Assembly (NCBI GenBank): GCA_016789005.1 | Contig: JAEURA010000033.1 | Location: 1-64,000 of the forward strand | Length of the DNA: 64,000 nucleotides | From: Anaerolineae bacterium | GTDB taxonomy: Bacteria > Chloroflexota > Anaerolineae > Aggregatilineales > Phototrophicaceae | Direction: 5' to 3' | Shown: positions 1-64,000 of the stretch, piece after piece | Layout of the letters: each line of letters begins with the position of its first letter | Position numbering within the stretch: the first letter of the stretch is position 1 | Position numbers and translations under genes: made by a program | Notes under the pieces: generated by a model | What the model saw: only the letters and a program-made list of their open reading frames with translations | Told to the model about the DNA's origin: nothing | Databases searched by the model: none

Positions 1-804
1 ACTGAACGACAGTTCGTCTGGCTTGTTGCGCCGCGCGAAACCTACATGGAAACCCTCAGCCAGGGGCAGATCATGGTCAGCGAGCCATTCGCTTTCCGGC
101 GGGGCATCACACCGGAAGCCAACACGCTGACACTCCTGACCGATTATGGCGTAGAAACGTTCACCGTCGCCGGCGTCTACTACGACTATGTGACCGACCA
201 GGGATCGGTCTTCATGGTGGATACTGTGTATCGTCGTCACTTCGACGACCCCTACATCACGACGATGGCGGTATTCCTGAAGGCAGATGCTGACCCGGCG
301 GCGGTGATCGACAACATCCGCGAGGCGTTGGGCGGTACGCAGCTCATCGTCCAGAGCAACCAGACGCTGCGCGCCAACGTCTTCAACGTCTTCGAGCGCA
401 CCTTCGCCATCACGGCAGCACTGCGCCTTCTGGCGGTGACCGTCGCCTTCATCGGCATCCTCAGCGCACTGCTTTCGCTTCAGTTAGAACAGACACGACA
501 GTACGGGATCATGCGCGCTATCGGCTTGACCCGCGATCAGCTCTGGCGCTACACCCTGATTCAGACCGGGGTGATGGGCACGGTCGCCGGTCTGCTCGCC
601 CTGCCCATCGGGGCGGCGCTCGCCGCCATCCTCGTTTACGTCATCAACGTGCGTTCCTTCGGCTGGACGATGCGCCTCACACTGATGCCGGATGAATTCC
701 TGATGGCGTTTCTCGTGGCGATAGGCGCTGCGCTGTTTGCCGGCGTCTATCCCGCTCGGCAGATCGCACGGCTGATCCCGGCGCGCGCCCTGCGGGGCGA
801 ATAG
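1..804 (+). CDS. FtsX-like ABC transporter permease, C-terminal part (5' end outside window)
   Basis: The frame is open from base 1, so the gene begins upstream; about 267 residues are visible. They carry the C-terminal FtsX domain: a soluble stretch, a membrane helix near residues 140-165, the MRAIGLTRDQLWR coupling-type motif, then two more hydrophobic helices and the short end PARALRGE. FtsX/MacB permeases pair with a cytoplasmic ATPase and move lipids or lipoproteins, or transmit mechanical force; which one cannot be told here. The gene ends in front of a strong hairpin and faces the next gene convergently. Confidence 0.85.
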   Translation, partial: TERQFVWLVAPRETYMETLSQGQIMVSEPFAFRRGITPEANTLTLLTDYGVETFTVAGVYYDYVTDQGSVFMVDTVYRRHFDDPYITTMAVFLKADADPAAVIDNIREALGGTQLIVQSNQTLRANVFNVFERTFAITAALRLLAVTVAFIGILSALLSLQLEQTRQYGIMRAIGLTRDQLWRYTLIQTGVMGTVAGLLALPIGAALAAILVYVINVRSFGWTMRLTLMPDEFLMAFLVAIGAALFAGVYPARQIARLIPARALRGE

Positions 805-815
805 CGCGTCACTGG

Positions 816-852
816 CTCGGACGAAGGCGAGCGCGATACGCCTTCGTCCGAG
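816..852. terminator. Hairpin between convergent genes
   Basis: A perfect 14-bp stem (816-829 with 839-852) closes a 9-base loop in the 57-base gap between the two convergent genes. There is no clear T-run on either side, so it is a terminator-like structure, probably serving both strands. Confidence 0.6.
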
Positions 853-861
853 TCACTGCCA

Positions 862-2595
862 TCACAGAAGCGGTGGACGTGGGGTAAGCGTGATCGTGCC
901 GCTCACCGTAGTGCGCACCGAATGCAAGCCCGTCGCTCCACTGGGGCGCGTCCCGGCGCTCGCCTCCATCTGCATCGCGCCATCGCCTTCGGCGCAGCGC
1001 ACCTCAAACGTGTGATCGCCTTCGACGAAGTGCCAGTCGTAGCGCCACAAATTCCATGCACGATCACTGACTGCCTGGCGGATCTGCGCCTCGACCCAGT
1101 CGCCGCCATCAACCCGCACTTCGACCTTTGAGATGCCGCGATCCCCTGCCCAGGCAATGCCGCCGATCGGGATCAGCGTGTTCTGATCGGCATCGCCGAA
1201 CGCATCGTCGGTCGCCACCGTATCGATCACTGAGGTCGCGCGCACAATCGCGTCCTTGTCCCAACCCCGGCGCACCCAGTATCCTTCGACTTCGCCTTCG
1301 ATGAACTCCATGCGGGTGATCCACTTCGGCTGCTTCATGCCGTAGAGGTCGGGGATGTGAATGCGCAGCGGGAAACCGTGACGAGTGGTCAGCGGCTGAT
1401 CTTCCCAGGCGTAGCAAAGCATGACGCGCTCATCGTTCTCGATCACATCGAGCGCGACAACCTCGTCGAAATCATCGCCCCCCCAGATATGCAGATGAGT
1501 CGCCCGCTCCGGCACGGTGACCGCCGCCAGTACATCTTTCATCCGCACACCGGTCCACTTGATCGTGCTGATCAGGTCACCGCCGACCCGATTCGAGATG
1601 CACGACATCGTGATGTAATCACTGATGGTCTCGAAGTTTCCCCGAATTTCATCCAGGGTCATTTCGGCGATCAAGCCCTCTTCGCCGGGGACAGCTGACT
1701 CGAACTTCAGCGTGTAGCCCTCTTCAGGGATGATCAATCCATTCGGGTCGGAACGGATATCGATCCGGTAGTGGTCGCGCAGCGGCGTGACTTCGGGGCG
1801 CGTCCCTGGCGCAGCGATGACTGGATCGTCGGCGTTCGGCAGCGCCTGAGCGACCGCCGCTTCGGAAGATGCTTCAGGGGTCGCTGACGCCTGAAGCTGC
1901 GCACCGGTGAGGTCTTCGGTGACCCGGCGGCTCAGCAGCGACCCCAATCCTGCGCCGACGACCGTCACCGTCGCCGTCGCCGCCCCAACCTGGATCAGGA
2001 AGGTTCGGCGGTCGAGCGTCTGCGCCGAGGCTTGTGCGCGCGCCCTCGCCGGAACAGCCGGCGTGTGTTCATTGAGTCTGCTGTACGCCCAACTGACCGC
2101 CAAACCCCAGATGGCGAACAGCGCCACGATCCAGACCAGCGCGACCAGCGGGTCAGCGGTGGATTCCAGATTGACGGAAAACGTGAACAGCAGGAATGGC
2201 AGACTGACCAGCCCACCCAGCACAAGACCGGGGATAACGCTGTCCTGACTCCCAAGCAAGCGATTCATCAGCGCGAAGAAGAGAGCGCCGGCAATACCTC
2301 CGATGGCGATCACCATCAGGATGCCCATCAGATTCTCGGCGGTCTTGGCGGCATCGGAAGAGCTGCCGATCTGCACCGCGGCGACCACCTCCTCGACCGT
2401 ACCGCGCCCAACCGTGATCAGCGGTTCTGGCAGATTCCGCGCCAGCCAGTCAAACAGGTCGAACGGCACAAACGCCAGCCGCGCCGCCTGCTGACCCAGG
2501 TATGACAGGGCAACCAGGGGAAGCGCCAGCACCGCACCGATCAGCGCCCCCCAACCCAGACTCGATCTCAACGTCAAGATAACCTCCTGCACCAT
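862..2595 (-). CDS. Membrane-anchored sulfite oxidase-like molybdopterin oxidoreductase
   Basis: The first ~190 residues hold about four membrane helices. A Tat-like motif (DRRTFL, near residue 195) and a hydrophobic stretch follow, then a sulfite-oxidase-type molybdopterin domain and a C-terminal dimerisation (Ig-like) domain with the WAGDRGISKVEVRVDGG pattern. Cys332 in SCISNRVGG sits where the family's molybdenum-ligating cysteine lies. By family the enzyme oxidises or reduces small oxyanions or sulfoxides outside the membrane; the substrate is unknown. The ATG at 2595 has a weak ribosome site, while a strong AGGAGG lies inside codons 3-5, five bases before an in-frame TTG at 2577 that may be the true start. 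It is transcribed away from the dipeptidase gene. Confidence 0.85.
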   Translation of the reverse strand: MVQEVILTLRSSLGWGALIGAVLALPLVALSYLGQQAARLAFVPFDLFDWLARNLPEPLITVGRGTVEEVVAAVQIGSSSDAAKTAENLMGILMVIAIGGIAGALFFALMNRLLGSQDSVIPGLVLGGLVSLPFLLFTFSVNLESTADPLVALVWIVALFAIWGLAVSWAYSRLNEHTPAVPARARAQASAQTLDRRTFLIQVGAATATVTVVGAGLGSLLSRRVTEDLTGAQLQASATPEASSEAAVAQALPNADDPVIAAPGTRPEVTPLRDHYRIDIRSDPNGLIIPEEGYTLKFESAVPGEEGLIAEMTLDEIRGNFETISDYITMSCISNRVGGDLISTIKWTGVRMKDVLAAVTVPERATHLHIWGGDDFDEVVALDVIENDERVMLCYAWEDQPLTTRHGFPLRIHIPDLYGMKQPKWITRMEFIEGEVEGYWVRRGWDKDAIVRATSVIDTVATDDAFGDADQNTLIPIGGIAWAGDRGISKVEVRVDGGDWVEAQIRQAVSDRAWNLWRYDWHFVEGDHTFEVRCAEGDGAMQMEASAGTRPSGATGLHSVRTTVSGTITLTPRPPLL

Positions 2596-2678
2596 GCACC
2601 CACGACCAAAAACAGGCGATCAGTTCACTCGTTCATTTTCGGCACAAATCTTGCGGATGGATTAAATTGAGGTGAACG

Positions 2679-2708
2679 TTGGCATTTTGGCGTGCCGCCG
2701 CGTAGAAT
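2679..2708 (+). promoter_or_regulatory. Sigma-70 type promoter for dipeptidase gene
   Basis: TTGGCA (2679-2684), 18-base spacer, TAGAAT (2703-2708). A transcript from about 2715 would give a ~34-base leader before the ATG at 2749 and would exclude the upstream in-frame GTG at 2692 as start. Confidence 0.5.
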
Positions 2709-2748
2709 CTGCGGGCGATGCCTATTCACGACAGCAGAGTTCAAGATC

Positions 2749-3819
2749 ATGTTCATCATCGACGGTCATCAGGATATCGCCTACAACGCGCTGTACTTCG
2801 GGCGTGACTACCGGCACAGCGTCGGTGAAACGCGCGCCCGTGAAGCGGGCGGCACTCATCCCAATGGTATCGCGACTCTGGGACTGCCCGACGCCCTGCT
2901 CGGTCGGGTCGCCCTCGTCTTCTCCACGATCTTCACTGAGCCGATCACCTCACCTGTCGCACTGAGCGATCTGACTCCGCGCTACAAGACGCCTCGCGAA
3001 GCCTATCGCTATGGACTGGACCAGCTCGACTATTACAACCGGCTGGCGGATGAAAATGATACGATCCGGTTGGTACGTACCCAGAAGGAACTGGATGCAG
3101 TGGTCGAATCCTGGACGCCAGACAAGCCGGCGGCGGATCGCAAACTGGGCTTCGTCCTGTTGATGGAGAACGGCGATCCTATCCTGGAGCCGCGCCAGTT
3201 CGATGAGTGGTATGGACGTGGCATCCGCCTAGTCGGACCTGCCTGGGCGGCGTCGCGCTACTGCGGCGGGACAGGTCAGCCGGGCGGACTGACGGCGGAG
3301 GGTGAAGCGCTGCTGGATGTGATGGCGAGCTACAACGCCATCCTCGATCTGTCGCATATGGCGGAACAGGCGTTTCTCGAATCGCTGGATCGCTACACTG
3401 GCACGGTGATCGCCAGCCACAGCAACCCGCGCCGCTTCCGCGCTACCGACCGGCACCTCAGCGACGAAATGATCCTTCGGCTCGCCGAGCGCGGCGGTGT
3501 GATGGGCATCGTCCTCTTCAACCGTTTTCTGAGCGAGACGTGGCAGAAAAACGATCCTAAGAGCGGCGTTCCGTTCGCTACCATCCTGGACGCCATCGAT
3601 TACGTCTGCCAGCTCACCGGAAGCGCGGAACACGTCGGAATCGGCAGCGATCTCGACGGAGGCTTCGGCGTGGAGAGCATCCCCGAGGGGCTAGATTCGG
3701 TCGCGAGCCTGTGGGAGATCGGCGAAGGACTTCGCCAGCGACGTTACAGCGAGAGCGACATCGAAAAAATCCTGAGCGGCAACTTTCTGCGCAAGCTGCG
3801 CGAGACGCTGCCGGCATGA
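2749..3819 (+). CDS. Membrane-dipeptidase family (M19) zinc peptidase
   Basis: A 356-residue protein of the renal dipeptidase family, which hydrolyses dipeptides (often including D-residues) with a binuclear zinc site. Visible metal ligands are the N-terminal DGHQD (His-x-Asp type), the Glu in LLMENGDP, His in SHMAEQ, His in IASHSNPRRF and Asp in GIGSDLDGG. Length is normal for the family. There is no signal peptide, so it should be cytoplasmic. The upstream GTG at 2692 would precede the predicted transcript start, so the ATG giving MFIIDGHQD is preferred. Its stop overlaps the start of the next gene (ATGA), so the two are co-translated. Confidence 0.88.
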   Translation: MFIIDGHQDIAYNALYFGRDYRHSVGETRAREAGGTHPNGIATLGLPDALLGRVALVFSTIFTEPITSPVALSDLTPRYKTPREAYRYGLDQLDYYNRLADENDTIRLVRTQKELDAVVESWTPDKPAADRKLGFVLLMENGDPILEPRQFDEWYGRGIRLVGPAWAASRYCGGTGQPGGLTAEGEALLDVMASYNAILDLSHMAEQAFLESLDRYTGTVIASHSNPRRFRATDRHLSDEMILRLAERGGVMGIVLFNRFLSETWQKNDPKSGVPFATILDAIDYVCQLTGSAEHVGIGSDLDGGFGVESIPEGLDSVASLWEIGEGLRQRRYSESDIEKILSGNFLRKLRETLPA

Positions 3820-4259
3820 TCGGACCCGCGCAGTTTGGGATCGTCATCGGCGCGTTGGGGGGCGTCCTCATGCTGATGGGCTTGTTCCCCACCGTGACCG
3901 GCATCACCCCTGGGGAGGGTATCGGCATCGTCCAGTTTGTCGCCCTAGTCCTGGGCGCAGGTCTGCTCAATATCGGCGCAATCCTCTACGTGAAATACAC
4001 ACTCTATCCGAACCAGGAAGCCAATCTCACCCAGCAGATTTGCGTGCGGGTGGCGTTCACCGGGTTGGTGCTGGCAGCGTTCACCGGCATGGCTGATTAT
4101 CTGGGCTTCGGATCGCATGTCGTCGAGATGGGCAGCCCGGAGGTCTTCTTTGGCTCCCTCCAGGCGGGAGCGCTGCTGGTGTTCCTTCTGCTCGCCGCCT
4201 TGGGTGTCCTGTTGTACGCTATGGCAGGATCGCCGCCGGGCGGAAGCGAGACTTCCTAG
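3816..4259 (+). CDS. Small four-helix membrane protein, function unknown
   Basis: 147 residues with four hydrophobic segments (about 7-28, 38-60, 73-95, 112-135) and the short polar tail PPGGSETS. The start is fixed by the ATGA overlap with the dipeptidase stop. I do not recognise a family. Co-translation with the dipeptidase suggests a linked role, but nothing in the sequence shows which. Confidence 0.7.
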   Translation: MIGPAQFGIVIGALGGVLMLMGLFPTVTGITPGEGIGIVQFVALVLGAGLLNIGAILYVKYTLYPNQEANLTQQICVRVAFTGLVLAAFTGMADYLGFGSHVVEMGSPEVFFGSLQAGALLVFLLLAALGVLLYAMAGSPPGGSETS

Positions 4260-4387
4260 AGGACCAGCCCCACCTTATTCGGGAATCTGGCTATTTTCAC
4301 CGAATTATTATGACGCGCCTCTTTTTTTGCGCTAGAATATCTTGCGTGACTCAGTTGTGTTTACACTGCGTATAGGAGGCATTCCGA

Positions 4388-6001
4388 ATGCGTAAAGTAT
4401 TGTCCCTTTTGCTGGTTGCAGCGCTTCTGCTGATGGCTGCTGCGCCTTCGATGGCGCAGGACCGTCCTAGCATCAGCGATCTGCTGTCGAGCGGTGAGGT
4501 TGGCGATTTTTCCACCCTGCTGGCGGCGGTTCAGGCTGCCGGACTGGGCGAGACGCTGGCAGGCGAGGGTCCGTTCACGGTGCTCGCTCCGACCGATGAA
4601 GCTTTTGCCGCTGCGATGGAGTCGATGGGACTCTCCGCTGCCGACATCGTCGCAGATCCCGACATGCTGACCAGCATCCTGCTCTATCACGTCATCCCTG
4701 GTCGCTATTTCTTCCGCAATCTCACGTCCGGTCCCACCCTCGACACGGCTCTGGAAGGTGAGTCCGTCACGTTCGACCTGACAGACGGTGCCTTCACGGT
4801 CAACGGTGTCGGCATCTCCAACCCCGATAATCTGGTCGCCAACGGCATCGTCCACGTGATCGACGGCGTGCTGCTGCCCGCCTCGCTGACGGCTGCTGCG
4901 GAAGCGCCCGCCGAAACTGAGACTGCCCAAGCCACCGAGCCGGTCGCGCCGCCCGCGCGCCCCTCGATTGCCGAGCTGCTCTCTGCCGGGGAGATCGAGA
5001 GCTTCACGACCCTGCTGGCAGCCGCTGAAGCTGCCGGGCTGACCGAAACGCTGTCGGGAGAAGGTCCCTTCACCGTCTTCGCGCCAACCGACGACGCCTT
5101 TGCGGCACTGCTCGATGAAGTTGATCTGGCGGCTGAGGATGTGCTGGCGCAGCCTGAACTGCTGCGCGACATCCTGCTCTATCACGTCGTCCCCGGTCAG
5201 TATTTCTTCCGCAATCTGACCTCTGACCCAACGCTGGCGACGGCGCTGGAAGGCGAGACAGTGAGCGTGGTGCAGCAGGGGCGCAGCTTCACGGTCAACG
5301 ATGTCAACATCACCGATGTCGATAACGTCGCCGCCAACGGCGTCGTCTTCGTCACCGACGGCGTTCTGCTGACTGCGGCGCAGCGCGCAGTGCTGACCCC
5401 CAGCGGTGCGCACCTGCGCGCGGCGCACTTCTCGCCCGATGCCGGCGCGGTTGATGTCTACGTCAATGGCGAAGCCAAGCTCGAAGGGGTGACCTTCGCC
5501 GCCATCAGCGCGTGGATGGATGTTCGCCCTGGCAGCTACACGTTCGCAGTCGTTCCGACCGGCACCGAGCCTGGCGAAGCGACGTTCAGCGTGGATATCG
5601 CCGAAGGCGACTGGATCACCCTCGCCGCGACCGGAACGGTCGCCCGCGATACGGTGACGCTGAACGCCCTGCGCGAAGACTTCAGCCCGCTCGCGGAAAA
5701 CCGCGTCCGCCTCAGCATTTTCCACGCCATCGAGAACGCCGGCGCGGTTGACATTTATGTCAACGGGGCGCTGCTGGTCGGTGCGCTCGGCTATCCTGGC
5801 GCGTTCGGCGACAACGACGGCTTCGACATCCGCGAAGTTGGCGCCGGCTCCTATGACCTTCAGGTACGCCTGGCGGGTTCGGGCGAGGTCGTCCTCGATC
5901 TGCCCGGTTCAACCTTCCAGCCCGGTCAGAACTATCTGCTCGCCGCGGTCGGGACGCCTGGTCTGCCCAGCCTCGCCGGGTCCGCGACGCCGGTTCAGTA
6001 A
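4388..6001 (+). CDS. Secreted protein with two FAS1 (fasciclin) domains and a DUF4397-like region
   Basis: 537 residues. An N-terminal signal peptide (about residues 1-24, ending SMAQ) is followed by two FAS1 domains, about 30-155 and 190-325. Each has the family pattern GPFTVLAPTDEAF / GPFTVFAPTDDAF and LLYHVIPG / LLYHVVPG. An acidic Ala/Glu/Pro linker separates them. The C-terminal ~200 residues contain two repeats starting LRAAHFSPDAGAVDVYVNG and LSIFHAIENAGAVDIYVNG, typical of DUF4397. FAS1 domains mediate extracellular adhesion. AGGAGG at 4374-4379 supports the ATG. The gene stands alone and ends in a strong terminator. Confidence 0.9.
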   Translation: MRKVLSLLLVAALLLMAAAPSMAQDRPSISDLLSSGEVGDFSTLLAAVQAAGLGETLAGEGPFTVLAPTDEAFAAAMESMGLSAADIVADPDMLTSILLYHVIPGRYFFRNLTSGPTLDTALEGESVTFDLTDGAFTVNGVGISNPDNLVANGIVHVIDGVLLPASLTAAAEAPAETETAQATEPVAPPARPSIAELLSAGEIESFTTLLAAAEAAGLTETLSGEGPFTVFAPTDDAFAALLDEVDLAAEDVLAQPELLRDILLYHVVPGQYFFRNLTSDPTLATALEGETVSVVQQGRSFTVNDVNITDVDNVAANGVVFVTDGVLLTAAQRAVLTPSGAHLRAAHFSPDAGAVDVYVNGEAKLEGVTFAAISAWMDVRPGSYTFAVVPTGTEPGEATFSVDIAEGDWITLAATGTVARDTVTLNALREDFSPLAENRVRLSIFHAIENAGAVDIYVNGALLVGALGYPGAFGDNDGFDIREVGAGSYDLQVRLAGSGEVVLDLPGSTFQPGQNYLLAAVGTPGLPSLAGSATPVQ

Positions 6002-6027
6002 GACGCGCTCCTCTCATCGTTCCTGAT

Positions 6028-6062
6028 CAAAACACCCCAGGCGCATTGCCTGGGGTGTTTTG
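6028..6062. terminator. Bidirectional intrinsic terminator
   Basis: A perfect 15-bp stem (6028-6042 with 6048-6062) with a 5-base loop. The arms begin CAAAA and end TTTTG, giving a U-run on both strands between the convergent FAS1 gene and the membrane protein gene. Confidence 0.9.
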
Positions 6063-6064
6063 AT

Positions 6065-7453
6065 TCATGGGACTGGCGTCCCGCCCTCCGCCGCCGGAGG
6101 TTCGACCGTCCGCTGTCGGGCAGTTGGCGGCGCTTCGGGAACCCGCGCCTCCGTCGCTGGCGGATGTCCAGCAGTATCTTCCTCGGCGGACGGCGCCACC
6201 GGTTTGAAAACCAGTGCTGCAAAGATGCGGGTCAGGTCCTCTTCGAGTCGCCGCGCGAACGCCCTGCGCGACTCGCCGTGACGCTGTCCGTAAAACGAAT
6301 AGCCAAACTGCTCGACCGCATCATTTGCCGATGAGTAGGTGGGCAGCGCCGTCCAGGAATCAAAGGGCTGCCACTCGCCGCCAGCGCAGCGCCAGAGTTC
6401 AAAATGCATGCGCGCCAGATCACGTTCCCCTTTGAAGCGCACGTCAACGGCGATCGGCAGAATCGCGCTGCGCTTGTCGCTGTATTTCAGGATATCCCTG
6501 GTCAGTGCGCGGGCAACAGGACGAACTGCGCCCAGAGCGCTTTTTTCATTGAGCTTCCTCCGCCGCGCCGCGCGATCCAACCTCCGCAGCGCACGCTGCC
6601 CCATGGTGTGATGAGTCCGGTTGATGCGTCCGTACTGGTCATATCGTCCTGAACGTATGCCAACAACACGCCATCCGTCGAACTTGCCGCCGCCCGCACC
6701 GATCAGCAGCTTGCGCGCGATCACGCTCCCAGAAGCGCAGGGCATCGGCAGATGATCGCTCTGGGCATGCTGCTGCCAGAGGTAGCGCCGTCCATCGGTC
6801 GTGTTCGGGTCAATGACCGCGGGAGCGGGATACATCGGCTGCCACACGCCGAACGGTTCGGGCTTCGACCGGGTCAGCCGGATGATGACCCAGATCACCC
6901 ACAGCAGCAGGAGACACAGCGCAGCAATGCCGATCGCCAGCGCCGTCTGAACCGGATCGTTGAGATCCACGTGCAACGGCAGTGGGATATTCAGAATGCT
7001 GGTTGGCGGCGGTGTGGATGACTGGGCAGGCGGCGTCTCCACCAGCGGGGGGGCGTTCACTGTGATGGACGCGATGTTGCCGCGCCCGGTCAGCGCGCCG
7101 CCGGGCAGTGTATCCAGTCCGACCGTGATGTACAGGTTGGATCGCGTACCCGCCGGCAGTCGGTCCAGCGGCGCAAAGAGCACAACAGGCGCGCGCGTCT
7201 GAGGCTCCAGCGGCATCAGGGGTGCTGAGTTTAGTTCGACACCACGTTCATCGAACAACCGGACAATAGATGCCGCGGTCGCCACATTTCCGTCGTTACG
7301 TACGTCTAGCTCGACGATGATGCTCCGACCGTCGTCGCTGAGTCGACTGCTGGGGCTGCGAATCAGCAGCGTATCGCCCTGTGCCCGGCTCGCGAATGCG
7401 GTCAGGCAGATCCACAGCATGACGAGTACCATCAGCCAACGGGTGCGAATCAT
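6065..7453 (-). CDS. Single-pass membrane protein with exported CARDB-like domain, function unknown
   Basis: About 462 residues. A signal peptide (MIRTRWLMVLVMLW..., cleavage near FASRAQG) precedes a ~130-residue domain resembling CARDB/BACON-type beta sandwiches (VELDVRNDGNVATAASIVRLFD). A Pro/Thr linker, one membrane helix (about residues 185-207) and a ~240-residue cytoplasmic part end in a Pro/Glu/Thr-rich tail. I do not recognise the cytoplasmic part. An in-frame start at 7555 exists, but the ATG at 7453 places the signal peptide at the N-terminus and is preferred. It is divergent from the proline-rich mini-gene. Confidence 0.65.
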   Translation of the reverse strand: MIRTRWLMVLVMLWICLTAFASRAQGDTLLIRSPSSRLSDDGRSIIVELDVRNDGNVATAASIVRLFDERGVELNSAPLMPLEPQTRAPVVLFAPLDRLPAGTRSNLYITVGLDTLPGGALTGRGNIASITVNAPPLVETPPAQSSTPPPTSILNIPLPLHVDLNDPVQTALAIGIAALCLLLLWVIWVIIRLTRSKPEPFGVWQPMYPAPAVIDPNTTDGRRYLWQQHAQSDHLPMPCASGSVIARKLLIGAGGGKFDGWRVVGIRSGRYDQYGRINRTHHTMGQRALRRLDRAARRRKLNEKSALGAVRPVARALTRDILKYSDKRSAILPIAVDVRFKGERDLARMHFELWRCAGGEWQPFDSWTALPTYSSANDAVEQFGYSFYGQRHGESRRAFARRLEEDLTRIFAALVFKPVAPSAEEDTAGHPPATEARVPEAPPTARQRTVEPPAAEGGTPVP

Positions 7454-7590
7454 TGCATCTTTGCCTATCTGCCGTGCAGAGTCCTCGAAATCCTTCCCTA
7501 CCACTATAGACAGCTTTGCCAGACTCTCCAAGTCGATTGTCCTCCGCTTCGGCAACTGAAAGCCCGCTCAGCCGCAGCGCCTGTGACGAC

Positions 7591-7623
7591 TCTGTCCGTT
7601 TTCTGTCCGTTTTCTGTCCGCTT
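7591..7623. repeat. Three tandem 11-bp repeats in divergent promoter region
   Basis: The unit TCTGTCCGTTT occurs at 7591-7601 and 7602-7612 and, with one change, at 7613-7623. The period is close to one helical turn, as for a cooperative operator. It lies between the divergent membrane-protein gene and the proline-rich mini-gene. Confidence 0.6.
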
Positions 7624-7696
7624 CTGGGGGACAAGCCGCCGCCAATTTGAAAGGATGAGGTTATCGCTCGTTTGTCTTCGCCAGGAGCACTTGCGC

Positions 7697-7810
7697 ATGA
7701 CCAACCAACCTCTCCTCCACGCTGACCCGCCGCTGCCGCCCATCCCACCGCCGAACGATCCTTCTCGGCGCGGCGACCCGCCCCTTCCCCCCATTCCTCC
7801 GCCGAACTAG
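7697..7810 (+). CDS. Proline-rich 37-residue mini-protein with internal duplication
   Basis: 37 codons, 16 of them proline. The motif DPPLPPIPPPN appears twice (residues 10-20 and 27-37), joined by DPSRRG. The two 33-base copies differ at five positions, all synonymous third bases, which argues that the peptide is translated and selected. An AGGAG site (7683-7687) lies 9 bases before the ATG and a hairpin terminator follows at 7842, making a complete small transcription unit. No signal peptide or membrane segment is seen. Function is unknown; polyproline segments of this kind can bind SH3- or WW-like partners and would need EF-P for translation. Confidence 0.55.
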   Translation: MTNQPLLHADPPLPPIPPPNDPSRRGDPPLPPIPPPN

Positions 7811-7841
7811 ATCACCGCACACTGCTGACAGGGCAAAAGGG

Positions 7842-7877
7842 GACCGGCTGGCGCAGCAACGTCGGCCGGTCTTCTTT
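7842..7877 (+). terminator. Terminator after proline-rich mini-gene
   Basis: A 7-bp stem GACCGGC/GCCGGTC (7842-7848 with 7865-7871) with a 16-base loop, followed by TTCTTT on the + strand. It lies 31 bases after the mini-gene stop and in front of the convergent gene. Confidence 0.55.
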
Positions 7878-7906
7878 CGATTCTGCGGTTTCGACGCGCT
7901 ATGCCG

Positions 7907-9106
7907 CTAGTCTGGCGGGTAGTCCAGCAATGCGATCTTTTCAAGGATCAGCCGCTCCAGCTGCTCACGGGCGGCGTGGCGCTCAACTTTCGCCGCCGCC
8001 TCCAGAGCGCGCCGGAAAAGCTGGCTGGCAAATCGGTGTGTCTCAACCGATCGCTCCATTTCGATGAAGGCGCGGGTGTAGGTGGCATGCGCCATCATGT
8101 AGGCATTGCCGAGGTATTCCCAAATGCTGTGCGCTTCTTCAATTGCCTCAGCCGCTTCGTCCATGAGCCGCAGTTTGAGACACGCCAGCGCCAATCCGAC
8201 ATAACATAACCCGGTATCGTAGGCGTTCTCGCGCCCCCCGATGTGAAGCACCGCCTCCCGAAACCGATCCAGGGCTTCGGCGGGCTGATCCAGCTCTAAC
8301 TGGACGCAGCCTTCCTCATAACACAGCAGCACGTAATTCTTTGGCAGATGGTTGGTCTTCGGGTAAGTTTCGCGCGCACGCCGCAAAACCTCTGCGCTCG
8401 CCTGCCAATCGCCCAATTGGCGAAGCAAAGTCGCCTGAATCAGCAGCGATCGCAGCAGCAGGTTCTGCTCCTGAAGGCGAACGGCGATCTCGGCGCTCAG
8501 GGTCACGTGATTGCGAGCGAGATCCATCTCCTGACGATGGATGTGGGCGACAGCGATCATCTGATGAATCATCGCTTTCAGGTCTTCGCGCTCGCTGCGA
8601 GCGGCGATCTCCAGCGCTTCGCCAAACTGCGCGGCGTCAAAACGTGGATGAGGCGCCAGGATATAGGTCTCAATCAACCCGGCGTACGATTCCAGCAGGT
8701 AGTCTTCATTACGTTGATCGGCATATCCCTGCGCCCGCAGCAGCAGAGCATGCGCGCTGGTAGGTTCGCCGATCAAATTGTGATAACGCGCCAGGGCAAT
8801 CGAGAGCCGCGCAAGCAGGTCTTTGTCCCCCAGGTCCTGAGCGAATACCAGCGCCTCGATCAGGCGATGTCGCCATGGCTGAAACTCGCTGCTGGTCAGC
8901 ATGACGGGCAGAATGTTCATCAGCGTATCGACGGCATAATGATAGTACAGCCCGCGATTAACCGTCGCCCGGATCACGCTGTTGATCCGGTCCGCATTGT
9001 TGAGCAGCCAGCTCCGATCATAGACGTGATCGTTGATGATCTGGAGCGAGTACATCATGTTGCCATCGCCGCCGGGGTTCTCCGGCAAATCTCCGGGAGT
9101 CATCAT
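7907..9106 (-). CDS. Helical-repeat (TPR-like) protein, function unknown
   Basis: 399 residues, almost entirely alpha-helical, with several degenerate TPR-like units (for example ARLSIALARYHNLIGEPTSA, EALDRFREAVLHIGG and CYVGLALACLKLRLMDEAAE). No catalytic motif, signal peptide or membrane helix is visible, so it is probably a cytoplasmic scaffold, like the helical domains of MalT/STAND regulators but without the ATPase and DNA-binding parts. Two adjacent ATG codons (9106 and 9103) are possible starts; the second is 7 bases from GAGG and fits slightly better. Confidence 0.65.
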   Translation of the reverse strand: MMTPGDLPENPGGDGNMMYSLQIINDHVYDRSWLLNNADRINSVIRATVNRGLYYHYAVDTLMNILPVMLTSSEFQPWRHRLIEALVFAQDLGDKDLLARLSIALARYHNLIGEPTSAHALLLRAQGYADQRNEDYLLESYAGLIETYILAPHPRFDAAQFGEALEIAARSEREDLKAMIHQMIAVAHIHRQEMDLARNHVTLSAEIAVRLQEQNLLLRSLLIQATLLRQLGDWQASAEVLRRARETYPKTNHLPKNYVLLCYEEGCVQLELDQPAEALDRFREAVLHIGGRENAYDTGLCYVGLALACLKLRLMDEAAEAIEEAHSIWEYLGNAYMMAHATYTRAFIEMERSVETHRFASQLFRRALEAAAKVERHAAREQLERLILEKIALLDYPPD

Positions 9107-9262
9107 TCAGCCTCATTTCCAGCGAAAATCAGCCTGCGCCTGCTTCAATAATAGGTTGTCTACCGGCTTGATTGGAGAGATGTTGCAGCAGCGACGATGA
9201 GTTCAGTAGGTTCATTGTATCGCAAAAGCGGTGAGAGCCGCGCAGTCAGATTCAATGAAAAT

Positions 9263-9321
9263 GCAGCCACGCATTCCTACAGACCCTCTGAAAACCAGGC
9301 GATCTGTAGGTGCGCGGCTGC
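9263..9321. repeat. Imperfect inverted repeat (~20-bp arms)
   Basis: Arms 9263-9283 and 9303-9321 share GCAGCC / GGCTGC and CCTACAGA / TCTGTAGG with a short mismatched middle. It lies between two same-strand genes, downstream of the sugar dehydrogenase, and could act as a terminator or be a small repeat element. Confidence 0.5.
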
Positions 9322-9354
9322 AAGAGCCATCCAGCCAGGGAGAGCGATGAGGCG

Positions 9355-10572
9355 TTAGCCGCTGACGAACCGATAGATGGACCCGTTGTAATCGACCAGG
9401 TAAAGCTCGCCCTGTTCGTCTTCGCCGAAAGAGCTGATCGTCCTTCCGGAACGCATCAGGACGACCGTTCGCCATTGATCCGGCGTTTCACGGTACGTCC
9501 CCCAGACCATGCCGGAACCGAAATCACCATAGACGTAGACCCCTTGCCAGTCGGGGATGACGCTCCCCCGATAGACATATCCTCCGGTCACCGAAATGCC
9601 CTGGCTGTGCGGGTATTCGGCGACGGGAAGCATCATATCCGACGGCGCTAACGCGCCGCTGTAGGGGTGCATCGCCTCATAGATATTCCAGCCAAGATTG
9701 AAACCGCCCTGTCCCGCCGGGATGAAGTTGACCTCTTCCCATTGATTTTGACCGACATCGGCAGCGTAGAGATCGCCCGTCATCCGGTCGAAGCTGAAAC
9801 GCCAGACGTTGCGCACGCCATACAGCCAGATTTCGGACCTGGCGTCGGACCACCCAACGAATGGGTTATCCGAAGGCACAGCGTAAGCCTGCCCCGCAGG
9901 CGTGTCGATGTCGATGCGCAGGATTGCCCCCAGCAGAGTCCCGAGATTCTGCCCGTTGCCGTCCGGGTCACCGCCCGAACCGCCATCGCCGGCGGAGATG
10001 TACAGATAGCCGTCGGGTCCAAACGCCATGTGACCGCCGTTGTGGTTGGGATACGGCTGGTCGATGCGGAGAATCTGGAACGCGCTCTGCAGATCAGCGT
10101 GATCAGCGTCATCTTCCGAGACGCGATAGCGCTCGACCACCGTCGCGCCGCTGATATCGGTGTAATTGACGAAGAACAGCCCGTTTTCGGCGAAATCAGG
10201 ATGAAAAGCCAGGCCGAGCAAGCCGCGTTCGGTGTAGCCGGTCGCCGGTATCGCCTCCGGGCTAATCTTGTGGGAGATGTTCAGAAAAGGTTCGGCGCGA
10301 CGCTCGCCATCCTCCAGAATCCAGATTTTGCCACCCTGCTCTACGACGAACAAGCGCCCACTGCCATCGCCGGCATGGGTGAGATAGAGCGGACGGATGA
10401 AGCCGCCCACAACTTCGTCCAGCGCGCCCATCTCGGCGACAGGCGGGGCGGCGCGCAGCATCTCAGAGTTCTGTGCCGCGCCAGGCGCTCCCCCTGTCAT
10501 GGCTCCGATCAGCAGCGAGTGTACGATGACGAGCCGGATTCGACTCTTGATTGAAGACATTCTCGAACTCAT
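9355..10572 (-). CDS. Secreted PQQ-type glucose/sorbosone dehydrogenase family protein
   Basis: 405 residues. A signal peptide (residues ~1-34) is followed by a six-bladed propeller of the GSDH family. Family marks are LLGLAFHPDF, PYPNHNGGHMAFGPDGYLYI with SAGDGG, QNLGTLLGAILRID, VRNVWRFSFDRMTGDLYAADVG and the late GGYVYRG / VYGDFGSG. By family it would oxidise aldose sugars in the periplasm or outside the cell using PQQ and calcium; no PQQ synthesis genes lie nearby. GGAG 7-10 bases upstream supports the first ATG. The gene stands alone. Confidence 0.85.
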   Translation of the reverse strand: MSSRMSSIKSRIRLVIVHSLLIGAMTGGAPGAAQNSEMLRAAPPVAEMGALDEVVGGFIRPLYLTHAGDGSGRLFVVEQGGKIWILEDGERRAEPFLNISHKISPEAIPATGYTERGLLGLAFHPDFAENGLFFVNYTDISGATVVERYRVSEDDADHADLQSAFQILRIDQPYPNHNGGHMAFGPDGYLYISAGDGGSGGDPDGNGQNLGTLLGAILRIDIDTPAGQAYAVPSDNPFVGWSDARSEIWLYGVRNVWRFSFDRMTGDLYAADVGQNQWEEVNFIPAGQGGFNLGWNIYEAMHPYSGALAPSDMMLPVAEYPHSQGISVTGGYVYRGSVIPDWQGVYVYGDFGSGMVWGTYRETPDQWRTVVLMRSGRTISSFGEDEQGELYLVDYNGSIYRFVSG

Positions 10573-10615
10573 CTCTCACTCCATCGATAGTGCTGTCCGC
10601 CAAGGGGCAGCGTCT

Positions 10616-10745
10616 AGAGGGTGTTTGAAAATTGCCCTTGGTAGGGGCGCGACGCGCCCGCCGTAACCGTGACGATCTTTCAGGCGGCGCGGGCGGCGCG
10701 CGAGCCGCCCCTACGAGAGCGTTGATGAATTATCAAATACGCTCT
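10616..10745. repeat. MITE-like hairpin element 1
   Basis: A 130-base element with 18-base terminal inverted repeats (10616-10633 and 10728-10745, three mismatches) and an inner inverted repeat GTAGGGGCG / CGCCCCTAC (10641-10649 with 10706-10714). No open frame is supported. It fills the first half of a ~320-base gene-free gap between the sugar dehydrogenase and the M16 genes. Confidence 0.55.
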
Positions 10746-10746
10746 T

Positions 10747-10892
10747 GAGGCTGTTATGAACTTCTGCGGCAACCTCACCCCTGTATCCCCTCTCCCACGC
10801 GCGCGGGGCGAGGGGACCTGACTCCCCCTTCTCCCACAAAACGGGGAGAAGGGGGCTGGGGGGTTGAGGGGAGAAAAGTTCATAGCAGGCTC
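10747..10892. repeat. MITE-like hairpin element 2
   Basis: Directly next to element 1. Arms 10747-10763 and 10876-10892 (17 bases, two mismatches) enclose CT-rich and AG-rich tracts that fold on themselves, including CCCTTCTCCC facing GGGGAGAAGGG. The right arm runs into the stop region of the M16 gene. Similar CCCTCTCC...GGAGAGGGG material recurs near 42.6 kb. Confidence 0.5.
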
Positions 10893-12175
10893 TAGGCGTC
10901 CGGTGGACCCGCGACCGCGACGACCAGAGACTCTGGGTTCAGATAATGCTGCGCCGCCTTCAGCAAATCCTCGCGAGTCAGCGCACCGATGATGTCACGG
11001 TACCCCAGCAGGTAATCCAGTCCAAGATCGAAGGTCTCGATGTTGCGGATCATCGACGCTATCCCTTCGTTCGCCTCCATCTGAAGCGGCAGTCGACCGA
11101 TGAAGAAAGACTTGTTATCCGCCAGCTCGTCGGCGCTCACCAGATCGCGCGTGATTCGACGAATCTCGTCGGCGATCTTCTCAATGGCGAGATCTACGTT
11201 TTCCGGATCGACCCCTGCAGAGACATTCCAGGGCAGCGCCGTCACACCGCCCTCGATCTGGCTGTAGGCATAGTAGGCAAGCCCCAGTTCCTCGCGCACT
11301 TTTCCGCCAATGCGTCCCATCATGCCGAACTGGCCGAGCACGCTGTTGGCGAGCTGTGCGGCATGGTAATCGGCGTCCAGGCGAGACGGACCCACCGCGC
11401 CGAGCATAATGTCGCTCTGCGTCTTGCCAGGAATGGCGATCTGCACGCGGCGCGTCATCTGGGTTGGGGTGGGGTTCTGTGGTCGAACGCGCGGGGGTTG
11501 ATCGGGGTTGGACCAGTCCTGAAAGCGCCGGCGCACCGCCTGGATCGCCTCATCAGCTTTGACCGCGCCGGTGATCACCAGGATCATCTCGCGCGGACCA
11601 TAGCAGCGCGCATGGAATGCGCGTAGATCATCCACCGAAAGCCGTGCGACCGTCTCCAGCGTGCCGCGCGCGCTCAAATGGTAGGGAAGCCCTTCCGGGT
11701 AGAGGGTCTCATAGAAAGCGCGCGCGGCACGGTAGCGGGTATCCTGCTGGCGATAGTTCAATCCGGTCAGGATCTCGCCGCGCAGCCGTTCGACCTCGTT
11801 CTCAGGAAACGTCGGATGACGCAGGACATCGCTGAGGATGTCCAGCAAGAGCGGCAGATCTTCGCCGAGCGCTTTGCCTGAGAATGATGATGTGAAAGTC
11901 GAACCGTTGACATCGAGGTCCGCGCCGACCGATTCGAGCGCCTCGCTGATCGCAGCGAAATCGTAGGATGCTGATCCGCGCGTCAGGGCATCTGCGGTCA
12001 TTGCCGCGAGACCGCACTGAGCAGCCAATTCCAGAGAACTGCCCACCGTCACCGATCCGGTCAAGACAACCGACTGGGCGGTGAAGTTTTCATAGACCAG
12101 GACAACCACGCCGTTAGGCAGGACCTCGCGGACAATGTTGCGCGAATTCGGGAATGATTCGATAGGCGCGCTCAT
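10892..12175 (-). CDS. M16 peptidase family, non-catalytic partner subunit
   Basis: 427 residues with the two-domain fold of processing-peptidase-like M16B proteins. The HxxEH zinc motif is absent at the expected place (AAQCGLAAMTADALTRGS is found instead), while the C-terminal half keeps RLPLQMEANEGIASMIRN, typical of the partner subunit that supplies substrate-binding residues. It should form a heterodimer with the upstream gene product. Start and stop overlap by 4 bases, so the subunits are co-translated at matched levels. No signal peptide is seen. Confidence 0.82.
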   Translation of the reverse strand: MSAPIESFPNSRNIVREVLPNGVVVLVYENFTAQSVVLTGSVTVGSSLELAAQCGLAAMTADALTRGSASYDFAAISEALESVGADLDVNGSTFTSSFSGKALGEDLPLLLDILSDVLRHPTFPENEVERLRGEILTGLNYRQQDTRYRAARAFYETLYPEGLPYHLSARGTLETVARLSVDDLRAFHARCYGPREMILVITGAVKADEAIQAVRRRFQDWSNPDQPPRVRPQNPTPTQMTRRVQIAIPGKTQSDIMLGAVGPSRLDADYHAAQLANSVLGQFGMMGRIGGKVREELGLAYYAYSQIEGGVTALPWNVSAGVDPENVDLAIEKIADEIRRITRDLVSADELADNKSFFIGRLPLQMEANEGIASMIRNIETFDLGLDYLLGYRDIIGALTREDLLKAAQHYLNPESLVVAVAGPPDA

Positions 12176-13482
12176 TCAAAATCCTCTTCGTCTTGTTCGG
12201 CGTCGGCTTGGGCAGCGTCAGTCGTGGGCACGAACCAACCGACCGTTCGATTCTGGGCGCGCAGGTAGCGAGCGGCAACCTCTTTCACGTCGTCCAGCGT
12301 GACCGTTTCGAGGCTCTGCACGTAGTCCTCGAACCAGGAATAGCTGTTGAAGTTCTCGGCGAACGCCAACCAGAACGCCTGCATCGTCACCCGTTCGGTC
12401 CCATAGGCAAAGAGCGCCCGCGCCTGTTTCTTGGCGCGCTCCAGTTCGCGTTCGGTCACCCCCTCGGCAATGACCCGATTGATCGCCTCATCAAGGGCGT
12501 TCTGGACGGTCTGATGCTCGACGCCGTCGCGCAGAACGACGGTGATCGTATACATGAATGGATCAATCGTCGGGGTCATGCCGCCATCAACATCGACGGC
12601 AAGCTGCGTCTCTACCAGGGATTTGTACAGCCGCGTGGTGCGGTTGTCGATACCGCCGCCGCCAAATCCGTCCGTGCCTGCCAGGACGCTGTTCAGCAGT
12701 TCGAGCTTGAACCAGTCCGGATCAGTCGCCGCCGGCACACGATAGGCAAGCTGGATGAATGAAGTCGTCCCATGTCGCTCGACCGTTACACGACGTTCCC
12801 CCTGCTGCACCGGTTCAGGGCGAACGAACAACGCCGGCGCAGCGCCTGCCGGTATCGGCTCGTAGATCGCCCGAATGCGTTCCAGCATCTCATCGGGATC
12901 GAAATCGCCGACAGCGACGGCGATGGCATTGTTCGGCATGTAGTGCTGGCGGTAGTGTCCGAAGAGATCATCGCGTGTCATGGTGCGCAGATCGGTCATG
13001 TCGCCGATGATCTCGTGATGATAACCATGCACGCGAAAGACGGATGCCTGCACTTCCTCGCCCAGCCAGAACATGGGCGAGTTCTCCGCCCCCTGGCGCT
13101 CGGAGATGATGACCGTCCGTTCCGACTCGACCTCTTCGACATCGAAGCGAGCATTGATCATCCGGTCGGCTTCCAGGCGCAGCGCCAGGTCGATTTCGGC
13201 AGCGGGCAGCGTCTCGTAGTACGCGGTGTAGTCGAAAAACGTCTGGGCATTCCAGGATCCGCCGACGCGGTCAATCGCCTTATCGAGATACCCCGCCGGG
13301 AACTGATCGGTCCCTTTGAAGAGCATATGCTCGACCCAGTGCGATGCGCCGGTGATCCCGGTCGGCTCGTTGCGACTGCCGATTCGGTACAGCACCCACC
13401 AGCTGATGATCGGTGCGGTGCGTACGGGCTTCAACAACACGACCAGCCCGTTCGACAAGACATGACGGAAAACGTTGCTCAC
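12172..13482 (-). CDS. M16 zinc peptidase, catalytic subunit
   Basis: 436 residues. His48, Glu51 and His52 in HWVEHMLFKGT form the inverted zinc motif HxxEH, and the more distal Glu is likely in the following SERTVIISERQ helix. A C-terminal M16_C domain follows. By family it degrades or processes peptides in a closed chamber formed with the partner subunit. There is no signal peptide; the acidic tail AQADAEQDEEDFE is notable. It is the first gene of the two-gene operon. Confidence 0.88.
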   Translation of the reverse strand: MSNVFRHVLSNGLVVLLKPVRTAPIISWWVLYRIGSRNEPTGITGASHWVEHMLFKGTDQFPAGYLDKAIDRVGGSWNAQTFFDYTAYYETLPAAEIDLALRLEADRMINARFDVEEVESERTVIISERQGAENSPMFWLGEEVQASVFRVHGYHHEIIGDMTDLRTMTRDDLFGHYRQHYMPNNAIAVAVGDFDPDEMLERIRAIYEPIPAGAAPALFVRPEPVQQGERRVTVERHGTTSFIQLAYRVPAATDPDWFKLELLNSVLAGTDGFGGGGIDNRTTRLYKSLVETQLAVDVDGGMTPTIDPFMYTITVVLRDGVEHQTVQNALDEAINRVIAEGVTERELERAKKQARALFAYGTERVTMQAFWLAFAENFNSYSWFEDYVQSLETVTLDDVKEVAARYLRAQNRTVGWFVPTTDAAQADAEQDEEDFE

Positions 13483-13559
13483 TACCGACTCCTCTACCCT
13501 AACAACAAATCAGGGCATGGCGCTGCCATGCCCTCTCCACCCTGCGCGATCACGTCCGG

Positions 13560-14948
13560 TCAGGACGCAGCAGTTCCCGACATGAACCCGGAACCTACCG
13601 CGATATAGTCGTACCCTGCCGTGACCAGTTCCCTGTAGTCCGGGATCATACGCCGTCCGTCAATGATCAGATACGGCGGTTTGACGGTCTCTTCGATGGT
13701 GCGCGACAGCCCCCGGAATTCCTCCCAGTCCGTCGAGATGAACAGCATATCGCTGCCCGAGATCGCCTCTCTCGGAGACTCATGGTAGGTGATGCACCCG
13801 AACAGGTGGTTCTTGTCCGGGTCGAAATAACGGCGTGCCTCTTCGGTCGCGAGCGGATCGTAAGCGCGGATCGCTTTGACGCCCTTCGCCAGCAGAGCAT
13901 CGACGACCTTAAGCGACGAGGAGTCGCGCATGTCGTTGGTGCGCTGCTTGAAGGACAAGCCGAGAAGGGCGACAGTCTTCTGATTGAAACTCACGCCGGC
14001 TTCCTGAACCGCGCGGTCGATCAGATAGGTCTTCTGGTATTCGTTGATGCGGTAGACCGCCTGGAGCAGGTCCGCCGGATAGCCCACCGTCGAGAATTGA
14101 TGGATGAGCGACTGAATATCCTTGCCGAAGCATGACCCGCCCGCGCCGTTAGAGACATACGACCCCCACGTGCTGATGCGGGCGTCGGCGGTGACGCCGC
14201 GCTTCAGGTCTTCCATGCGCACGTTGTCAAAGCGTTCGCCCAGGCGCGCGCCGACACCGTTCCAGAAGGAGATATACGTCAGCAGCAGCGTGTTGGCGAC
14301 GTATTTGATCGCCTCGGCGGTCTCTGGCGTCGTCTCGATATAGCGGATGCGAACGTGATTGACGAACTGGGAGTAAATCCGGCGCATGATGCGGAAGTCA
14401 TCTTCGGTATCCGCGCCGAGCACCACACGATCTGGACGGCGCGACTTTTCGACCGCATCGCCTTCAGGCAGAAACTCCGGGTTCGACGCTACCCCGGCAT
14501 TGGGGACCTGATGCCGCTTGAGCACTGCCTCCAGCTGACGAGCGGTGCCGATCGGCACAGTACTCTTGTTGATCAGCACGACGCGGCGCTGATCGGCGCG
14601 TTTCGCCAGCAGGCTGGCAATGGTGTCGAGCGCATCGAAATAGTAGCTCAGGTCCGAAGAACCGTCCGGGTTCGGCGGCGTCGGTAGGCACAGAAAAATG
14701 GCATCCGTGCCCTCCAGGATCGGTTCCAGCTCAGTGGTGAAAAAGAGGTAGCGGTTGAGGTTCTCACGGATGACCGCCGCCAACCCCGGCTCATTCACAT
14801 ATCGCTCGATGGCTTCTGGTTCGCCGGATTGATAGGCAGCGATGCGCGCCTTATCGATGTCGTAGGCGTACACTTCATGCCCATACTCAGCCGTTGTGGC
14901 GGCGTGAGTCAAGCCGACAAAGCCCGTTCCAACTACGATGATCTTCAT
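13560..14948 (-). CDS. Nucleotide-sugar (UDP-glucose/GDP-mannose type) dehydrogenase
   Basis: 462 residues. The N-terminal Rossmann fold MKIIVVGTGFVGLTHA binds NAD; a central dimerisation helix and a C-terminal UDP-binding domain follow. The catalytic cysteine is Cys273 in GGSCFGKD. The enzyme oxidises a nucleotide hexose twice to the uronic acid, feeding exopolysaccharide or cell-wall glycan synthesis. The exact sugar cannot be assigned, and no glycosyltransferase cluster surrounds it. Length is normal for the family. Confidence 0.88.
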   Translation of the reverse strand: MKIIVVGTGFVGLTHAATTAEYGHEVYAYDIDKARIAAYQSGEPEAIERYVNEPGLAAVIRENLNRYLFFTTELEPILEGTDAIFLCLPTPPNPDGSSDLSYYFDALDTIASLLAKRADQRRVVLINKSTVPIGTARQLEAVLKRHQVPNAGVASNPEFLPEGDAVEKSRRPDRVVLGADTEDDFRIMRRIYSQFVNHVRIRYIETTPETAEAIKYVANTLLLTYISFWNGVGARLGERFDNVRMEDLKRGVTADARISTWGSYVSNGAGGSCFGKDIQSLIHQFSTVGYPADLLQAVYRINEYQKTYLIDRAVQEAGVSFNQKTVALLGLSFKQRTNDMRDSSSLKVVDALLAKGVKAIRAYDPLATEEARRYFDPDKNHLFGCITYHESPREAISGSDMLFISTDWEEFRGLSRTIEETVKPPYLIIDGRRMIPDYRELVTAGYDYIAVGSGFMSGTAAS

Positions 14949-15109
14949 GCAGCATGTCCTTCAAACGTGAATGCAAGACTCAGTGCATATACACGGTGTG
15001 CATTCTGCTTTCCTTGAACTTGCAGAAGTGTAGCACCGCCGCTCGCCTGCGAACATAGCGCAGTTGCCATAAGGCGACTACAATCCTACGGGTATCTCCG
15101 AGGTGAATC

Positions 15110-16696
15110 ATGTTCGTCTTCTATAATGGCGTCATCCACACCATGGACCCGGCGTATCCCAACCCGGATATCGTCGTCGTCGATGAAGAAACCGGGCGCG
15201 TGCGTTCCGTTGGTCGGCTGGATTTCCGCACCACGATGCCGCCCGTCAAGCGGGTCGATCTGCGCGGCAGGACCCTCCTCCCCGGCTTCAACGACGCCCA
15301 CGTCCATATCTGGAAGCTGGGGCTGCTGCTCACCGTCCAGGTGGATGCGCGCCGCGCCGCCGCGCCGGATATTCCCACCGTCATTGAACAGTTTCGTCAG
15401 CGAGCCGCCGCTGTGCCCGCGGGCACGTGGCTGACCGGGCGCGGCTACAACGAAGTCGATCTGCCGGAGAAGCGGCATCCCACCAGCGCCGATCTGGACC
15501 AGGTTAGCACCGATCATCCGGTTGCGCTGACGCGCACCTGTGGACACATGATCGTCGCCAACAGCCTGGCGCTGCGTCTCGCCGGAATCACCGCCGAGAC
15601 GCCTGATCCACCCGGTGGCGTGATCGTGCGCGGTGAAGACGGGCAGCCAACCGGGCTGCTGCAAGAGACGGCGATGGGCTTGCTCACGCGGGCGATCCCG
15701 CCTTACGATGACGAAACGATGGCGAACGCCATCCGCGCGGCGATGGCGCATCAGCTGCGCCTGGGCATCACCAGCGCCACCGATCCCCTTCTCACCCCGG
15801 ATCACCTGCGGGTCTACCGCCAGCTCGACTCGGCGGGTCATCTCGATGTGCGCGTCAATGGTCTGCCCATCCGCCGGCCCGACGGCGGGACCGAAACCTA
15901 CCCGCTGCCTGACATGCACCACAGCGACTTCCTGCGTGTGGACACCGTCAAGTTCTTCGCCGATGGCGGATTGAGCGGGGCGACCGCCGCCCTCAGCGAG
16001 CCGTACAAAGTCACCGGCGAACGCGGCGTGCTGCGCTTCGATACCAACGAGCTGCTGGACCTGATGTGGGAAGCGCACGACGCGGGCTTCCGCATCGCGA
16101 CTCACGCCATTGGCGATGTGGCGCTGGATCAGGTGATCGGCGTTTACGAGACACTGCATGCCCGTAAACCAGGGCTGCGCCATCGCGTCGAACACCTGGG
16201 ACTGCCGTCCCCTGAACACCTGCGGCGGCTCAAGGCAATCGACGCCATCGCCGTCCCTCAGACGGTCTTCCTCGCCGCGCTGGGGACCGCCTTCCGGCGT
16301 TATCTGCCGGATCACTTTCTGCCGCGCTGCTACCCGGTCCGGGCGATGCTTAACGCCGGACTGGAGATCGCCCTCAGTTCAGATGCGCCGGTCGTGCCGG
16401 ATGACAATCCTCTGCTGGGGATCAAGGCGGCGGTGGATCGCTTCGACCCCCTGGGTGAAGCCATCGCCCCCGAACAGACCATCAGCCCCTACGAGGCGCT
16501 GTATGCTTACACGATGGGCGGGGCGATTGCCAGCGGCGACGCGGCGAACCGGGGCAGCATCACCCCCGGCAAATGGGCGGACCTGATCATCGTGAATGGC
16601 GATCCGCTGCGCGAAGCTGCCATCGCGCCGGAGCGCCTGCTGGACATCCATGTCGAAGAGGTCTATGTCGGCGGCAGGCTGGTCGCCGAAAACTGA
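15110..16696 (+). CDS. Metal-dependent amidohydrolase, YtcJ-like
   Basis: 528 residues of the amidohydrolase 3 family. The N-terminal small beta domain leads into FNDAHVHIW, the metal-binding HxH after strand 1. Later ligands fit HAIGD, HRVEHLG and the Asp in SSDAPV. Such enzymes hydrolyse N-acyl or cyclic amide bonds in the cytoplasm; the substrate is not predictable. GAGGTGA sits 4 bases before the ATG. The stop is immediately next to that of the convergent permease gene, with no gap. Confidence 0.85.
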   Translation: MFVFYNGVIHTMDPAYPNPDIVVVDEETGRVRSVGRLDFRTTMPPVKRVDLRGRTLLPGFNDAHVHIWKLGLLLTVQVDARRAAAPDIPTVIEQFRQRAAAVPAGTWLTGRGYNEVDLPEKRHPTSADLDQVSTDHPVALTRTCGHMIVANSLALRLAGITAETPDPPGGVIVRGEDGQPTGLLQETAMGLLTRAIPPYDDETMANAIRAAMAHQLRLGITSATDPLLTPDHLRVYRQLDSAGHLDVRVNGLPIRRPDGGTETYPLPDMHHSDFLRVDTVKFFADGGLSGATAALSEPYKVTGERGVLRFDTNELLDLMWEAHDAGFRIATHAIGDVALDQVIGVYETLHARKPGLRHRVEHLGLPSPEHLRRLKAIDAIAVPQTVFLAALGTAFRRYLPDHFLPRCYPVRAMLNAGLEIALSSDAPVVPDDNPLLGIKAAVDRFDPLGEAIAPEQTISPYEALYAYTMGGAIASGDAANRGSITPGKWADLIIVNGDPLREAAIAPERLLDIHVEEVYVGGRLVAEN

Positions 16697-17659
16697 TCAG
16701 ATGCGGTTCAGCCGGGGGTCGAGCGCATCACGCATGCCGTCGCCCAGCAGGTTGAACCCCAGCACCGTGATCATAATGGCAAAACCTGGAAAGAACACCA
16801 TGTGCGGCGCGGTGAAGACGTAGCTGCGCGCTTCGCTGAGCATCGCCCCCCATTCTGGATCGGGGGGCTGTGCCCCCAGCCCGATGAAGGACAGCGCCGC
16901 TGCTTCCAGCACCGCCCCACCGATGCCCAGCGTCCCCTGCACGATCAGCGGCGTCAGCGAGTTGGGAAAGATGTGGAAGAACAGGATGCGTATCGGTCCT
17001 GCACCCAGAGCGCGGTTGGCGGTGATGTACTCATATTCCTTGACCGCCAGGACCTGCGCCCGCGCCAGGCGGGCATACACCGGGATGCTGACGATGGAGA
17101 TCGCCAGCAGGGCGTTCTGCAACCCCGGACCGAGCACCGTGACGATGACAATCGCCAGCAGCAGCGAGGGGAACGCCAGCAGCACATCCATGAAACGCAT
17201 GACCAGATTGTCTACCCAGCGACCAAAATAGCCGGAGATCATCCCCAGCATCGTTCCAACCACGATTGAGAACATCACCGCCAGGAACCCGACGATGAGC
17301 GACACGCGCGACCCGTACACGATGCGGCTGAAGACGTCGCGCGCGTTGAGGTCCAGTCCGAGGTAGTGCTCGACTTCCTCCGCCGGGCAGCCCAGCAGGT
17401 GAATGCACGGAGCCTTCGCCTGAAGCCGCCCGGTATGCCCAGGCAAGCCGATCATCGGCTGAAGCGGATCGTGGGTCGCAATCGTCGGCGCGAAGAGGGC
17501 GATAATGATCAGCAGGAGGATGATCGCCATTCCGATCACCGCCAGACGGTTGCGAAACAGGTAACGCATCGAGTCCATCCACAGGCTGGACGGACGGGCA
17601 AGCTGACGTGCGCCGGCGCTGTCGAGCTTGATAGGTTTGCCCGTAGTGGTGGTGGACAT
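16697..17659 (-). CDS. ABC transporter permease, DppC/OppC type
   Basis: 320 residues. A cytoplasmic N-tail and the first helix (OppC_N) precede the BPD_transp_1 domain with five helices. The coupling (EAA) loop lies near EYEYITANRALGAGPIRIL. A short extra segment with Cys (HLLGCPAEEVEHYLGLD) precedes the conserved ARDVFSRIVYG. It forms the membrane pore with the DppB-type protein 15 bases upstream. No ATPase gene is in the window. Third gene of the cassette. Confidence 0.88.
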   Translation of the reverse strand: MSTTTTGKPIKLDSAGARQLARPSSLWMDSMRYLFRNRLAVIGMAIILLLIIIALFAPTIATHDPLQPMIGLPGHTGRLQAKAPCIHLLGCPAEEVEHYLGLDLNARDVFSRIVYGSRVSLIVGFLAVMFSIVVGTMLGMISGYFGRWVDNLVMRFMDVLLAFPSLLLAIVIVTVLGPGLQNALLAISIVSIPVYARLARAQVLAVKEYEYITANRALGAGPIRILFFHIFPNSLTPLIVQGTLGIGGAVLEAAALSFIGLGAQPPDPEWGAMLSEARSYVFTAPHMVFFPGFAIMITVLGFNLLGDGMRDALDPRLNRI

Positions 17660-17674
17660 GGCAGCTCCGTCTAT

Positions 17675-18751
17675 CTAGCTCAGCCGGATACGCGGGTCTA
17701 GGTATCCGTAGAGGATATCGACGAACAGATTAATCAGGACGAAGGCAGAGGCGATGATGATGGTGAATCCCTGCACCAGGGTGTAGTCGCGCGTGGTGAT
17801 GCCATCGACCAAAGTGCGTCCTACGCCTGTCAGCCCGAAAACCGTCTCGGTCAGCACCGCGCCGCTGATCAGAAGGCTGAAGTTCAGTCCGATGATCGTC
17901 ACGACCGGCAGCAGGGCATTCCGGACGGCGTGATTGATCACGACGAACACCTCACGCAAACCCTTGGAACGCGCCGTTCGAACGTAGTCCTGTCCCAGGG
18001 TTTCAAGCACACTGGATCGCGTCATTCGGGCAATGATCGCCAGAGGAATCGTCCCGACCGCAAATGCGGGCAGGATCAGATAGCGTATTGCCGTTATGAA
18101 CAGGCTGCCATTCATCGTGAGGATGGCGTTCAAGACATTCAACCGCGACAGGAAGATCAGCAGCGGACTGGCGCTGTTGACATCCGGCGCCAGACCCCAC
18201 TGCACAAAAAAGGGGACTGCCTCAAAGCCTGGCGGAAGTCTTCCCGATGGAGGCAGGGCGAGAACGGTATCCTTAAGGATGACCGAAAAAACGTAGGCGA
18301 GCATTAATCCCAGCCAGAAGACCGGCATCGACACGCCGATGTTTGCGCCGATCATGGTCCCGACATCAATTGCCGAATTGCGGAAGTAGGCGGAGATGAT
18401 TCCGAGGGGAATCCCCACAAGGACGGCGAACACCATCGCTGCCAGACCCAGTTCAATCGTGACCGGAAGCCGCTCAGCCATCAGATCAACAATGGTCCGC
18501 CCATAGCGAATCGAGGTGCCAAAGTCGCCGCGCAGGATATTGCCGAGGTAGATGGTAAACTGCGTCGTGAGCGGTTCATTCAGCCCCATGCGTTCGATGA
18601 AATCATCGCACACCTCATCCGTTGCCCGCTCACCCAGCACGGCGCGACAGGGATCGCCAGGGATAAGCCGCTGCAGGGCGAACGTGATGAAGATGATCCC
18701 GAACAGGACGGGTATTGCAAGAATCAAGCGTCTGAGGATGAATAGCAGCAT
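17675..18751 (-). CDS. ABC transporter permease, DppB/OppB type
   Basis: 358 residues with six helices. The first helix, IPVLFGIIFITFALQRLIPGD, is typical of DppB, and the EAA coupling loop is around LGQDYVRTARSKGLREV. It pairs with the DppC-type permease for uptake of peptides or similar solutes. It follows the substrate-binding gene, separated by a strong hairpin terminator that should lower its expression relative to the binding protein. Confidence 0.9.
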   Translation of the reverse strand: MLLFILRRLILAIPVLFGIIFITFALQRLIPGDPCRAVLGERATDEVCDDFIERMGLNEPLTTQFTIYLGNILRGDFGTSIRYGRTIVDLMAERLPVTIELGLAAMVFAVLVGIPLGIISAYFRNSAIDVGTMIGANIGVSMPVFWLGLMLAYVFSVILKDTVLALPPSGRLPPGFEAVPFFVQWGLAPDVNSASPLLIFLSRLNVLNAILTMNGSLFITAIRYLILPAFAVGTIPLAIIARMTRSSVLETLGQDYVRTARSKGLREVFVVINHAVRNALLPVVTIIGLNFSLLISGAVLTETVFGLTGVGRTLVDGITTRDYTLVQGFTIIIASAFVLINLFVDILYGYLDPRIRLS

Positions 18752-18790
18752 AGTTCACGTGCCCTAGCGCCGTGGGCGGTCCGAGTTCAG

Positions 18791-18834
18791 AAAAAACGAA
18801 TGGGGAGACGGCTGCGGTAGATGCCGTCTCCCCA
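18791..18834 (-). terminator. Intercistronic terminator between binding protein and permeases
   Basis: A perfect 12-bp stem (18801-18812 with 18823-18834), 10-base loop, followed on the minus strand by a run ending in six T. Placed after the binding-protein stop and before the permease genes, it can set the usual excess of binding protein over membrane parts. Confidence 0.85.
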
Positions 18835-18858
18835 CACCTTCACGAGAAAGCCTGATCC

Positions 18859-20526
18859 TTAGGATTCAGGGGCGTTCAGGAACGCGGCGAAGAAGCCGCT
18901 GAAGTAGTCGAACGCACCGCTGCGCCCCACATGGAGCGGATTCGCTGCATCCCACTGTACCGCGAAGGTCATGACGACATCGTTCGAATCGAGCGCCGAA
19001 CCATCGTGGAACGTCACGCCAGGGCGCAGATGGAACGTCCACTCGGTCAGGTCTTCGCTGGCTTCGTAAGTCTCCGCCAGGCTCGGAACAACCGCCGTGC
19101 CGCCAACTTCATAGGCGAGCAGCGACTCGATGACCTGTTCGCAAGCGCGCAGCGATTCGCCGTCGGTCTCATCCGAGCAGTACATGCTGATCGGTTCAGC
19201 GTTCTGCATCCACACGAAGGTGTCCGAGGTCGGATCGTCCATGATGCTGAAGTTCTCATTGCCGAGCGGGCTGGTGTGCGCACCGGCGACACCTGCCTTG
19301 TAGGCGATGCCCGAACCCCCATGAGCGACCGGGAGCATCGGGACAAGATCGCGGATGGCGGTGTTCGCCTCGATGTAGTACGGGTAGCGTTCCGCGAAGT
19401 CGGCAAGACGCGCGCCAGCCTGGAGCGGCTCGGTGATTTCGGGGTGCTTCGTGCCAAAGGAGTCGTTGGCGCCAACGCCGAAGTGGAAGTCAAGGAAATT
19501 GGTCGCGTCCGGGTAGTCTGCGCCCCAGCCCAGAAGGAAGATGGGCAGTCGCCCCGCCGACGCATTGTCCAGGAACGTACCGGATTCCTGTACTTCGATG
19601 GTCAGGTTGATGCCGATGGCGGCGAGCTGCTGCTGCAGGTCAGCCGCTACGACGCCGGGGGATGGCAGGTATCCGCGCACGACATCGCGATAGCTGATCG
19701 TCGTCTCGATGGGCAGGCTGAAGCCGCCTTCCGCCGCCGCTTCTTCAAGCAGCTGGCGCGCCATTTCCGGGTCATACGGGAACGGCTCGACTTCGGGGGT
19801 ATAACCGAAGATCGAGGTCGGCATGAACTGATCAGCAACCGACGAGCCAGGAGGATAGAACTGATCGACGATGCGCTGCTTGTCGACGCCATAGGCAACC
19901 GCCTGGCGGACCTTGACGTTGTCGAATGGCGCAATAGTGTTGTTCATACCCACGTAGAAGACGTTGGTGCCTTCGCGCGGAAGGAACTGAAGGTTCGGAT
20001 CGCCCTGGACGACCGGGATGTCGAGCGCGCCGGGGTTGTCGATGGCGGAGACATTGCCCGCCTGGAGTTCGGTCAGGCGCTGCGCAGACTCGGAGTTCCA
20101 GCGGAAGATGAGCGTGGATTCGATGGCGGCATCGCCCCAATAGGAGTCATTGCGGGTGAGGACGATTTCGTTGCCCAGGTCCCAGTGATCGAGCATATAG
20201 GGACCGGTGCCCATCGGTGCACTGAGCAGATCGCCGCCGCCGCCGGTCGCCTCAAGCTGATCAGACGAGCGGATGCCAAACGCCGCGAAGGCAACCTTCG
20301 ACGGGAAAGCGGGATCAGCGTAGCACAGCGTGAACTTGACGGTTGTTTCATCGACGGCTTCAATGCTCAGAATCTCGCCGCCGTAGTCGCAGCTTTCCGC
20401 CGCATAAGTGATCAACCCGCCGTCGGATACTGTCATGTTCGCCGGGGCATCCTGGGCAAGCACCGGGACGCTCAAAGCGACGAAGACCAGGATCAACAGC
20501 ATTCCCAGACCAAATCTCTTGACCAT
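18859..20526 (-). CDS. Peptide-type ABC substrate-binding protein (SBP_bac_5), apparently circularly permuted
   Basis: 555 residues with a signal peptide (MVKRFGLGMLLILVFVALSV...). After it the protein opens with the family's middle region (ILSIEAVDETTVKFTLCYAD, then MGTGPYMLDHW). It runs through VKVRQAVAYGVDKQRIV and the usual C-terminal part. At residues ~435-545 it then carries the segment normally found at the N-terminus: SLAETYEASEDLTEWTFHLR, followed by PGVTFHDGSALDSNDVVMTF and ending FDYFSGFF. Domain order is thus rotated, while both lobes remain complete. The start at 20526 is backed by AAGGAGAGG; the longer frame to 20580 would bury the signal peptide. It heads the importer cassette and probably binds peptides or related solutes outside the membrane. 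Confidence 0.85.
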   Translation of the reverse strand: MVKRFGLGMLLILVFVALSVPVLAQDAPANMTVSDGGLITYAAESCDYGGEILSIEAVDETTVKFTLCYADPAFPSKVAFAAFGIRSSDQLEATGGGGDLLSAPMGTGPYMLDHWDLGNEIVLTRNDSYWGDAAIESTLIFRWNSESAQRLTELQAGNVSAIDNPGALDIPVVQGDPNLQFLPREGTNVFYVGMNNTIAPFDNVKVRQAVAYGVDKQRIVDQFYPPGSSVADQFMPTSIFGYTPEVEPFPYDPEMARQLLEEAAAEGGFSLPIETTISYRDVVRGYLPSPGVVAADLQQQLAAIGINLTIEVQESGTFLDNASAGRLPIFLLGWGADYPDATNFLDFHFGVGANDSFGTKHPEITEPLQAGARLADFAERYPYYIEANTAIRDLVPMLPVAHGGSGIAYKAGVAGAHTSPLGNENFSIMDDPTSDTFVWMQNAEPISMYCSDETDGESLRACEQVIESLLAYEVGGTAVVPSLAETYEASEDLTEWTFHLRPGVTFHDGSALDSNDVVMTFAVQWDAANPLHVGRSGAFDYFSGFFAAFLNAPES

Positions 20527-20695
20527 ATGAAACCTCTCCTTCCAAACCGATTCACCGCACACGTCAGACAGACGACCCACGAATGACTATCCAGTAGTGA
20601 CGGAATGGGTTCGAATGTTGCCGTACGCTGCCCATAATTGTAATCTTTTTAGGTGTAACGGCAACATTTCATGAACGAGAGAAGGCGTACCTCAC

Positions 20696-21193
20696 ATGAA
20701 GCCATCCGCAGTTCCTCTCGAAGCGATTCGGGCGCTCCCTGCGATCTTTCGGCAGACCATTCCCGAAACCTATCAGGACGAGAACGGGCACATGAACATG
20801 CGCTGGTACCTCGCCCTCTTCGATGATGCCGGCTATCCGCTGGTCGCCTCCTTCGGGCTGACCGAAGACTTCCACGCGCAGCACGGCAGCGGGGGTTACG
20901 ATCTGGAACATCATCTGCACTACCTGCGCGAGGTCATGGTCGGCGACACTGTGACGATCTACGCCCGCCTGCTGGGCAGGTCCGCCAAACGCATCCATTA
21001 CATGATGTTCATGGTCAACGAGACGCGAGGGGCACTCGCTGCGACGTTCGAGTGCGTGAATTCCTTCGCCGACATGCGCGCCCGCCGAACAGCCCCCTAC
21101 CCTCCTGAAATCGCAGCGCATATCGATGTGGTGTTATCGGCGCATCAGGCGCTCGACTGGGCCGCGCCGGCGAGCGGCATCATGAGCGCGTGA
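20696..21193 (+). CDS. Acyl-CoA thioesterase, 4HBT hotdog family
   Basis: 165 residues with a single hotdog fold. The motif QDENGHMNMRWYLALFDDA matches the 4HBT pattern in which the Asp/Asn and the following helix form the active site, and LEHHLHYLREVMVGDTVTIY is the second strand region. The role would be hydrolysis of acyl-CoA in the cytoplasm or of a related thioester. The 3' end overlaps the convergent HAD gene by 14 bases. It is divergent from the binding-protein gene. Confidence 0.8.
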   Translation: MKPSAVPLEAIRALPAIFRQTIPETYQDENGHMNMRWYLALFDDAGYPLVASFGLTEDFHAQHGSGGYDLEHHLHYLREVMVGDTVTIYARLLGRSAKRIHYMMFMVNETRGALAATFECVNSFADMRARRTAPYPPEIAAHIDVVLSAHQALDWAAPASGIMSA

Positions 21194-21872
21194 TCACGGC
21201 GTCCAGCACACCGGCGAACTCCCCCAGATGCGGAATGAGGTAATCCGGATTGTGGGCGAGCAGCTCCTCGCGCGGGGCAAAGCCGCATTCGACCGCCACG
21301 GCGACCGCCTGAATCGCCCGGGCGCAGGCGATGTCCATCGGCGTATCGCCGACGACGATCACTGCTGCCGGTTCGCCGCCGAGCAGCATCCGCGCCCGTT
21401 CCAGCGCCAGCGGCGTCAGATGGTTGCGGTCGAGCGCCTCACTTCCGTAGGCGCCGACGGCGAACCACTCCGGGTCGAAGCCGGCTGCGCGCAGCTTGTG
21501 CGGGGCGGCGCTGCGCGCGTTGCCGGTGACGATGCCCAGCAGCAGATCATCGCGGCGGCGCAGGCTCTCTACGGCGGTCAGCGCCCCTTCGCAGGCGGCG
21601 ATCTCGTACTGCGGGATGACCGCCGCCGTGTGCCTGCCAACGCTGGCATCGTAGAGCGGCATCATCACCCCGATTCGCTGGTCTGTGTAGCCCTCGCCGC
21701 TCAGCAGTTCGACGAGCGTCTGCCAGTCGGTCTTGCCGCTGAAGTGATGCGCGGCGACGCCGGCTTCCGTGCCGAACACCTCCAGCAGCGCGCGTCGGGT
21801 CGCCTCTCGCCCCGCGCCGCGTGTGCGCAGCAGCGTGCCATCGATGTCGAAGAGGATCAGCGCCGGCATCAT
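21180..21872 (-). CDS. HAD-superfamily hydrolase (phosphoglycolate phosphatase-like)
   Basis: 230 residues. Motif I is ILFDIDGTLLRTRG with the nucleophile Asp, motif II is the Thr in GIVTGNARSA, and motif IV is VVGDTPMDIACA. A helical cap lies between motifs I and II, as in Gph-type phosphatases. It hydrolyses a small phosphoester in the cytoplasm; phosphoglycolate is possible but unproven. The start lies 3 bases after the DUF427 stop, so the two genes share a transcript. Two adjacent ATG codons are possible starts. Confidence 0.85.
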   Translation of the reverse strand: MMPALILFDIDGTLLRTRGAGREATRRALLEVFGTEAGVAAHHFSGKTDWQTLVELLSGEGYTDQRIGVMMPLYDASVGRHTAAVIPQYEIAACEGALTAVESLRRRDDLLLGIVTGNARSAAPHKLRAAGFDPEWFAVGAYGSEALDRNHLTPLALERARMLLGGEPAAVIVVGDTPMDIACARAIQAVAVAVECGFAPREELLAHNPDYLIPHLGEFAGVLDAVITRS

Positions 21873-21875
21873 CCG

Positions 21876-22373
21876 TCACCAGCCCCAGGTCCCGGCGCCG
21901 CCCTTGAAGGGACCGACGATGGCGGAGGTGATCCATCCGCCGTAGAAGTCGCCTTCCTGCGCCTGCACCTGCTCGTCATCGACGAAGCAGGCATCGACGC
22001 GGTTGGCGTAGAAAGCGAGGTGATCTTTGATAGATTCGTATCCGGGCTGCGGCGCTGCGTAGCTCCAGGCGGCTTCTTCCGAGGTCCTTCCGTCCACCGT
22101 GATCGTCCAGTAGCTCGCCGCACCCTTGAACTCACAGACCGTCCTGCGCGGCGTTCGGCGCAGCAGGTCCAGGCGCACATCTTCGGGCGGGATGTAGTAT
22201 GTCGGGGGGTGGCTGGTCTCCAGGACACGCCAGGCGCGCGTCGTCTCGGCAATGACCACACCGTTGAAGATCACCCGCAGGCGTTTGGGCGTCGGCTCGA
22301 CGCGCGGCGGGCGAGGATAATCCCAGACCGACTCCTGACCAGGCTCAGGAGTCGGTCGTGACAGCTTAGTCAT
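21876..22373 (-). CDS. DUF427 family protein
   Basis: 165 residues. The N-terminal region PGQESVWDYPRPPRVEP and the later YYIPPEDV, FKGAASYW and EEAAWSY stretches are typical of DUF427, a small beta-rich cytoplasmic family without a firmly assigned reaction. A perfect 13-bp hairpin covers codons 6-16. It is followed closely by the HAD gene and preceded 39 bases upstream by the kinase gene on the same strand. Confidence 0.85.
   Translation of the reverse strand: MTKLSRPTPEPGQESVWDYPRPPRVEPTPKRLRVIFNGVVIAETTRAWRVLETSHPPTYYIPPEDVRLDLLRRTPRRTVCEFKGAASYWTITVDGRTSEEAAWSYAAPQPGYESIKDHLAFYANRVDACFVDDEQVQAQEGDFYGGWITSAIVGPFKGGAGTWGW
22326..22357 (-). other. Perfect hairpin inside start region of DUF427 gene
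   Basis: Stem 22326-22338 pairs with 22345-22357 (13 bp, 6-base loop) just after the start codon. The codons are typical DUF427 sequence, so it is not a start misassignment. It may hinder ribosome loading or act as a weak terminator for read-through from the kinase gene. Confidence 0.6.
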
Positions 22374-22412
22374 GGTGGAACCTCATTCGCTTTCCGGTCC
22401 GCTCATTATACG

Positions 22413-25400
22413 CTAGGAGGCGTCGCACAGCGGCTCTATTCGGTATTGGGCGCGCTCCTCACACGAGAAGTCTGGAAGGTCGCGGTTGGCGCGAACCCAG
22501 GACAGCAGTTCGTCCAGAGGTTGGTCGGCGATTTGCCATTCGATCACCTTGCCGTCCATGCCGGCGGAATAAGCGGTCTTCCCATCGGCACTGAAGACGG
22601 CTTCCCAGACAAAGTTTGTATGCCCGTAGAACCGCCGCACCACCTGCCCGCTGGCGAAGTCCCACAGGATGACCATGCCCGACTGATCGCCGGAGATGAC
22701 GTATCGCTGATCGACACTGAGGTCAAGATCGCGCACCCAGTTGCCGTGACAGCAGAAGCGGCGGCTCACCTCACCCGTTTCGTAGTCGATCAGTTGAATC
22801 TCGCCGCTGCCCAAACCCGCCAGCACCTGGGGAGTTCCCGGCACCAGCGCCAGGCTGAGGACCGCCGAACTGGGAAGGAAGTGGCGAAGCTCCTGCCCTG
22901 TCGCGGCATCCCAGACGATCAGCCCGGTGATGGTGGTCATGCCGGAACCGGTCAGGATGGCGCTGCCGTCTTCCGTGAATGCGCTGGCGTTGACCCACAG
23001 GTCGGTGTTCAGCCTCAGCACCTCCTCGCCCGTCTCCGCGCTCCAGACGATGGTGTCGCCATGCAGACTATCCTCCCAGAAGTCACCCCACTGGATGCTG
23101 TTCGCCAGCGCGTAGCGGCCATCCGGGCTGAATGACGCCCAGTATGGAATGTAGTCGAAGCCTTCGAGCGCGTGAAGTTTCGCGCCTGTTTCAACATCCC
23201 ACAGGGTGTAGCTGCCCGCGCCGGTGTTGCCGAACCAGTCCGCTGAGGCAACCAGCAGCGTGCGCCCATCTCCGCTGAAGGCGATCCGCCAGACCATGCC
23301 GACTGCGGCGGGGAATCGACGAACTTCCTCGCCGCTAGACTTCTCCTGAAGGATCACCACGCCGCCGGCGGTGCCCAATGCCAGATATCGCCCGTCGGGG
23401 CTTTCTACGGCGGACGTGAACCGGATGGTCTCGTCGCCGAAACGGCGGTTTTCTCCGGTCTGGGGGAGTTCCCAGAGAACAAGCACCCCACTCCGAGTCC
23501 CGTAGAGACCCATCCCTGCCGTGGAGACCATGAGCGAGCTAATGTTTTTCTTGCCCCGCTCATAAGACGCAATACCGTACTCAAGCCGCCACTGATCGAT
23601 ATTCCAGGCGCGCAGGTGCCCCAGTTCCGCAAAGAAAAGGGTACGCCCGTCCGGTGATAGCGCCAGATCGGTCGGCGTGCCGATGAACGACTGCTGCCTC
23701 TCAAGGTCGCCGGTTTCCAGATTCCACAGGCTGATAAAGCTGTTGCGCGTCACCGAGACCAGGCGACTTCCGGACGCGAACGCCACGCCGGTCACGCGCG
23801 AGCCATGTCCCTCAAGCGCCATCAGCCGGTCGCCGGTCGCAGCATCCCACAGGATGACCGCCCCCTCCGCGCCGCCGGTCGCCAATTTCGCGCCATCTGC
23901 GCTGAAAGAAAGGCAATCGACCTCGCCGGTGTGCCCTTCCAGCGTGCGGACGATCTCGCCGGTCTCGGCATCCCAAAGCGCCGCCATCATGTCATCCGAC
24001 GCTGTAGCGAAAAATCTCCCGTCCGGGCTGAAGGCGATGTCATTGATGCCCGCGCTCTGTTCCTCGAAGCGGCGGATCTCCTCACCATCCGGAATCGCCC
24101 ACAGGATTGCCGTCCCATCCGAATCAGCCGAAAGTGCGGTCGTCCCATCCGGCGAAAAGCTCACGGCGTTCACCCAACCGGAATGTCCTTCGAGCCGCCG
24201 CATTTCGACTTTCGCCTGGGTATCCCAGAGAATCAGTTCGCCCATCGCGCACGCTTCGCCCTCGGTCAACGCCGCGCAGCTTCCTGTGAGCGCGTATCGC
24301 CCGTCAGGACTGAGCGCGCCCGCCCTGATCTCACCACTGTGACCGGGTAAGACAGCCCGGATGCCCGCACCCTGGGCAATTTCCCGAAAGGCGACTTCTG
24401 CCTCGGACGGGGGATCTTCAACTTGAAGCGCTTCCAGCGCCAGCGAGGTCGCCAGGGCCGTATTGCCGTTCTCGTAGGAATCGAGTGCGCTGCCCGCCAA
24501 CACCAGGCTGTGGTTGACGGCGCTCTCGCGCTCCGCCTGGGCAAGCGCCTCCTGCGCCCGTCCTTCCTGCTGGAAGGCGTACAGGGCGAGCGCCACCGCC
24601 GCCGCCAGGAAGACTGCCAGCCCCGCCGCCAGAAAGCGCAGACGGTTCGCCGCCTGCCGCTGACTCTCGGCGAGCATGCGCTGCGTCTCCACTTCGCGCC
24701 GCTGGCGTTCCTGCTCAGCGTCCCTCTGGCGTCCGGCTTCGGCGATGCTGGTTTCCAGGTAAGTGTGCTCCTCCTGATTGAGCGCCAGGCGCGCCTCGGC
24801 AGACCAGGCTGCCATCTGCTCCAGACGGGCGCCGCGCAGCAGGTAACTGGCGTCTTTGCCCGCCTCAAACCATTCGGCGGCGGCGGCAGCCAGCAGGCGC
24901 TGCTGGCGAATGTCATGCCGGCTCTCGTCGATCCAGATCCTCAGCCGTTCCCACTCCCGCAGGATCGCCTCATGTGCGATTTCGACCGTCGGGCGGCGCG
25001 TCGCCGGGTCATGATCCAGTGTAAGCAGCCGATAGGCGGCATACATGTCGAGAATCTCATCGGTCATGTCTGCATCAGTGGCGACTGCCAGCAGTTCCGA
25101 ACGCAGCGCCCGCCGCCGCGTGTCTCCTGTGCCTTCGCCCAGTGAGACCAGGCGCAGAAACATCTGTCGGATGATCTCCCGCCCGGCTTCCGGCTGCTCG
25201 TGATACAGGTCTTCGGCACGTTTCGCCAGCGCGCCGGATGCCCTCCCCAGCGCATGGTAGGCGTCGCTGGTCAGAGTGTGGTCTGAACGCCGCTGGAACA
25301 GCTCGGTCAGCGCGTATTGCAGCAGAGGCAGCGCTCCCGGTTGAGCATGAACGTCCCCGCTGATCGCGGCGACCAGCCCAGGCTCAAACGCCACCCCTTC

Positions 25401-27194
25401 GCGCGATGCGGGCAGGGTGATCGCCTCTTCCAGCTCTTCGGGAGACAGGGGCATCACCGTCTCCATGCGGCTCCGCACCAGTTCGCCAAACTCCAGGTAT
25501 TGCAGCGGACGATCATAGAAGTCGGCGCGCAGCGTGATGATCACGCGAACGCGGCTGCGTGGGCTGGCGACAGCCGAAGCCAGCAAGCCGATGAACTGCG
25601 CGCGACGGGCTTCATCATCGACCAGGGTGAACACTTCTTCGAACTGATCGACGATGACCGCCAGTTCACTGTCGTCGTCTGGCAGGATCAGCGCAGCGGA
25701 GCGCCGCAAGCCTCGTGCGTCGCGGTCCAGGTGCTCGCGCAGGTTCCCTGCCGGGTGAACAGCAACCCTGGTCAGCGCGATCTCCAGCTCGTCCAGCGGA
25801 TATGCGCCGGGAGTCATCTCGACCAAAAACCAGCGTTCTGAACCGGGGAGATCGCCGCGGCGCAACGCCGGCAGCAGCCCCGCTTTCACGACGCTCGATT
25901 TTCCGCAGCCGCTCGGTCCCACCACCGCCAGAAACCGCGCCAGCGGATCGTCCTCACTCAGACGCTTGATTAGCTTCTGAACCAGCCGCCCGCGTCCGAA
26001 GAAGTCGGCAGAATCCGCCTCGGCAAATGCTCGCAAGCCCTTGTAGGGGTTCACCAGTTCAACGGTAGCGCGCGCGGAGACCTCCCCTTCGCTGATCCGA
26101 AGGGTGGGCGTATCGACAGCCTCCTCTTCGTTCACCCGTGCTCTGGCGGCATAAGGCTCGGTCAGGCGCAGGGCGAGCGCGCGTTCAATCGCCTGCTGCC
26201 GGCTGTGAACGTCCAGCTTGCTGTAGATCTGCCGCATGTACCACTTCACCGTCTCCGGCGAAAGCACCAGCCGTTCGCAGATCTGACCGTTCGTCAGCCC
26301 TTCGACCACCAGCCGCATCACTTCGATCTCTCGCTCGGTCAGCGCATCGACGAGCGGTTGCGCCGGAACGCGCGGCAGCGCGGCTGGCAGCGCCGCGCGA
26401 AATGCCGCCGCGAAACGCTGCGCCGATGGATAGCGATGCCTGGGGTCTTTGGCGGTCGCCGTTTGCAGCACCTCGTCCAGACCCGCCGGGAAATTCGGGC
26501 GTGCCTGGCTGATCGCCGGCAGTGGAATCGCCAGATGCTTCTGGATGAAATCGCTGGGGGTCTTTGCGTCCGGGTATGGGGCGCTTCCAGACAGCACCTC
26601 GTACATCACGTAGCCGAGGCTGTAGATATCGGATCGCGGGCTGACTTCCTCGCTGCGAATCTGTTCTGGCGAAGAATAGGCGGGCGAGCCGAGGAATTCC
26701 TCCTCGGAAGGCGTTTCAGGCTGCTGCGTATCGACAGCAATGCCAAAGTCCGCCAGATAGGCGTTGCCATCCTCATCGAGGAGGATGTTCTCCGGTTTGA
26801 TGTCCCGGTGGACGATTCCCTCACGATGCGCCACCGTCAGCGCCTCCGACAGATGATCGAGCAAGCGCGCCGCCGCTTCCAGCTTCCACGCCCCCGGGTC
26901 CAGCGACGCGCGCAGGTTGGCAGACAGCCAGCGCATGATGAGGTAAGCGCCTTCCGGGTCGCGCCAGTAGTCGTAAAGGGGAACTATGTGGGGATGCTCC
27001 AAGCGCGCGATGATCTGCGCTTCCACTTCGAAACGGCGGATGAAGTCCGGTTGGTTGGCGTGCCTGGGCAGGATAACCTTGATCGCAACTTCGCGCTGGA
27101 CCGAAGGCTGGTATGCTCGGTAGACGACGCCGAACCCCCCGGCTCCGATCCGCTCCCGAAGCTCGTATCCCTTGATCGTCGTAGAGGCAGCCAT
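22413..27194 (-). CDS. Ser/Thr protein kinase fused to LuxR HTH, STAND ATPase, membrane helix and WD40 propellers
   Basis: About 1593 residues. Residues ~9-265 are a Hanks-type kinase: glycine loop RIGAGGFGVVY, Lys in VAIKV, HRDIKPENILL, ADFGIA and GSPAYSSPEQI, so it is predicted active. Residues ~283-345 form a LuxR/GerE helix-turn-helix (LTEREIEVMRLVVEGLTNGQ). From ~380 an nSTAND1 ATPase begins (NPYKGLRAF), with Walker A GPSGCGKSS near 425 and Walker B LAVIVDQFEEVF. A coiled region and one membrane helix (~852-875) follow, then about a dozen WD40 repeats (for example HSGEIRAGALSPDGRYALTG) to the end. The ATG at 27194 has AAAGGGG upstream; a TTG at 27212 is less likely. Role: signal sensing with phosphorylation and possibly DNA binding. 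Confidence 0.9.
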   Translation of the reverse strand: MAASTTIKGYELRERIGAGGFGVVYRAYQPSVQREVAIKVILPRHANQPDFIRRFEVEAQIIARLEHPHIVPLYDYWRDPEGAYLIMRWLSANLRASLDPGAWKLEAAARLLDHLSEALTVAHREGIVHRDIKPENILLDEDGNAYLADFGIAVDTQQPETPSEEEFLGSPAYSSPEQIRSEEVSPRSDIYSLGYVMYEVLSGSAPYPDAKTPSDFIQKHLAIPLPAISQARPNFPAGLDEVLQTATAKDPRHRYPSAQRFAAAFRAALPAALPRVPAQPLVDALTEREIEVMRLVVEGLTNGQICERLVLSPETVKWYMRQIYSKLDVHSRQQAIERALALRLTEPYAARARVNEEEAVDTPTLRISEGEVSARATVELVNPYKGLRAFAEADSADFFGRGRLVQKLIKRLSEDDPLARFLAVVGPSGCGKSSVVKAGLLPALRRGDLPGSERWFLVEMTPGAYPLDELEIALTRVAVHPAGNLREHLDRDARGLRRSAALILPDDDSELAVIVDQFEEVFTLVDDEARRAQFIGLLASAVASPRSRVRVIITLRADFYDRPLQYLEFGELVRSRMETVMPLSPEELEEAITLPASREGVAFEPGLVAAISGDVHAQPGALPLLQYALTELFQRRSDHTLTSDAYHALGRASGALAKRAEDLYHEQPEAGREIIRQMFLRLVSLGEGTGDTRRRALRSELLAVATDADMTDEILDMYAAYRLLTLDHDPATRRPTVEIAHEAILREWERLRIWIDESRHDIRQQRLLAAAAAEWFEAGKDASYLLRGARLEQMAAWSAEARLALNQEEHTYLETSIAEAGRQRDAEQERQRREVETQRMLAESQRQAANRLRFLAAGLAVFLAAAVALALYAFQQEGRAQEALAQAERESAVNHSLVLAGSALDSYENGNTALATSLALEALQVEDPPSEAEVAFREIAQGAGIRAVLPGHSGEIRAGALSPDGRYALTGSCAALTEGEACAMGELILWDTQAKVEMRRLEGHSGWVNAVSFSPDGTTALSADSDGTAILWAIPDGEEIRRFEEQSAGINDIAFSPDGRFFATASDDMMAALWDAETGEIVRTLEGHTGEVDCLSFSADGAKLATGGAEGAVILWDAATGDRLMALEGHGSRVTGVAFASGSRLVSVTRNSFISLWNLETGDLERQQSFIGTPTDLALSPDGRTLFFAELGHLRAWNIDQWRLEYGIASYERGKKNISSLMVSTAGMGLYGTRSGVLVLWELPQTGENRRFGDETIRFTSAVESPDGRYLALGTAGGVVILQEKSSGEEVRRFPAAVGMVWRIAFSGDGRTLLVASADWFGNTGAGSYTLWDVETGAKLHALEGFDYIPYWASFSPDGRYALANSIQWGDFWEDSLHGDTIVWSAETGEEVLRLNTDLWVNASAFTEDGSAILTGSGMTTITGLIVWDAATGQELRHFLPSSAVLSLALVPGTPQVLAGLGSGEIQLIDYETGEVSRRFCCHGNWVRDLDLSVDQRYVISGDQSGMVILWDFASGQVVRRFYGHTNFVWEAVFSADGKTAYSAGMDGKVIEWQIADQPLDELLSWVRANRDLPDFSCEERAQYRIEPLCDAS

Positions 27195-27234
27195 GCGAGT
27201 AACCCCTTTCAAAAAAGATTGTACTTTTAGTCAC

Positions 27235-27240
27235 ATTATA
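27235..27240 (-). promoter_or_regulatory. -10 element for kinase gene
   Basis: Minus-strand TATAAT 41 bases before the ATG at 27194, predicting a ~34-base leader. No good -35 is seen upstream. A second possible -10 (TACAAT) lies at 27218-27223. Confidence 0.4.
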
Positions 27241-27301
27241 AGCAGCAATCGACTCTCTGATGCAGGCGGTTCCGCCAAAGGGAAAGAGTCCAAGCATCTG
27301 C

Positions 27302-27330
27302 TTGACAAAACGCTGCAAACCCTTTAGGCT
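27302..27330 (+). promoter_or_regulatory. Promoter of the sulfur-operon leader
   Basis: A perfect TTGACA (27302-27307), 17-base spacer and a weak TAGGCT (27325-27330). Transcription from about 27337 would produce a leader of ~250 bases before the rhodanese ATG, containing the Cys-rich peptide, a hairpin and two terminators. Confidence 0.5.
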
Positions 27331-27374
27331 TTCAAACATCGATGAGAAACCAGCAAACCTGAATAACAAACCTG

Positions 27375-27458
27375 ATGCTCTTCTACCAGATGTTCGCCGC
27401 CTTCATGTGTATGCCCTGTTGTTGTGCGAACAACAGGCGGGATTCGCATCGGCTGTAA
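27375..27458 (+). CDS. Putative polycysteine leader peptide (27 residues)
   Basis: A short frame with four cysteines: residue 12 and the run at 15-17, within MCMPCCCANN. Cys codons are TGT at 27408, 27417, 27420 and 27423. No clear Shine-Dalgarno site precedes the ATG; other in-frame ATGs lie at 27390, 27405 and 27411. The Cys run sits in the left arm and loop of a hairpin (27415-27437), and terminators follow. In mycobacteria, polycysteine short frames are known attenuators of sulfur genes; here the downstream operon handles sulfane sulfur. Translation and control are inferred. Confidence 0.5.
   Translation: MLFYQMFAAFMCMPCCCANNRRDSHRL
27415..27437 (+). promoter_or_regulatory. Hairpin over the Cys codons (attenuator 1:2 stem)
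   Basis: CCTGTTGTT (27415-27423) pairs perfectly with AACAACAGG (27429-27437) around a 5-base loop. It overlaps the three consecutive Cys codons. The right side (27435-27441) can instead pair with 27491-27497, inside the terminator's left arm (7 bp, one G-U), giving the alternative fold expected of an attenuator. Confidence 0.5.
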
Positions 27459-27485
27459 TCGTCATCTGACTTCACTCAGCTCACC

Positions 27486-27528
27486 AGCGCCCCGTCTTCG
27501 GTCTTCCGAGTCGGGGCGCTTTTGTTTT
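27486..27528 (+). terminator. Intrinsic terminator in sulfur-operon leader
   Basis: A 9-bp GC-rich stem AGCGCCCCG / CGGGGCGCT (27486-27494 with 27512-27520), then TTTTGTTTT. It stands 100 bases upstream of the rhodanese start and has no full gene before it, so it would end leader transcripts unless an alternative fold forms. Confidence 0.8.
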
Positions 27529-27530
27529 CA

Positions 27531-27558
27531 GCGCACGACACGGGTCATGCGCTTTTTT
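27531..27558 (+). terminator. Second terminator-like hairpin in the leader
   Basis: An 8-bp stem with one mismatch (27531-27538 with 27545-27552), 6-base loop and six T (27553-27558). It directly follows the first terminator and lies 28 bases before the rhodanese ATG. Confidence 0.6.
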
Positions 27559-27586
27559 GTTTGTGGGACGAAGGAGGAAATTGAAA

Positions 27587-28390
27587 ATGCCGCAAGCCAG
27601 TCCACCCAGCGCCGTCGGCAGCCTGCTGGTCGAACCGGAATGGCTTGCCTCTCGCCTGGATGCCGAACACCTGCGCATCGTCGATGTACGGCTGGCGGAA
27701 AGCTTTGCCGATGGTCACATCCCGAACGCCGTCCATCTCGATCTGAACACGCTGCGCGCCGAACACGACGGTATCGAAGGGATGCTGATCACCCCAGAAG
27801 CGTTTGCCAGGATCATCGGGCAAATGGGGGTAGACGCCGATACGACGGTAGTCCTGTACGACGACCATCATGGCATGCCGGCGGCGCGCGCCGCCTGGAG
27901 CCTGCTGCGCTATGGACATACCAGGCTTGCGCTGCTCGACGGTGGATGGAACGCCTGGGAAAATGGCGCTTTTCCAGCCACACAGGAGGTGTCATTCATC
28001 ACACCCCGGCGGTTTGGCGTCGTTCAGGCAGAGCAGTACGGCGCAGACTTTGTATGGGTGCATGCCCGCCTGAACCACCCTGATGTGATTCTGCTCGATG
28101 TGCGTTCCAACGCCGAATACGCCAAGGGACATCTGCCCGGTGCGCTCCTGTGGGACTGGGAAAACGGGGCGAACGAAAACAGCACCTTCCGCAGCGCCGC
28201 TGACCTGCGTGCTTCACTGGCGCATGCCGGCGTCACGCCTGACCGCGAGATTGTCACCTACTGCCAGAGCGGCGTCCGCGCCTCGCACACCTTCCTGCTG
28301 CTCAAACACTTGGGCTTTGAGCGGGTACGCATGTATGACGGCTCGTGGGCAGAGTGGTCGAGCCGGGGCGCAGAAGCCGAACGTTCATAG
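27587..28390 (+). CDS. Thiosulfate/3-mercaptopyruvate sulfurtransferase (two-domain rhodanese), cytoplasmic
   Basis: 267 residues with two rhodanese domains. The N-terminal one has DVRLAESFADGHIPNAVHLD but no active cysteine; the C-terminal one carries Cys226 in TYCQSGVRASHT, which would hold the persulfide. The substrate is thiosulfate or mercaptopyruvate; the loop CQSGVR does not settle which. The start is fixed by AGGAGG seven to twelve bases upstream; the frame's earlier start at 27557 lies in the terminator stem region. It is the first gene of the sulfur operon, behind the Cys leader. Confidence 0.88.
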   Translation: MPQASPPSAVGSLLVEPEWLASRLDAEHLRIVDVRLAESFADGHIPNAVHLDLNTLRAEHDGIEGMLITPEAFARIIGQMGVDADTTVVLYDDHHGMPAARAAWSLLRYGHTRLALLDGGWNAWENGAFPATQEVSFITPRRFGVVQAEQYGADFVWVHARLNHPDVILLDVRSNAEYAKGHLPGALLWDWENGANENSTFRSAADLRASLAHAGVTPDREIVTYCQSGVRASHTFLLLKHLGFERVRMYDGSWAEWSSRGAEAERS

Positions 28391-28434
28391 AGGCACGCAC
28401 CGCTCAGTCACTTATGCTTCAGGGAGAGATTAAC

Positions 28435-29682
28435 ATGCAAGCACAATCTGGTTCGCTTCTGCCGCCCGCGTCGGCGCTCAACCTCGGCGGTCCTCGCGCG
28501 GTGCGCGGCGCGCTGGCGCTCGCCGCTGCCGTCGCCGTCTACTACTTCGCCGCCGGTAACGAAGTCCGCATGGGCACGTTCTGGGTGCTGGGGCTGGCGT
28601 TCGGCTTCGCCTTACAGCGCAGTCGGTTCTGTTTCGCCAGCGCCTTCCGCGACATCTTCCTGCTCCGTCATGGACGCACGCTCAAAGGGGTGCTCGTCGG
28701 CTTGGCGGTTGCCGCCGTTGGCTTTTCAACACTGATGGCGCGCCAGGTCCCCAATACCGCATTGGGTGTGCTTCCGCCCGACGCCAACGTGCTGCCGATG
28801 GGGCTGCACACGATTGTCGGCGGCGTCCTTTTCGGCTTCGGCATGGTCATCGCGGGCGGCTGCGTCTCGGGCAGTATCTATCGCATGGGCGAAGGCTACG
28901 TCGCCTCCTGGGTGAGCTTCTTCGGCATCATCCTGGGCGTGCTGGGCGCTGCCTACACCTGGAATTGGTGGTGGGAATTCCAGATCGAGGACGGCTTGCG
29001 GCTCTGGCTGCCCAACCTGCTCGGTCATGGCGGGGCGCTGGCGCTGACTCTGGCGGCGCTGGCGGGTCTCTTCGTGCTGACGCTGTGGTGGGAAAGCCGC
29101 GCCGGCGTGGTCGTGCCGGACGCCCCATTTCAGGCTGAGGAAGAAGCAAATTTCGCCGCCAGGCTGCGCAATCTGTTCAAGCGCATCTTCGTTCACGGCT
29201 GGACGCCGCTTCTAGGCGGCGCGGTGCTGGGCGGGCTGAACGTCGTTTCGTTCATCACCGAACGCCCCTGGGGATTCACCGGCGAACTCTCCCGCTGGAG
29301 CATCGGCATCTCCAACAGCCTGGGTTTTGGTCCCGGCATCCTCAAAGGCGTCGACGCCCTCCCCGGCTGCACGCTGGAACTTGGCGACAACGGCGTCCTG
29401 CATTTCATGCTCTTCCTGGTCCTCGGCATGATCTACGGCTCGTTTCTGGCAGCGTACTTCTCCGGCGAGTTCAAGATTCGCATCCCCAAGCAGCGAATCC
29501 GCTTCGTTCAGGCGGGCGGCGGCGGGCTGATCATGGGCTACGGTGCGGGCATCGCGATGGGCTGCACCATCGGCGCGTTCTTTTCCGCCATCGCTTCACT
29601 GGCGGTCAACGGCTGGGTTTTCGCCATCTTCCTGGCAATCGGCGCATGGCTGGGCACACAGGCAATTCAAAGGATCCCCTGA
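28435..29682 (+). CDS. YeeE/YedE (TsuA-like) thiosulfate transporter
   Basis: 415 residues with about ten membrane helices. It has the conserved cysteines of the family: Cys66 (SRFCFAS), Cys143 (AGGCVSGSIYRMGEG), Cys312 (LPGCTLE) and Cys377 (AMGCTIGAFF). In characterised TsuA (YeeE) proteins such cysteines line a path that passes thiosulfate through the membrane. AGGGAGAG precedes the ATG. It lies 44 bases after the rhodanese gene and 25 before the TusA-like gene, its usual partner. Confidence 0.88.
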   Translation: MQAQSGSLLPPASALNLGGPRAVRGALALAAAVAVYYFAAGNEVRMGTFWVLGLAFGFALQRSRFCFASAFRDIFLLRHGRTLKGVLVGLAVAAVGFSTLMARQVPNTALGVLPPDANVLPMGLHTIVGGVLFGFGMVIAGGCVSGSIYRMGEGYVASWVSFFGIILGVLGAAYTWNWWWEFQIEDGLRLWLPNLLGHGGALALTLAALAGLFVLTLWWESRAGVVVPDAPFQAEEEANFAARLRNLFKRIFVHGWTPLLGGAVLGGLNVVSFITERPWGFTGELSRWSIGISNSLGFGPGILKGVDALPGCTLELGDNGVLHFMLFLVLGMIYGSFLAAYFSGEFKIRIPKQRIRFVQAGGGGLIMGYGAGIAMGCTIGAFFSAIASLAVNGWVFAIFLAIGAWLGTQAIQRIP

Positions 29683-29707
29683 AGGGACAAAAACCAAAGG
29701 AGTATCG

Positions 29708-29935
29708 ATGATGAGCAAGCGAATCGATTTGCGCGGCGAGATCTGTCCGTACCCGATGATGAAGACCGTGCAAGCCCTGAAGAAACTGGGCAAGGAGGAA
29801 CGTGAACTCGTGGTGGTCATCGACCACGCGCCGGCGCTGGAGACTATCCCGACGCAGGCGGAACGGCTCGGCTTCAGCGTCGAGATCAAAGAAACCGGTT
29901 CGCCGGAATGGCAAATTACCCTGACACGCAAATAA
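29708..29935 (+). CDS. TusA/YeeD-like sulfur carrier protein
   Basis: 75 residues with the TusA fold. Cys13 in EICPYPMMK is the CPxP cysteine that carries a persulfide. It receives sulfane sulfur from the transporter or rhodanese and hands it on in the cytoplasm (TsuB/YeeD role). AAAGGAG lies 5 bases from the first ATG and 8 from the second, so residue 1 or 2 may be the start. Confidence 0.88.
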   Translation: MMSKRIDLRGEICPYPMMKTVQALKKLGKEERELVVVIDHAPALETIPTQAERLGFSVEIKETGSPEWQITLTRK

Positions 29936-29959
29936 CCTGTGCAACGGAGGCATTTTCCC

Positions 29960-30862
29960 ATGAAGAAGGTCCTGAACTTCATCCTGCTGTCGCTTCTCGT
30001 GCTGAGCGGCGCGCTGGTCAGCGCCCAGGAGGCACAGCTTGATTACGCCAAACCGGAAATCCTGGTGGATACGGCATGGGTCCTGGAGCATCTAGAAGAC
30101 GAGAATGTCCGGCTGATCCATCTGGCGGGGAAGCTGGAAGATTACGAAGCGGCGCATATCGACGGGGCGCTCTTCACCACCCTTGCCAATCTGAATAACC
30201 CCGATGATCCGATCAGCGGGCAGATCGGCACGCCGGAGCAGGTCGCTACAAACCTGGGCAGCCTTGGCGTCACGGTGGACAACACGGTTGTGCTGTATGA
30301 CGCCAACAACAACCTTCTCGCGGCACGCGCTTACTGGGTGCTGAAGTACTACCAGCACGCCGACGTGCGAATCTATAACGGCGGGACCAAGAAGTGGGAA
30401 GAAGAGGGTCAGCCGTTTGTGGCGGGCGCAGCGCCGGAGGTTGAGCCGGTCGCCTACGAAATCGCCGAAGCTGATCCGGAGATTCGCACCACCAGCGAGT
30501 ATGTGTTGGAACACCTGGACGACGCCGGCGTGCAGCTGTGCGATTCGCGTAATCCGGAAGAGTTCATCGGCACCGATGTGCGCGCCGACCGGGGTGGGCA
30601 TATTCCCGGCGCGATCAATCTGGATTGGGTGCACACGGTGAATCAGGACGGCACGTTCAAGTCTTTTGCCGAGCTGGATACCCTGTTCCAGGCGGCGGGC
30701 TTCGACCGCGCCAAGCAGATCATCACCTACTGCCAGACGGGCGTTCGCGGCGCGCATGTGTGGTTCGCCCTGCGCGAGCTGCTCGGCTACGAAGACGTGC
30801 GCAACTACGATGGTTCCTGGGAAGAGTGGGGCAATGACGCCGAACTCCCCATCGATAACTAG
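29960..30862 (+). CDS. Exported two-domain rhodanese (thiosulfate sulfurtransferase)
   Basis: 300 residues. A signal peptide (MKKVLNFILLSLLVLSGALV, cleaved near SAQ) is followed by two rhodanese domains. Cys258 in TYCQTGVRGAHV is the active cysteine in the second. It would act outside the membrane on thiosulfate or a sulfane donor before uptake by the YeeE-type transporter. It is the last gene of the operon, 24 bases after the TusA-like gene with CGGAGG upstream; the ATG at 29960 is chosen because it puts the signal peptide first. Transcription ends at the 19-bp hairpin that follows. Confidence 0.87.
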   Translation: MKKVLNFILLSLLVLSGALVSAQEAQLDYAKPEILVDTAWVLEHLEDENVRLIHLAGKLEDYEAAHIDGALFTTLANLNNPDDPISGQIGTPEQVATNLGSLGVTVDNTVVLYDANNNLLAARAYWVLKYYQHADVRIYNGGTKKWEEEGQPFVAGAAPEVEPVAYEIAEADPEIRTTSEYVLEHLDDAGVQLCDSRNPEEFIGTDVRADRGGHIPGAINLDWVHTVNQDGTFKSFAELDTLFQAAGFDRAKQIITYCQTGVRGAHVWFALRELLGYEDVRNYDGSWEEWGNDAELPIDN

Positions 30863-30875
30863 CCGCTGTCGCATC

Positions 30876-30915
30876 GAGACGCTGGGAGCGCCGACATCGG
30901 CGCTCCCAGCGTCTC
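30876..30915. terminator. Long perfect hairpin ending the sulfur operon
   Basis: A 19-bp perfect inverted repeat (30876-30894 with 30897-30915) between convergent genes. Only a short A/T run (AAAA) flanks it, so termination is inferred from stem strength and position. Confidence 0.65.
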
Positions 30916-30926
30916 AAAATGCTCTT

Positions 30927-32042
30927 CTATGGCGACTTGACGCCGCTGCGCCGCGCGATCTCCTGCCGCACCGCCGGCGCGACCACCGTGCCCAGCAGTT
31001 CGATGGCGCGCAGCATCTTCCTGTGCTCGATGGTATTGTAGCCAAGGTAGAGCAGCAGCCGCTGGTGACCGAAGATTTCGTGCTGGAAGAGTATCTTGTC
31101 GATGATCTGCTGCGGCGTCCCGACATAATCCGCGCCGCGCAGCGTCCGCGACGCTTCGAGCTGCTGGCGGCTGGCGGGCGACCAACCTCTTTCGCGCCCG
31201 ATCCGGTTCATGATCACGGCAGCGGTGGGATAGTATGAGTCCACCGCGTCCCGCTCTGTATCGGCGATGAACCCATGCGAATTGACGCTGAGCGGAATCT
31301 GCGACGGATCATGCCCTGCCTGCGCCGCCGCCTGCCGGTAGAGTTCGAAGAATGGAGCGAAGCGCTCCGGCATGCCGCCGATGATCGCCAGCGCCATCGG
31401 CAGTCCTTTGTGTGCGGCGCGGATGACCGACTCCGGCGTGCCGCCAACGGCGACCCAGATCGGTATCTTCTCCTGCACCGGGCGCGGATAGACCCCCAGG
31501 TTATCAATCGCCGGACGATGCCCGCCCGACCAGGTGATCCGCTCGGACTCGCGCAGCTTCACCAGCAGGTCGAGCTTCTCGGCAAACAGCGCGTTGTAGT
31601 CGTTCAGATCGTAGCCGAAGAGAGGGAAAGACTCGATGAACGAACCGCGCCCCGCCATGATTTCGGCGCGCCCGTTGGAGATCAGATCGAGCGTGGCGAA
31701 ATCCTGAAAGACACGCACCGGGTCATCAGAACTGAGGACAGTCACCGCCGTCGAAAGCCGGATCGAGCGGGTGCGCGCCGCAGCCGCCGCCAGCATGACC
31801 ACCGGTGAAGACGACAGATACTCGACGCGGTGGTGTTCGCCGATGGCGAAGACATCCAACCCAACCTGATCCGCCAGTTCTATGGTCTCGATCAGGTTGC
31901 GCACGCGCTCCGCCGGACTGCCCATCGCCCCGGTGACCGGGTCCGCCAGCAGCTCGACGAAATTGTAGATGCCGATCTCGAAATGGCGCGGCTGGTAGAC
32001 GTTTGCTGCCGGCGGCGTTCTGTTAGATGAGGGGGTCGTCAA
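30927..32042 (-). CDS. LLM-class flavin-dependent oxidoreductase
   Basis: 371 residues with the luciferase-like TIM barrel. Marks are [22 protein letters not shown] near the start, [20 protein letters not shown], the motif [12 protein letters not shown], and [18 protein letters not shown]. It would use FMN or F420 as a reduced cofactor; the substrate is unknown. The start codon is TTG at 32042, chosen because GAGGAG (32050-32055) lies exactly 7 bases upstream. It stands alone between a convergent operon and the BrkB-like gene. Confidence 0.87.
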
Positions 32043-32079
32043 CGCATTTCTCCTCGAAAACTGGGGGACGATGAACGCC

Positions 32080-33159
32080 TCATGGCGTGTTGTCGCCCGG
32101 CGGATTGGTCGGCGTCCCCGGAGTCCGCTTGCCGCCCAAACGCGGCGGCGTGACGCGCGTGACCGCCCGCTTGATACGTTCGTTGCGCTGCCGGTTCTGC
32201 TCGCGAATGAGGGCGACCTTGTGATCCTCGCTGTCGGTCTCGTGAAACTCGACGTTCGCCCGGCTCGCCTCGCGGCGGGCTTTGAACTCGTTCATCCAGG
32301 TAGCATCGTCGTCAGGGCGGATGTACGAGCCGTAGTTGCGCGCCCACACCTCCGTGAATTCTGCCCCAAAGAGCAGGATTTGCGCCGAGTAGTAGATCCA
32401 GACCAGGATCGCCGTCAGCGACCCCGCAGCGCCGAAGACCGAACTGAAATTGGAGCGAGAGAGGTACAATCCTACGAGGAACTGCCCGATGTAGAACAGG
32501 ATGGCAGTGAATGCCGCCCCGACCAGCACATCACGCCAGCGGATGATCACGTCCGGCAGAATCTTGAATACCGCGCCGATCAGCAGCGTCGTCAGCGCCA
32601 CCGTCACCAGGAATTGCAGCGGGCGGACGATGATCTCCACCGAGCCGATGGCGGACGCTCGCAGCGCCGAATTGACGGATGAATTCACCAGCATGGTGGC
32701 GAACAGGACGAGCGATACCAGGATCACCAGCATGAAAGAGAAGGCGCGGCTCTTGACCAGCGCCGTCGGCGATCTGCCGGGCACGGGCTTCACCTCCCAA
32801 ATCTTGTTGAGGGCATTCTGAAGCTGTGCGAACAGCCCGGACGCCCCCCAGACGACCACGCCGATCCAGACCAGGCTGCTGACGACATCAGTCCGAGTTT
32901 CGCGCTGACCGCTGATCAACTGGCTGATGATCTCCGCGCCGCCTTCGCCTACCGCCGTGCGCACACCATCGATCACACCTTCCTGAATTGTCCGCTCGTC
33001 GAGCATGACGCCGAGCACCAGCGCGATCACGATCAACAGCGGCGACAGCGAAAAGATGGTGTAATACGCCAGAGAAGCGGCAATCGACGCGCCGCCGTCT
33101 TCTGTCCATTCTCGAAGGGTCTCACGCAGCAACAGGATGAACTGCCTCAAGAGCGCCAT
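32080..33159 (-). CDS. YihY/BrkB-like inner membrane protein
   Basis: About 359 residues. The family signature is the early [21 protein letters not shown] with the helix after it, then about six membrane helices, including [19 protein letters not shown] and [20 protein letters not shown]. The ~75-residue C-terminal tail is charged and ends in Pro/Gly/Thr-rich sequence. The molecular role of the family is unsettled (once called ribonuclease BN by mistake). The ATG at 33159 has AGGGA nearby; the TTG at 33183 is less likely. Confidence 0.85.
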
Positions 33160-33181
33160 GATTATCCCTGCTCTACGGAAC

Positions 33182-33217
33182 AAAAAAGCGTCGAGGATGT
33201 AATTATCCTCGACGCTT
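33182..33217 (-). terminator. Terminator after thioredoxin gene
   Basis: A perfect 13-bp stem (33186-33198 with 33205-33217), 6-base loop, followed on the minus strand by TTTTTTG. It separates the double thioredoxin from the BrkB-like gene. Confidence 0.88.
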
Positions 33218-33237
33218 CTAACGGCTCAAGTCCTGGG

Positions 33238-34017
33238 TTACTGCGGCGTGGTCTGCGGTTCCTGTTTGTTCGGCATCGGAACTTCCACAGCAATCGCCTG
33301 CTTGACCAGATCGCGCAGCACCGGCTCAGGCAGTGCACCCGGCTGATTGAAGATGATCGTGCGGTTCTTGACGATCATCAGGTTGGGGATGCTCTGGATG
33401 CGAAAGACCTGGGAAAGTCCGGGGTTGGCATCGACATCGACCTTGGCGATCTTGATCTGACCGGCGAATTCTTTCGCCAGCTTGTCCAGGACCGGCGCGA
33501 CCTGACGGCACGGTCCACACCACGCCGCCCAGAAATCGACCAGCACCGGGAGGTCGCTGTCGAGGACTTCCATCTCAAACGTCGCATCCGTCACGGCTAC
33601 GGGCTTGTCCTGAACCATCATCGGTTGTGTCACGGGGGTTTCTTCCTTTACGGGTTGATCTTGCTGCGCGACCGGCATCGGGCTGCGCTCTTTCAGGATT
33701 TGTTCGACGCGCTCCACTGCCAGCGGCAGGTCGCTTCCCCAGGGGCGAGATCGCCGAAGGACTTCTTCGCCGCAGTACCAGCCGACCAGAACCGCCTTGT
33801 CGCCAGCGCCGAACAGCTTCGCCGCACGCGGGTTCTTGTCCGGGTCCAGCCGCACATAGACCGCCCCGCCCTTGCGCTCCTGCGCCGCCTGATTGAAAGC
33901 GGTCTTGAAGTCGCCTCGCAAACCGTCACCATTGGTCACAAGGACGAGCAGGGGCTTATCGGTGTTCAGCACGTCGTCGAGCGTTTCATCTGTCAGCGTT
34001 ACATAGGCGTCTGTCAT
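33238..34017 (-). CDS. Double thioredoxin: degenerate N-terminal domain plus active WCGPC domain
   Basis: 259 residues. Residues ~1-115 have a thioredoxin-like fold (PLLVLVTNGDGLRGDFKTAF) but lack the CxxC, with NGDG in its place. A Gln/Pro/Val linker leads to a complete thioredoxin at ~145-250: W166-C167-G168-P169-C170, the cis-proline in IQSIPNLMIV and a normal C-terminal helix. It reduces protein disulfides in the cytoplasm; the first domain may bind clients. A strong terminator follows. No partner reductase gene is nearby. Confidence 0.88.
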   Translation of the reverse strand: MTDAYVTLTDETLDDVLNTDKPLLVLVTNGDGLRGDFKTAFNQAAQERKGGAVYVRLDPDKNPRAAKLFGAGDKAVLVGWYCGEEVLRRSRPWGSDLPLAVERVEQILKERSPMPVAQQDQPVKEETPVTQPMMVQDKPVAVTDATFEMEVLDSDLPVLVDFWAAWCGPCRQVAPVLDKLAKEFAGQIKIAKVDVDANPGLSQVFRIQSIPNLMIVKNRTIIFNQPGALPEPVLRDLVKQAIAVEVPMPNKQEPQTTPQ

Positions 34018-34125
34018 CAGCCATCCCTGTCTCTGAAAATCGCTGCCGGCGGCTTCTGCCGCCTTTTGCTGTGTTGTGTGGACGTATCGATCATTCAGAC
34101 GCCACCCACCCGCCGATCTTACGCG

Positions 34126-35745
34126 CTAGAACGCCGCCGTTTGCCCATCCTTGCGGGGGTCGCTGCCGCCAAACAGCACCCCCGTGCCAGCGTCGCGCAC
34201 GATGATCTGTCCATCGCCGAAGACGCCCCGCCCCTGCCCGCTGACCGGGCGCACGCGGTGTCCCATCTCTGCCAGCCGCGCCATGCTGGCGACGGGGATG
34301 CCCTCTTCCAGGGCGAGTTGACTACTGCCCGTGCCGTCTTCCAGACACCAGCGCGGACGATTCAGTGCCTCCTGAGGATTGAGATCGTCATCGAGCAGCG
34401 CACTGACCACCTGGACATGCCCCTGCGGCTGCATGAAGTCCCCCATCACGCCGAAAGAAGCGAACAATGCGCCATCGCGGGTCGCCATCGCCGGGATGAT
34501 CGTGTGATAGGGGCGCTTGTCGGGCGCGAGTTCGTTGGGATGACCGGGTTCGAGCGAGAAGAGCGCCGCCCGGCTTTGCAGGAAGACCCCTGTTCCGCGC
34601 GCCACAATGCCGGAGCCGAAGCCCGTGTAGAGACTGTTGATGAACGAGCAGGCATTGCCAGAACCATCGACTGCGGTCAGGTAGACCGTATCCGAACCGC
34701 CGAATGGGATCCCATAGCTCGGCGGCTGCATCGCTGCATCCGGTCGAATGAGCGCGCGCCGTTCAGCGGCATAGGCATCGCTGAGCAGCCATTCGACCGG
34801 AACATCCTGCACAGCCATATCCGCGACATACTGACGGGCGTCGGCGAACGCCAGACGCAGCGCCTCGACCATCAGATGAAGGCGCTCCGGCGACTCCCAG
34901 GGCATCGACGCCAGATCGAACACCTGGAGAAGCTTGAGCGCCTGGAGCGCGACGATGCCCTGCCCGTTCGGCGGGCACTCGTAGATCGTCACGCCGCGAT
35001 AATCGACGTGGATCGGCTCATCCCAGGTGGATCGATGTCCTTTCAGATCGTCCAGCGTCATGACGCCGCCGAGTTCCTGAAGCGTGCTGACGATCTTTTC
35101 GGCAATTCTGCCGGTGTAGAATGCCGCCGCCCCGCCCTCGGCGATGGCGCGCAGGGTCTTCGCCAGATCGTTTAGTGTAACGATCTGACCGGCTTCCGGG
35201 GCGCGCCCGCCGGGGAGAAATTCGCCGTAGCTGGGGCTTTCGCGCAGAAATGCCTGAGCGCGCCGCCACGATGCCGCGAAAACCGGGTGTGCCGGGTAGC
35301 CAGATTCGGCATAGGTGATCGCATCCGCCAGCACGCGCGCCAGGGACATGCTGCCGTGTCGTTTGAGCAGGGCTTCCCAGCCTGCCACTGCGCCGGGGAC
35401 GCTGACGGCGTGCGGGCTGCGGATCGGGATCTCGGTCAGCCCCTGCCGGCGCAGATCAGCGGCGGTCAGCGCGGCAGGGGCGCGCCCGCTGCCGTTCAAT
35501 GCGGTCACCTTGCGGGCAGCAGCATCGTAGTAGAGGGCAAACATGTCGCCGCCCACCCCGGTGGAGGCAGGCTCGGTCACGTTGAGCACCGCCGCCGCCG
35601 CCACTGCCGCGTCGGCAGCGTTACCGCCTTCTCGAAGGATCGCCAGTCCAGCCTGTGACGCCAGCGGGTTGCTGGTCGCCACCATGCCGCGCTGCGCTGT
35701 AATCATCGACCGGCGGGAACGAAAATCGAAAGACATTGGACGCAT
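34126..35745 (-). CDS. Gamma-glutamyltransferase family (Ntn hydrolase)
   Basis: About 539 residues. The large-subunit start has GMVATSNPLASQAGLAILRE and GGNAADAAVAAAAVLNVTEP. The autoprocessing nucleophile is predicted as Thr353 in GSDTVYLTAVDGSG; the small subunit follows with YTGFGSGIVARGTGVFLQSR and the late PTGVLFGGSDPRKDG-like end. It would transfer or hydrolyse gamma-glutamyl groups. No signal peptide is seen, so it may be cytoplasmic or act on other acyl substrates (cephalosporin acylase-like members exist). The ATG at 35745, 4 bases after the upstream gene's stop, is preferred to 35823. Confidence 0.87.
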   Translation of the reverse strand: MRPMSFDFRSRRSMITAQRGMVATSNPLASQAGLAILREGGNAADAAVAAAAVLNVTEPASTGVGGDMFALYYDAAARKVTALNGSGRAPAALTAADLRRQGLTEIPIRSPHAVSVPGAVAGWEALLKRHGSMSLARVLADAITYAESGYPAHPVFAASWRRAQAFLRESPSYGEFLPGGRAPEAGQIVTLNDLAKTLRAIAEGGAAAFYTGRIAEKIVSTLQELGGVMTLDDLKGHRSTWDEPIHVDYRGVTIYECPPNGQGIVALQALKLLQVFDLASMPWESPERLHLMVEALRLAFADARQYVADMAVQDVPVEWLLSDAYAAERRALIRPDAAMQPPSYGIPFGGSDTVYLTAVDGSGNACSFINSLYTGFGSGIVARGTGVFLQSRAALFSLEPGHPNELAPDKRPYHTIIPAMATRDGALFASFGVMGDFMQPQGHVQVVSALLDDDLNPQEALNRPRWCLEDGTGSSQLALEEGIPVASMARLAEMGHRVRPVSGQGRGVFGDGQIIVRDAGTGVLFGGSDPRKDGQTAAF

Positions 35746-35749
35746 CACT

Positions 35750-37216
35750 TCACCCCGTTCTCTTCTGTGCTGAGCCAAGAACCGCCCGCCCATTCTGCCC
35801 GTTGACCAACCCCATGCGCACATCTCCGTCGCGTTCGACCAGGGTGACGACCCAGACCGGCAGGAGCAGGAGTTGAAAGATCATCTGCTGCACCAGCGCA
35901 TAGACGTTGACTTCGACGTTGGCGCTTTCGACGCGCTGGTGGCGTTCGCGCATGCGCGCCGTCGCCACCGAACGTGCTTCCAGCGAAGCGTCGTCGAAAT
36001 CGAGCGCATAGATCTCCGCCGGGTATTTCGTCAGCATCCTGGGATCGTAGGCTTGCAGCGACGCAAGATCGTAGTCGCTGATCGCCTGCACCAGCGACGC
36101 CGGCGGCGAAGTCACCGCCGGGATGCACAAGCCCACCACCCCGTCCTGAAAGCGGATATTCTCATAGGGTTGTACCGGCTTGCGGTCGTCGCGGCTGCGC
36201 GGCGTTCGCTGATCAGTGATCGTCTGAGAGACTTCGATCAGCGCGTCGAACACCCAGAACGGCAGGTAGACTCCTTCGAGCGACGCCTGGACGACCTTGT
36301 TGTCGCCCATCAGCGTGTAGAGGCGTTCGTCGACGCCGCGCAGACGCTCACGAATCGCCGCTTTCACCGCATCTTCGTCAACCTGAAAGGCGATCATGCC
36401 GTCGGGCTGTTCCAGCGCTCCTGCCGCGTCGTGGATGATGACTGCCTGCGCGCCACAGAACGGGCACACACCGGAAAGCCTGCCCTGGGGGATGGTGCGT
36501 TCCGCGCCGCACTGCTGACAGTGCTGCACCCGCTCGCCGATTTTCCATTTCTCGCCCCTGGCGCGCTGTTTGAGCAGCGCCGCGCCCAGCAGCTTCGCCC
36601 CGTCATCGGTGCGCGATGTGGTCAGCGGCGCGGTGTGACCGCAGAACCGGCAGATGACGCGCCGGTGTGCCTCGTCTACGGTCAGCGCGCCGCCGCAGAC
36701 CGGGCATTTGAGCGTCTGCGCTTCTGCCTGTACGCTGGCAGCGCGTCGCAAAATCGGTCCCGCCGAGGAACGACTGCGCTCAGCTTCTTCAGGCGTCAAC
36801 CGCCCATCCAGCACCATCAGATCGCGCAGCGCATCCAGGTTGCCGGGGTCAAGCGCCAGGGCGCGCTCCAGATAATCGCGCTTCACTGCCGGGTCTTCGG
36901 CGATGCGGGCGATCCACAGATGACCATCGACGAACTCTGGTTGGATGTCGAGCGCATCCTGGAAGGCACGCAGCGACGCGGCAGTGTTGCCCAGGCGCAG
37001 ATAATCATGCGCCGTCTCAAAGAGCGAGCGGGCACGCGGCTGAAGCATCCCCTTGAAAGATATGGCTACGGCTGTGGGCTGCCCTTTCGAGCGAATCCGT
37101 TCTGATGCTTCATCGAGCGTCTCGGCGACTTTATGTCCGTTGACACAGCGAAACATCCCCTGGTGTTCGTCCAGCGTCATCGTCTCCCCACATCTTGGGC
37201 AAAGCCTGGTGATCAT
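35750..37216 (-). CDS. Multi-zinc-ribbon protein with TPR-like region, function unknown
   Basis: About 488 residues. The N-terminal ribbon is CPRCG...CVNGH, followed by a TPR-like stretch (~55-145: LFETAHDYLRLGNTAASLRA). Two more ribbons follow: CPVCGGAL...CRFCGH and CQQCG...CPFCGA. The C-terminal ~200 residues are unrecognised, with a weakly hydrophobic end VQQMIFQLLLLPVWVVTLVE. GGGAG 6 bases before the ATG at 37216 makes that start better than the TTG at 37228. It lies just upstream of the gamma-glutamyltransferase gene and probably shares its transcript. Confidence 0.6.
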   Translation of the reverse strand: MITRLCPRCGETMTLDEHQGMFRCVNGHKVAETLDEASERIRSKGQPTAVAISFKGMLQPRARSLFETAHDYLRLGNTAASLRAFQDALDIQPEFVDGHLWIARIAEDPAVKRDYLERALALDPGNLDALRDLMVLDGRLTPEEAERSRSSAGPILRRAASVQAEAQTLKCPVCGGALTVDEAHRRVICRFCGHTAPLTTSRTDDGAKLLGAALLKQRARGEKWKIGERVQHCQQCGAERTIPQGRLSGVCPFCGAQAVIIHDAAGALEQPDGMIAFQVDEDAVKAAIRERLRGVDERLYTLMGDNKVVQASLEGVYLPFWVFDALIEVSQTITDQRTPRSRDDRKPVQPYENIRFQDGVVGLCIPAVTSPPASLVQAISDYDLASLQAYDPRMLTKYPAEIYALDFDDASLEARSVATARMRERHQRVESANVEVNVYALVQQMIFQLLLLPVWVVTLVERDGDVRMGLVNGQNGRAVLGSAQKRTG

Positions 37217-37282
37217 GATGTCTCCCAACTACGCGCTGCCTTCGACTCTAGAAACAGAATCGCACAGGGCGCATGCCGCAAT

Positions 37283-38233
37283 TCAGGGGTTTTGTCGCAG
37301 GAAGGCTTGCACGGTTGGGCGGTCGGGCAGCGCCGGGATCGCCCCCTTCTTGGTGGTGGCAATCGCCCCTACGGCGTTGGCGAAGCGCGTCATCTGGGTG
37401 ATCTCATCACCTGCCAGTCCGTCAAAGCCGCCGCGTTCCAGCAGCCCGACGAGCATCCCGGCGACGAAGCCGTCGCCCGCTCCGGTGGTATCGACCGGCG
37501 TCACCTTGAAGCCCGGCACGGCGTAGCGCCCGCCCTCGCGCGGGTAGATCACCGCGCCTTCCGCGCCGTAGGTGACGGCGATCAGGCGCATGTTGTCGCG
37601 CCACAGCGGGGTCGGGTCTTCTCCACCGGTCAGGAATTTCACCTCGTCATCGCTGATCTTGAGGAAATGCGCGTATTCCAGCCCGCTGAGCAGCCCGGCG
37701 CGCGCCGCCGCTTCGTCGGACCACAGCGACAGGCGCAAATTCGGATCGTACGAGATCAGCAGCCCTTTGTCCGCCGCACGGCGAATCGCCGTCAGGGTCG
37801 CCGAGCGGCTCGGTTCGCCGATCAGCGTGATCGAACCATAGTGGAAGATCATTGCCGTATCGATTAGGTCCAGCGCGACATCTTCCGGGCGCATCATCAT
37901 GTCGGCGCTGGGGTGGCGGTAGAAGACGAAAGAGCGTTCTCCGTGCGCCGCCAGCGAGACGAACGCCAGCATGGTGCGCGCCTCGGTCGAAAAGCGCAGA
38001 CCGCGCGTATCCACACCCAGCCCGCGCAGCACTCCTTCGAGGTGACGACCGAACGGATCATCGCCAACCTGCCCCAGAAAGATGCTGCCCACCCCCAGCT
38101 TCGCCACCGCGCACGCCACGTTGGCGGGTGCGCCGCCAGGCGCTTTTACGAAGCCCGATGCCTCGCCGACGGTCACGCCGCTTTCCAGCGCCACGAAGTC
38201 GATGAGCAGCTCGCCAAACGACACGATGGACAT
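37283..38233 (-). CDS. PfkB-family sugar kinase (fructokinase-like)
   Basis: 316 residues. The N-terminal SFGELLIDFV and GGAPANVACAVAKLG (signature 1) and the C-terminal VDTTGAGDGFVAGMLV (signature 2, with the catalytic Asp) are clear. It phosphorylates a hexose, most likely fructose, or a related sugar with ATP in the cytoplasm. It stands alone; no sugar transporter is adjacent. Length is standard. Confidence 0.88.
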   Translation of the reverse strand: MSIVSFGELLIDFVALESGVTVGEASGFVKAPGGAPANVACAVAKLGVGSIFLGQVGDDPFGRHLEGVLRGLGVDTRGLRFSTEARTMLAFVSLAAHGERSFVFYRHPSADMMMRPEDVALDLIDTAMIFHYGSITLIGEPSRSATLTAIRRAADKGLLISYDPNLRLSLWSDEAAARAGLLSGLEYAHFLKISDDEVKFLTGGEDPTPLWRDNMRLIAVTYGAEGAVIYPREGGRYAVPGFKVTPVDTTGAGDGFVAGMLVGLLERGGFDGLAGDEITQMTRFANAVGAIATTKKGAIPALPDRPTVQAFLRQNP

Positions 38234-38403
38234 GATGTTCCAGCCCCTTCACAGGATGCACGAAAGATGTGGCTGAATTGTGGATCGCCGAGAGCGAAGG
38301 TACAAGTCGCTGTTCCTCGTGTTCTCGTTGCGCTGTGGCGCCAACTCCCGGATAGAATTGGTTCAGGAGTGGTCGCTTCAACGAGGCACGAAGGAAAACA
38401 GCC

Positions 38404-38760
38404 ATGCCATTGAGTGCAGAAGAACAGGAACGCCAGCGCATCGCGCGGCTGCGCCAGCAGCAGGTCAGCGCGCGCGATCCCGGTCCGAGCAAGATTCGCG
38501 GCTACGACTGGAGTGTACACGCCGCCAAAGGCAGGCAGATGAGGAAAAACAGGAAGCCGTTTCTCATCGAACTGGTCGAAATACTGCCGGGGCGCTGGAA
38601 AGGCGTACTGCTCGGATTGATCGTGTCGCTGCTGCCCACCCTGGCGATTGCTGCTGCTGCCCCACCTGAGATGGCGCTGCTGGCGCTGCTGCCGCCCCTC
38701 CTGTTCGGCATCGGCGGTTACGTGATCGGCATCGTCCTCCAGGATAAGACGCCATACTGA
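38404..38760 (+). CDS. Small two-helix membrane protein, function unknown
   Basis: 118 residues. A charged N-terminal ~60 residues (PLSAEEQERQRIARLRQQQ) precedes two membrane helices at about 67-85 and 91-111, separated by PPEM, and the tail LQDKTPY. GAAGGA lies about 9 bases upstream. A weak promoter (TTGCGC, 19 bases, TAGAAT at 38353) is possible. I do not recognise a family. Confidence 0.6.
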   Translation: MPLSAEEQERQRIARLRQQQVSARDPGPSKIRGYDWSVHAAKGRQMRKNRKPFLIELVEILPGRWKGVLLGLIVSLLPTLAIAAAAPPEMALLALLPPLLFGIGGYVIGIVLQDKTPY

Positions 38761-38803
38761 ACTGCAGCGTGCGAATCCCAATTCTGGGCTTGTCGTGACG
38801 CGG

Positions 38804-38840
38804 AAAAACACGAACCGCCGGGGTCGCCGGCGGTTCGTGT
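38804..38840 (-). terminator. Terminator of tRNA-Ser transcript
   Basis: A perfect 14-bp stem (38808-38821 with 38827-38840), 5-base loop, and a minus-strand T-run (38804-38808). It lies 30 bases downstream of the tRNA-Ser. Confidence 0.85.
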
Positions 38841-38870
38841 GAGTGATGGCTTTGCACCACCTCGTTTGTG

Positions 38871-38955
38871 CGGAGAGGGCGGGATTCGAACCCGCGAGGG
38901 TGTTACCCCTACTCGCTTTCCAAGCGAGCGCACTAGGCCACTATGCGACCTCTCC
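38871..38955 (-). tRNA. tRNA-Ser (anticodon GGA)
   Basis: An 85-base cloverleaf: acceptor GGAGAGG / CCTCTCC with discriminator G, as in serine tRNAs. The anticodon arm CTCGC-TTGGAAA-GCGAG has anticodon GGA (reads UCC/UCU). The variable arm is long, as for class II tRNAs, and the T-arm contains GGTTCGAATCC. CCA is not encoded. Confidence 0.95.
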
Positions 38956-39002
38956 TTTGGCTGCTTGGGTGCGCGCATTATAGCAGTCGCGCCGCCTGCT
39001 GA

Positions 39003-39362
39003 CTACGCTGAATTGTCGGCTTCTCCATCGCCCGTGATGAACCCGTGTTTGGCGAGCCAGCGCTCCAGTTGGTCGAACGACGGTTCGGTGATCATCACTC
39101 CTCGGTCGATGCCCTGAGGACTGGTCCCGCGCGCCAGGGGCAGCGGCGGCTCCACCGGCAGGTCTTCGCCCTCTGCTGCCACAATCAGGGTCGGTACGGA
39201 CAGGAAGCCGGTCCAGTCAAGCACACGCTGTTTCGCCTCTGGATTTTTGTCGATCATGATCTCACGGTAGGCGACCGCGTGATCTGCCAGGACGCGCTTG
39301 GCGACGCTGATGAATGGACAGCCGAAGGTACGAGAGTACATGACGAGCGTTCTTTGGGTCAT
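39003..39362 (-). CDS. Glutaredoxin-like protein, single active-site cysteine
   Basis: 119 residues. The N-terminal strand TLVMYSRTFGCPFI carries Cys15; the second cysteine of the CPxC motif is replaced by Ile, so the site is monothiol. The cis-proline motif is SVPTLIVA. The C-terminal part continues past the usual glutaredoxin end with a helix SFDQLERWLAKHGF. It would form mixed disulfides or handle small thiols. Located downstream of the tRNA-Ser on the same side as the amidase gene, ~60 bases apart. Confidence 0.75.
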   Translation of the reverse strand: MTQRTLVMYSRTFGCPFISVAKRVLADHAVAYREIMIDKNPEAKQRVLDWTGFLSVPTLIVAAEGEDLPVEPPLPLARGTSPQGIDRGVMITEPSFDQLERWLAKHGFITGDGEADNSA

Positions 39363-39425
39363 CCGGTAAATTCACCTGTGGGAAGTAAGGCGCGCTGATG
39401 GGCGATTCAGCCTGCGCACCACCAT

Positions 39426-40484
39426 TCAATTCACTGCTGTCGGTTCCAGAAAGCACACCACGCCGTCGCTGATCGCCGCCGCCATGATGTCGGGCTGCTC
39501 GGTCAGCAGTTGGCGATCTCCCAGCATGAAGCCGAGTTCGATGATCGCCGCGGGAGTCAGCGGGTGAATCTCGTTGAAGGTGTGATACTCCGTCATGTCG
39601 CGTGTCAGTTCCATGCGCCGCTCCAGCGTCGTCTGTGCCGCATAGCGAACCGCGATGCAGTCCACCAGAAGCGCGTCGTTGCCGCGCGCCGATATGCGCG
39701 CCGCTGGGAAAGAGATCAGAAAACCGGAGACGGGCTCGCCAAAATCCTGGCAGGTATTGGCATGGATGGAGACCAGGGCGTCGGCGCGGTAATTCGCCAG
39801 TCGCGGATCAAACTCGTCGAGCAGATCGACGGCATAGCCCCGGCTTTGCAGCAGCGCGACAACCCGCTGCGCGACCGAAAGATTGATCTCCGCTTCGGTC
39901 AAGCCGTCCGCACAAACCGCGCCAGGATCGTTTTCGGGACCACGATGCCCAGAGACGATGCCGATCCGCCGCAGCCAGTTGGGAGTCGCCGCCAGCGTAG
40001 GTTCGGCGGTGGCAGCTTCGGTGGCAATAGCGGCGCTCAACCCTCGGCGGACATTGATGGCGATGAACTCGTTAGGGGTCGCCCAGGTGAAGATGGTCGC
40101 CGCCAGGACCGCCGCCGTCAGTGCGATGATCAGCGACCGCAGACACCCACCCAGTGCCGTCGTGTTCGACTGACGAGCAGGTCGTCGGCGCGAGCGAGAT
40201 GAGCGCTCCTGCTCCTCGCCAGCTTCGCTCACCGGCGCTTCGTCTGCAGGCGAGTTCACAGTCGCCTCCGAAGCTGCCGGCGGCGCGGGCTGCCACATAG
40301 GTTCGGGCGTCGAGTCCTGGCGTTCAGGTTCTGGTGGTGCGGATTCCTGCGCGGAGCGCGCCGCTGCCCGGCGCATCATTTCCATGAACGCGACGCTTGG
40401 CGAAACTTCTCCCTCCGGCTGGTCGGGCGGCTCATTCCAGGGGTTCATCTCGCCATGATCATCGTGTGGCGGTTGTTCGGGCAT
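39426..40484 (-). CDS. Membrane-anchored N-acetylmuramoyl-L-alanine amidase (Amidase_3)
   Basis: About 352 residues. The cytoplasmic N-terminus is low-complexity (Pro/Glu/Ala) and about 130 residues long. It is followed by one membrane helix (SLIIALTAAVLAATIFTWAT) and the Amidase_3 domain from ~175. Zinc ligands are His in VSGHRGPEND, Glu in LTEAEINLS and His in SIHANTC; the catalytic Glu fits AIIELGFML. It cuts the bond between MurNAc and L-Ala outside the membrane, for cell separation or wall turnover. The ATG at 40484 avoids overlap with the upstream gene. Confidence 0.85.
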   Translation of the reverse strand: MPEQPPHDDHGEMNPWNEPPDQPEGEVSPSVAFMEMMRRAAARSAQESAPPEPERQDSTPEPMWQPAPPAASEATVNSPADEAPVSEAGEEQERSSRSRRRPARQSNTTALGGCLRSLIIALTAAVLAATIFTWATPNEFIAINVRRGLSAAIATEAATAEPTLAATPNWLRRIGIVSGHRGPENDPGAVCADGLTEAEINLSVAQRVVALLQSRGYAVDLLDEFDPRLANYRADALVSIHANTCQDFGEPVSGFLISFPAARISARGNDALLVDCIAVRYAAQTTLERRMELTRDMTEYHTFNEIHPLTPAAIIELGFMLGDRQLLTEQPDIMAAAISDGVVCFLEPTAVN

Positions 40485-40515
40485 GTGTTGAGACCTTGCG
40501 CAGTTCAGCGCAGCA

Positions 40516-42453
40516 TTATGCCCCAGGCGTCTCAGGCACGCCAGCGCCAGCCGCCGCCGCAACCTGATTGATTACTGCGAAGACCCGCGCCCCATCCTGT
40601 TCGAACACCTGCGCCAGGTAGGGGAGATCGTCGAACTGCGAGACATCCGGGCTGAGCACACCTTCCATGAGTGGTCGCCAGCGGAACATCTCGTCCAGAC
40701 GATCCGGCTCGGCGATGATCTGAGGGACGATTACGTAATCGACGCCGGCACTGCGCAATAGCTCAGCGTTCCCGGCGTTCGCCGGATCCTCCCAGAAAGC
40801 GCGCATCGTCTCTTGAAGCGCATCGCTCGCTTCGGTATTACGGAAGAACGGCTGAGGGCGGAAGTACACGCTTTCCCGCTCGCTGATGACAGGGACCCAA
40901 TCGCCCTCGTGAGGACCGGGATGGTTGAGGATGAGCGCATCCGCCGGCGCGTTTTCCCGCAGCCACTCCATCGCGGCGACATCGGCATGAGACGAAAAAG
41001 CGCCGAAGAAGCCAACCCTGCCCTTGCTGAATGCCAGAAGGTCGCGGTGCGCCAGAAGGGCGGCTAACACTGCGGCGATGCCTACGATCAGCGCAGCGGG
41101 GGCGATCTGATGCAGCCGCGCGCCAAGTCGAGCTTCCCCGAAACGATCCCACAGCCAGAGCAGCCCCATGCCGCCCAGGATGGTGTAGGGGATGATCGGT
41201 CCGTGCCAGGCGATGCTGAAGGGGTAGTCATAGCGGAAGAGCTGCGGCATAAAACCGCCGAGCAGTGTCTCGATCACGCCGGTGGTCGAAAAGTCGATCA
41301 CCAGGATCAGCCAGCCCACCGCCAGGATCACCGCCTGCTCGCGCTTCGCCAGACCGACCACCGCGCCAAGAATCGCCAGTGGGACGATGATCACGCCATG
41401 ATAGGTGAACAGGACCTGCCAGTGAGAGGAATCGCGCGTGAAGGGGGACACGATGTCGCCGCCCAAAAGCGGCAGCACGTCGGTCAGCCAGGGCAGTATG
41501 CCGAGCAGAGCGACCAGGGGGACACCAATAAGCACCGCCGCCCAACGGCGCGGCGTGGGGCGGTCCTTTCCCAGCCACAGGGTCAGCATCCAGGGCGCGA
41601 TCCCCAGGGCGAGGATGATCGTCGTATCGGGATGCGACAGGACGACCGCGCCCGCCATCAAGCCGGCACCGACGACATCGACGGCGTGATGCCGCCTGAA
41701 ATAGCGCATCATGAAGGTGATGCACGCCTGGGCGAAAGCCAGCGCCAGCAGCGTCGTGATGTGCGAGTCCATGTAGGCGAGGAACAGCCCAAGCCCGCCG
41801 AGCATCGCCAGCGCCATCGCCCGTCCCAGGCGCTTGTCGCGAATCTCCGACCCCATGTCATAGGCGACCCAGACGTTGAGCAGTCCCAGGACCGCCGCCA
41901 CCGCCATCTGCATGCTGTGCAGCCCCATAGTCAGCTGAGTGCTGAGATAAGCGGTCAGCGCCGAAAGCCCCGGCGCATAGAGGTATTGAATTTCAGGCTG
42001 AAATGGCGCGAGTGAGGAGAAACCACCGCCCAGCTTCGCCATCAGCGCCAGGTAGCCGAACCCCTGAGCATCGGTATCCAGGGGAACGGGAAGGATGAGC
42101 GCCGGCACGACAAAGATGGCTGCTGCCAGGGCGAAAAGCAGCAGATCGCGCGGGCTGGTCCACCCCTGATCGGCGTCGAGCAAGACCTCGCCCCGGCTCT
42201 CGGCGCGCTTCTGACCGTAGGACAGCGTGCCGAACAGAAAAATGCTGGTCACTAGCGCAAACAGCAGATAATCGACGACCAGCGTATCCCAGCCGAACAG
42301 GGAAGCCCAGAAGACCGCGCCGCCAATCACCAACCCCAGAGCCAGCGCCGCCGACAGCCCGATGCGCGGCTGATCCGTCGGCACTGCTGGGGCGAACATC
42401 GCCCCGGTGCCGATGATCACCGCGCCGAAAATGAAGATCGCAAACAGGATCAT
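40516..42453 (-). CDS. Large polytopic membrane protein, glycosyltransferase-C-like
   Basis: 645 residues with about 12-14 membrane helices followed by a ~140-residue soluble C-terminal domain (EWLRENAPADALILNHPGPHEGDWV). The loop YLALMAKLGGGFSSLAPFQP and the length resemble GT-C-type membrane glycosyltransferases (ArnT/PMT-like), but I see no definite catalytic DxD or DE motif. Function is unassigned. It is 32 bases upstream of the amidase gene on the same strand, consistent with a wall or envelope role. Confidence 0.6.
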   Translation of the reverse strand: MILFAIFIFGAVIIGTGAMFAPAVPTDQPRIGLSAALALGLVIGGAVFWASLFGWDTLVVDYLLFALVTSIFLFGTLSYGQKRAESRGEVLLDADQGWTSPRDLLLFALAAAIFVVPALILPVPLDTDAQGFGYLALMAKLGGGFSSLAPFQPEIQYLYAPGLSALTAYLSTQLTMGLHSMQMAVAAVLGLLNVWVAYDMGSEIRDKRLGRAMALAMLGGLGLFLAYMDSHITTLLALAFAQACITFMMRYFRRHHAVDVVGAGLMAGAVVLSHPDTTIILALGIAPWMLTLWLGKDRPTPRRWAAVLIGVPLVALLGILPWLTDVLPLLGGDIVSPFTRDSSHWQVLFTYHGVIIVPLAILGAVVGLAKREQAVILAVGWLILVIDFSTTGVIETLLGGFMPQLFRYDYPFSIAWHGPIIPYTILGGMGLLWLWDRFGEARLGARLHQIAPAALIVGIAAVLAALLAHRDLLAFSKGRVGFFGAFSSHADVAAMEWLRENAPADALILNHPGPHEGDWVPVISERESVYFRPQPFFRNTEASDALQETMRAFWEDPANAGNAELLRSAGVDYVIVPQIIAEPDRLDEMFRWRPLMEGVLSPDVSQFDDLPYLAQVFEQDGARVFAVINQVAAAAGAGVPETPGA

Positions 42454-42595
42454 AGCCCGTCCGATGATGAGAACCGACGCAAGTCAACGGGCTTAGTATA
42501 ATACTTTGTGACGCTAAATAAACAGGGATGCCCCGAAACAGCGCATCCCGGTGGGCGGCGCTGTCCTGAGCCATGTTCCGAAACAATTCAATGTC

Positions 42596-42661
42596 CTCAC
42601 TCCTGCTGCGCTTCGCTTAGCTTCCCCTCTCCATTTTCATGGAGAGGGGTCAGGGGTGAGG
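42596..42661. repeat. Hairpin repeat of the CCCTCTCC/GGAGAGGGG type
   Basis: Arms CCTCACTCCTG / CAGGGGTGAGG enclose a tight CCCCTCTCC / GGAGAGGGG hairpin. It resembles the inner part of the element at 10747-10892. It lies in the ~240-base gene-free stretch before Dps, which holds nothing else I can support. Confidence 0.5.
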
Positions 42662-42690
42662 TGTTTCGTGGCTGATCTTCGGTTACTGGC

Positions 42691-43236
42691 TTAGCTTTCC
42701 AGATGGGCGCGCAGGAACCAGGCCATCTTCTCGTGCGCCTGAACCAGCCCGATGAAGAAGTCATTGGTTCCCATGTCGCCGAGCTTGTCCGCGGTCTCGG
42801 CGTCAGCGCGCAGGGTTCGAATCACCGTCTCGTGATCAGCCAGCAGATTGCGGATCATCCCCTCTGCCGTCGGGCGTTCGCCAGGATTTTCGCTCAGACT
42901 GGCGTTTTTCTTGAACTCGTCCAGCGTGCCGAGGGCGATCCCACCCAGCTGTCGGATACGCTCAGCGATCTCGTCGATGGCTTCCGCGATCTGATCGTAC
43001 TGCGCCTCGAACAGCGCGTGCAGCGGGGCGAACTGCATACCGGTGATGTTCCAGTGATAGTTGCGCAGCTTGACGTAGAGGACCATCGAATCGGAGAGCC
43101 TCTTGTTCAGGATGTCGCACATCTGCCGCCGGGCGCTGTCGCTCAAGCCAATATCCGGCGTGAGCAGGCGCTTGTCGGCTGCTTTGGCGCTGCCGTTGGT
43201 CTTGGCGGTGGATGCCGCACGTCGTGTTGTCGCCAT
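42691..43236 (-). CDS. dps: Dps-like ferritin (DNA-binding protein from starved cells)
   Basis: 181 residues: a Lys/Ala/Thr-rich N-terminal tail that may bind DNA, then the four-helix ferritin-like bundle. The ferroxidase-site residues occur in YHWNITGMQFAPLHALFEAQ (His) and the following helix YDQIAEAIDEIAERIRQLGG (Asp/Glu). The end has QAHEKMAWFLRAHLES. It stores iron and protects DNA from oxidative stress. The ATG at 43236 has AGGGAG upstream; the GTG at 43245 does not. Confidence 0.92.
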   Translation of the reverse strand: MATTRRAASTAKTNGSAKAADKRLLTPDIGLSDSARRQMCDILNKRLSDSMVLYVKLRNYHWNITGMQFAPLHALFEAQYDQIAEAIDEIAERIRQLGGIALGTLDEFKKNASLSENPGERPTAEGMIRNLLADHETVIRTLRADAETADKLGDMGTNDFFIGLVQAHEKMAWFLRAHLES

Positions 43237-43359
43237 CAGGTTCACTCCCTGCTAACTTCCGAAACGTATCCCTTAATTTTAGCGCGCCTTGCGCAGATTT
43301 GCCCGAATCTTCATCATTGCCTCATTCCCACCAGCAAGACTCGGCAGCAGTTCGCGCGA

Positions 43360-43365
43360 TATAAT
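43360..43365 (+). promoter_or_regulatory. -10 element upstream of MaoC gene
   Basis: TATAAT at 43360-43365 with no clear -35. A start near 43372 leaves a ~25-base leader before the ATG at 43397 and rules out in-frame starts at 43289 or 43364. Confidence 0.4.
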
Positions 43366-43396
43366 GAGCCTGCAAACTGAAACTGGAGCCTTCCCT

Positions 43397-44278
43397 ATGA
43401 CTCAATACGGCGTCGATCTCCCGTTGATTCTCGGACACCAGTTCGAACCCATCACATTCACCTATAGCGAGCGAGATGTCTGTCTGTATGCGCTGGGCGT
43501 CGGCGCACCCGCCGATCCGGTCGATCAGCAGGAGCTTCAGTTCGTCTACGAGCGCAGCGGGGAAGGGTTCAAAACGCTGCCGACCTATGCCGTCATCTAC
43601 CCTTCCGGCGTGATCGATCACCTGCTGACCGGCGATCTGCCGGGGCTGCGCTTCAACCCGATGATGCTGCTGCACGGGGAGCAGTTTCTTGAGGTCTATC
43701 ACCCACTGCCCACATCAGGGACGATCACGTGTCAGCCCAAGGTCAGCGCCGTCTACGACAAGGGCAGCGGCGCGCTGGTGATCACCGACGTGCCGTGCTA
43801 CGACGAGATGGGCAGGCTCGTCGCGCTGAATCAGATGTCAATGTTCATTCGCGGCATCGGGGGTTTCGGCGGCGAACGCGGACCCTCATCCGCCGGCGGC
43901 GAACCCCCGGCGCGGGAACCGGATGTCGTCGTCCGCCAGCAGACCCGCCCCGATCAGGCGTTGATCTACCGGCTGAGCGGCGACATCAACCCCCTTCATG
44001 CCGACCCGATGATGGCGGCGTTCGGCAACTTCGACCGACCGATCCTGCACGGGCTGTGCAGCTTTGGGTTCTCTGCCCGTCACGTCCTTAAAGCCTTCGC
44101 GGGCAACGACATCGCCCGCTTCAAGAGCATCAAGGCGCGCTTCGTCAAGCACGTCTTCCCTGGCGAAACGCTGATCACCGAGATGTGGCGCGAGAGCGAT
44201 CAGCGCATCCTGTTTCAGACGCGCGTCGCCGAACGCGACTCGGTCGCCATTGGCAGCGCCTACGTCGAACTGCGCTAG
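43397..44278 (+). CDS. MaoC-like 2-enoyl-CoA hydratase
   Basis: 293 residues with two hotdog folds, as in hydratase 2 of multifunctional enzymes. The C-terminal half has the active-site motif YRLSGDINPLHADPMMAAFG (Asp-x5-His) and PILHGLCSFGFSA. It would add water to trans-2-enoyl-CoA in fatty acid or polyketide-like metabolism, in the cytoplasm. GGAG lies 8 bases before the chosen ATG. It stands alone, convergent with prfA. Confidence 0.88.
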   Translation: MTQYGVDLPLILGHQFEPITFTYSERDVCLYALGVGAPADPVDQQELQFVYERSGEGFKTLPTYAVIYPSGVIDHLLTGDLPGLRFNPMMLLHGEQFLEVYHPLPTSGTITCQPKVSAVYDKGSGALVITDVPCYDEMGRLVALNQMSMFIRGIGGFGGERGPSSAGGEPPAREPDVVVRQQTRPDQALIYRLSGDINPLHADPMMAAFGNFDRPILHGLCSFGFSARHVLKAFAGNDIARFKSIKARFVKHVFPGETLITEMWRESDQRILFQTRVAERDSVAIGSAYVELR

Positions 44279-44285
44279 CCGACGC

Positions 44286-44320
44286 AAAAAAGCCTTCGTG
44301 CACAGGGTACAGGAGGGCTT
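44286..44320 (-). terminator. Weak terminator downstream of prfA
   Basis: AAGCC / GGCTT (44290-44294 with 44316-44320), a short extension with one mismatch, then a minus-strand T-run. The stem is short, so this is a low-confidence call. Confidence 0.4.
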
Positions 44321-44342
44321 CGCGTTTCGTCGTTCTAATCCT

Positions 44343-45425
44343 TCAGGCTGGTTCGGCGGCGCTTTCGCCAGAGAGCTTCTCCGCCTGATCGCGGGTGATC
44401 AGCTCGTCGATGAACTGATCGATATCCCCTTCCATGACCACCGGCAGATTGTATGACGTGACGTTGATTCGGTGGTCGGTCACCCGGTTCTGCGGATAGT
44501 TGTAGGTGCGAATCTTCTCCGACCGTTCGCCCGTCCCTACCTGATCGCGCCGTTCACCGTCAAGCTGACTGCGCTGCTTGTCTAGTTCGATCTCGTAGAG
44601 TTTGGCGCGCAGGATCGCCATCGCGCGTTCCTCGTTTTGCTTCTGGCTGCGCTCATCCTGCACCGCTACAACGATCCCCGATGGAAGGTGAGTCAGACGT
44701 ATCGCCGTCTCGTTCTTCTGCACGTTCTGACCGCCTGCCCCGCCCGCGCGGAAGGTGTCACGCCGAATATCGTTCATGTTGACTTCGACATCGACATCAT
44801 CCATCTCCGCCAGGACCGCCACCGTCACGGTGCTGGTGTGGACCCGCCCCTGGCTTTCCGTCTCTGGGACGCGCTGCACACGATGCACACCGCCTTCATA
44901 CTTCAGACGGCTGTACGCACCCTTGCCCTTGATCTCGAAGCGGATTTCCTTGTAGCCGTGAATGCCGGTCTCGCTGCTGTCGATCACTTCGAGCTTCCAG
45001 CTGCGCTGCTGCGCGTAGTAGCTGTACATGCGGAACAGGTCTGCCGCGAACAACCCCGCCTCATCCCCGCCAGCGCCGGCGCGAATTTCCATGATCACGT
45101 TCTTGTCGTCACGCGGGTCCTTGGGCAGCAGCATCACCTTTAGCTGACCTTCCAGCGCATCGATGCTCTCCTGCAGGCGCGAGACTTCTTCCAGCGCCAT
45201 CTCGCGGAGGTCGGCGTCCTTCTCGGAATCCAGCATCGCCCGCGCGCCATCCAGTTCGTCGCGCTCGCGGCGGTAGCGCTGATAGGCTTCGACGATCTCG
45301 GCGAGATTCGAGCGTTCCTTGTTGTATTCGGCGATCAGTTCGTAGTCGTTCATGATCGCCGGGTCGCCCATCAGGCGTTCCAGCTCGTTGTAGCGCGTCT
45401 CAATCGCAATCAGTTTGTCGTACAT
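44343..45425 (-). CDS. prfA: Peptide chain release factor 1
   Basis: 360 residues, full length. The codon-recognition tripeptide is PET in QRVPETESQGRVHTST, marking RF1 (UAA/UAG) and not RF2. GAGGQNVQKNETAIRLTHLP holds the GGQ motif that triggers peptidyl-tRNA hydrolysis. The N-terminal helices are present. It acts on stalled ribosomes at stop codons. No prmC gene is adjacent. Confidence 0.96.
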   Translation of the reverse strand: MYDKLIAIETRYNELERLMGDPAIMNDYELIAEYNKERSNLAEIVEAYQRYRRERDELDGARAMLDSEKDADLREMALEEVSRLQESIDALEGQLKVMLLPKDPRDDKNVIMEIRAGAGGDEAGLFAADLFRMYSYYAQQRSWKLEVIDSSETGIHGYKEIRFEIKGKGAYSRLKYEGGVHRVQRVPETESQGRVHTSTVTVAVLAEMDDVDVEVNMNDIRRDTFRAGGAGGQNVQKNETAIRLTHLPSGIVVAVQDERSQKQNEERAMAILRAKLYEIELDKQRSQLDGERRDQVGTGERSEKIRTYNYPQNRVTDHRINVTSYNLPVVMEGDIDQFIDELITRDQAEKLSGESAAEPA

Positions 45426-45455
45426 TCCATCCGTCTCGCTGTCCGTGAACTACCG

Positions 45456-46010
45456 TTATTCCGCACTGAAGAACGCGCTGACCGCCACCTGCCCCATCAG
45501 CGGGGACTTGAAGGTCTGATTTTCCTCGTACAGATCGATGAGGACGAAGTTGTCTCCCTGCCTCGTCCACACTTCGATCAGCCGGTCGCGAGGATCGACC
45601 AGCCAGTATTCGCGGACTCCGTGCTGCTCATAAAGCCGGAACTTGGTCCGCCGATCATGAAACACGCTGCCGGGCGAGACGACTTCGATCACCAGATCGG
45701 GCGCGCCGCGCAGGCGCTTGCCGGCATCAGGAATACAGCGCGACCCTTCCGGCGCAATCCACAGCAGATCGGGCTGTACGACGGTGACATCGTCGAGGAC
45801 GACATCGGTCGGCGAGATATAGACCTTGCCACCTTTCGTCCTGGCAAGCGCACGAAGCAGCAGATAACCGTTGCCGACAATCTCCTGATGTTCCAGTTCC
45901 GGAGCAGGCATCTGAATAATCTCCCCATCGATCAGTTCCGTCGGCAGCATGGTTTCGGGAAGCGCCAGATAGTCTTCCAGCGTCACCTGGGCGCGAACAT
46001 GCAGGGTCAT
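45456..46010 (-). CDS. Uma2-family (DUF820) putative endonuclease
   Basis: 184 residues. The restriction-endonuclease-like core shows PDLVIEVVSPGS and KFRLYEQHGVREYWLVDP, with Asp/Glu in the positions of the PD-(D/E)xK fold. The role of Uma2 proteins is not established. The ATG at 46010 has GAGGA about 6 bases upstream; the longer GTG start at 46028 is less likely. It lies between prfA and aroE on the same strand. Confidence 0.82.
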   Translation of the reverse strand: MTLHVRAQVTLEDYLALPETMLPTELIDGEIIQMPAPELEHQEIVGNGYLLLRALARTKGGKVYISPTDVVLDDVTVVQPDLLWIAPEGSRCIPDAGKRLRGAPDLVIEVVSPGSVFHDRRTKFRLYEQHGVREYWLVDPRDRLIEVWTRQGDNFVLIDLYEENQTFKSPLMGQVAVSAFFSAE

Positions 46011-46056
46011 CGCGGCGTCCTCAATCACTCTTCATGAACTATTATGCCACAGCCGA

Positions 46057-46914
<858 letters not shown>

Positions 46915-46996
46915 TGTCACCCTCTCTGTGCATCCCGACAGATTATGCCGACGCGAGGTGGGTTCGGCAACCGCGCTTTCGACCGCCGCATCACAG

Positions 46997-47026
46997 TTGA
47001 CGTCATCGCCCCGCCGCGCGTACAAT
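46997..47026 (+). promoter_or_regulatory. Promoter of trpS
   Basis: TTGACG (46997-47002), 18-base spacer, TACAAT (47021-47026). The start point near 47033 leaves a ~26-base leader, too short for a T-box or attenuator. Confidence 0.65.
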
Positions 47027-47058
47027 GCCGCCGTTTCTACCAGAGAGAGAATAAGACG

Positions 47059-48072
47059 ATGGCGAAAAAGGGACGCATCCTGACCGGCGACCGTCCAACA
47101 GGGCGAATGCATCTGGGGCATTATGTTGGGTCGATGCACAATCGCATCCGGCTGCAGGACGAATACGAGTGCTTCTTCATCGTTGCCGATGTGCACACGC
47201 TCACCACCCGTCCTGAACGCGAAGCCATTCAGCAGATCGGCGCCAATATCCACGAGATGGTCCTTGACTATCTGAGCGTCGGCATCGACCCGGAAAAGAG
47301 CACTATGTTCGTGCAGTCTGCCGTGCCGGAAACGTACGAGCTGAACCTGATCTTCGAAATGATGGTCAGCGTCGCCCGCCTGGAGCGTATCCCCAGCCTC
47401 AAGGATATGGCGAACGCCGCCAACATGGACTCCATGCCCTTCGGGCTGCTCGGCTACCCGGTCCTGCAAGCCGCCGACATCCTGCTGCCGCGCGCTAACC
47501 TGGTGCCCGTCGGCAAAGACAATGAATCTCACGTCGAGGTCACCCGCGAAATCGCCCGGCGCTTCAACGGATTGTATGGCGACGTTTTCCCCGTGCCGGA
47601 TGTCATGGTCGGCGATGTGCCGTCGCTCATCGGCACGGACGGACAGGCAAAGATGAGCAAATCGCTCAACAACGCCATCTTCCTGAGCGATGACGCCAAG
47701 ACGGTGAACGAAAAAGTGCGCAGCATGTTCACCGACCCGGCACGGGTGCGCGCCGATATTCCGGGGCGCGTCGAAGGCAATCCGGTGTTCATCTATCATG
47801 ACGCCTTCAATCCCAATGGGGATGAAGTGAACGATCTCAAAGAGCGTTATCGTCTGGGCAAGGTGGGCGATGTCGAAGTGAAGAAGAAGCTCGCCGCCGC
47901 CATCAACGCCTTCCTGGAACCGATGCGCGAACGCCGCGTCATCTACGAAGCGAAGCCATCGCTCGTCGACGAAGTGCTCGTCGCCGGCACCGACAAAGTG
48001 CGAGCGATTGCCAGAGAAACGATGACGATGGTGCGTGACGCGATGGGGTTGTATCGCCTGCCAACGCTGTAG
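47059..48072 (+). CDS. trpS: Tryptophanyl-tRNA synthetase
   Basis: 337 residues, a class I synthetase. The HIGH-equivalent is MHLGHYVGS near residue 15-23 and the KMSKS loop is AKMSKSLNN near 198. Tryptophan is attached to tRNA-Trp with ATP in the cytoplasm. The start is fixed by a promoter ~30 bases upstream, an AGAGAG site and normal length. It is convergent with rimI, with one base between the stops. Confidence 0.96.
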
Positions 48073-48073
48073 G

Positions 48074-48691
48074 CTAGAAGCGGCGAGACGCCGAGCGCGT
48101 TGTGAACTCGTCCTTCACCTCAATACGTTCGAGGAGCGCCGGAAAGTCCTTTTCCAGGCGCTCTTTTGTTTCCGGGAGCAGGTTCAGTCGCATTTCATAG
48201 GCGTCTTCGCCATCACTGTGGTAGTAGCGGGGCTTGACCATGCGCGTCTCAAAGCCAAACTTACGGTATAGGTTCTGAGCGACCGCGTTGCTGACGCGCA
48301 CTTCCAGGATGACATAGGCGGCGCGCAGATAGAGCGCTCGAACGCACATCGCCGCGAGCAGCAGTTCGCCATAGCCGAGACCGCGAAAGCGTGGATGAAC
48401 AGCGATGGTACTGATGTGCGCCTCTTTGTCGATGTGCCACAGCCCACCGTAGCCCAGGATCACCCCTGGCGACAGCGCTCTGCCTGCCAGGGTGCGCAGA
48501 AGCCTGCCCAACCCTGTAGCAGTCGGATGCGATTGCGCCGCCTCTTCCAGGATGACCATATGGCTGTAACTGGATTCGGCAACTTCGAACTGGTACGCCT
48601 GCGCCGACCATGCGGGATCGAAGGAAATCTGATCGATGGTCACGACATCGGGGACGTCGGACATCCGCATATGGCGCAGCAGCCGGGTCAT
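48074..48691 (-). CDS. rimI: GNAT acetyltransferase, RimI-like (ribosomal protein S18 alanine N-acetyltransferase)
   Basis: 205 residues. The acetyl-CoA-binding motif is HPRFRGLGYGELLLAAM (R/Q-x-x-G-x-G/A), followed by VRVSNAVAQNLYRKFGFE, typical of RimI. It acetylates the N-terminus of a protein such as S18. Its start overlaps the tsaB stop by 4 bases (ATGA), so it is coupled to TsaB, the usual neighbour of RimI. Confidence 0.85.
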   Translation of the reverse strand: MTRLLRHMRMSDVPDVVTIDQISFDPAWSAQAYQFEVAESSYSHMVILEEAAQSHPTATGLGRLLRTLAGRALSPGVILGYGGLWHIDKEAHISTIAVHPRFRGLGYGELLLAAMCVRALYLRAAYVILEVRVSNAVAQNLYRKFGFETRMVKPRYYHSDGEDAYEMRLNLLPETKERLEKDFPALLERIEVKDEFTTRSASRRF

Positions 48692-49368
48692 GACGGCGAG
48701 TCTTTCGTGTGGATGTACACCGGGGTTACGCTCTGGGGCGGAAAAGCGTCAGCGCCCTGTTCGCGCAGCAGCCCCCAGGCGATCTCCGCCAGCGTCCCCG
48801 CCCGGCGTAGGCGAACGCTCGCCGGTAAAACCTGTATCGACGCGCCCCCTGACTGGGCGGCACACAGGAGTTCGTAACCAGCGGGATCGATCTCTCCGGT
48901 CAGCGTTGCTACTCCGTCAATGCTGGCGATCAATTCCTGCCAGGTCATATTCTCAGGTTCGCCGCGCGCCTTCCAGACACCTTTGCGCCACTGATACCGC
49001 GCCGTGCTGATGCGCGACCGCCCCGCCGCCAGGACAGCGATCAACGCGCCGCTGACCTGGGGCGTTGCGCCGGCGATGATGTCGAAGGTTGTCACGCCGA
49101 TCAGCGGCAGCCCCCTTCCGCCGGCGATCCCTTTCGCCAGCGCCATGCCGACGCGCAGACCGGTGTAAGACCCCGGTCCAGAAGCTGCCGCTACCCCGGT
49201 GAGCGACGCTGAGGTGACGCCGGCGTCGGCGAACATGGCGCGCAGGGCGGGCGGAATCTGCCGCGTGTGCTGGTTTGGAGAATGCCAGGTGTGCTCGGCG
49301 ACGACCTGCAATCCGTCATGGAGCGCAATGCTTACGTACTGTGTCGCTGTGTCGATTGCCAGGAGCAT
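48688..49368 (-). CDS. tsaB: tRNA threonylcarbamoyl adenosine biosynthesis protein TsaB
   Basis: 226 residues with an ASKHA-type N-terminus MLLAIDTATQYVSIAL and the later GVAAASGPGSYTGLRVGMAL, both typical of TsaB (YeaZ). TsaB is the scaffold that binds TsaD and TsaE to make t6A37 in ANN-reading tRNAs. It lies 9 bases downstream of tsaE and overlaps rimI; tsaD is not in the window. Confidence 0.93.
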   Translation of the reverse strand: MLLAIDTATQYVSIALHDGLQVVAEHTWHSPNQHTRQIPPALRAMFADAGVTSASLTGVAAASGPGSYTGLRVGMALAKGIAGGRGLPLIGVTTFDIIAGATPQVSGALIAVLAAGRSRISTARYQWRKGVWKARGEPENMTWQELIASIDGVATLTGEIDPAGYELLCAAQSGGASIQVLPASVRLRRAGTLAEIAWGLLREQGADAFPPQSVTPVYIHTKDSPS

Positions 49369-49377
49369 GGTGACCTG

Positions 49378-49887
49378 CTATGGGCGCTTCACGCCGACGG
49401 TATCCCCACGAAATGACTCCAGCAGCGTTTCGTAGCGCGCGCCGCTGGGGATGAACAGCAGATTGCGGCGGGTGGCTTCGAAGATGCGAAGATCGACCCA
49501 CAACCGCTCTTTCGGAAGCAGCGAGGCGATGCGTTCGGGCCATTCGATCAGCACTGCCGCCGTTCCGTCGAACAGGTCATCCAGCCCGAGGGTCTCCGCC
49601 TCGTCCTCGTCGCTCAGACGATAGCAGTCGATGTGCAGTAGTCGATTCTGATCCCGCTGCCGCCGGTGCTCATGGACCAGGCTGAACGTCGGGCTGTTGA
49701 GGACGGTGTCCGCGCCCCAGCCCGCGCCCACTCCGACGGCGAACGCGGTCTTACCCGCCCCCATCTCGCCCGACAAGCAGATGACATCTCCCGGTTGCAG
49801 CAGCGTCCCCAGGCGCACGCCCAGACGCCGCGTCTGTTCGGCGCTGTGGCTGATCAGGTCCAGTTCATCCTGCCGCAGAATCGGCAA
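49378..49887 (-). CDS. tsaE: tRNA t6A synthesis ATPase TsaE
   Basis: 169 residues. The Walker A motif is GEMGAGKTAFAVGVG and the conserved HIDCYRL region follows. It is the ATPase partner that restarts the TsaB-TsaD complex for t6A formation. The start codon is TTG, with GAGGTGA six bases upstream. First gene of the tsaE-tsaB-rimI operon. Confidence 0.92.
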   Translation of the reverse strand: MPILRQDELDLISHSAEQTRRLGVRLGTLLQPGDVICLSGEMGAGKTAFAVGVGAGWGADTVLNSPTFSLVHEHRRQRDQNRLLHIDCYRLSDEDEAETLGLDDLFDGTAAVLIEWPERIASLLPKERLWVDLRIFEATRRNLLFIPSGARYETLLESFRGDTVGVKRP

Positions 49888-50054
49888 CGTCGTTCACCTC
49901 TCGGTCAAAGGTCGCGGCATTATACCACGTCCGCCCCGCGCAGACACCGATACAAACACCACGCATTCTCGTCAAAGGTGCATATAGTTTTCTAACGAGG
50001 CTGTGCTAAAACTCATGAGCAGTACTACCGTTTATCTGGAAGGATTCGCCAGCC

Positions 50055-51956
50055 ATGAGCGAACAATTCGCCTTCAAGGCAGAGATACAGCAGCTTCTCA
50101 ACATTCTCATTCACAGCCTCTACACCGATCGCGAGATCTTTCTGCGAGAATTGATCTCCAACGCCTCTGACGCGCTCAACCGCGCTCAGTTCGAGGCGCT
50201 GACTCATCCGCAGATGCTCGATGCCGGAATCGACCTGCGCATTGACATCAAGGCGGACGAAGACGCCGGCACGATCACCGTCAGCGATACCGGCATCGGC
50301 ATGACCCACGACGATCTGATCAACAACCTTGGCGTCATCGCCCACAGCGGCGCGAAATCGTTCATCGAAATGCTCAAGGCAAATCAGAGCGGTGCAGCCG
50401 CCCCTGTACAGGACCTGATCGGTCAGTTCGGCGTCGGCTTCTACAGCGTCTTCATGGTCGCGGACAAAGTTCGCGTCGTCACCCGCTCGGCAAATCCGGA
50501 AGAACGCGCCTGGTCCTGGGAATCAACGGGCGGCGATACGTTCGTCATCGAAGAGAGCGAACGCAGCACGCGCGGCACGGACATCATCGTGCACCTCAAG
50601 GCTGATGCCAGGGATTACTTGCAGACCTGGACGCTGCGCGAGATTGTGCGCCGCCACTCCAACTACATCACCTTCCCCATCTATGTGGACGGCGAAGAGG
50701 CTCCCGCCAACAAGCAGACGGCGATCTGGCGACAGGAGCCAAAAGAGGTCAGCGAAGAGCAGTACAACGAGTTCTACAAGATGCACACGCTCGACTTCGA
50801 GGACCCGCTGCATCGCATCACCATGCGCGCCGACGTACCCTTTCAGTTTTACGCGCTGATGTTCATCCCCGCCAGCGCCGAACGCACCATCCTCAGCCGG
50901 CGCACCGAGCCGGGTCTGGCGCTCTACGCGCGAAAAGTGCTGATTCAGGAATACAACAAGGACCTGCTGCCGGAATATCTGGGTTTCGTGCAGGGCGTGG
51001 TGGACAGCGAAGACCTGCCGCTCAACGTCAACCGCGAGAGCGTTCAGGCGAACCGGGTCATGGCGAACCTCAAGCGCAGCCTGACCGGCAAAGTGCTGAG
51101 CGAACTCAAGCGTCTGGCGGAGTCCAAGCCGGAGGTCTATCACAAAGTCTTCGCCGAGTTCGGACGGCTGATCAAACAGGGCGTGGTCGTCAGCCCGGAG
51201 GACCGCGAACCGATCCTGCCGCTGCTGCGCTTCCCTTCGACCGGATCGACCCATGCCGAGCAGTGGACGACGCTGACTGAGTATGTCAGCCGCATGGTCA
51301 AGAACCAGACCGACATCTACTACGTACTCGGCGACGATTTCGGCAGCGCCAGCCGAAGCCCACACCTCGACAGCTTCCGCAAGCGCGACATCGAGGTCCT
51401 CTACCTGATCGACCCGGTTGATCCGTTCATGCTCATGGGGCTGACCGACTTCGAGGGGCACAAGCTGCGCAGCGCCGACGATGTGGATATCGATCTGCGC
51501 GACATCGGCGAACCGCCTAAAGACGAATCCGAAGACGAAAAATCTGCTCCGCTGCCGGAAAGCGACTTCGCGACTCTGCGCGAGCGCTTCGCCCACATAC
51601 TCGGCGACCGCGTCAGCGATGTACGGGAAAGCAAGTCGCTGGTAGACAGCCCTGCCCGTCTGGTCGGCGAAGGCAGCGCGCCGCAGCGCAACATGTATCG
51701 CATCAACCGTCTACTGGAACGGGATGCCGAGCTTCCCGTCAAGATGCTGGAGCTGAACGCCCGGCATGCGCTGATTCGTAATCTGGGGGCAATGCTGGCG
51801 CAGGACAGCGCCGATCCGTTGATCGATGTGGTGGTCGAGCAGGTCTTCGAGACGGCGCTTTTGCAGGAAGGGCTTCACCCTGATCCAGCCTCGATGGCGC
51901 AGAGGTTGTATCAGCTGATGCAGGCGGCAACGCGAGGATCAGGCGATCCCTCTTGA
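50055..51956 (+). CDS. htpG: Chaperone HtpG (Hsp90)
   Basis: 633 residues, full length. The GHKL ATPase domain shows ELISNASDALNRAQFEALTH, DTGIGMTHDDLINNLGVIAH and QFGVGFYSVFMVADKV. The middle domain has the catalytic-loop region ESVQANRVMANLKR, and the C-terminal dimerisation domain is present. It folds client proteins in the cytoplasm with ATP. The ATG follows a short untranslated stretch; no CIRCE element is seen upstream. Confidence 0.96.
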   Translation: MSEQFAFKAEIQQLLNILIHSLYTDREIFLRELISNASDALNRAQFEALTHPQMLDAGIDLRIDIKADEDAGTITVSDTGIGMTHDDLINNLGVIAHSGAKSFIEMLKANQSGAAAPVQDLIGQFGVGFYSVFMVADKVRVVTRSANPEERAWSWESTGGDTFVIEESERSTRGTDIIVHLKADARDYLQTWTLREIVRRHSNYITFPIYVDGEEAPANKQTAIWRQEPKEVSEEQYNEFYKMHTLDFEDPLHRITMRADVPFQFYALMFIPASAERTILSRRTEPGLALYARKVLIQEYNKDLLPEYLGFVQGVVDSEDLPLNVNRESVQANRVMANLKRSLTGKVLSELKRLAESKPEVYHKVFAEFGRLIKQGVVVSPEDREPILPLLRFPSTGSTHAEQWTTLTEYVSRMVKNQTDIYYVLGDDFGSASRSPHLDSFRKRDIEVLYLIDPVDPFMLMGLTDFEGHKLRSADDVDIDLRDIGEPPKDESEDEKSAPLPESDFATLRERFAHILGDRVSDVRESKSLVDSPARLVGEGSAPQRNMYRINRLLERDAELPVKMLELNARHALIRNLGAMLAQDSADPLIDVVVEQVFETALLQEGLHPDPASMAQRLYQLMQAATRGSGDPS

Positions 51957-51990
51957 TGGCGGGCGCCATGGCGAAAGCGCCAGGCTGATC

Positions 51991-52314
51991 TTATTCCGCG
52001 TCCTTCGCGTTAGCGCAGGAGAGAATACGCGCAACCATTTCTTCCAGCGTGATCTCCTGCGCCAGCGCGCGGGCGTCCTGGACGACGCGAGGGCAAACCT
52101 GGCACTCAAGATCGGAAAAATGCGTCAGCGCCCGCTCGAACGTCGTCCCGCGCATGGGGTATTCCAGCGCCAGCGCCAGAATCTCTACGGCGCTGGTCGT
52201 GTTGTTCAGTTTCATATCAATCTCGGCGATGTCGATCAGGATATCCAGCACCTTGACGACCAGTTCCATCTCCATCGCCGCTTCAAGTTCCGCGTATAAC
52301 GACTGCATAGCCAT
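51991..52314 (-). CDS. Small helical protein, function unknown
   Basis: About 107 residues, nearly all helical and acidic (ELEAAMEMELVVKVLDILID...LEYPMRGTTFERALTHFSDL), with one Cys pair-like spacing (CQVCP). It may be a TPR-like fragment. The start could be 52314 or the ATG at 52308, which has AGGTGA at good spacing. It is the last gene of the pilin-side minus-strand group, after a terminator. Confidence 0.55.
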   Translation of the reverse strand: MAMQSLYAELEAAMEMELVVKVLDILIDIAEIDMKLNNTTSAVEILALALEYPMRGTTFERALTHFSDLECQVCPRVVQDARALAQEITLEEMVARILSCANAKDAE

Positions 52315-52439
52315 CACCTGAGGTTAAGGATGATGTTTCTATTCTAGCTGATTGCCCAGCATAGTGATAACGTTTGCCTGAAGAATCGGAATTTCTTATC
52401 TGATTGTGCAGTGAAGAACAAGTGAAGGTGCTATAAACG

Positions 52440-52467
52440 AACCGACCCGACTTGCGCCGGGTCGGTT
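52440..52467 (-). terminator. Terminator after Flp pilin gene
   Basis: A perfect 10-bp stem AACCGACCCG / CGGGTCGGTT (52440-52449 with 52458-52467), 8-base loop, then a weak minus-strand CGTTTAT. It lies 18 bases past the pilin stop. Confidence 0.7.
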
Positions 52468-52484
52468 GTTCGACAGTGCGTAGC

Positions 52485-52631
52485 TTAGAGGGTGTTGACG
52501 ATGTTCGAGAAGATGTTGCCGATCGCCGGTCCAAGCAGAGCAAGGATGACGATGACGACAACAGCAACCAGCACGAGGATCAACGCATATTCTACGAGAC
52601 CCTGGCCCTCTTCACGCGGCATGTAAAGCAT
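52485..52631 (-). CDS. Flp/Fap-type pilin (48 residues)
   Basis: A 48-residue frame. The short leader MLYMPREEG is followed by QGLVEYALILVLVAVVVIVI, the typical Flp signature: Gly before the cleavage site, Glu at +5 and Tyr at +6 of the mature peptide, then a single hydrophobic helix. The prepilin peptidase would cut after the Gly. GGGAG lies 8 bases before the ATG. No Tad/Cpa assembly genes are in the window, so they would lie elsewhere. It has its own terminator. Confidence 0.85.
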   Translation of the reverse strand: MLYMPREEGQGLVEYALILVLVAVVVIVILALLGPAIGNIFSNIVNTL

Positions 52632-52754
52632 GAGAACTTCTCCCGGGATAAGCGAATAATCGCATCAGTCGATATTCACATGCTATCACAACTTCCCAAC
52701 GGTGCAATGTCTGGAAACCGAAATTTTCGTGAAAACCGTTAGCCCAATAGTCCT

Positions 52755-53201
52755 TCACGCTGTTTCACCCGGCAGTCTGTCCAGGTGATCGAGCAGGGGA
52801 TCGACGGCGGGCTGAAGCGGCGGGGGCAGCGCTTCACGCATCCGGCTGACGGCGAAACGATCATTGAGGTTGAGCGCCTGAAGAGTCAACCAGCGATGCG
52901 GATCTGCGCCGCCGACCAGGTAAGGATATTCATGCTCGGCGTGATAGCGCACCCCGGAGATAATCACGCTCGCGGGACGCCCACGACCCTCTACGCGCAC
53001 CGGCAGCGCCGCGAGATCGACCTGCGCCGCTTTGGCGGCGGCGAGGAACATATCAGTTTGCCGGATGGACTCCAGACACCAGGCTGCCAGCGCCGGGTGG
53101 CGCAGCCGCAGCGCTGCCTGCCAAGGCGTTTCCCCGCGCGCCGTCAGCACCAAAGCCCAGCGTAGGGCGGTGAAGAAGCGAATGACCGACTTGAGCATCA
53201 T
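52755..53201 (-). CDS. Hypothetical protein, 148 residues
   Basis: I do not recognise a family. The N-terminus is basic and slightly hydrophobic (LKSVIRFFTALRWALVLTAR), with a middle VRVEGRGRPASVIISGVRYHAEHEYPY that could be a small beta domain and a helical end. It starts 2 bases after the stop of the CAP-LysM gene and so is co-transcribed with it. The pilin gene follows 124 bases downstream. Confidence 0.55.
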   Translation of the reverse strand: MMLKSVIRFFTALRWALVLTARGETPWQAALRLRHPALAAWCLESIRQTDMFLAAAKAAQVDLAALPVRVEGRGRPASVIISGVRYHAEHEYPYLVGGADPHRWLTLQALNLNDRFAVSRMREALPPPLQPAVDPLLDHLDRLPGETA

Positions 53202-53203
53202 GT

Positions 53204-54385
53204 TCAGCGGCGGCGCAGGCTTCTGCGGGCAAACTCGAACCCCGCGCCCAGCAAAACCACAACCTGTGTACCCAGGGCGATCACCAGCAGCGTCGAGCGA
53301 TTATCTTCCTGTGATGCCGGAGGAGCGGCGGCAGGAGTGGTTTGATCGCCTTCCAGTGTTGGCGCAGCGGCGACCAGAGTCGCCACCGGCTCGGTAGGTT
53401 CGGAGGTCGGGATCGGCGTCGGGATGAGGGCGGAAGAGCCATTCGCGCTCACGGCAGGCGCGTCCGGCGTGAAGACGACGGTTTGTTCCAGGTAGTACAC
53501 CGATAGACCGACTGAAGCATCTGCAGGCGCAGGGGTGACCAGCGGCGGCGTATTGGTCGGCAGCACAAAGGGTGTGATCGTCGGCGGCAGCGAGGTCGGC
53601 GGCGGGGTCTCGGTCGGCGGACGGTCGTCCGGCGTCGGCGTCAGAGTTCCACCCTTCGGCGGCACAAGGAAAACAGACCCCGGCACAAGATCACGCACGT
53701 TGTCCAGACCGTTCGCCGCCATCATCATCGGCAGATCATCCCAGGTGTAGCCGTAGATCAGGGCGATGTCCCCCAGCGTGTCACCCGGCTGCACGAGATG
53801 CTGGATGTTGCCGGCTTCGTCAACACCCATATAAGCGACCGGTGCAACCGGCGCGGCGGATGCTCCAGTGCGGCTCCCGCCGCTGCCTCCGCCTGACGAA
53901 GCCGCCGCCAACGAGATGCCTCCGGGATTGCCGAAGACCAGCACATACGTCGCCCCCCATCCCCCTCGGGCGATGCCGATGCCGATCTCGGCGTAGTTGG
54001 TGCTGACCAGCCCCGCGTAGTGGATGCCGGAGTTGATCCAGAAGGTCCAGGCGTCTCCGGCGGTGGCATTGGTGCCGCCATAGATGTTTTCGCTCACCTG
54101 GGCGGAGGGATAGCCGGCGGCAGCGGCGCGCGTGCGCGGTCCGGAGCCATCCGGACGGGTATGGCTGATCGTGCCGGAATCCACCATCCACTGCGCCTGA
54201 CTCTGCGCGGCGGCGCTCAGCGCACCATTCAGCGAGTAGGCAGGAACGCCGACCGAAGCGCGCAGCGCATTCACCCGCGCCAGCAGGTCTGCCGATTCCT
54301 GGGCAAAGATGACCCTGGGCGAAGCCAGCATGATGGTCAGCGTCGTGGTGAAGAAGAGGAGAAAACAAAGGGTTTGGCGGTTCAT
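53204..54385 (-). CDS. Secreted CAP (SCP-like) protein with LysM domain and C-terminal membrane anchor
   Basis: 393 residues. A signal peptide (NRQTLCFLLFFTTTLTIMLA) is followed by a CAP domain at ~30-155, with VNALRASVGVPAYSLNGALS, SHTRPDGSGP and WINSGIHYAGLVSTNYAEIG. A LysM domain follows near 195-245 (VQPGDTLGDIALIYGYTWDD) and may bind peptidoglycan. A Pro/Thr-rich spacer and a membrane helix with a basic tail (LLVIALGTQVVVLLGAGFEF...RRSLRRR) anchor it. Likely a surface or wall-associated protein; CAP domains have varied roles, including proteolysis inhibition and adhesion. Confidence 0.87.
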   Translation of the reverse strand: MNRQTLCFLLFFTTTLTIMLASPRVIFAQESADLLARVNALRASVGVPAYSLNGALSAAAQSQAQWMVDSGTISHTRPDGSGPRTRAAAAGYPSAQVSENIYGGTNATAGDAWTFWINSGIHYAGLVSTNYAEIGIGIARGGWGATYVLVFGNPGGISLAAASSGGGSGGSRTGASAAPVAPVAYMGVDEAGNIQHLVQPGDTLGDIALIYGYTWDDLPMMMAANGLDNVRDLVPGSVFLVPPKGGTLTPTPDDRPPTETPPPTSLPPTITPFVLPTNTPPLVTPAPADASVGLSVYYLEQTVVFTPDAPAVSANGSSALIPTPIPTSEPTEPVATLVAAAPTLEGDQTTPAAAPPASQEDNRSTLLVIALGTQVVVLLGAGFEFARRSLRRR

Positions 54386-54481
54386 AGGCGTTTCAATATC
54401 GCTGTGTTCAAGCGTTGACGAAACGGAGCGACCCGCCTAAACTCACTTGGCTGGAACCACGGTAGAGGGAAAGGAAGGTTG

Positions 54482-54564
54482 TGCCGATGGTGGGAGTCGA
54501 ACCCACATGCCCTCGCGAGCAATCGCTTTTGAGGCGATCGTGTCTGCCATTCCACCACATCGGC
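54482..54564 (-). tRNA. tRNA-Leu (anticodon CAA)
   Basis: An 83-base cloverleaf: acceptor GCCGATG / CATCGGC with discriminator A, as in leucine tRNAs. The anticodon arm ATCGC-CTCAAAA-GCGAT gives CAA (reads UUG). The long variable arm and the GGTTCGACTCC T-arm are present. CCA is not encoded. Confidence 0.95.
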
Positions 54565-54628
54565 GATAGGGAAAAACCAGATGGTGTTCACGCGGTTAAA
54601 ATGGTAAAAGCAGCGGACAGGGTTGTCA

Positions 54629-55246
54629 ATGGTTGGCAAAACTGACGACGAAGCGCAGACCGTTCGCGCCGCCCAACGCGGCGATGTGGACGCCTTCAAC
54701 GTGCTGGTACTGCGCTATCAGGATGCTGCCTTCAGCCTCGCCTTCCGCCTGCTGAGCGACCGCGCGACAGCGGCGGACGTCGCCCAGGAAGCGATGATCG
54801 CGGCGTTCCAGCAGCTGCGCGGTTTCCGGGGCGAGAATTTCCGCGCCTGGCTGCTGCGCATCGTCACGAACCGCTGTTATGACGAACTGCGCCGCCAGCG
54901 CCGACGCCCCACCGTCTCGCTGTCGCCCGACCCCGGCGAAGAAGATCTCCCCATTCCCGATGAAGCCTTATCCCCAGAAGAATCTGCCCAGCAGCGGGAA
55001 CTTCAACGCGCGATTCAGCGCTGCATCGACGCCCTGAATCCTGATCAGCGGGTGGCGTTGGTGCTGTGTGACGTAGAGGGTTTGGAATACCACGACATCG
55101 CCCAGTCCGTCGGGGCGCAGATCGGGACGGTCAAATCACGCATCAGCCGGGCGCGTTCCAGTGTGCGCGATTGCCTGAGAAAGTTCAGGGAACTTTTGCC
55201 GGCATCTTATCGTCTGATCATTGACGATGAAGACCGAACATCATGA
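54629..55246 (+). CDS. ECF-type RNA polymerase sigma factor
   Basis: 205 residues. Region 2 (~20-90): YQDAAFSLAFRLLSDRATAA, then DVAQEAMIAAFQQLRGF and WLLRIVTNRCYDELRRQRRR. Region 4 (~135-190): ALNPDQRVALVLCDVEGLEY, AQIGTVKSRISRARS. Regions 1 and 3 are absent, as in ECF factors. It likely binds core RNA polymerase when released by the anti-sigma factor encoded next, which starts within its stop (ATGA overlap). ATG at 54629 is preferred to the TTG at 54623. Confidence 0.9.
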   Translation: MVGKTDDEAQTVRAAQRGDVDAFNVLVLRYQDAAFSLAFRLLSDRATAADVAQEAMIAAFQQLRGFRGENFRAWLLRIVTNRCYDELRRQRRRPTVSLSPDPGEEDLPIPDEALSPEESAQQRELQRAIQRCIDALNPDQRVALVLCDVEGLEYHDIAQSVGAQIGTVKSRISRARSSVRDCLRKFRELLPASYRLIIDDEDRTS

Positions 55247-56301
55247 CCGATCAACACGACCTTGAACTGCTCAATGCTTACATCGATGGCGCGCTGAATG
55301 ATCAGGAGCGTGCCGCGCTCGATGCGCGCCTGACGAGTGAACCGGCGCTGCGCCGGGAATACGAGAGTCTGCGCGCCACCGCTGAACTGCTTGGCGCTCT
55401 GCCCACGCTGCGGTCGCCGCGCGATTTGACGCTAACGCGGGCGGCTGCCAGATCGGCGCGCGTCTATCGACTGCCAACCGCAGCCATCAGCTTTGCCAGC
55501 GCTGCGGCGTCGATCCTGCTCATCCTCGCCGGGCTGACCGTGATGCGCCCGGTCGGCGAGAGCGCACTGCGCACTGCATCAGAACAGGCGGCGGCTTCTG
55601 TCACCGAAGCCCCGGCAACCGAGACCCTCACCGATGGCGTGATCATCGCCGGGCTTCCCACGGCATCGCCGCTGCCCACGCAGCCGCCGGCGGGGACTCT
55701 GTTCACGGCAGAGGCGACAATGCTCCTGCCGACTGCCTCGCCGATCCCTGCCGATGCGCTTGCCCTGGCGCCGCTGCCGGGCGAGCTTCTGCAGCAGACG
55801 GCGCAGTTTTTCGCCGGCGCAGCGCAAGACGAGATCGCGCCGACAGAGACCTCTGTGGCATCCGAGACAGCTGGCGATACCGCCGCCGCCGAAAGCGGAC
55901 TCGCCGCAGTCGCGCCGGCGGCGATGGTGGAGTCTGAGCCAGGCGGTTCCAGAGCCACGCCCGCTGAGGAGGTCGATGGCGAGGCGGACGCGCTGACCAG
56001 GCAGCCTCCCCTGGAAGTGCAGGACTCGCAGATGAATCAGCAGCCAACGATGGGGATGGAACGCACTATCCCGACCGCCGCAGCAACGCTCGGCGCGCCG
56101 ACGCGCGACGACATGCCGCCAGAGCCAGAAACAGCCGCGCAAACCGCCGACGACCGTTCGACACTGGCAGCAGACGAAGGGCGTATCGAAGTGCCTTCAG
56201 CAGGTGAAGCGGCGCTTTCCGACGGATTGATCCTGATTGGAATGGGCGCGGTGCTGGGCGTCGTCACCGCCTTGTTCACCCTGTGGGCGCGGCGGCGCTA
56301 A
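55243..56301 (+). CDS. Membrane anti-sigma factor with large extracytoplasmic region
   Basis: 352 residues. The N-terminal ~60 residues (LELLNAYIDGALNDQERAAL) fit an anti-sigma domain, but without the zinc His/Cys motif. One membrane helix lies at ~77-97 (SFASAAASILLILAGLTVMR), followed by ~210 residues of low-complexity Ala/Glu/Pro/Thr sequence. A second helix at the end (GLILIGMGAVLGVVTALFTL) gives a cytoplasmic basic tip. The two-helix layout is unusual. Stop-start overlap with the sigma gene implies coupling. Confidence 0.75.
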   Translation: MTDQHDLELLNAYIDGALNDQERAALDARLTSEPALRREYESLRATAELLGALPTLRSPRDLTLTRAAARSARVYRLPTAAISFASAAASILLILAGLTVMRPVGESALRTASEQAAASVTEAPATETLTDGVIIAGLPTASPLPTQPPAGTLFTAEATMLLPTASPIPADALALAPLPGELLQQTAQFFAGAAQDEIAPTETSVASETAGDTAAAESGLAAVAPAAMVESEPGGSRATPAEEVDGEADALTRQPPLEVQDSQMNQQPTMGMERTIPTAAATLGAPTRDDMPPEPETAAQTADDRSTLAADEGRIEVPSAGEAALSDGLILIGMGAVLGVVTALFTLWARRR

Positions 56302-56312
56302 GGAATCCAGCC

Positions 56313-56906
56313 CTATTCGTGCCTGCCGTTCAGCGCCGCGTGCTTCATCTCGCCCCGGATGTCAAACACCTCAAAGGTCATTTCGGGAAGATGCAGCACC
56401 CCGTAGCTGTGCGAAGTCGAACGCGAGTTGCTGAAGGTGTACAGCGAACCAGGGTTGATCACACAGCCGTGCGCCACCCGCGCATAGAGCGGCACATGAG
56501 TATGCCCGGTGATCAGCACCTCGACGTTGAGCGATTTCAGCATCATGTCGAGCAGCGTATCGGAGATATGGTCACGGTAAAGCCCCCACAGGTTGTTCCC
56601 CGGCTTTCCATGACACATGTAGACGCTGCTGTCGTTCAGTTTTCCGCGCCAATCCAGCGGCAGATTGCGTAGGTAAGCGCGATTCTCTGGCGAAAGCGCA
56701 TAGCTCAGCTCATCGTGATTCCCACGCACGGTGGGTATGCTGCGTTCGCGAATCACTGTCACCGCCTCGTCGGGGAGCGGTCCACGCCCGACAAGATCAC
56801 CCGCACATAAGATTTGATCGACCTTATGAACATGGTCGAGACGGTTGAGAGCCGTGACTAACGCTTGGAAATCGCCGTGAATGTCTGAGATGACGCCAAC
56901 ATTCAT
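56313..56906 (-). CDS. Metallophosphoesterase (YfcE/MJ0936-type phosphodiesterase)
   Basis: 197 residues. Metal-binding motifs are ISDIHGDFQAL (D-x-H), LCAGDLVGRGP (GD), VRGNHDEL (GNHD), and GHTHVPL (GHTH). It would hydrolyse phosphodiesters or phosphomonoesters with a two-metal site in the cytoplasm. It is convergent with the anti-sigma gene. Its promoter region has a strong extended -10 and a palindrome at the start point. Confidence 0.9.
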   Translation of the reverse strand: MNVGVISDIHGDFQALVTALNRLDHVHKVDQILCAGDLVGRGPLPDEAVTVIRERSIPTVRGNHDELSYALSPENRAYLRNLPLDWRGKLNDSSVYMCHGKPGNNLWGLYRDHISDTLLDMMLKSLNVEVLITGHTHVPLYARVAHGCVINPGSLYTFSNSRSTSHSYGVLHLPEMTFEVFDIRGEMKHAALNGRHE

Positions 56907-56920
56907 CCTGCGTTCCTAAC

Positions 56921-56946
56921 GGGTGTACGAAAGTACACCCATTATA
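56921..56946 (-). promoter_or_regulatory. Extended -10 promoter with palindromic operator
   Basis: On the minus strand TGATATAAT (extended -10, core 56941-56946) is followed at once by GGGTGTAC-TTTC-GTACACCC (56921-56940), a perfect 8-bp palindrome overlapping the expected start site. There is no -35 match. A repressor site or a 5' mRNA hairpin are both possible. Confidence 0.5.
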
Positions 56947-57003
56947 TCAGGATCGGCAGATGGTATGCCCGCGATTCCGTCTAGGAGGGCTGCTTCAAGG
57001 CAA

Positions 57004-57035
57004 GAAAAAGAGGGCAGCCGTGAGTCAAGCTGCCC
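57004..57035 (-). terminator. Terminator of the etfBA operon
   Basis: A 7-bp stem GGGCAGC / GCTGCCC (57012-57018 with 57029-57035), 10-base loop, and minus-strand TCTTTTTC. It lies 25 bases after the etfA stop. Confidence 0.8.
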
Positions 57036-57059
57036 CCGTCGCCTGGCATGATGCCGAGG

Positions 57060-58097
57060 CTATTTACCGAGGCGCTTCTTGACTTCGGCGGTGAGCGCCG
57101 GGATGATCTGGTACAGATCGCCGACCAAGCCATAGCGCGCCATCTTGAAGATCGGCGCTTCTTTATCCTTGTTGATGGCGACGATGATCTTGCTGGTGCG
57201 CATACCCGCCTGATGCTGGATCGCGCCGGAAATGCCGGCAGCGATGTACAGATCGGGCGCGACCACTTTACCTGTCTGTCCGACCTGATGGGCATATGGG
57301 ATGTAGCCAGCGTCTACGGCGGCACGGCTCGCCCCAACTGCTGCGCCGAGCGTATCGGCGAGCGGTTGGAGGACGTTGGCGAAACCATCGCGCGCCTTCC
57401 AGACCGCCGCGTCACCGGCGTCCGCCGGGGCATCCTTGGGATTGTTCGCCATGCCGCGCCCGCCGGAGACAATGACCGCCGCGTCGGTCAGGTTGACCGT
57501 GCCGGCTTCCGTCTCGAAGCTCTCTACCTTGCTGACGATCTGATCTTCGCTGAGCGCCGGCGCAAGGCTGGAAACCTGCGGCGCTGCCCCTGCCTTCGGA
57601 TCAAGCGCCTTGAAGGCACGCGACCGCACCGTGACGAACTGGGTCTCGCCGCCGACCACCTGGGTCTCGCTCAGCACCTTACCGGCGTAACCCGCCCGGT
57701 CGGCGCTGATCCAGCCGTCGCCGACGCTCAGGCTCAGCACGTCGCCCAGCATCGGGCTGTCGGTATCCGCCGCCGACGCTGCCAGCAGCTCACGCCCCCG
57801 GCTGGTTGCTGCTGCGACCACCGCGCGCGGATGATGACTCTGCACCAGCGCCGTCAGCACGCCGGCATAGGCTTCCAGGCGATAATTGTTCAGAGAAGAA
57901 TCAGCACAGAGCAGAACTTCATCTGCGCCAAACTGACCCGCTTCAGCCGCCAGCGCTTCACCGCCCTCGCCGATGATCAGAGCCACGACGGGCACTGCGA
58001 ACTTATCCGCCAGCATCCGGGCGGCGGCAAGCGCCTCCCAGGTCGCCGGGATGGCTTTTCCGTTGAAGGCTTCCACCCATGCAATAACCGCGCTCAC
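57060..58097 (-). CDS. etfA: Electron transfer flavoprotein, alpha subunit
   Basis: 345 residues. The N-terminal alpha/beta domain is followed by the C-terminal FAD-binding domain: SGGRGMANNP, GASRAAVDAGYIPYAHQVGQ, KVVAPDLYIAAGISGAIQHQ and IVAINKDKEAPIF. It shuttles electrons from acyl-CoA dehydrogenases to the quinone pool with EtfB. Its start overlaps the etfB stop by 4 bases, the usual etfBA order. Confidence 0.95.
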   Translation of the reverse strand: MSAVIAWVEAFNGKAIPATWEALAAARMLADKFAVPVVALIIGEGGEALAAEAGQFGADEVLLCADSSLNNYRLEAYAGVLTALVQSHHPRAVVAAATSRGRELLAASAADTDSPMLGDVLSLSVGDGWISADRAGYAGKVLSETQVVGGETQFVTVRSRAFKALDPKAGAAPQVSSLAPALSEDQIVSKVESFETEAGTVNLTDAAVIVSGGRGMANNPKDAPADAGDAAVWKARDGFANVLQPLADTLGAAVGASRAAVDAGYIPYAHQVGQTGKVVAPDLYIAAGISGAIQHQAGMRTSKIIVAINKDKEAPIFKMARYGLVGDLYQIIPALTAEVKKRLGK

Positions 58098-58873
58098 AGC
58101 ACCTTCTCCTCGATCAAGCGATCCACCAGGACTTTAGCCTGTTCCTCCGGCGTCCCCTCGATGAGTTCGAAGCGGGTGTCACGCGCGGGCAGGTTCTTGT
58201 AACGCGCGACTTTCGTGCGCGGAGGCGGCGCGGCGATGCCCAGATCGCCCAGCGACCAGAGCGGGATCACCGCCTTGGACGCTTTGCGGATGCCGATGAA
58301 CGACGGGTAGCGTGGTTCGTTGATGTCTTTCATCACGCTGATCACCACCGGGAGCCTGCTGGTGACGACCTGCCTGCCCTCTTCCAGCATCCGCTCGACC
58401 TTGATCGTCTTCGCCGCATAATCGACGGCGACGATCTTCGAAACGTAGCTCAGCATCGTCCAGCCCAGCTTGCGGGCGGTCTGCACGATGTGCTGATCCG
58501 AGCCGACATCGACGCTCTCCTTGCCGAACAGTACCAGATCGACATCAGCGATCTTCTTCACCACTGCCGCCGCCGCCGTCGCATAAGCGAGCGAGTCGGT
58601 CGGATCGATCCCGGCATCTTCGACGCGCGCCGCTTCATCCAGCCCCATCGCCAGACTGTGCTTCAGCGCCTCGCTGTGCATTTCACCGCCGATAGCGACG
58701 ACGACGGCTTTACCCGCGCCCGCCTTCGCCTGAAGAATACCTTCTTCCAGCGCATACTCGTCCCAGGGGTTGACGACGGTTGCAGCATCACCCCAGGAGA
58801 CGCCGCCGCTGGCGTCGGCTTCGACTTTCGCCGCCGTATCCGGCGTACTCCGTGTAAAAACTACAACTGACAA
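58094..58873 (-). CDS. etfB: Electron transfer flavoprotein, beta subunit
   Basis: 259 residues with the ETF adenine-nucleotide fold: VVNPWDEYALEEGILQAKAG, SLAYATAAAAVVKKI and QTARKLGWTMLSYVSKI. The true start is TTG at 58873, with a perfect AGGAGG (58881-58886) seven bases upstream; the open frame to 58963 would add a non-homologous, poorly encoded tail. Length then matches the family. First gene of etfBA. Confidence 0.93.
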   Translation of the reverse strand: MSVVVFTRSTPDTAAKVEADASGGVSWGDAATVVNPWDEYALEEGILQAKAGAGKAVVVAIGGEMHSEALKHSLAMGLDEAARVEDAGIDPTDSLAYATAAAAVVKKIADVDLVLFGKESVDVGSDQHIVQTARKLGWTMLSYVSKIVAVDYAAKTIKVERMLEEGRQVVTSRLPVVISVMKDINEPRYPSFIGIRKASKAVIPLWSLGDLGIAAPPPRTKVARYKNLPARDTRFELIEGTPEEQAKVLVDRLIEEKVL

Positions 58874-58980
58874 GGGGATTCCTCCTGAAAGATGCTCGTT
58901 TGTCAATAAGGCGGCGCAACTGCCCCGCACAGCAAAAGTTGCCGCGATTGTAACGCATGGCATTGGCTGACGAAAGGACT

Positions 58981-59000
58981 AATCTAATCCAGATTCGATT
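58981..59000. repeat. Inverted repeat in divergent etfB/permease promoter region
   Basis: AATCTAATC and GATTCGATT (9 bp, one mismatch, 2-base centre) at 58981-58989 and 58992-59000. The position, just before the permease ATG and ~110 bases before etfB, suggests an operator. Confidence 0.35.
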
Positions 59001-59030
59001 AATCTCCATCCTGTCCAAGCGCCTTCAGCT

Positions 59031-60302
59031 ATGCTTATACTTCCGGTCGATGTATCCACACTCCTGGACAACAGCACGATGCCGTCACTGCCTGAACTCG
59101 CCGCTCTATTTCTGATTATTTTCACCTACGCCGGAGTAGCGGTCGGGTATGTGCCGCGTCTGCGCATGAACCGCGCCTCTATCGCGCTGGTCGGCGCAGC
59201 CGGGTTGGTCGCGGTCGGCGCGCTGAGCGAATCGCAGGCGCTGGATGCCATCGACCTGGGGACGCTCATCCTGCTGGGGGCGATGATGGTGATCAACAAC
59301 AACCTGCGCATATCGGGGTTTTTCGCCGTCGTCACCTATCGCATCGTCGGCATCGCGCGCACGCCGGGGCTGCTCCTGGCAGTCATCATCTTCGCATCGG
59401 GCATTCTGTCGGCGATCTTCCTCAACGACACCATCTGCCTCATGATGACCCCGCTCGTCCTGGACATCACCCTGCGCCTCAAGCGTCAGCCTCTCCCCTA
59501 CCTGATCGGTCTGGCGACGGCGACCAACGTCGGCTCGACGGCGACGATCACCGGCAACCCGCAGAACATCATCATTGGGCAGGCGAGCGACATCCCTTAT
59601 GTCAGTTTTCTGCTTCAGCTCGCGCCGGTGGCGCTGCTGGGGCTGGGGGTCTGCTGGCTGGTGATCCGGCTGGTGTTCAGGTCGGAGTTTCGCGACTCGC
59701 TTTCGACAGCCGGGTTTGACTTCACGCCGCCGCTCACCCATACGCCGCTGCTGCGCCGGTCGGTCGGCGTCGTGCTGGCGCTGATGATCGCTTTCCTGAT
59801 CGGTCTGCCGACGGTGACGGCGGCGGCGGTCGCTGCTGGCGCGCTGCTAATTTCGCGGGTGCGTCCACAGAAACTGTTCACGCTCGACTGGGATCTGCTG
59901 ATCTTCTTCGCCGGTCTGTTCGTCGTCACCGGTGCGGTCGAATCGATGGGGATCAGCGAGCGCTTCTTCGAACTGCTCGCCCCGCTACTCAACGGCGGAC
60001 TCGCCGGGTTCAGCGGCGCGACAGCAGTCCTCAGCAACCTGGTCTCGAACGTGCCGGCGGTGCTGCTGATGCGAGGCGAGATCGCCGGTTTCGCCGATCC
60101 ACAGCGCATGTGGCTGGCGCTGGCGATGGCGTCCACCCTCGCGGGGAATCTCACCCTGCTCGGCTCAGCCGCGAATCTGATCGTCGCCGAAATTGCCGAC
60201 CGGCGCGGGGTCGAACTCGACTTCATAACGTATCTGCGCGCCGGCGCGATCATCACCGTGATCACGCTGGCGATTGGGGTGATCTGGCTGTCGATCCTCT
60301 GA
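59031..60302 (+). CDS. Anion permease / sodium-proton antiporter family (ArsB/NhaD/SLC13-like)
   Basis: 423 residues with about 10-11 membrane helices. The family hallmark IFLNDTICLMMTPLVLDITL, then ATNVGSTATITGNPQNIIIG, and later FSGATAVLSNLVSNVPAVLL are clear. It transports an anion such as arsenite, or exchanges sodium for protons; the sequence does not decide. The start could be 59031 or the ATG at 59079. It is divergent from etfB and ends in front of a hairpin. Confidence 0.85.
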   Translation: MLILPVDVSTLLDNSTMPSLPELAALFLIIFTYAGVAVGYVPRLRMNRASIALVGAAGLVAVGALSESQALDAIDLGTLILLGAMMVINNNLRISGFFAVVTYRIVGIARTPGLLLAVIIFASGILSAIFLNDTICLMMTPLVLDITLRLKRQPLPYLIGLATATNVGSTATITGNPQNIIIGQASDIPYVSFLLQLAPVALLGLGVCWLVIRLVFRSEFRDSLSTAGFDFTPPLTHTPLLRRSVGVVLALMIAFLIGLPTVTAAAVAAGALLISRVRPQKLFTLDWDLLIFFAGLFVVTGAVESMGISERFFELLAPLLNGGLAGFSGATAVLSNLVSNVPAVLLMRGEIAGFADPQRMWLALAMASTLAGNLTLLGSAANLIVAEIADRRGVELDFITYLRAGAIITVITLAIGVIWLSIL

Positions 60303-60304
60303 AA

Positions 60305-60323
60305 GGCGGCGAAGCTCGCCGCC
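60305..60323. terminator. Hairpin between permease and Pmp3-like gene
   Basis: GGCGGCGA / TCGCCGCC (60305-60312 with 60316-60323), 3-base loop, between convergent genes. No T-run; low-strength terminator call. Confidence 0.4.
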
Positions 60324-60337
60324 CGCCTTCGCTCGAT

Positions 60338-60508
60338 TTACCGTGACTGCTCCTGCACCGCCATGTAGTTGATGACCAGCGCGGCGATAGCGCCGGGCAC
60401 CCATCCCGCAACAGTCAGCAGGAAGACGATCAGAATCGTGCCACAGCCCCGGTCGATGACCGCCAGCGGCGGAAAGACGATGCAGATCAGCGCGCGAAAA
60501 CAGCCCAT
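60338..60508 (-). CDS. Pmp3/YqaE-family small membrane protein (56 residues)
   Basis: 56 residues: GCFRALICIVFPPLAVIDRG, the family signature with FPPLAV, then a second helix LIVFLLTVAGWVPGAIAALV. AGGGAG lies 6 bases upstream of the ATG. Proteins of this kind are inserted in the membrane and linked to salt or membrane-potential stress in other organisms. It is convergent with the permease gene. Confidence 0.88.
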   Translation of the reverse strand: MGCFRALICIVFPPLAVIDRGCGTILIVFLLTVAGWVPGAIAALVINYMAVQEQSR

Positions 60509-60752
60509 GATGGCTCCCTATCCTTTCCAGTCACCGCCCCTTGCGGGGCTTCTCTATCCTTTACGCGAGGGAAGCCGAAAAGTTGCACCTTCGCGCCGCT
60601 GTGCGATCACATCGTCAAAAGGGTGTACACTGCATTTATCAACGATCTCCATACAGCAGCACAGCGGAGTATTTCAAAGGGCAGCGCAAGTCGTAAGTTC
60701 TCCTGAGGCAGCGTAATACTTCTTTCGAAAGTGATTCGACTGGAGGGTCAAG

Positions 60753-62453
60753 ATGATGCGTCACATTCTCGCATCCTCTGCGTGCGTTCTCCTGCTCCTG
60801 CTGACACACCTACTTTCTCCTTTGGTCACTCCACCCACGCTTTCGACCAACATCGTGCTCCAACCCGCCGGAGATGTCTATTACATTCGCCCCGACGGCG
60901 GCAGCGTCGATGCGTGTACGGGTCTCATCAATTCGCCATATCCTGATGCATCGGGCGGGCGAGCATGCGCCTGGAATCATCTTTTCCAGGCGCTGCCGCC
61001 GGGAGGCGTCTCGCGCATCGCCGGGGGCGACACGATCATGATTGCTGCTGGAGAATACCGCATGGGATACGGCGCACCAGGCGCAGAATGGTGTGATGAG
61101 GGAGGTTCCTTTGGCTGCCACATGCCGCCGATTCCCAGCGGTCCCGGTCCCGATCATCCAACCCGCATTTTGGGCGAAGGCTGGGATTCCGGCTGCGCAG
61201 CGCCGCCGGAATTGTGGGGGACAGGGCGCCCCTGGTTCATCATCAATCTGACCGATGGCAGCAATGTCGAACTCGCCTGTCTGGAAGTCACCGATCACTC
61301 CGGATGCGTCGAAAATCACACAGGCGGGCTTGCCTGCGAACGCGACCAAGCGCCTTATGGTGATTGGGCAGCTTATGGGCTTCACGCCGAAGATTCGACA
61401 AACGTACATCTGTCGCATCTTAACATTCACGGGCTGGCAGCGGGCGGAATTCACGCAGGGCGGCTGACGGATTGGACGGTGGATGACGTGCGTATCGCCG
61501 GAAATGGTTCGGTCGGCTGGGATGGCGATCTGTGGGACGATGGTGGCGACTCCAATTCCGGCGTCCTCACCTTCCGACACCTGCTCGTGGAATGGAATGG
61601 CTGCGGCGAAACCTGGCCCGAGAATGAGCCGGCGGGCTGTTGGGGGCAGGAAGCAGGAGGCTATGGGGATGGTGTGGGAACGGCTGAAACAGGCGGGGAC
61701 TGGATCATCGAGGACTCGGCTTTTCTCCACAACACGTCCGATGGCTTGGACCTGCTGTACCACACTCAGGGCGGCAGCGTAAGGCTCAGCCGAGTTCGTG
61801 CCGAAGGTAATGCGGGCAATCAGATCAAAGTCGCCGGGCAGACAACACTGAGCAACAGCCTGCTGGTAGGCAACTGCGCTTTTTTTGAAGACCAGCCTTT
61901 CACCTATTGGGTCGATCATTGCCGGGCGCTTGGCAGCACTCTGCTGATCGCCTTTACGGGCGGCGAGCAGATCACTCTCGTCAACTCTACGCTTTATGGT
62001 CAGGGGGATGGATTGATCGCTGCGGGACCGAGAGAGGGTTTTCAGTGCAGCGGTTTGGAGTATCTCCGCGTTCGAAACAGCATCTTGATCGGTGATGCCG
62101 ACTATTTTGATCCGTCAGATATCTCCTTCTTCTTCTACCAGGAAGGCTGCGGAGAGTTCAAGCTGGAGAGCGACTATAATCTCGCCTTCAACGTCAAGAA
62201 TATTGACTGTGGGCTGACCGGCGACTACACGATCTCTGGAAGTCACGACCTTTGTCAGAACCCGCAACTGCTTGGTCCGTTCTCTGGCGAGCGTTTTGGA
62301 ATGATGGTCCTGCCGGAAAGCCCCGCAGTCGATTCGGGCGACAATGCCGTCTGCCCGCCCGAGGATATCCTTGGCAGTCCACGCCCTTCAGATGGCAATG
62401 GCGACGGTAGCGCGGTCTGTGATCGGGGAGCGTATGAGATGGAACACAGTTAG
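60753..62453 (+). CDS. Secreted cysteine-rich parallel beta-helix protein
   Basis: 566 residues. A signal peptide (MMRHILASSACVLLLLLTHL) is followed by a long right-handed beta-helix-like domain (NVELACLEVTDHSGC, ADSTNVHLSHLNIHGLAA-type turns, LRVRNSILIGD). It has ~20 cysteines, unusual for the window, and the end PAVDSGDNAVCPPEDILGSP fits a choice-of-anchor-Q-like C-terminus. It likely binds or cleaves polysaccharide outside the cell, but no catalytic residues are certain. Two adjacent ATG codons follow GGAGGG. Confidence 0.75.
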   Translation: MMRHILASSACVLLLLLTHLLSPLVTPPTLSTNIVLQPAGDVYYIRPDGGSVDACTGLINSPYPDASGGRACAWNHLFQALPPGGVSRIAGGDTIMIAAGEYRMGYGAPGAEWCDEGGSFGCHMPPIPSGPGPDHPTRILGEGWDSGCAAPPELWGTGRPWFIINLTDGSNVELACLEVTDHSGCVENHTGGLACERDQAPYGDWAAYGLHAEDSTNVHLSHLNIHGLAAGGIHAGRLTDWTVDDVRIAGNGSVGWDGDLWDDGGDSNSGVLTFRHLLVEWNGCGETWPENEPAGCWGQEAGGYGDGVGTAETGGDWIIEDSAFLHNTSDGLDLLYHTQGGSVRLSRVRAEGNAGNQIKVAGQTTLSNSLLVGNCAFFEDQPFTYWVDHCRALGSTLLIAFTGGEQITLVNSTLYGQGDGLIAAGPREGFQCSGLEYLRVRNSILIGDADYFDPSDISFFFYQEGCGEFKLESDYNLAFNVKNIDCGLTGDYTISGSHDLCQNPQLLGPFSGERFGMMVLPESPAVDSGDNAVCPPEDILGSPRPSDGNGDGSAVCDRGAYEMEHS

Positions 62454-62489
62454 CGCCGCACTCAGATTCAGCTATGGAAGATGGCATCT

Positions 62490-63173
62490 TCATCCTGCCT
62501 GTTCGCGAATGAAGCGCGCAATCGTTTCTGCAATCTGCTCTGCGCCGGCGTGGGTGGGATGCAGCCCGTCGAACGACCAGGTGTAGCCCCCGGCATCACG
62601 CGCGCCGTCGTAGTCCGTCCAACCACGCTTCTCGCGCGCGCCGATGGTCAGGATCGTGCCGATATCCAGGTCGGGGCGCGCCGGCACTTCGCCGGACGGC
62701 AGCACTTCCATCAGATCGAGGACAGGAATATTGAGCGGACGGGCAGCGGCGGCGGCAAGCGCGTTATACTCCCTCAGCGCCGCGACGGTCGTCGGGTTGT
62801 ACTCGTTCGGCTCCAGCACCATCCAGGCGACGATGTAAGCGGCGTGCAGGCGCATCAGCAGGTCACGGTAGCCCACCTGAAAGTCGTCCGGCGAGACGAA
62901 CGACTCCGGAATGCCCTGCCCCTGCCGATAGTACGACCGGGTCTTCGGCTGACTGTAAGAGATGGCGTCGTTGCCGCCGATCATCACCAGGACGGCATCC
63001 GGGTGCTGCGCCAACACATCGTCATCGAGCCGGCGCAGCAGGTTGATCACGGTGTTGCCACCAACCCCGGCGTTGATGAAGGTATGCTCTGGCATCAGGC
63101 GGCGCAGTGCATCGACATAGCTCCCACCATAACCGCCCCAGGTCAGGCTGTCGCCCAAGCAGATTATCTTCAC
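62490..63173 (-). CDS. SGNH-type (GDSL) esterase/hydrolase
   Basis: 227 residues. Block I KIICLGDSLTWGG (Ser nucleophile), block II Gly in GVGGNTVINLL, block III MIGGNDAISYS (Asn), and block V FDGLHPTHAG with the Asp-His pair. It hydrolyses esters or acyl groups. The start is GTG at 63173, with GGAGG 8 bases upstream, giving MKIICLGDS; the frame's TTG at 63188 has no ribosome site. Confidence 0.9.
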   Translation of the reverse strand: MKIICLGDSLTWGGYGGSYVDALRRLMPEHTFINAGVGGNTVINLLRRLDDDVLAQHPDAVLVMIGGNDAISYSQPKTRSYYRQGQGIPESFVSPDDFQVGYRDLLMRLHAAYIVAWMVLEPNEYNPTTVAALREYNALAAAAARPLNIPVLDLMEVLPSGEVPARPDLDIGTILTIGAREKRGWTDYDGARDAGGYTWSFDGLHPTHAGAEQIAETIARFIREQAG

Positions 63174-63320
63174 CCCTGCAACCTCCAATCGAAAGCGTGT
63201 GACCCCGGACGGCGATTATACAGGAGCCTCGGCGGCGCTCGGCGCTGGGGTCCGCCGGCGCGGTCAGGTACAATCTTGCCCGGTAAGTTCAACTTCGTGA
63301 CTGAATCAAGGATAAGCGCG

Positions 63321-64000
63321 ATGTCCGTTTCCGGTTCTTTGCTGGAACGCGCCCGCACTGCCGGGACGCCGATCATCGATGGCGAGCAAGCGGTGTTCAT
63401 CTGGCAGGGCGATGATGATCCACCGCTGCTGGTGGGCGACTTCACCAACTGGACGGAGCGACCGATCGCCCTGGAAGAGCGCGAACCAGGCGTATGGGCG
63501 GCGGCGGTGGCGCTGCCGCGCAACGCCTACGTCGAATATGCCTTCATCCGGCGCTTCCGCGAAGGCGAAGAAGATAGCGACATCGATGAGCGCGTCATCG
63601 ATCCGCTCAATCCCCGCCTGCAATACAACGGCGTGAGCGCCATGAACAACACCTTCACCATGCCCGGTTTCGCCCCCAGCGCTCTCACCCAGCGGGACAA
63701 GGGGGTGAAGCGCGGCAAGATCAGCACGCATCAGATCTTCGGTGACGCGCTCGGTGGCAGTCACCGCCTGCTCTATCTCTACCATCCCCCTGTCGATTCT
63801 CCGACGCCGTTAGTTGTCGTCTGGGATGGACCCGACTATCTGAACCGCGCCAGTCTGAACATCATCGTGGACAACCTGATCGCCCAGGGGCGCATCCGTC
63901 CGATCGCGCTGGCGATGATCCACAATGCGCACCAGGGACGATTCACCGAGTATCTTCAGAACGAGGCGACGGTGGGTTTCGCCGTCCACGAACTGCTGCC
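63321..64000 (+). CDS. Enterochelin esterase-like enzyme with N-terminal CBM48-like domain (3' end outside window)
   Basis: About 226 residues are visible. The N-terminal part (VFIWQGDDDPPLLVGDFTNW) fits the glycogen-binding-like or Fes N-domain; then LLYLYHPPVDSPTPLVVVWD and IRPIALAMIHNAHQGRFTEY begin an alpha/beta-hydrolase of the esterase D/Fes type. The Ser nucleophile is expected past base 64000. It would cleave esters, such as siderophores or glycan acyl groups; the substrate is unknown. AAGGAT lies ~9 bases upstream of the ATG. A TACAAT -10 at 63269-63274 is possible. Confidence 0.82.
   Translation, partial: MSVSGSLLERARTAGTPIIDGEQAVFIWQGDDDPPLLVGDFTNWTERPIALEEREPGVWAAAVALPRNAYVEYAFIRRFREGEEDSDIDERVIDPLNPRLQYNGVSAMNNTFTMPGFAPSALTQRDKGVKRGKISTHQIFGDALGGSHRLLYLYHPPVDSPTPLVVVWDGPDYLNRASLNIIVDNLIAQGRIRPIALAMIHNAHQGRFTEYLQNEATVGFAVHELL

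Follow-up and report, generated by a model that had tools for sequence, protein, structure and literature searches.

The leader region and its operon

The window analyzed here is a 64-kb stretch (64,000 nucleotides) of contig JAEURA010000033.1 from an Anaerolineae bacterium of the phylum Chloroflexota (GCA_016789005.1). On its forward strand, a promoter, a short cysteine-rich frame, and two intrinsic terminators precede an operon of four genes, as follows:

27302..27330, + strand: sigma-70-like promoter, with TTGACA at 27302-27307, a 17-nt spacer, and the best -10, TAGGCT, at 27325-27330
27375..27458, + strand: leader peptide ORF MLFYQMFAAFMCMPCCCANNRRDSHRL, 27 codons, with ATG at 27375 and stop TAA at 27456-27458
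27415..27437, + strand: segments 1:2, a 9-bp hairpin (CCTGTTGTT-GTGCG-AACAACAGG) with the clustered Cys codons inside
27435..27441, + strand: segment 2, AGGCGGG, 5' strand of the putative antiterminator, 9 nt past the last Cys codon
27491..27497, + strand: segment 3, CCCGTCT, which can form the antiterminator with segment 2 or be part of terminator 1
27487..27519, + strand: terminator 1 hairpin, segments 3:4 (arms 27487-27494 and 27512-27519), followed by TTTTGTTTT, the U-tract at 27520-27528
27531..27552, + strand: terminator 2 hairpin (arms 27531-27535 and 27548-27552), followed by TTTTTT, the U-tract at 27553-27558
27587..28390, + strand: rhodanese with two rhodanese domains (PF00581, 7e-45), the first structural gene
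28345..29682, + strand: YeeE/YedE-type sulfur transporter (PF04143, 4e-66)
29543..29935, + strand: TusA-like sulfurtransferase (PF01206, 5e-16), the domain being the second half of the frame
29939..30862, + strand: second rhodanese (PF00581, 2e-35), with a signal-like N terminus as judged by eye

Reading the coordinates directly confirmed the anatomy that a first-pass annotation had reported: the 27-codon frame with Cys at residue 12 (27408-27410) and residues 15, 16, and 17 (27417-27425), the 9-bp hairpin over the Cys run, two terminator hairpins with their T runs (27487-27528 and 27531-27558), the TTGACA at 27302, and an AGGAGG before the rhodanese ATG at 27587. The two weak points that it had named were also seen. 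No Shine-Dalgarno sequence is visible before the leader ATG in the window, and the -10 is weak, with TAGGCT matching at 3 of 6 positions. The sister species (G001) has nearly the same -10, TAGCCT, and 27 of 30 promoter bases are identical in it; TTGACA was seen again upstream of nearly all orthologous leaders. Weak purine stretches lie upstream of the leader ATG in G001 and in two further relatives, G088 and G101, and three in-frame ATGs could serve as the leader start. Transcription is predicted to begin at about 27337, which would leave an untranslated stretch of ∼38 nt before the leader. At the predicted 5' end of the transcript lies a six-codon frame, ATGAGAAACCAGCAAACCTGA (27342-27362), which shares the reading frame of the main leader and ends at a stop of its own; it is kept in G001 with one synonymous change and is possibly a leaderless mini-ORF.

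The true start of the transporter is probably the methionine of MQAQSG within the frame at 28345..29682, and its scores against the NCBIfam models for YedE/FdhT and TsuA fall below their cut-offs. In E. coli, thiosulfate is imported by YeeE proteins (PMC11073785). The gene upstream of the promoter (22413-27212, minus strand) is divergent, and thus both terminators sit between the promoter and the operon. This gene encodes a 1,599-aa protein combining a Ser/Thr kinase, a LuxR-type HTH, an nSTAND NTPase, and WD40 repeats.

We examined how readily such features would arise by chance. At least three Cys within five residues occurred in a frame in 15 of 1,000 dinucleotide shuffles of the leader (1.5%), and the 64-kb window holds four ATG frames with such a cluster, with a terminator after the leader frame only. 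The pairing of 27435-27441 with 27491-27497, also put forward in the first-pass annotation, exists (7 pairs, one of them G-U), and taken alone it is no better than chance (p=0.28). The single locus is therefore suggestive only, and the relatives decide; as described below, the helix is conserved and covaries in them.

Conservation and recurrence in relatives

The leader, the promoter, and the terminators are kept in orthologous operons of several families. The closest comparison is with G001, whose rhodanese is 83% identical and whose leader frame has no indels. Within the core MCMxCCCANNRR, 34 of 36 bases are the same as in the window, the first ten codons are less alike, with 7 differences in 30 bases, and terminator 1 is identical at all 38 bases over 27489-27526. 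Eight base pairs of the 1:2 hairpin are kept, and in the antiterminator the G-U pair of the window is replaced by A-U in a helix of nine pairs. The same four-gene operons occur in G088 and G101, with leaders MQAQFAPMCCLCCMAHTRRALRC and MKNLFCTTIKSMCMCCMCKNP, respectively. Across the orthologous operons the Cys runs read MCMSCCC, MCCLCC, MCMCCMC, CTCCCIC, or LCCCTC, and the rest of the peptides differ. Leaders with CTCCCIC, CICCTC, LCCCTC, FCCCTC, and TCCIC were found in Litorilinea, Caldilineaceae, and other Anaerolineae, with terminators (usually two) after each of these distant leaders, and a Cys leader with promoter and terminators is also present in G316. A genome from another class of the phylum, G599, has the leader ENCICCCSNN immediately upstream of YeeE. 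A single terminator follows it, and the 5' arm of that terminator is complementary to the RNA past the Cys codons (GGGUUUCUU with AAGAAACCC).

At locus L125, the leader is reduced to Cys-Ile-Cys only. It lies on the reverse strand, with an 11-bp 2:3 helix, before two genes, one judged by eye to encode a JAMM-like metalloprotease and the other YeeE. This locus is possibly a reduced variant of the switch, and the metalloprotease possibly belongs to a CysO-type cysteine pathway. No Cys leader was found at the YeeE loci of Gemmatimonadota, and no poly-Cys leader was found in G300, where YeeE lies behind a gene that by eye resembles cysE. A DNA search for the leader in plasmid records gave no match.

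The arrangement also recurs before functionally linked genes. Within the order, 13 of the 22 loci with a paralogous YeeE (transporters about 31 to 36% identical) have a Cys leader and a terminator upstream. The same combination was found at 17 of the 30 cysK/cysM-family loci examined, six of them with cysE alongside; one of the 17 is the cysM locus of the window's own genome. In the window's own genome, where other poly-Cys leaders were sought through target genes only, a second leader with a terminator precedes the cysteine synthase closest to CysM:

L220:2042-2125 (contig C315 of the same genome, about 59541-59624): second poly-Cys leader MQFLFCACCCCRSGGAQGDFGRRRTPA, with the cysM-like gene downstream

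Neither of two further ORFs past this cysM (L220:3214-4505; 211 and 219 aa) matches a Pfam or NCBIfam model. None of 24 cysS loci of relatives showed a Cys run together with a terminator, and no convincing leader was seen at 30 cysK loci taken from the whole phylum, most of them from outside the order.

Alternative helices

In all 13 paralogous leaders, the 5' arm of the terminator finds a complement 8 to 19 nt past the last Cys codon, for example, ACCGGGGU with GCCCCGGU, CGGCCAGGGU with GCCCUGGCCG, and CAGCCAGGGU with GCCCUGGCUG. The combined p values for the 2:3 helix were 7e-10 for these 13 leaders and 3.6e-6 for 12 leaders of the orthologous type, both of which ignore shared ancestry. The helix was weakly significant in cysM-type leaders (p=0.013) and not significant in cysK-cysE leaders (p=0.56). 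On a 16-row alignment that includes the window, 2:3 is paired in 93% of cells, and 10 changes affect both sides of the helix (2.7 expected), a score reached by none of 500 shuffles. Sliding the helix by one to three columns reduces pairing to ∼50% or less. The competing terminator helix, with which 2:3 is mutually exclusive, is also supported. The comparison across relatives that the first-pass annotation had proposed, looking for conserved Cys codons and covarying stems, thus found both conserved, with covariation on both sides of the helix.

When folding was followed sequentially, with the 3' arm of the terminator not yet made, the probability of 2:3 in the window was 0.96 with the ribosome stalled at Cys and 0.31 without a ribosome, and segment 2 was covered with the ribosome at the stop codon. 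The E. coli trp leader, used as a control, gave 0.98 when stalled and 0.0 when free, and was likewise covered at the stop. Equilibrium folding of the full leader let the terminator win in nearly every state in the window and in E. coli trp alike; with ribosome footprints included, it was uninformative for both and was set aside. RNAduplex run on the whole of segment 2 and all sequence past it did not discriminate, and tests of contiguous helices were used instead.

Probable cysteine attenuation, rival readings, and known systems

We interpret the locus as a ribosome-mediated transcription attenuator of the trp type that senses charged Cys-tRNA and controls the sulfur-import and sulfurtransferase operon, a reading to which we give a probability of roughly 0.86. 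Between the promoter and the first gene lies a short ORF in which codons for a single amino acid form a run, and an intrinsic terminator lies past this leader. By the folding and its trp control, the antiterminator is freed by a stalled ribosome and covered at the stop, and the target genes (YeeE, TusA, and the rhodaneses; cysM and cysK-cysE elsewhere) would supply the amino acid being sensed. A ribosome would begin the leader on a transcript started near 27337. With Cys-tRNA plentiful, it would reach the stop at 27456 and cover segment 2, segments 3 and 4 would pair, and RNA polymerase would be stopped at terminator 1, with terminator 2 as a second barrier. Stalling at the Cys codons would instead let the antiterminator 2:3 form. 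The 1:2 hairpin formed by CCTGTTGTT and AACAACAGG would protect segment 2, so that RNA without translation, in which segment 2 is partly held, would tend toward termination. In this scheme we infer the translation of the leader, the stalling, the response to cysteine, and the passage of terminator 2. The cysteine-attenuator interpretation, first offered in the first-pass annotation, is supported by the conserved parts, the covariation, and the recurrence before paralogous importers and cysteine synthase genes; counting against it are the missing Shine-Dalgarno sequence and weak -10, the short 2:3 helix of the window with its chance-level p, the terminator-dominated equilibrium folding (shared by the trp control), the 2:3 helix of Caldilineaceae-type leaders, which lies well upstream of terminator 1, the mere Cys-Ile-Cys of L125, and the weak or nonsignificant helix of the cysM-type and cysK-cysE leaders.

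Metal-responsive Cys-rich upstream frames exist in other bacteria, and the operon handles reactive sulfur, so the nascent peptide might itself sense a metal, a persulfide, or an oxidant and thereby stall or release the ribosome. We consider this improbable: the spacing and neighbors of the Cys residues vary freely (MCMPCCC, MCCLCC, CTCCCIC, LCCCTC, CACCCC, and CMCMCEC), which fits the counting of codons better than a binding site of fixed shape, and the same type of leader also stands before cysteine synthase genes. The chance of 1.5% for the Cys cluster at a single locus and the p of 0.28 for 2:3 alone would allow a short frame arisen by accident, with hairpins that are ordinary terminators of the upstream gene; given that this gene is divergent and that the Cys run and paired stems are widely conserved in relatives, such an accident is scarcely credible. 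It is also very unlikely that the leader acts through translation or Rho, a mode reported or proposed in mycobacteria, and not through the two intrinsic terminators. The mycobacterial poly-Cys frames need no conserved terminator hairpin (PMC1262725, PMC13236596); here intrinsic terminators follow the orthologous leaders checked, and the covarying antiterminator overlaps the 5' arm of the terminator.

Compatible with the trp-type cysteine attenuator, as a refinement of it, would be dual control of the importer operon by cysteine and methionine. Among the non-Cys residues in the Cys cluster, Met accounts for 27 of 70 in the YeeE-operon leaders of the order and 2 of 66 in the leaders of cysK, cysM, and cysK-cysE (Fisher p=1.4e-7, uncorrected for shared ancestry), which suggests that leaders of importer operons may respond to methionine as well as cysteine. 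However, the YeeE leaders share ancestry and their counts are not independent, Caldilineaceae-type leaders have no Met in the cluster, and AUG is one change away from a UGU/UGC-rich context; we regard dual control as rather unlikely. Cys codons in the leaders are UGU and UGC in a ratio of 146:41 (species pooled); the genes of the window prefer UGC (15:5).

A second extension concerns the tandem terminators. Pairing is possible between the two hairpins, from the 3' arm of terminator 1 (27506-27519) to the 5' arm of terminator 2 (27531-27544), and in the window this pairing of CCGaGUCGggGCGC with GCGCaCGACaCGG has an energy of -17.3 kcal/mol against -9.7 for shuffles, with 0 of 300 shuffles reaching it. 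It is supported in the window and in G001, marginally in G088, and not in the other leaders. One may tentatively imagine, though we doubt it, a relay of six segments in which a ribosome held by starvation at a mix of Cys and Met codons frees segment 2 to disarm terminator 1, whose 3' arm then disarms terminator 2, with importers reading both amino acids and cysteine synthase genes cysteine only. If so, one stall would open a double lock.

Compared with the trp-like attenuators of E. coli, the promoter, the codon-run leader, the 1:2, 2:3, and 3:4 helices, the intrinsic terminator, and the behavior in sequential folding are alike. The locus differs in its amino acid (cysteine), in having no clear Shine-Dalgarno sequence, in heading a sulfur-import operon and not a full biosynthetic one, and in belonging to a family usually with tandem terminators. 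Poly-Cys leader peptides without terminators have been predicted in Mycobacterium, Propionibacterium, and Bifidobacterium (PMC1262725), and cysteine-responsive attenuators have been shown in mycobacteria (Canestrari 2020, doi 10.1111/mmi.14498, via PMC13236596), described as translation attenuation. These share with our locus a poly-Cys ORF upstream of sulfur or cysteine genes, but the mycobacterial ORFs are leaderless and without conserved terminator hairpins, whereas here we find a predicted untranslated leader of ∼38 nt, two intrinsic terminators, and a covarying antiterminator. Between the end of the predicted -10 (27330) and the ATG (27375) lie ∼45 nt, which also argues against a leaderless start.

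The first-pass annotation had known of no such switch beyond actinobacteria, which does not hold: uORFC-8-2, a Cys-codon attenuator, has been predicted in Rhodobacterales, exclusively before cysS (PMC8632094). It likewise has Cys codons in the first stem followed by an intrinsic terminator, and ribosome-mediated attenuation was proposed for it. It differs in having two tandem Cys codons, whereas the Chloroflexota leaders usually have three to five and stand before YeeE, cysM, and cysK; in the window the first gene is a rhodanese, not cysS. T-box riboswitches also sense tRNA charging and control termination, but here the sensing is proposed to be by a translated ORF, and the locus matched no Rfam family. 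A comparative survey of RNA regulators, with Chloroflexi among the groups covered, had attenuator models for His, Leu, Thr, and Trp only (PMC3766115), and we found no description of cysteine attenuators in Chloroflexota in open-licence papers. Thus, the cysteine-codon attenuator is not a new kind, being known in mycobacteria and predicted in Rhodobacterales, but its use in Chloroflexota as a regulon for sulfur import and cysteine synthesis appears not to have been described in the papers covered.

If the attenuator reading is correct, cysteine-codon attenuation would extend past actinobacteria and Rhodobacterales, and the many natural variants with covarying helices would be available for testing. 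The leaders point to a regulon of sulfur-amino-acid RNA switches, on sulfur import, cysM, and cysK-cysE, in the Anaerolineae, a large and mostly uncultured group, with at least two such switches in the window's genome, and they suggest cysteine supply as the likely physiological role of rhodanese-YeeE-TusA operons.
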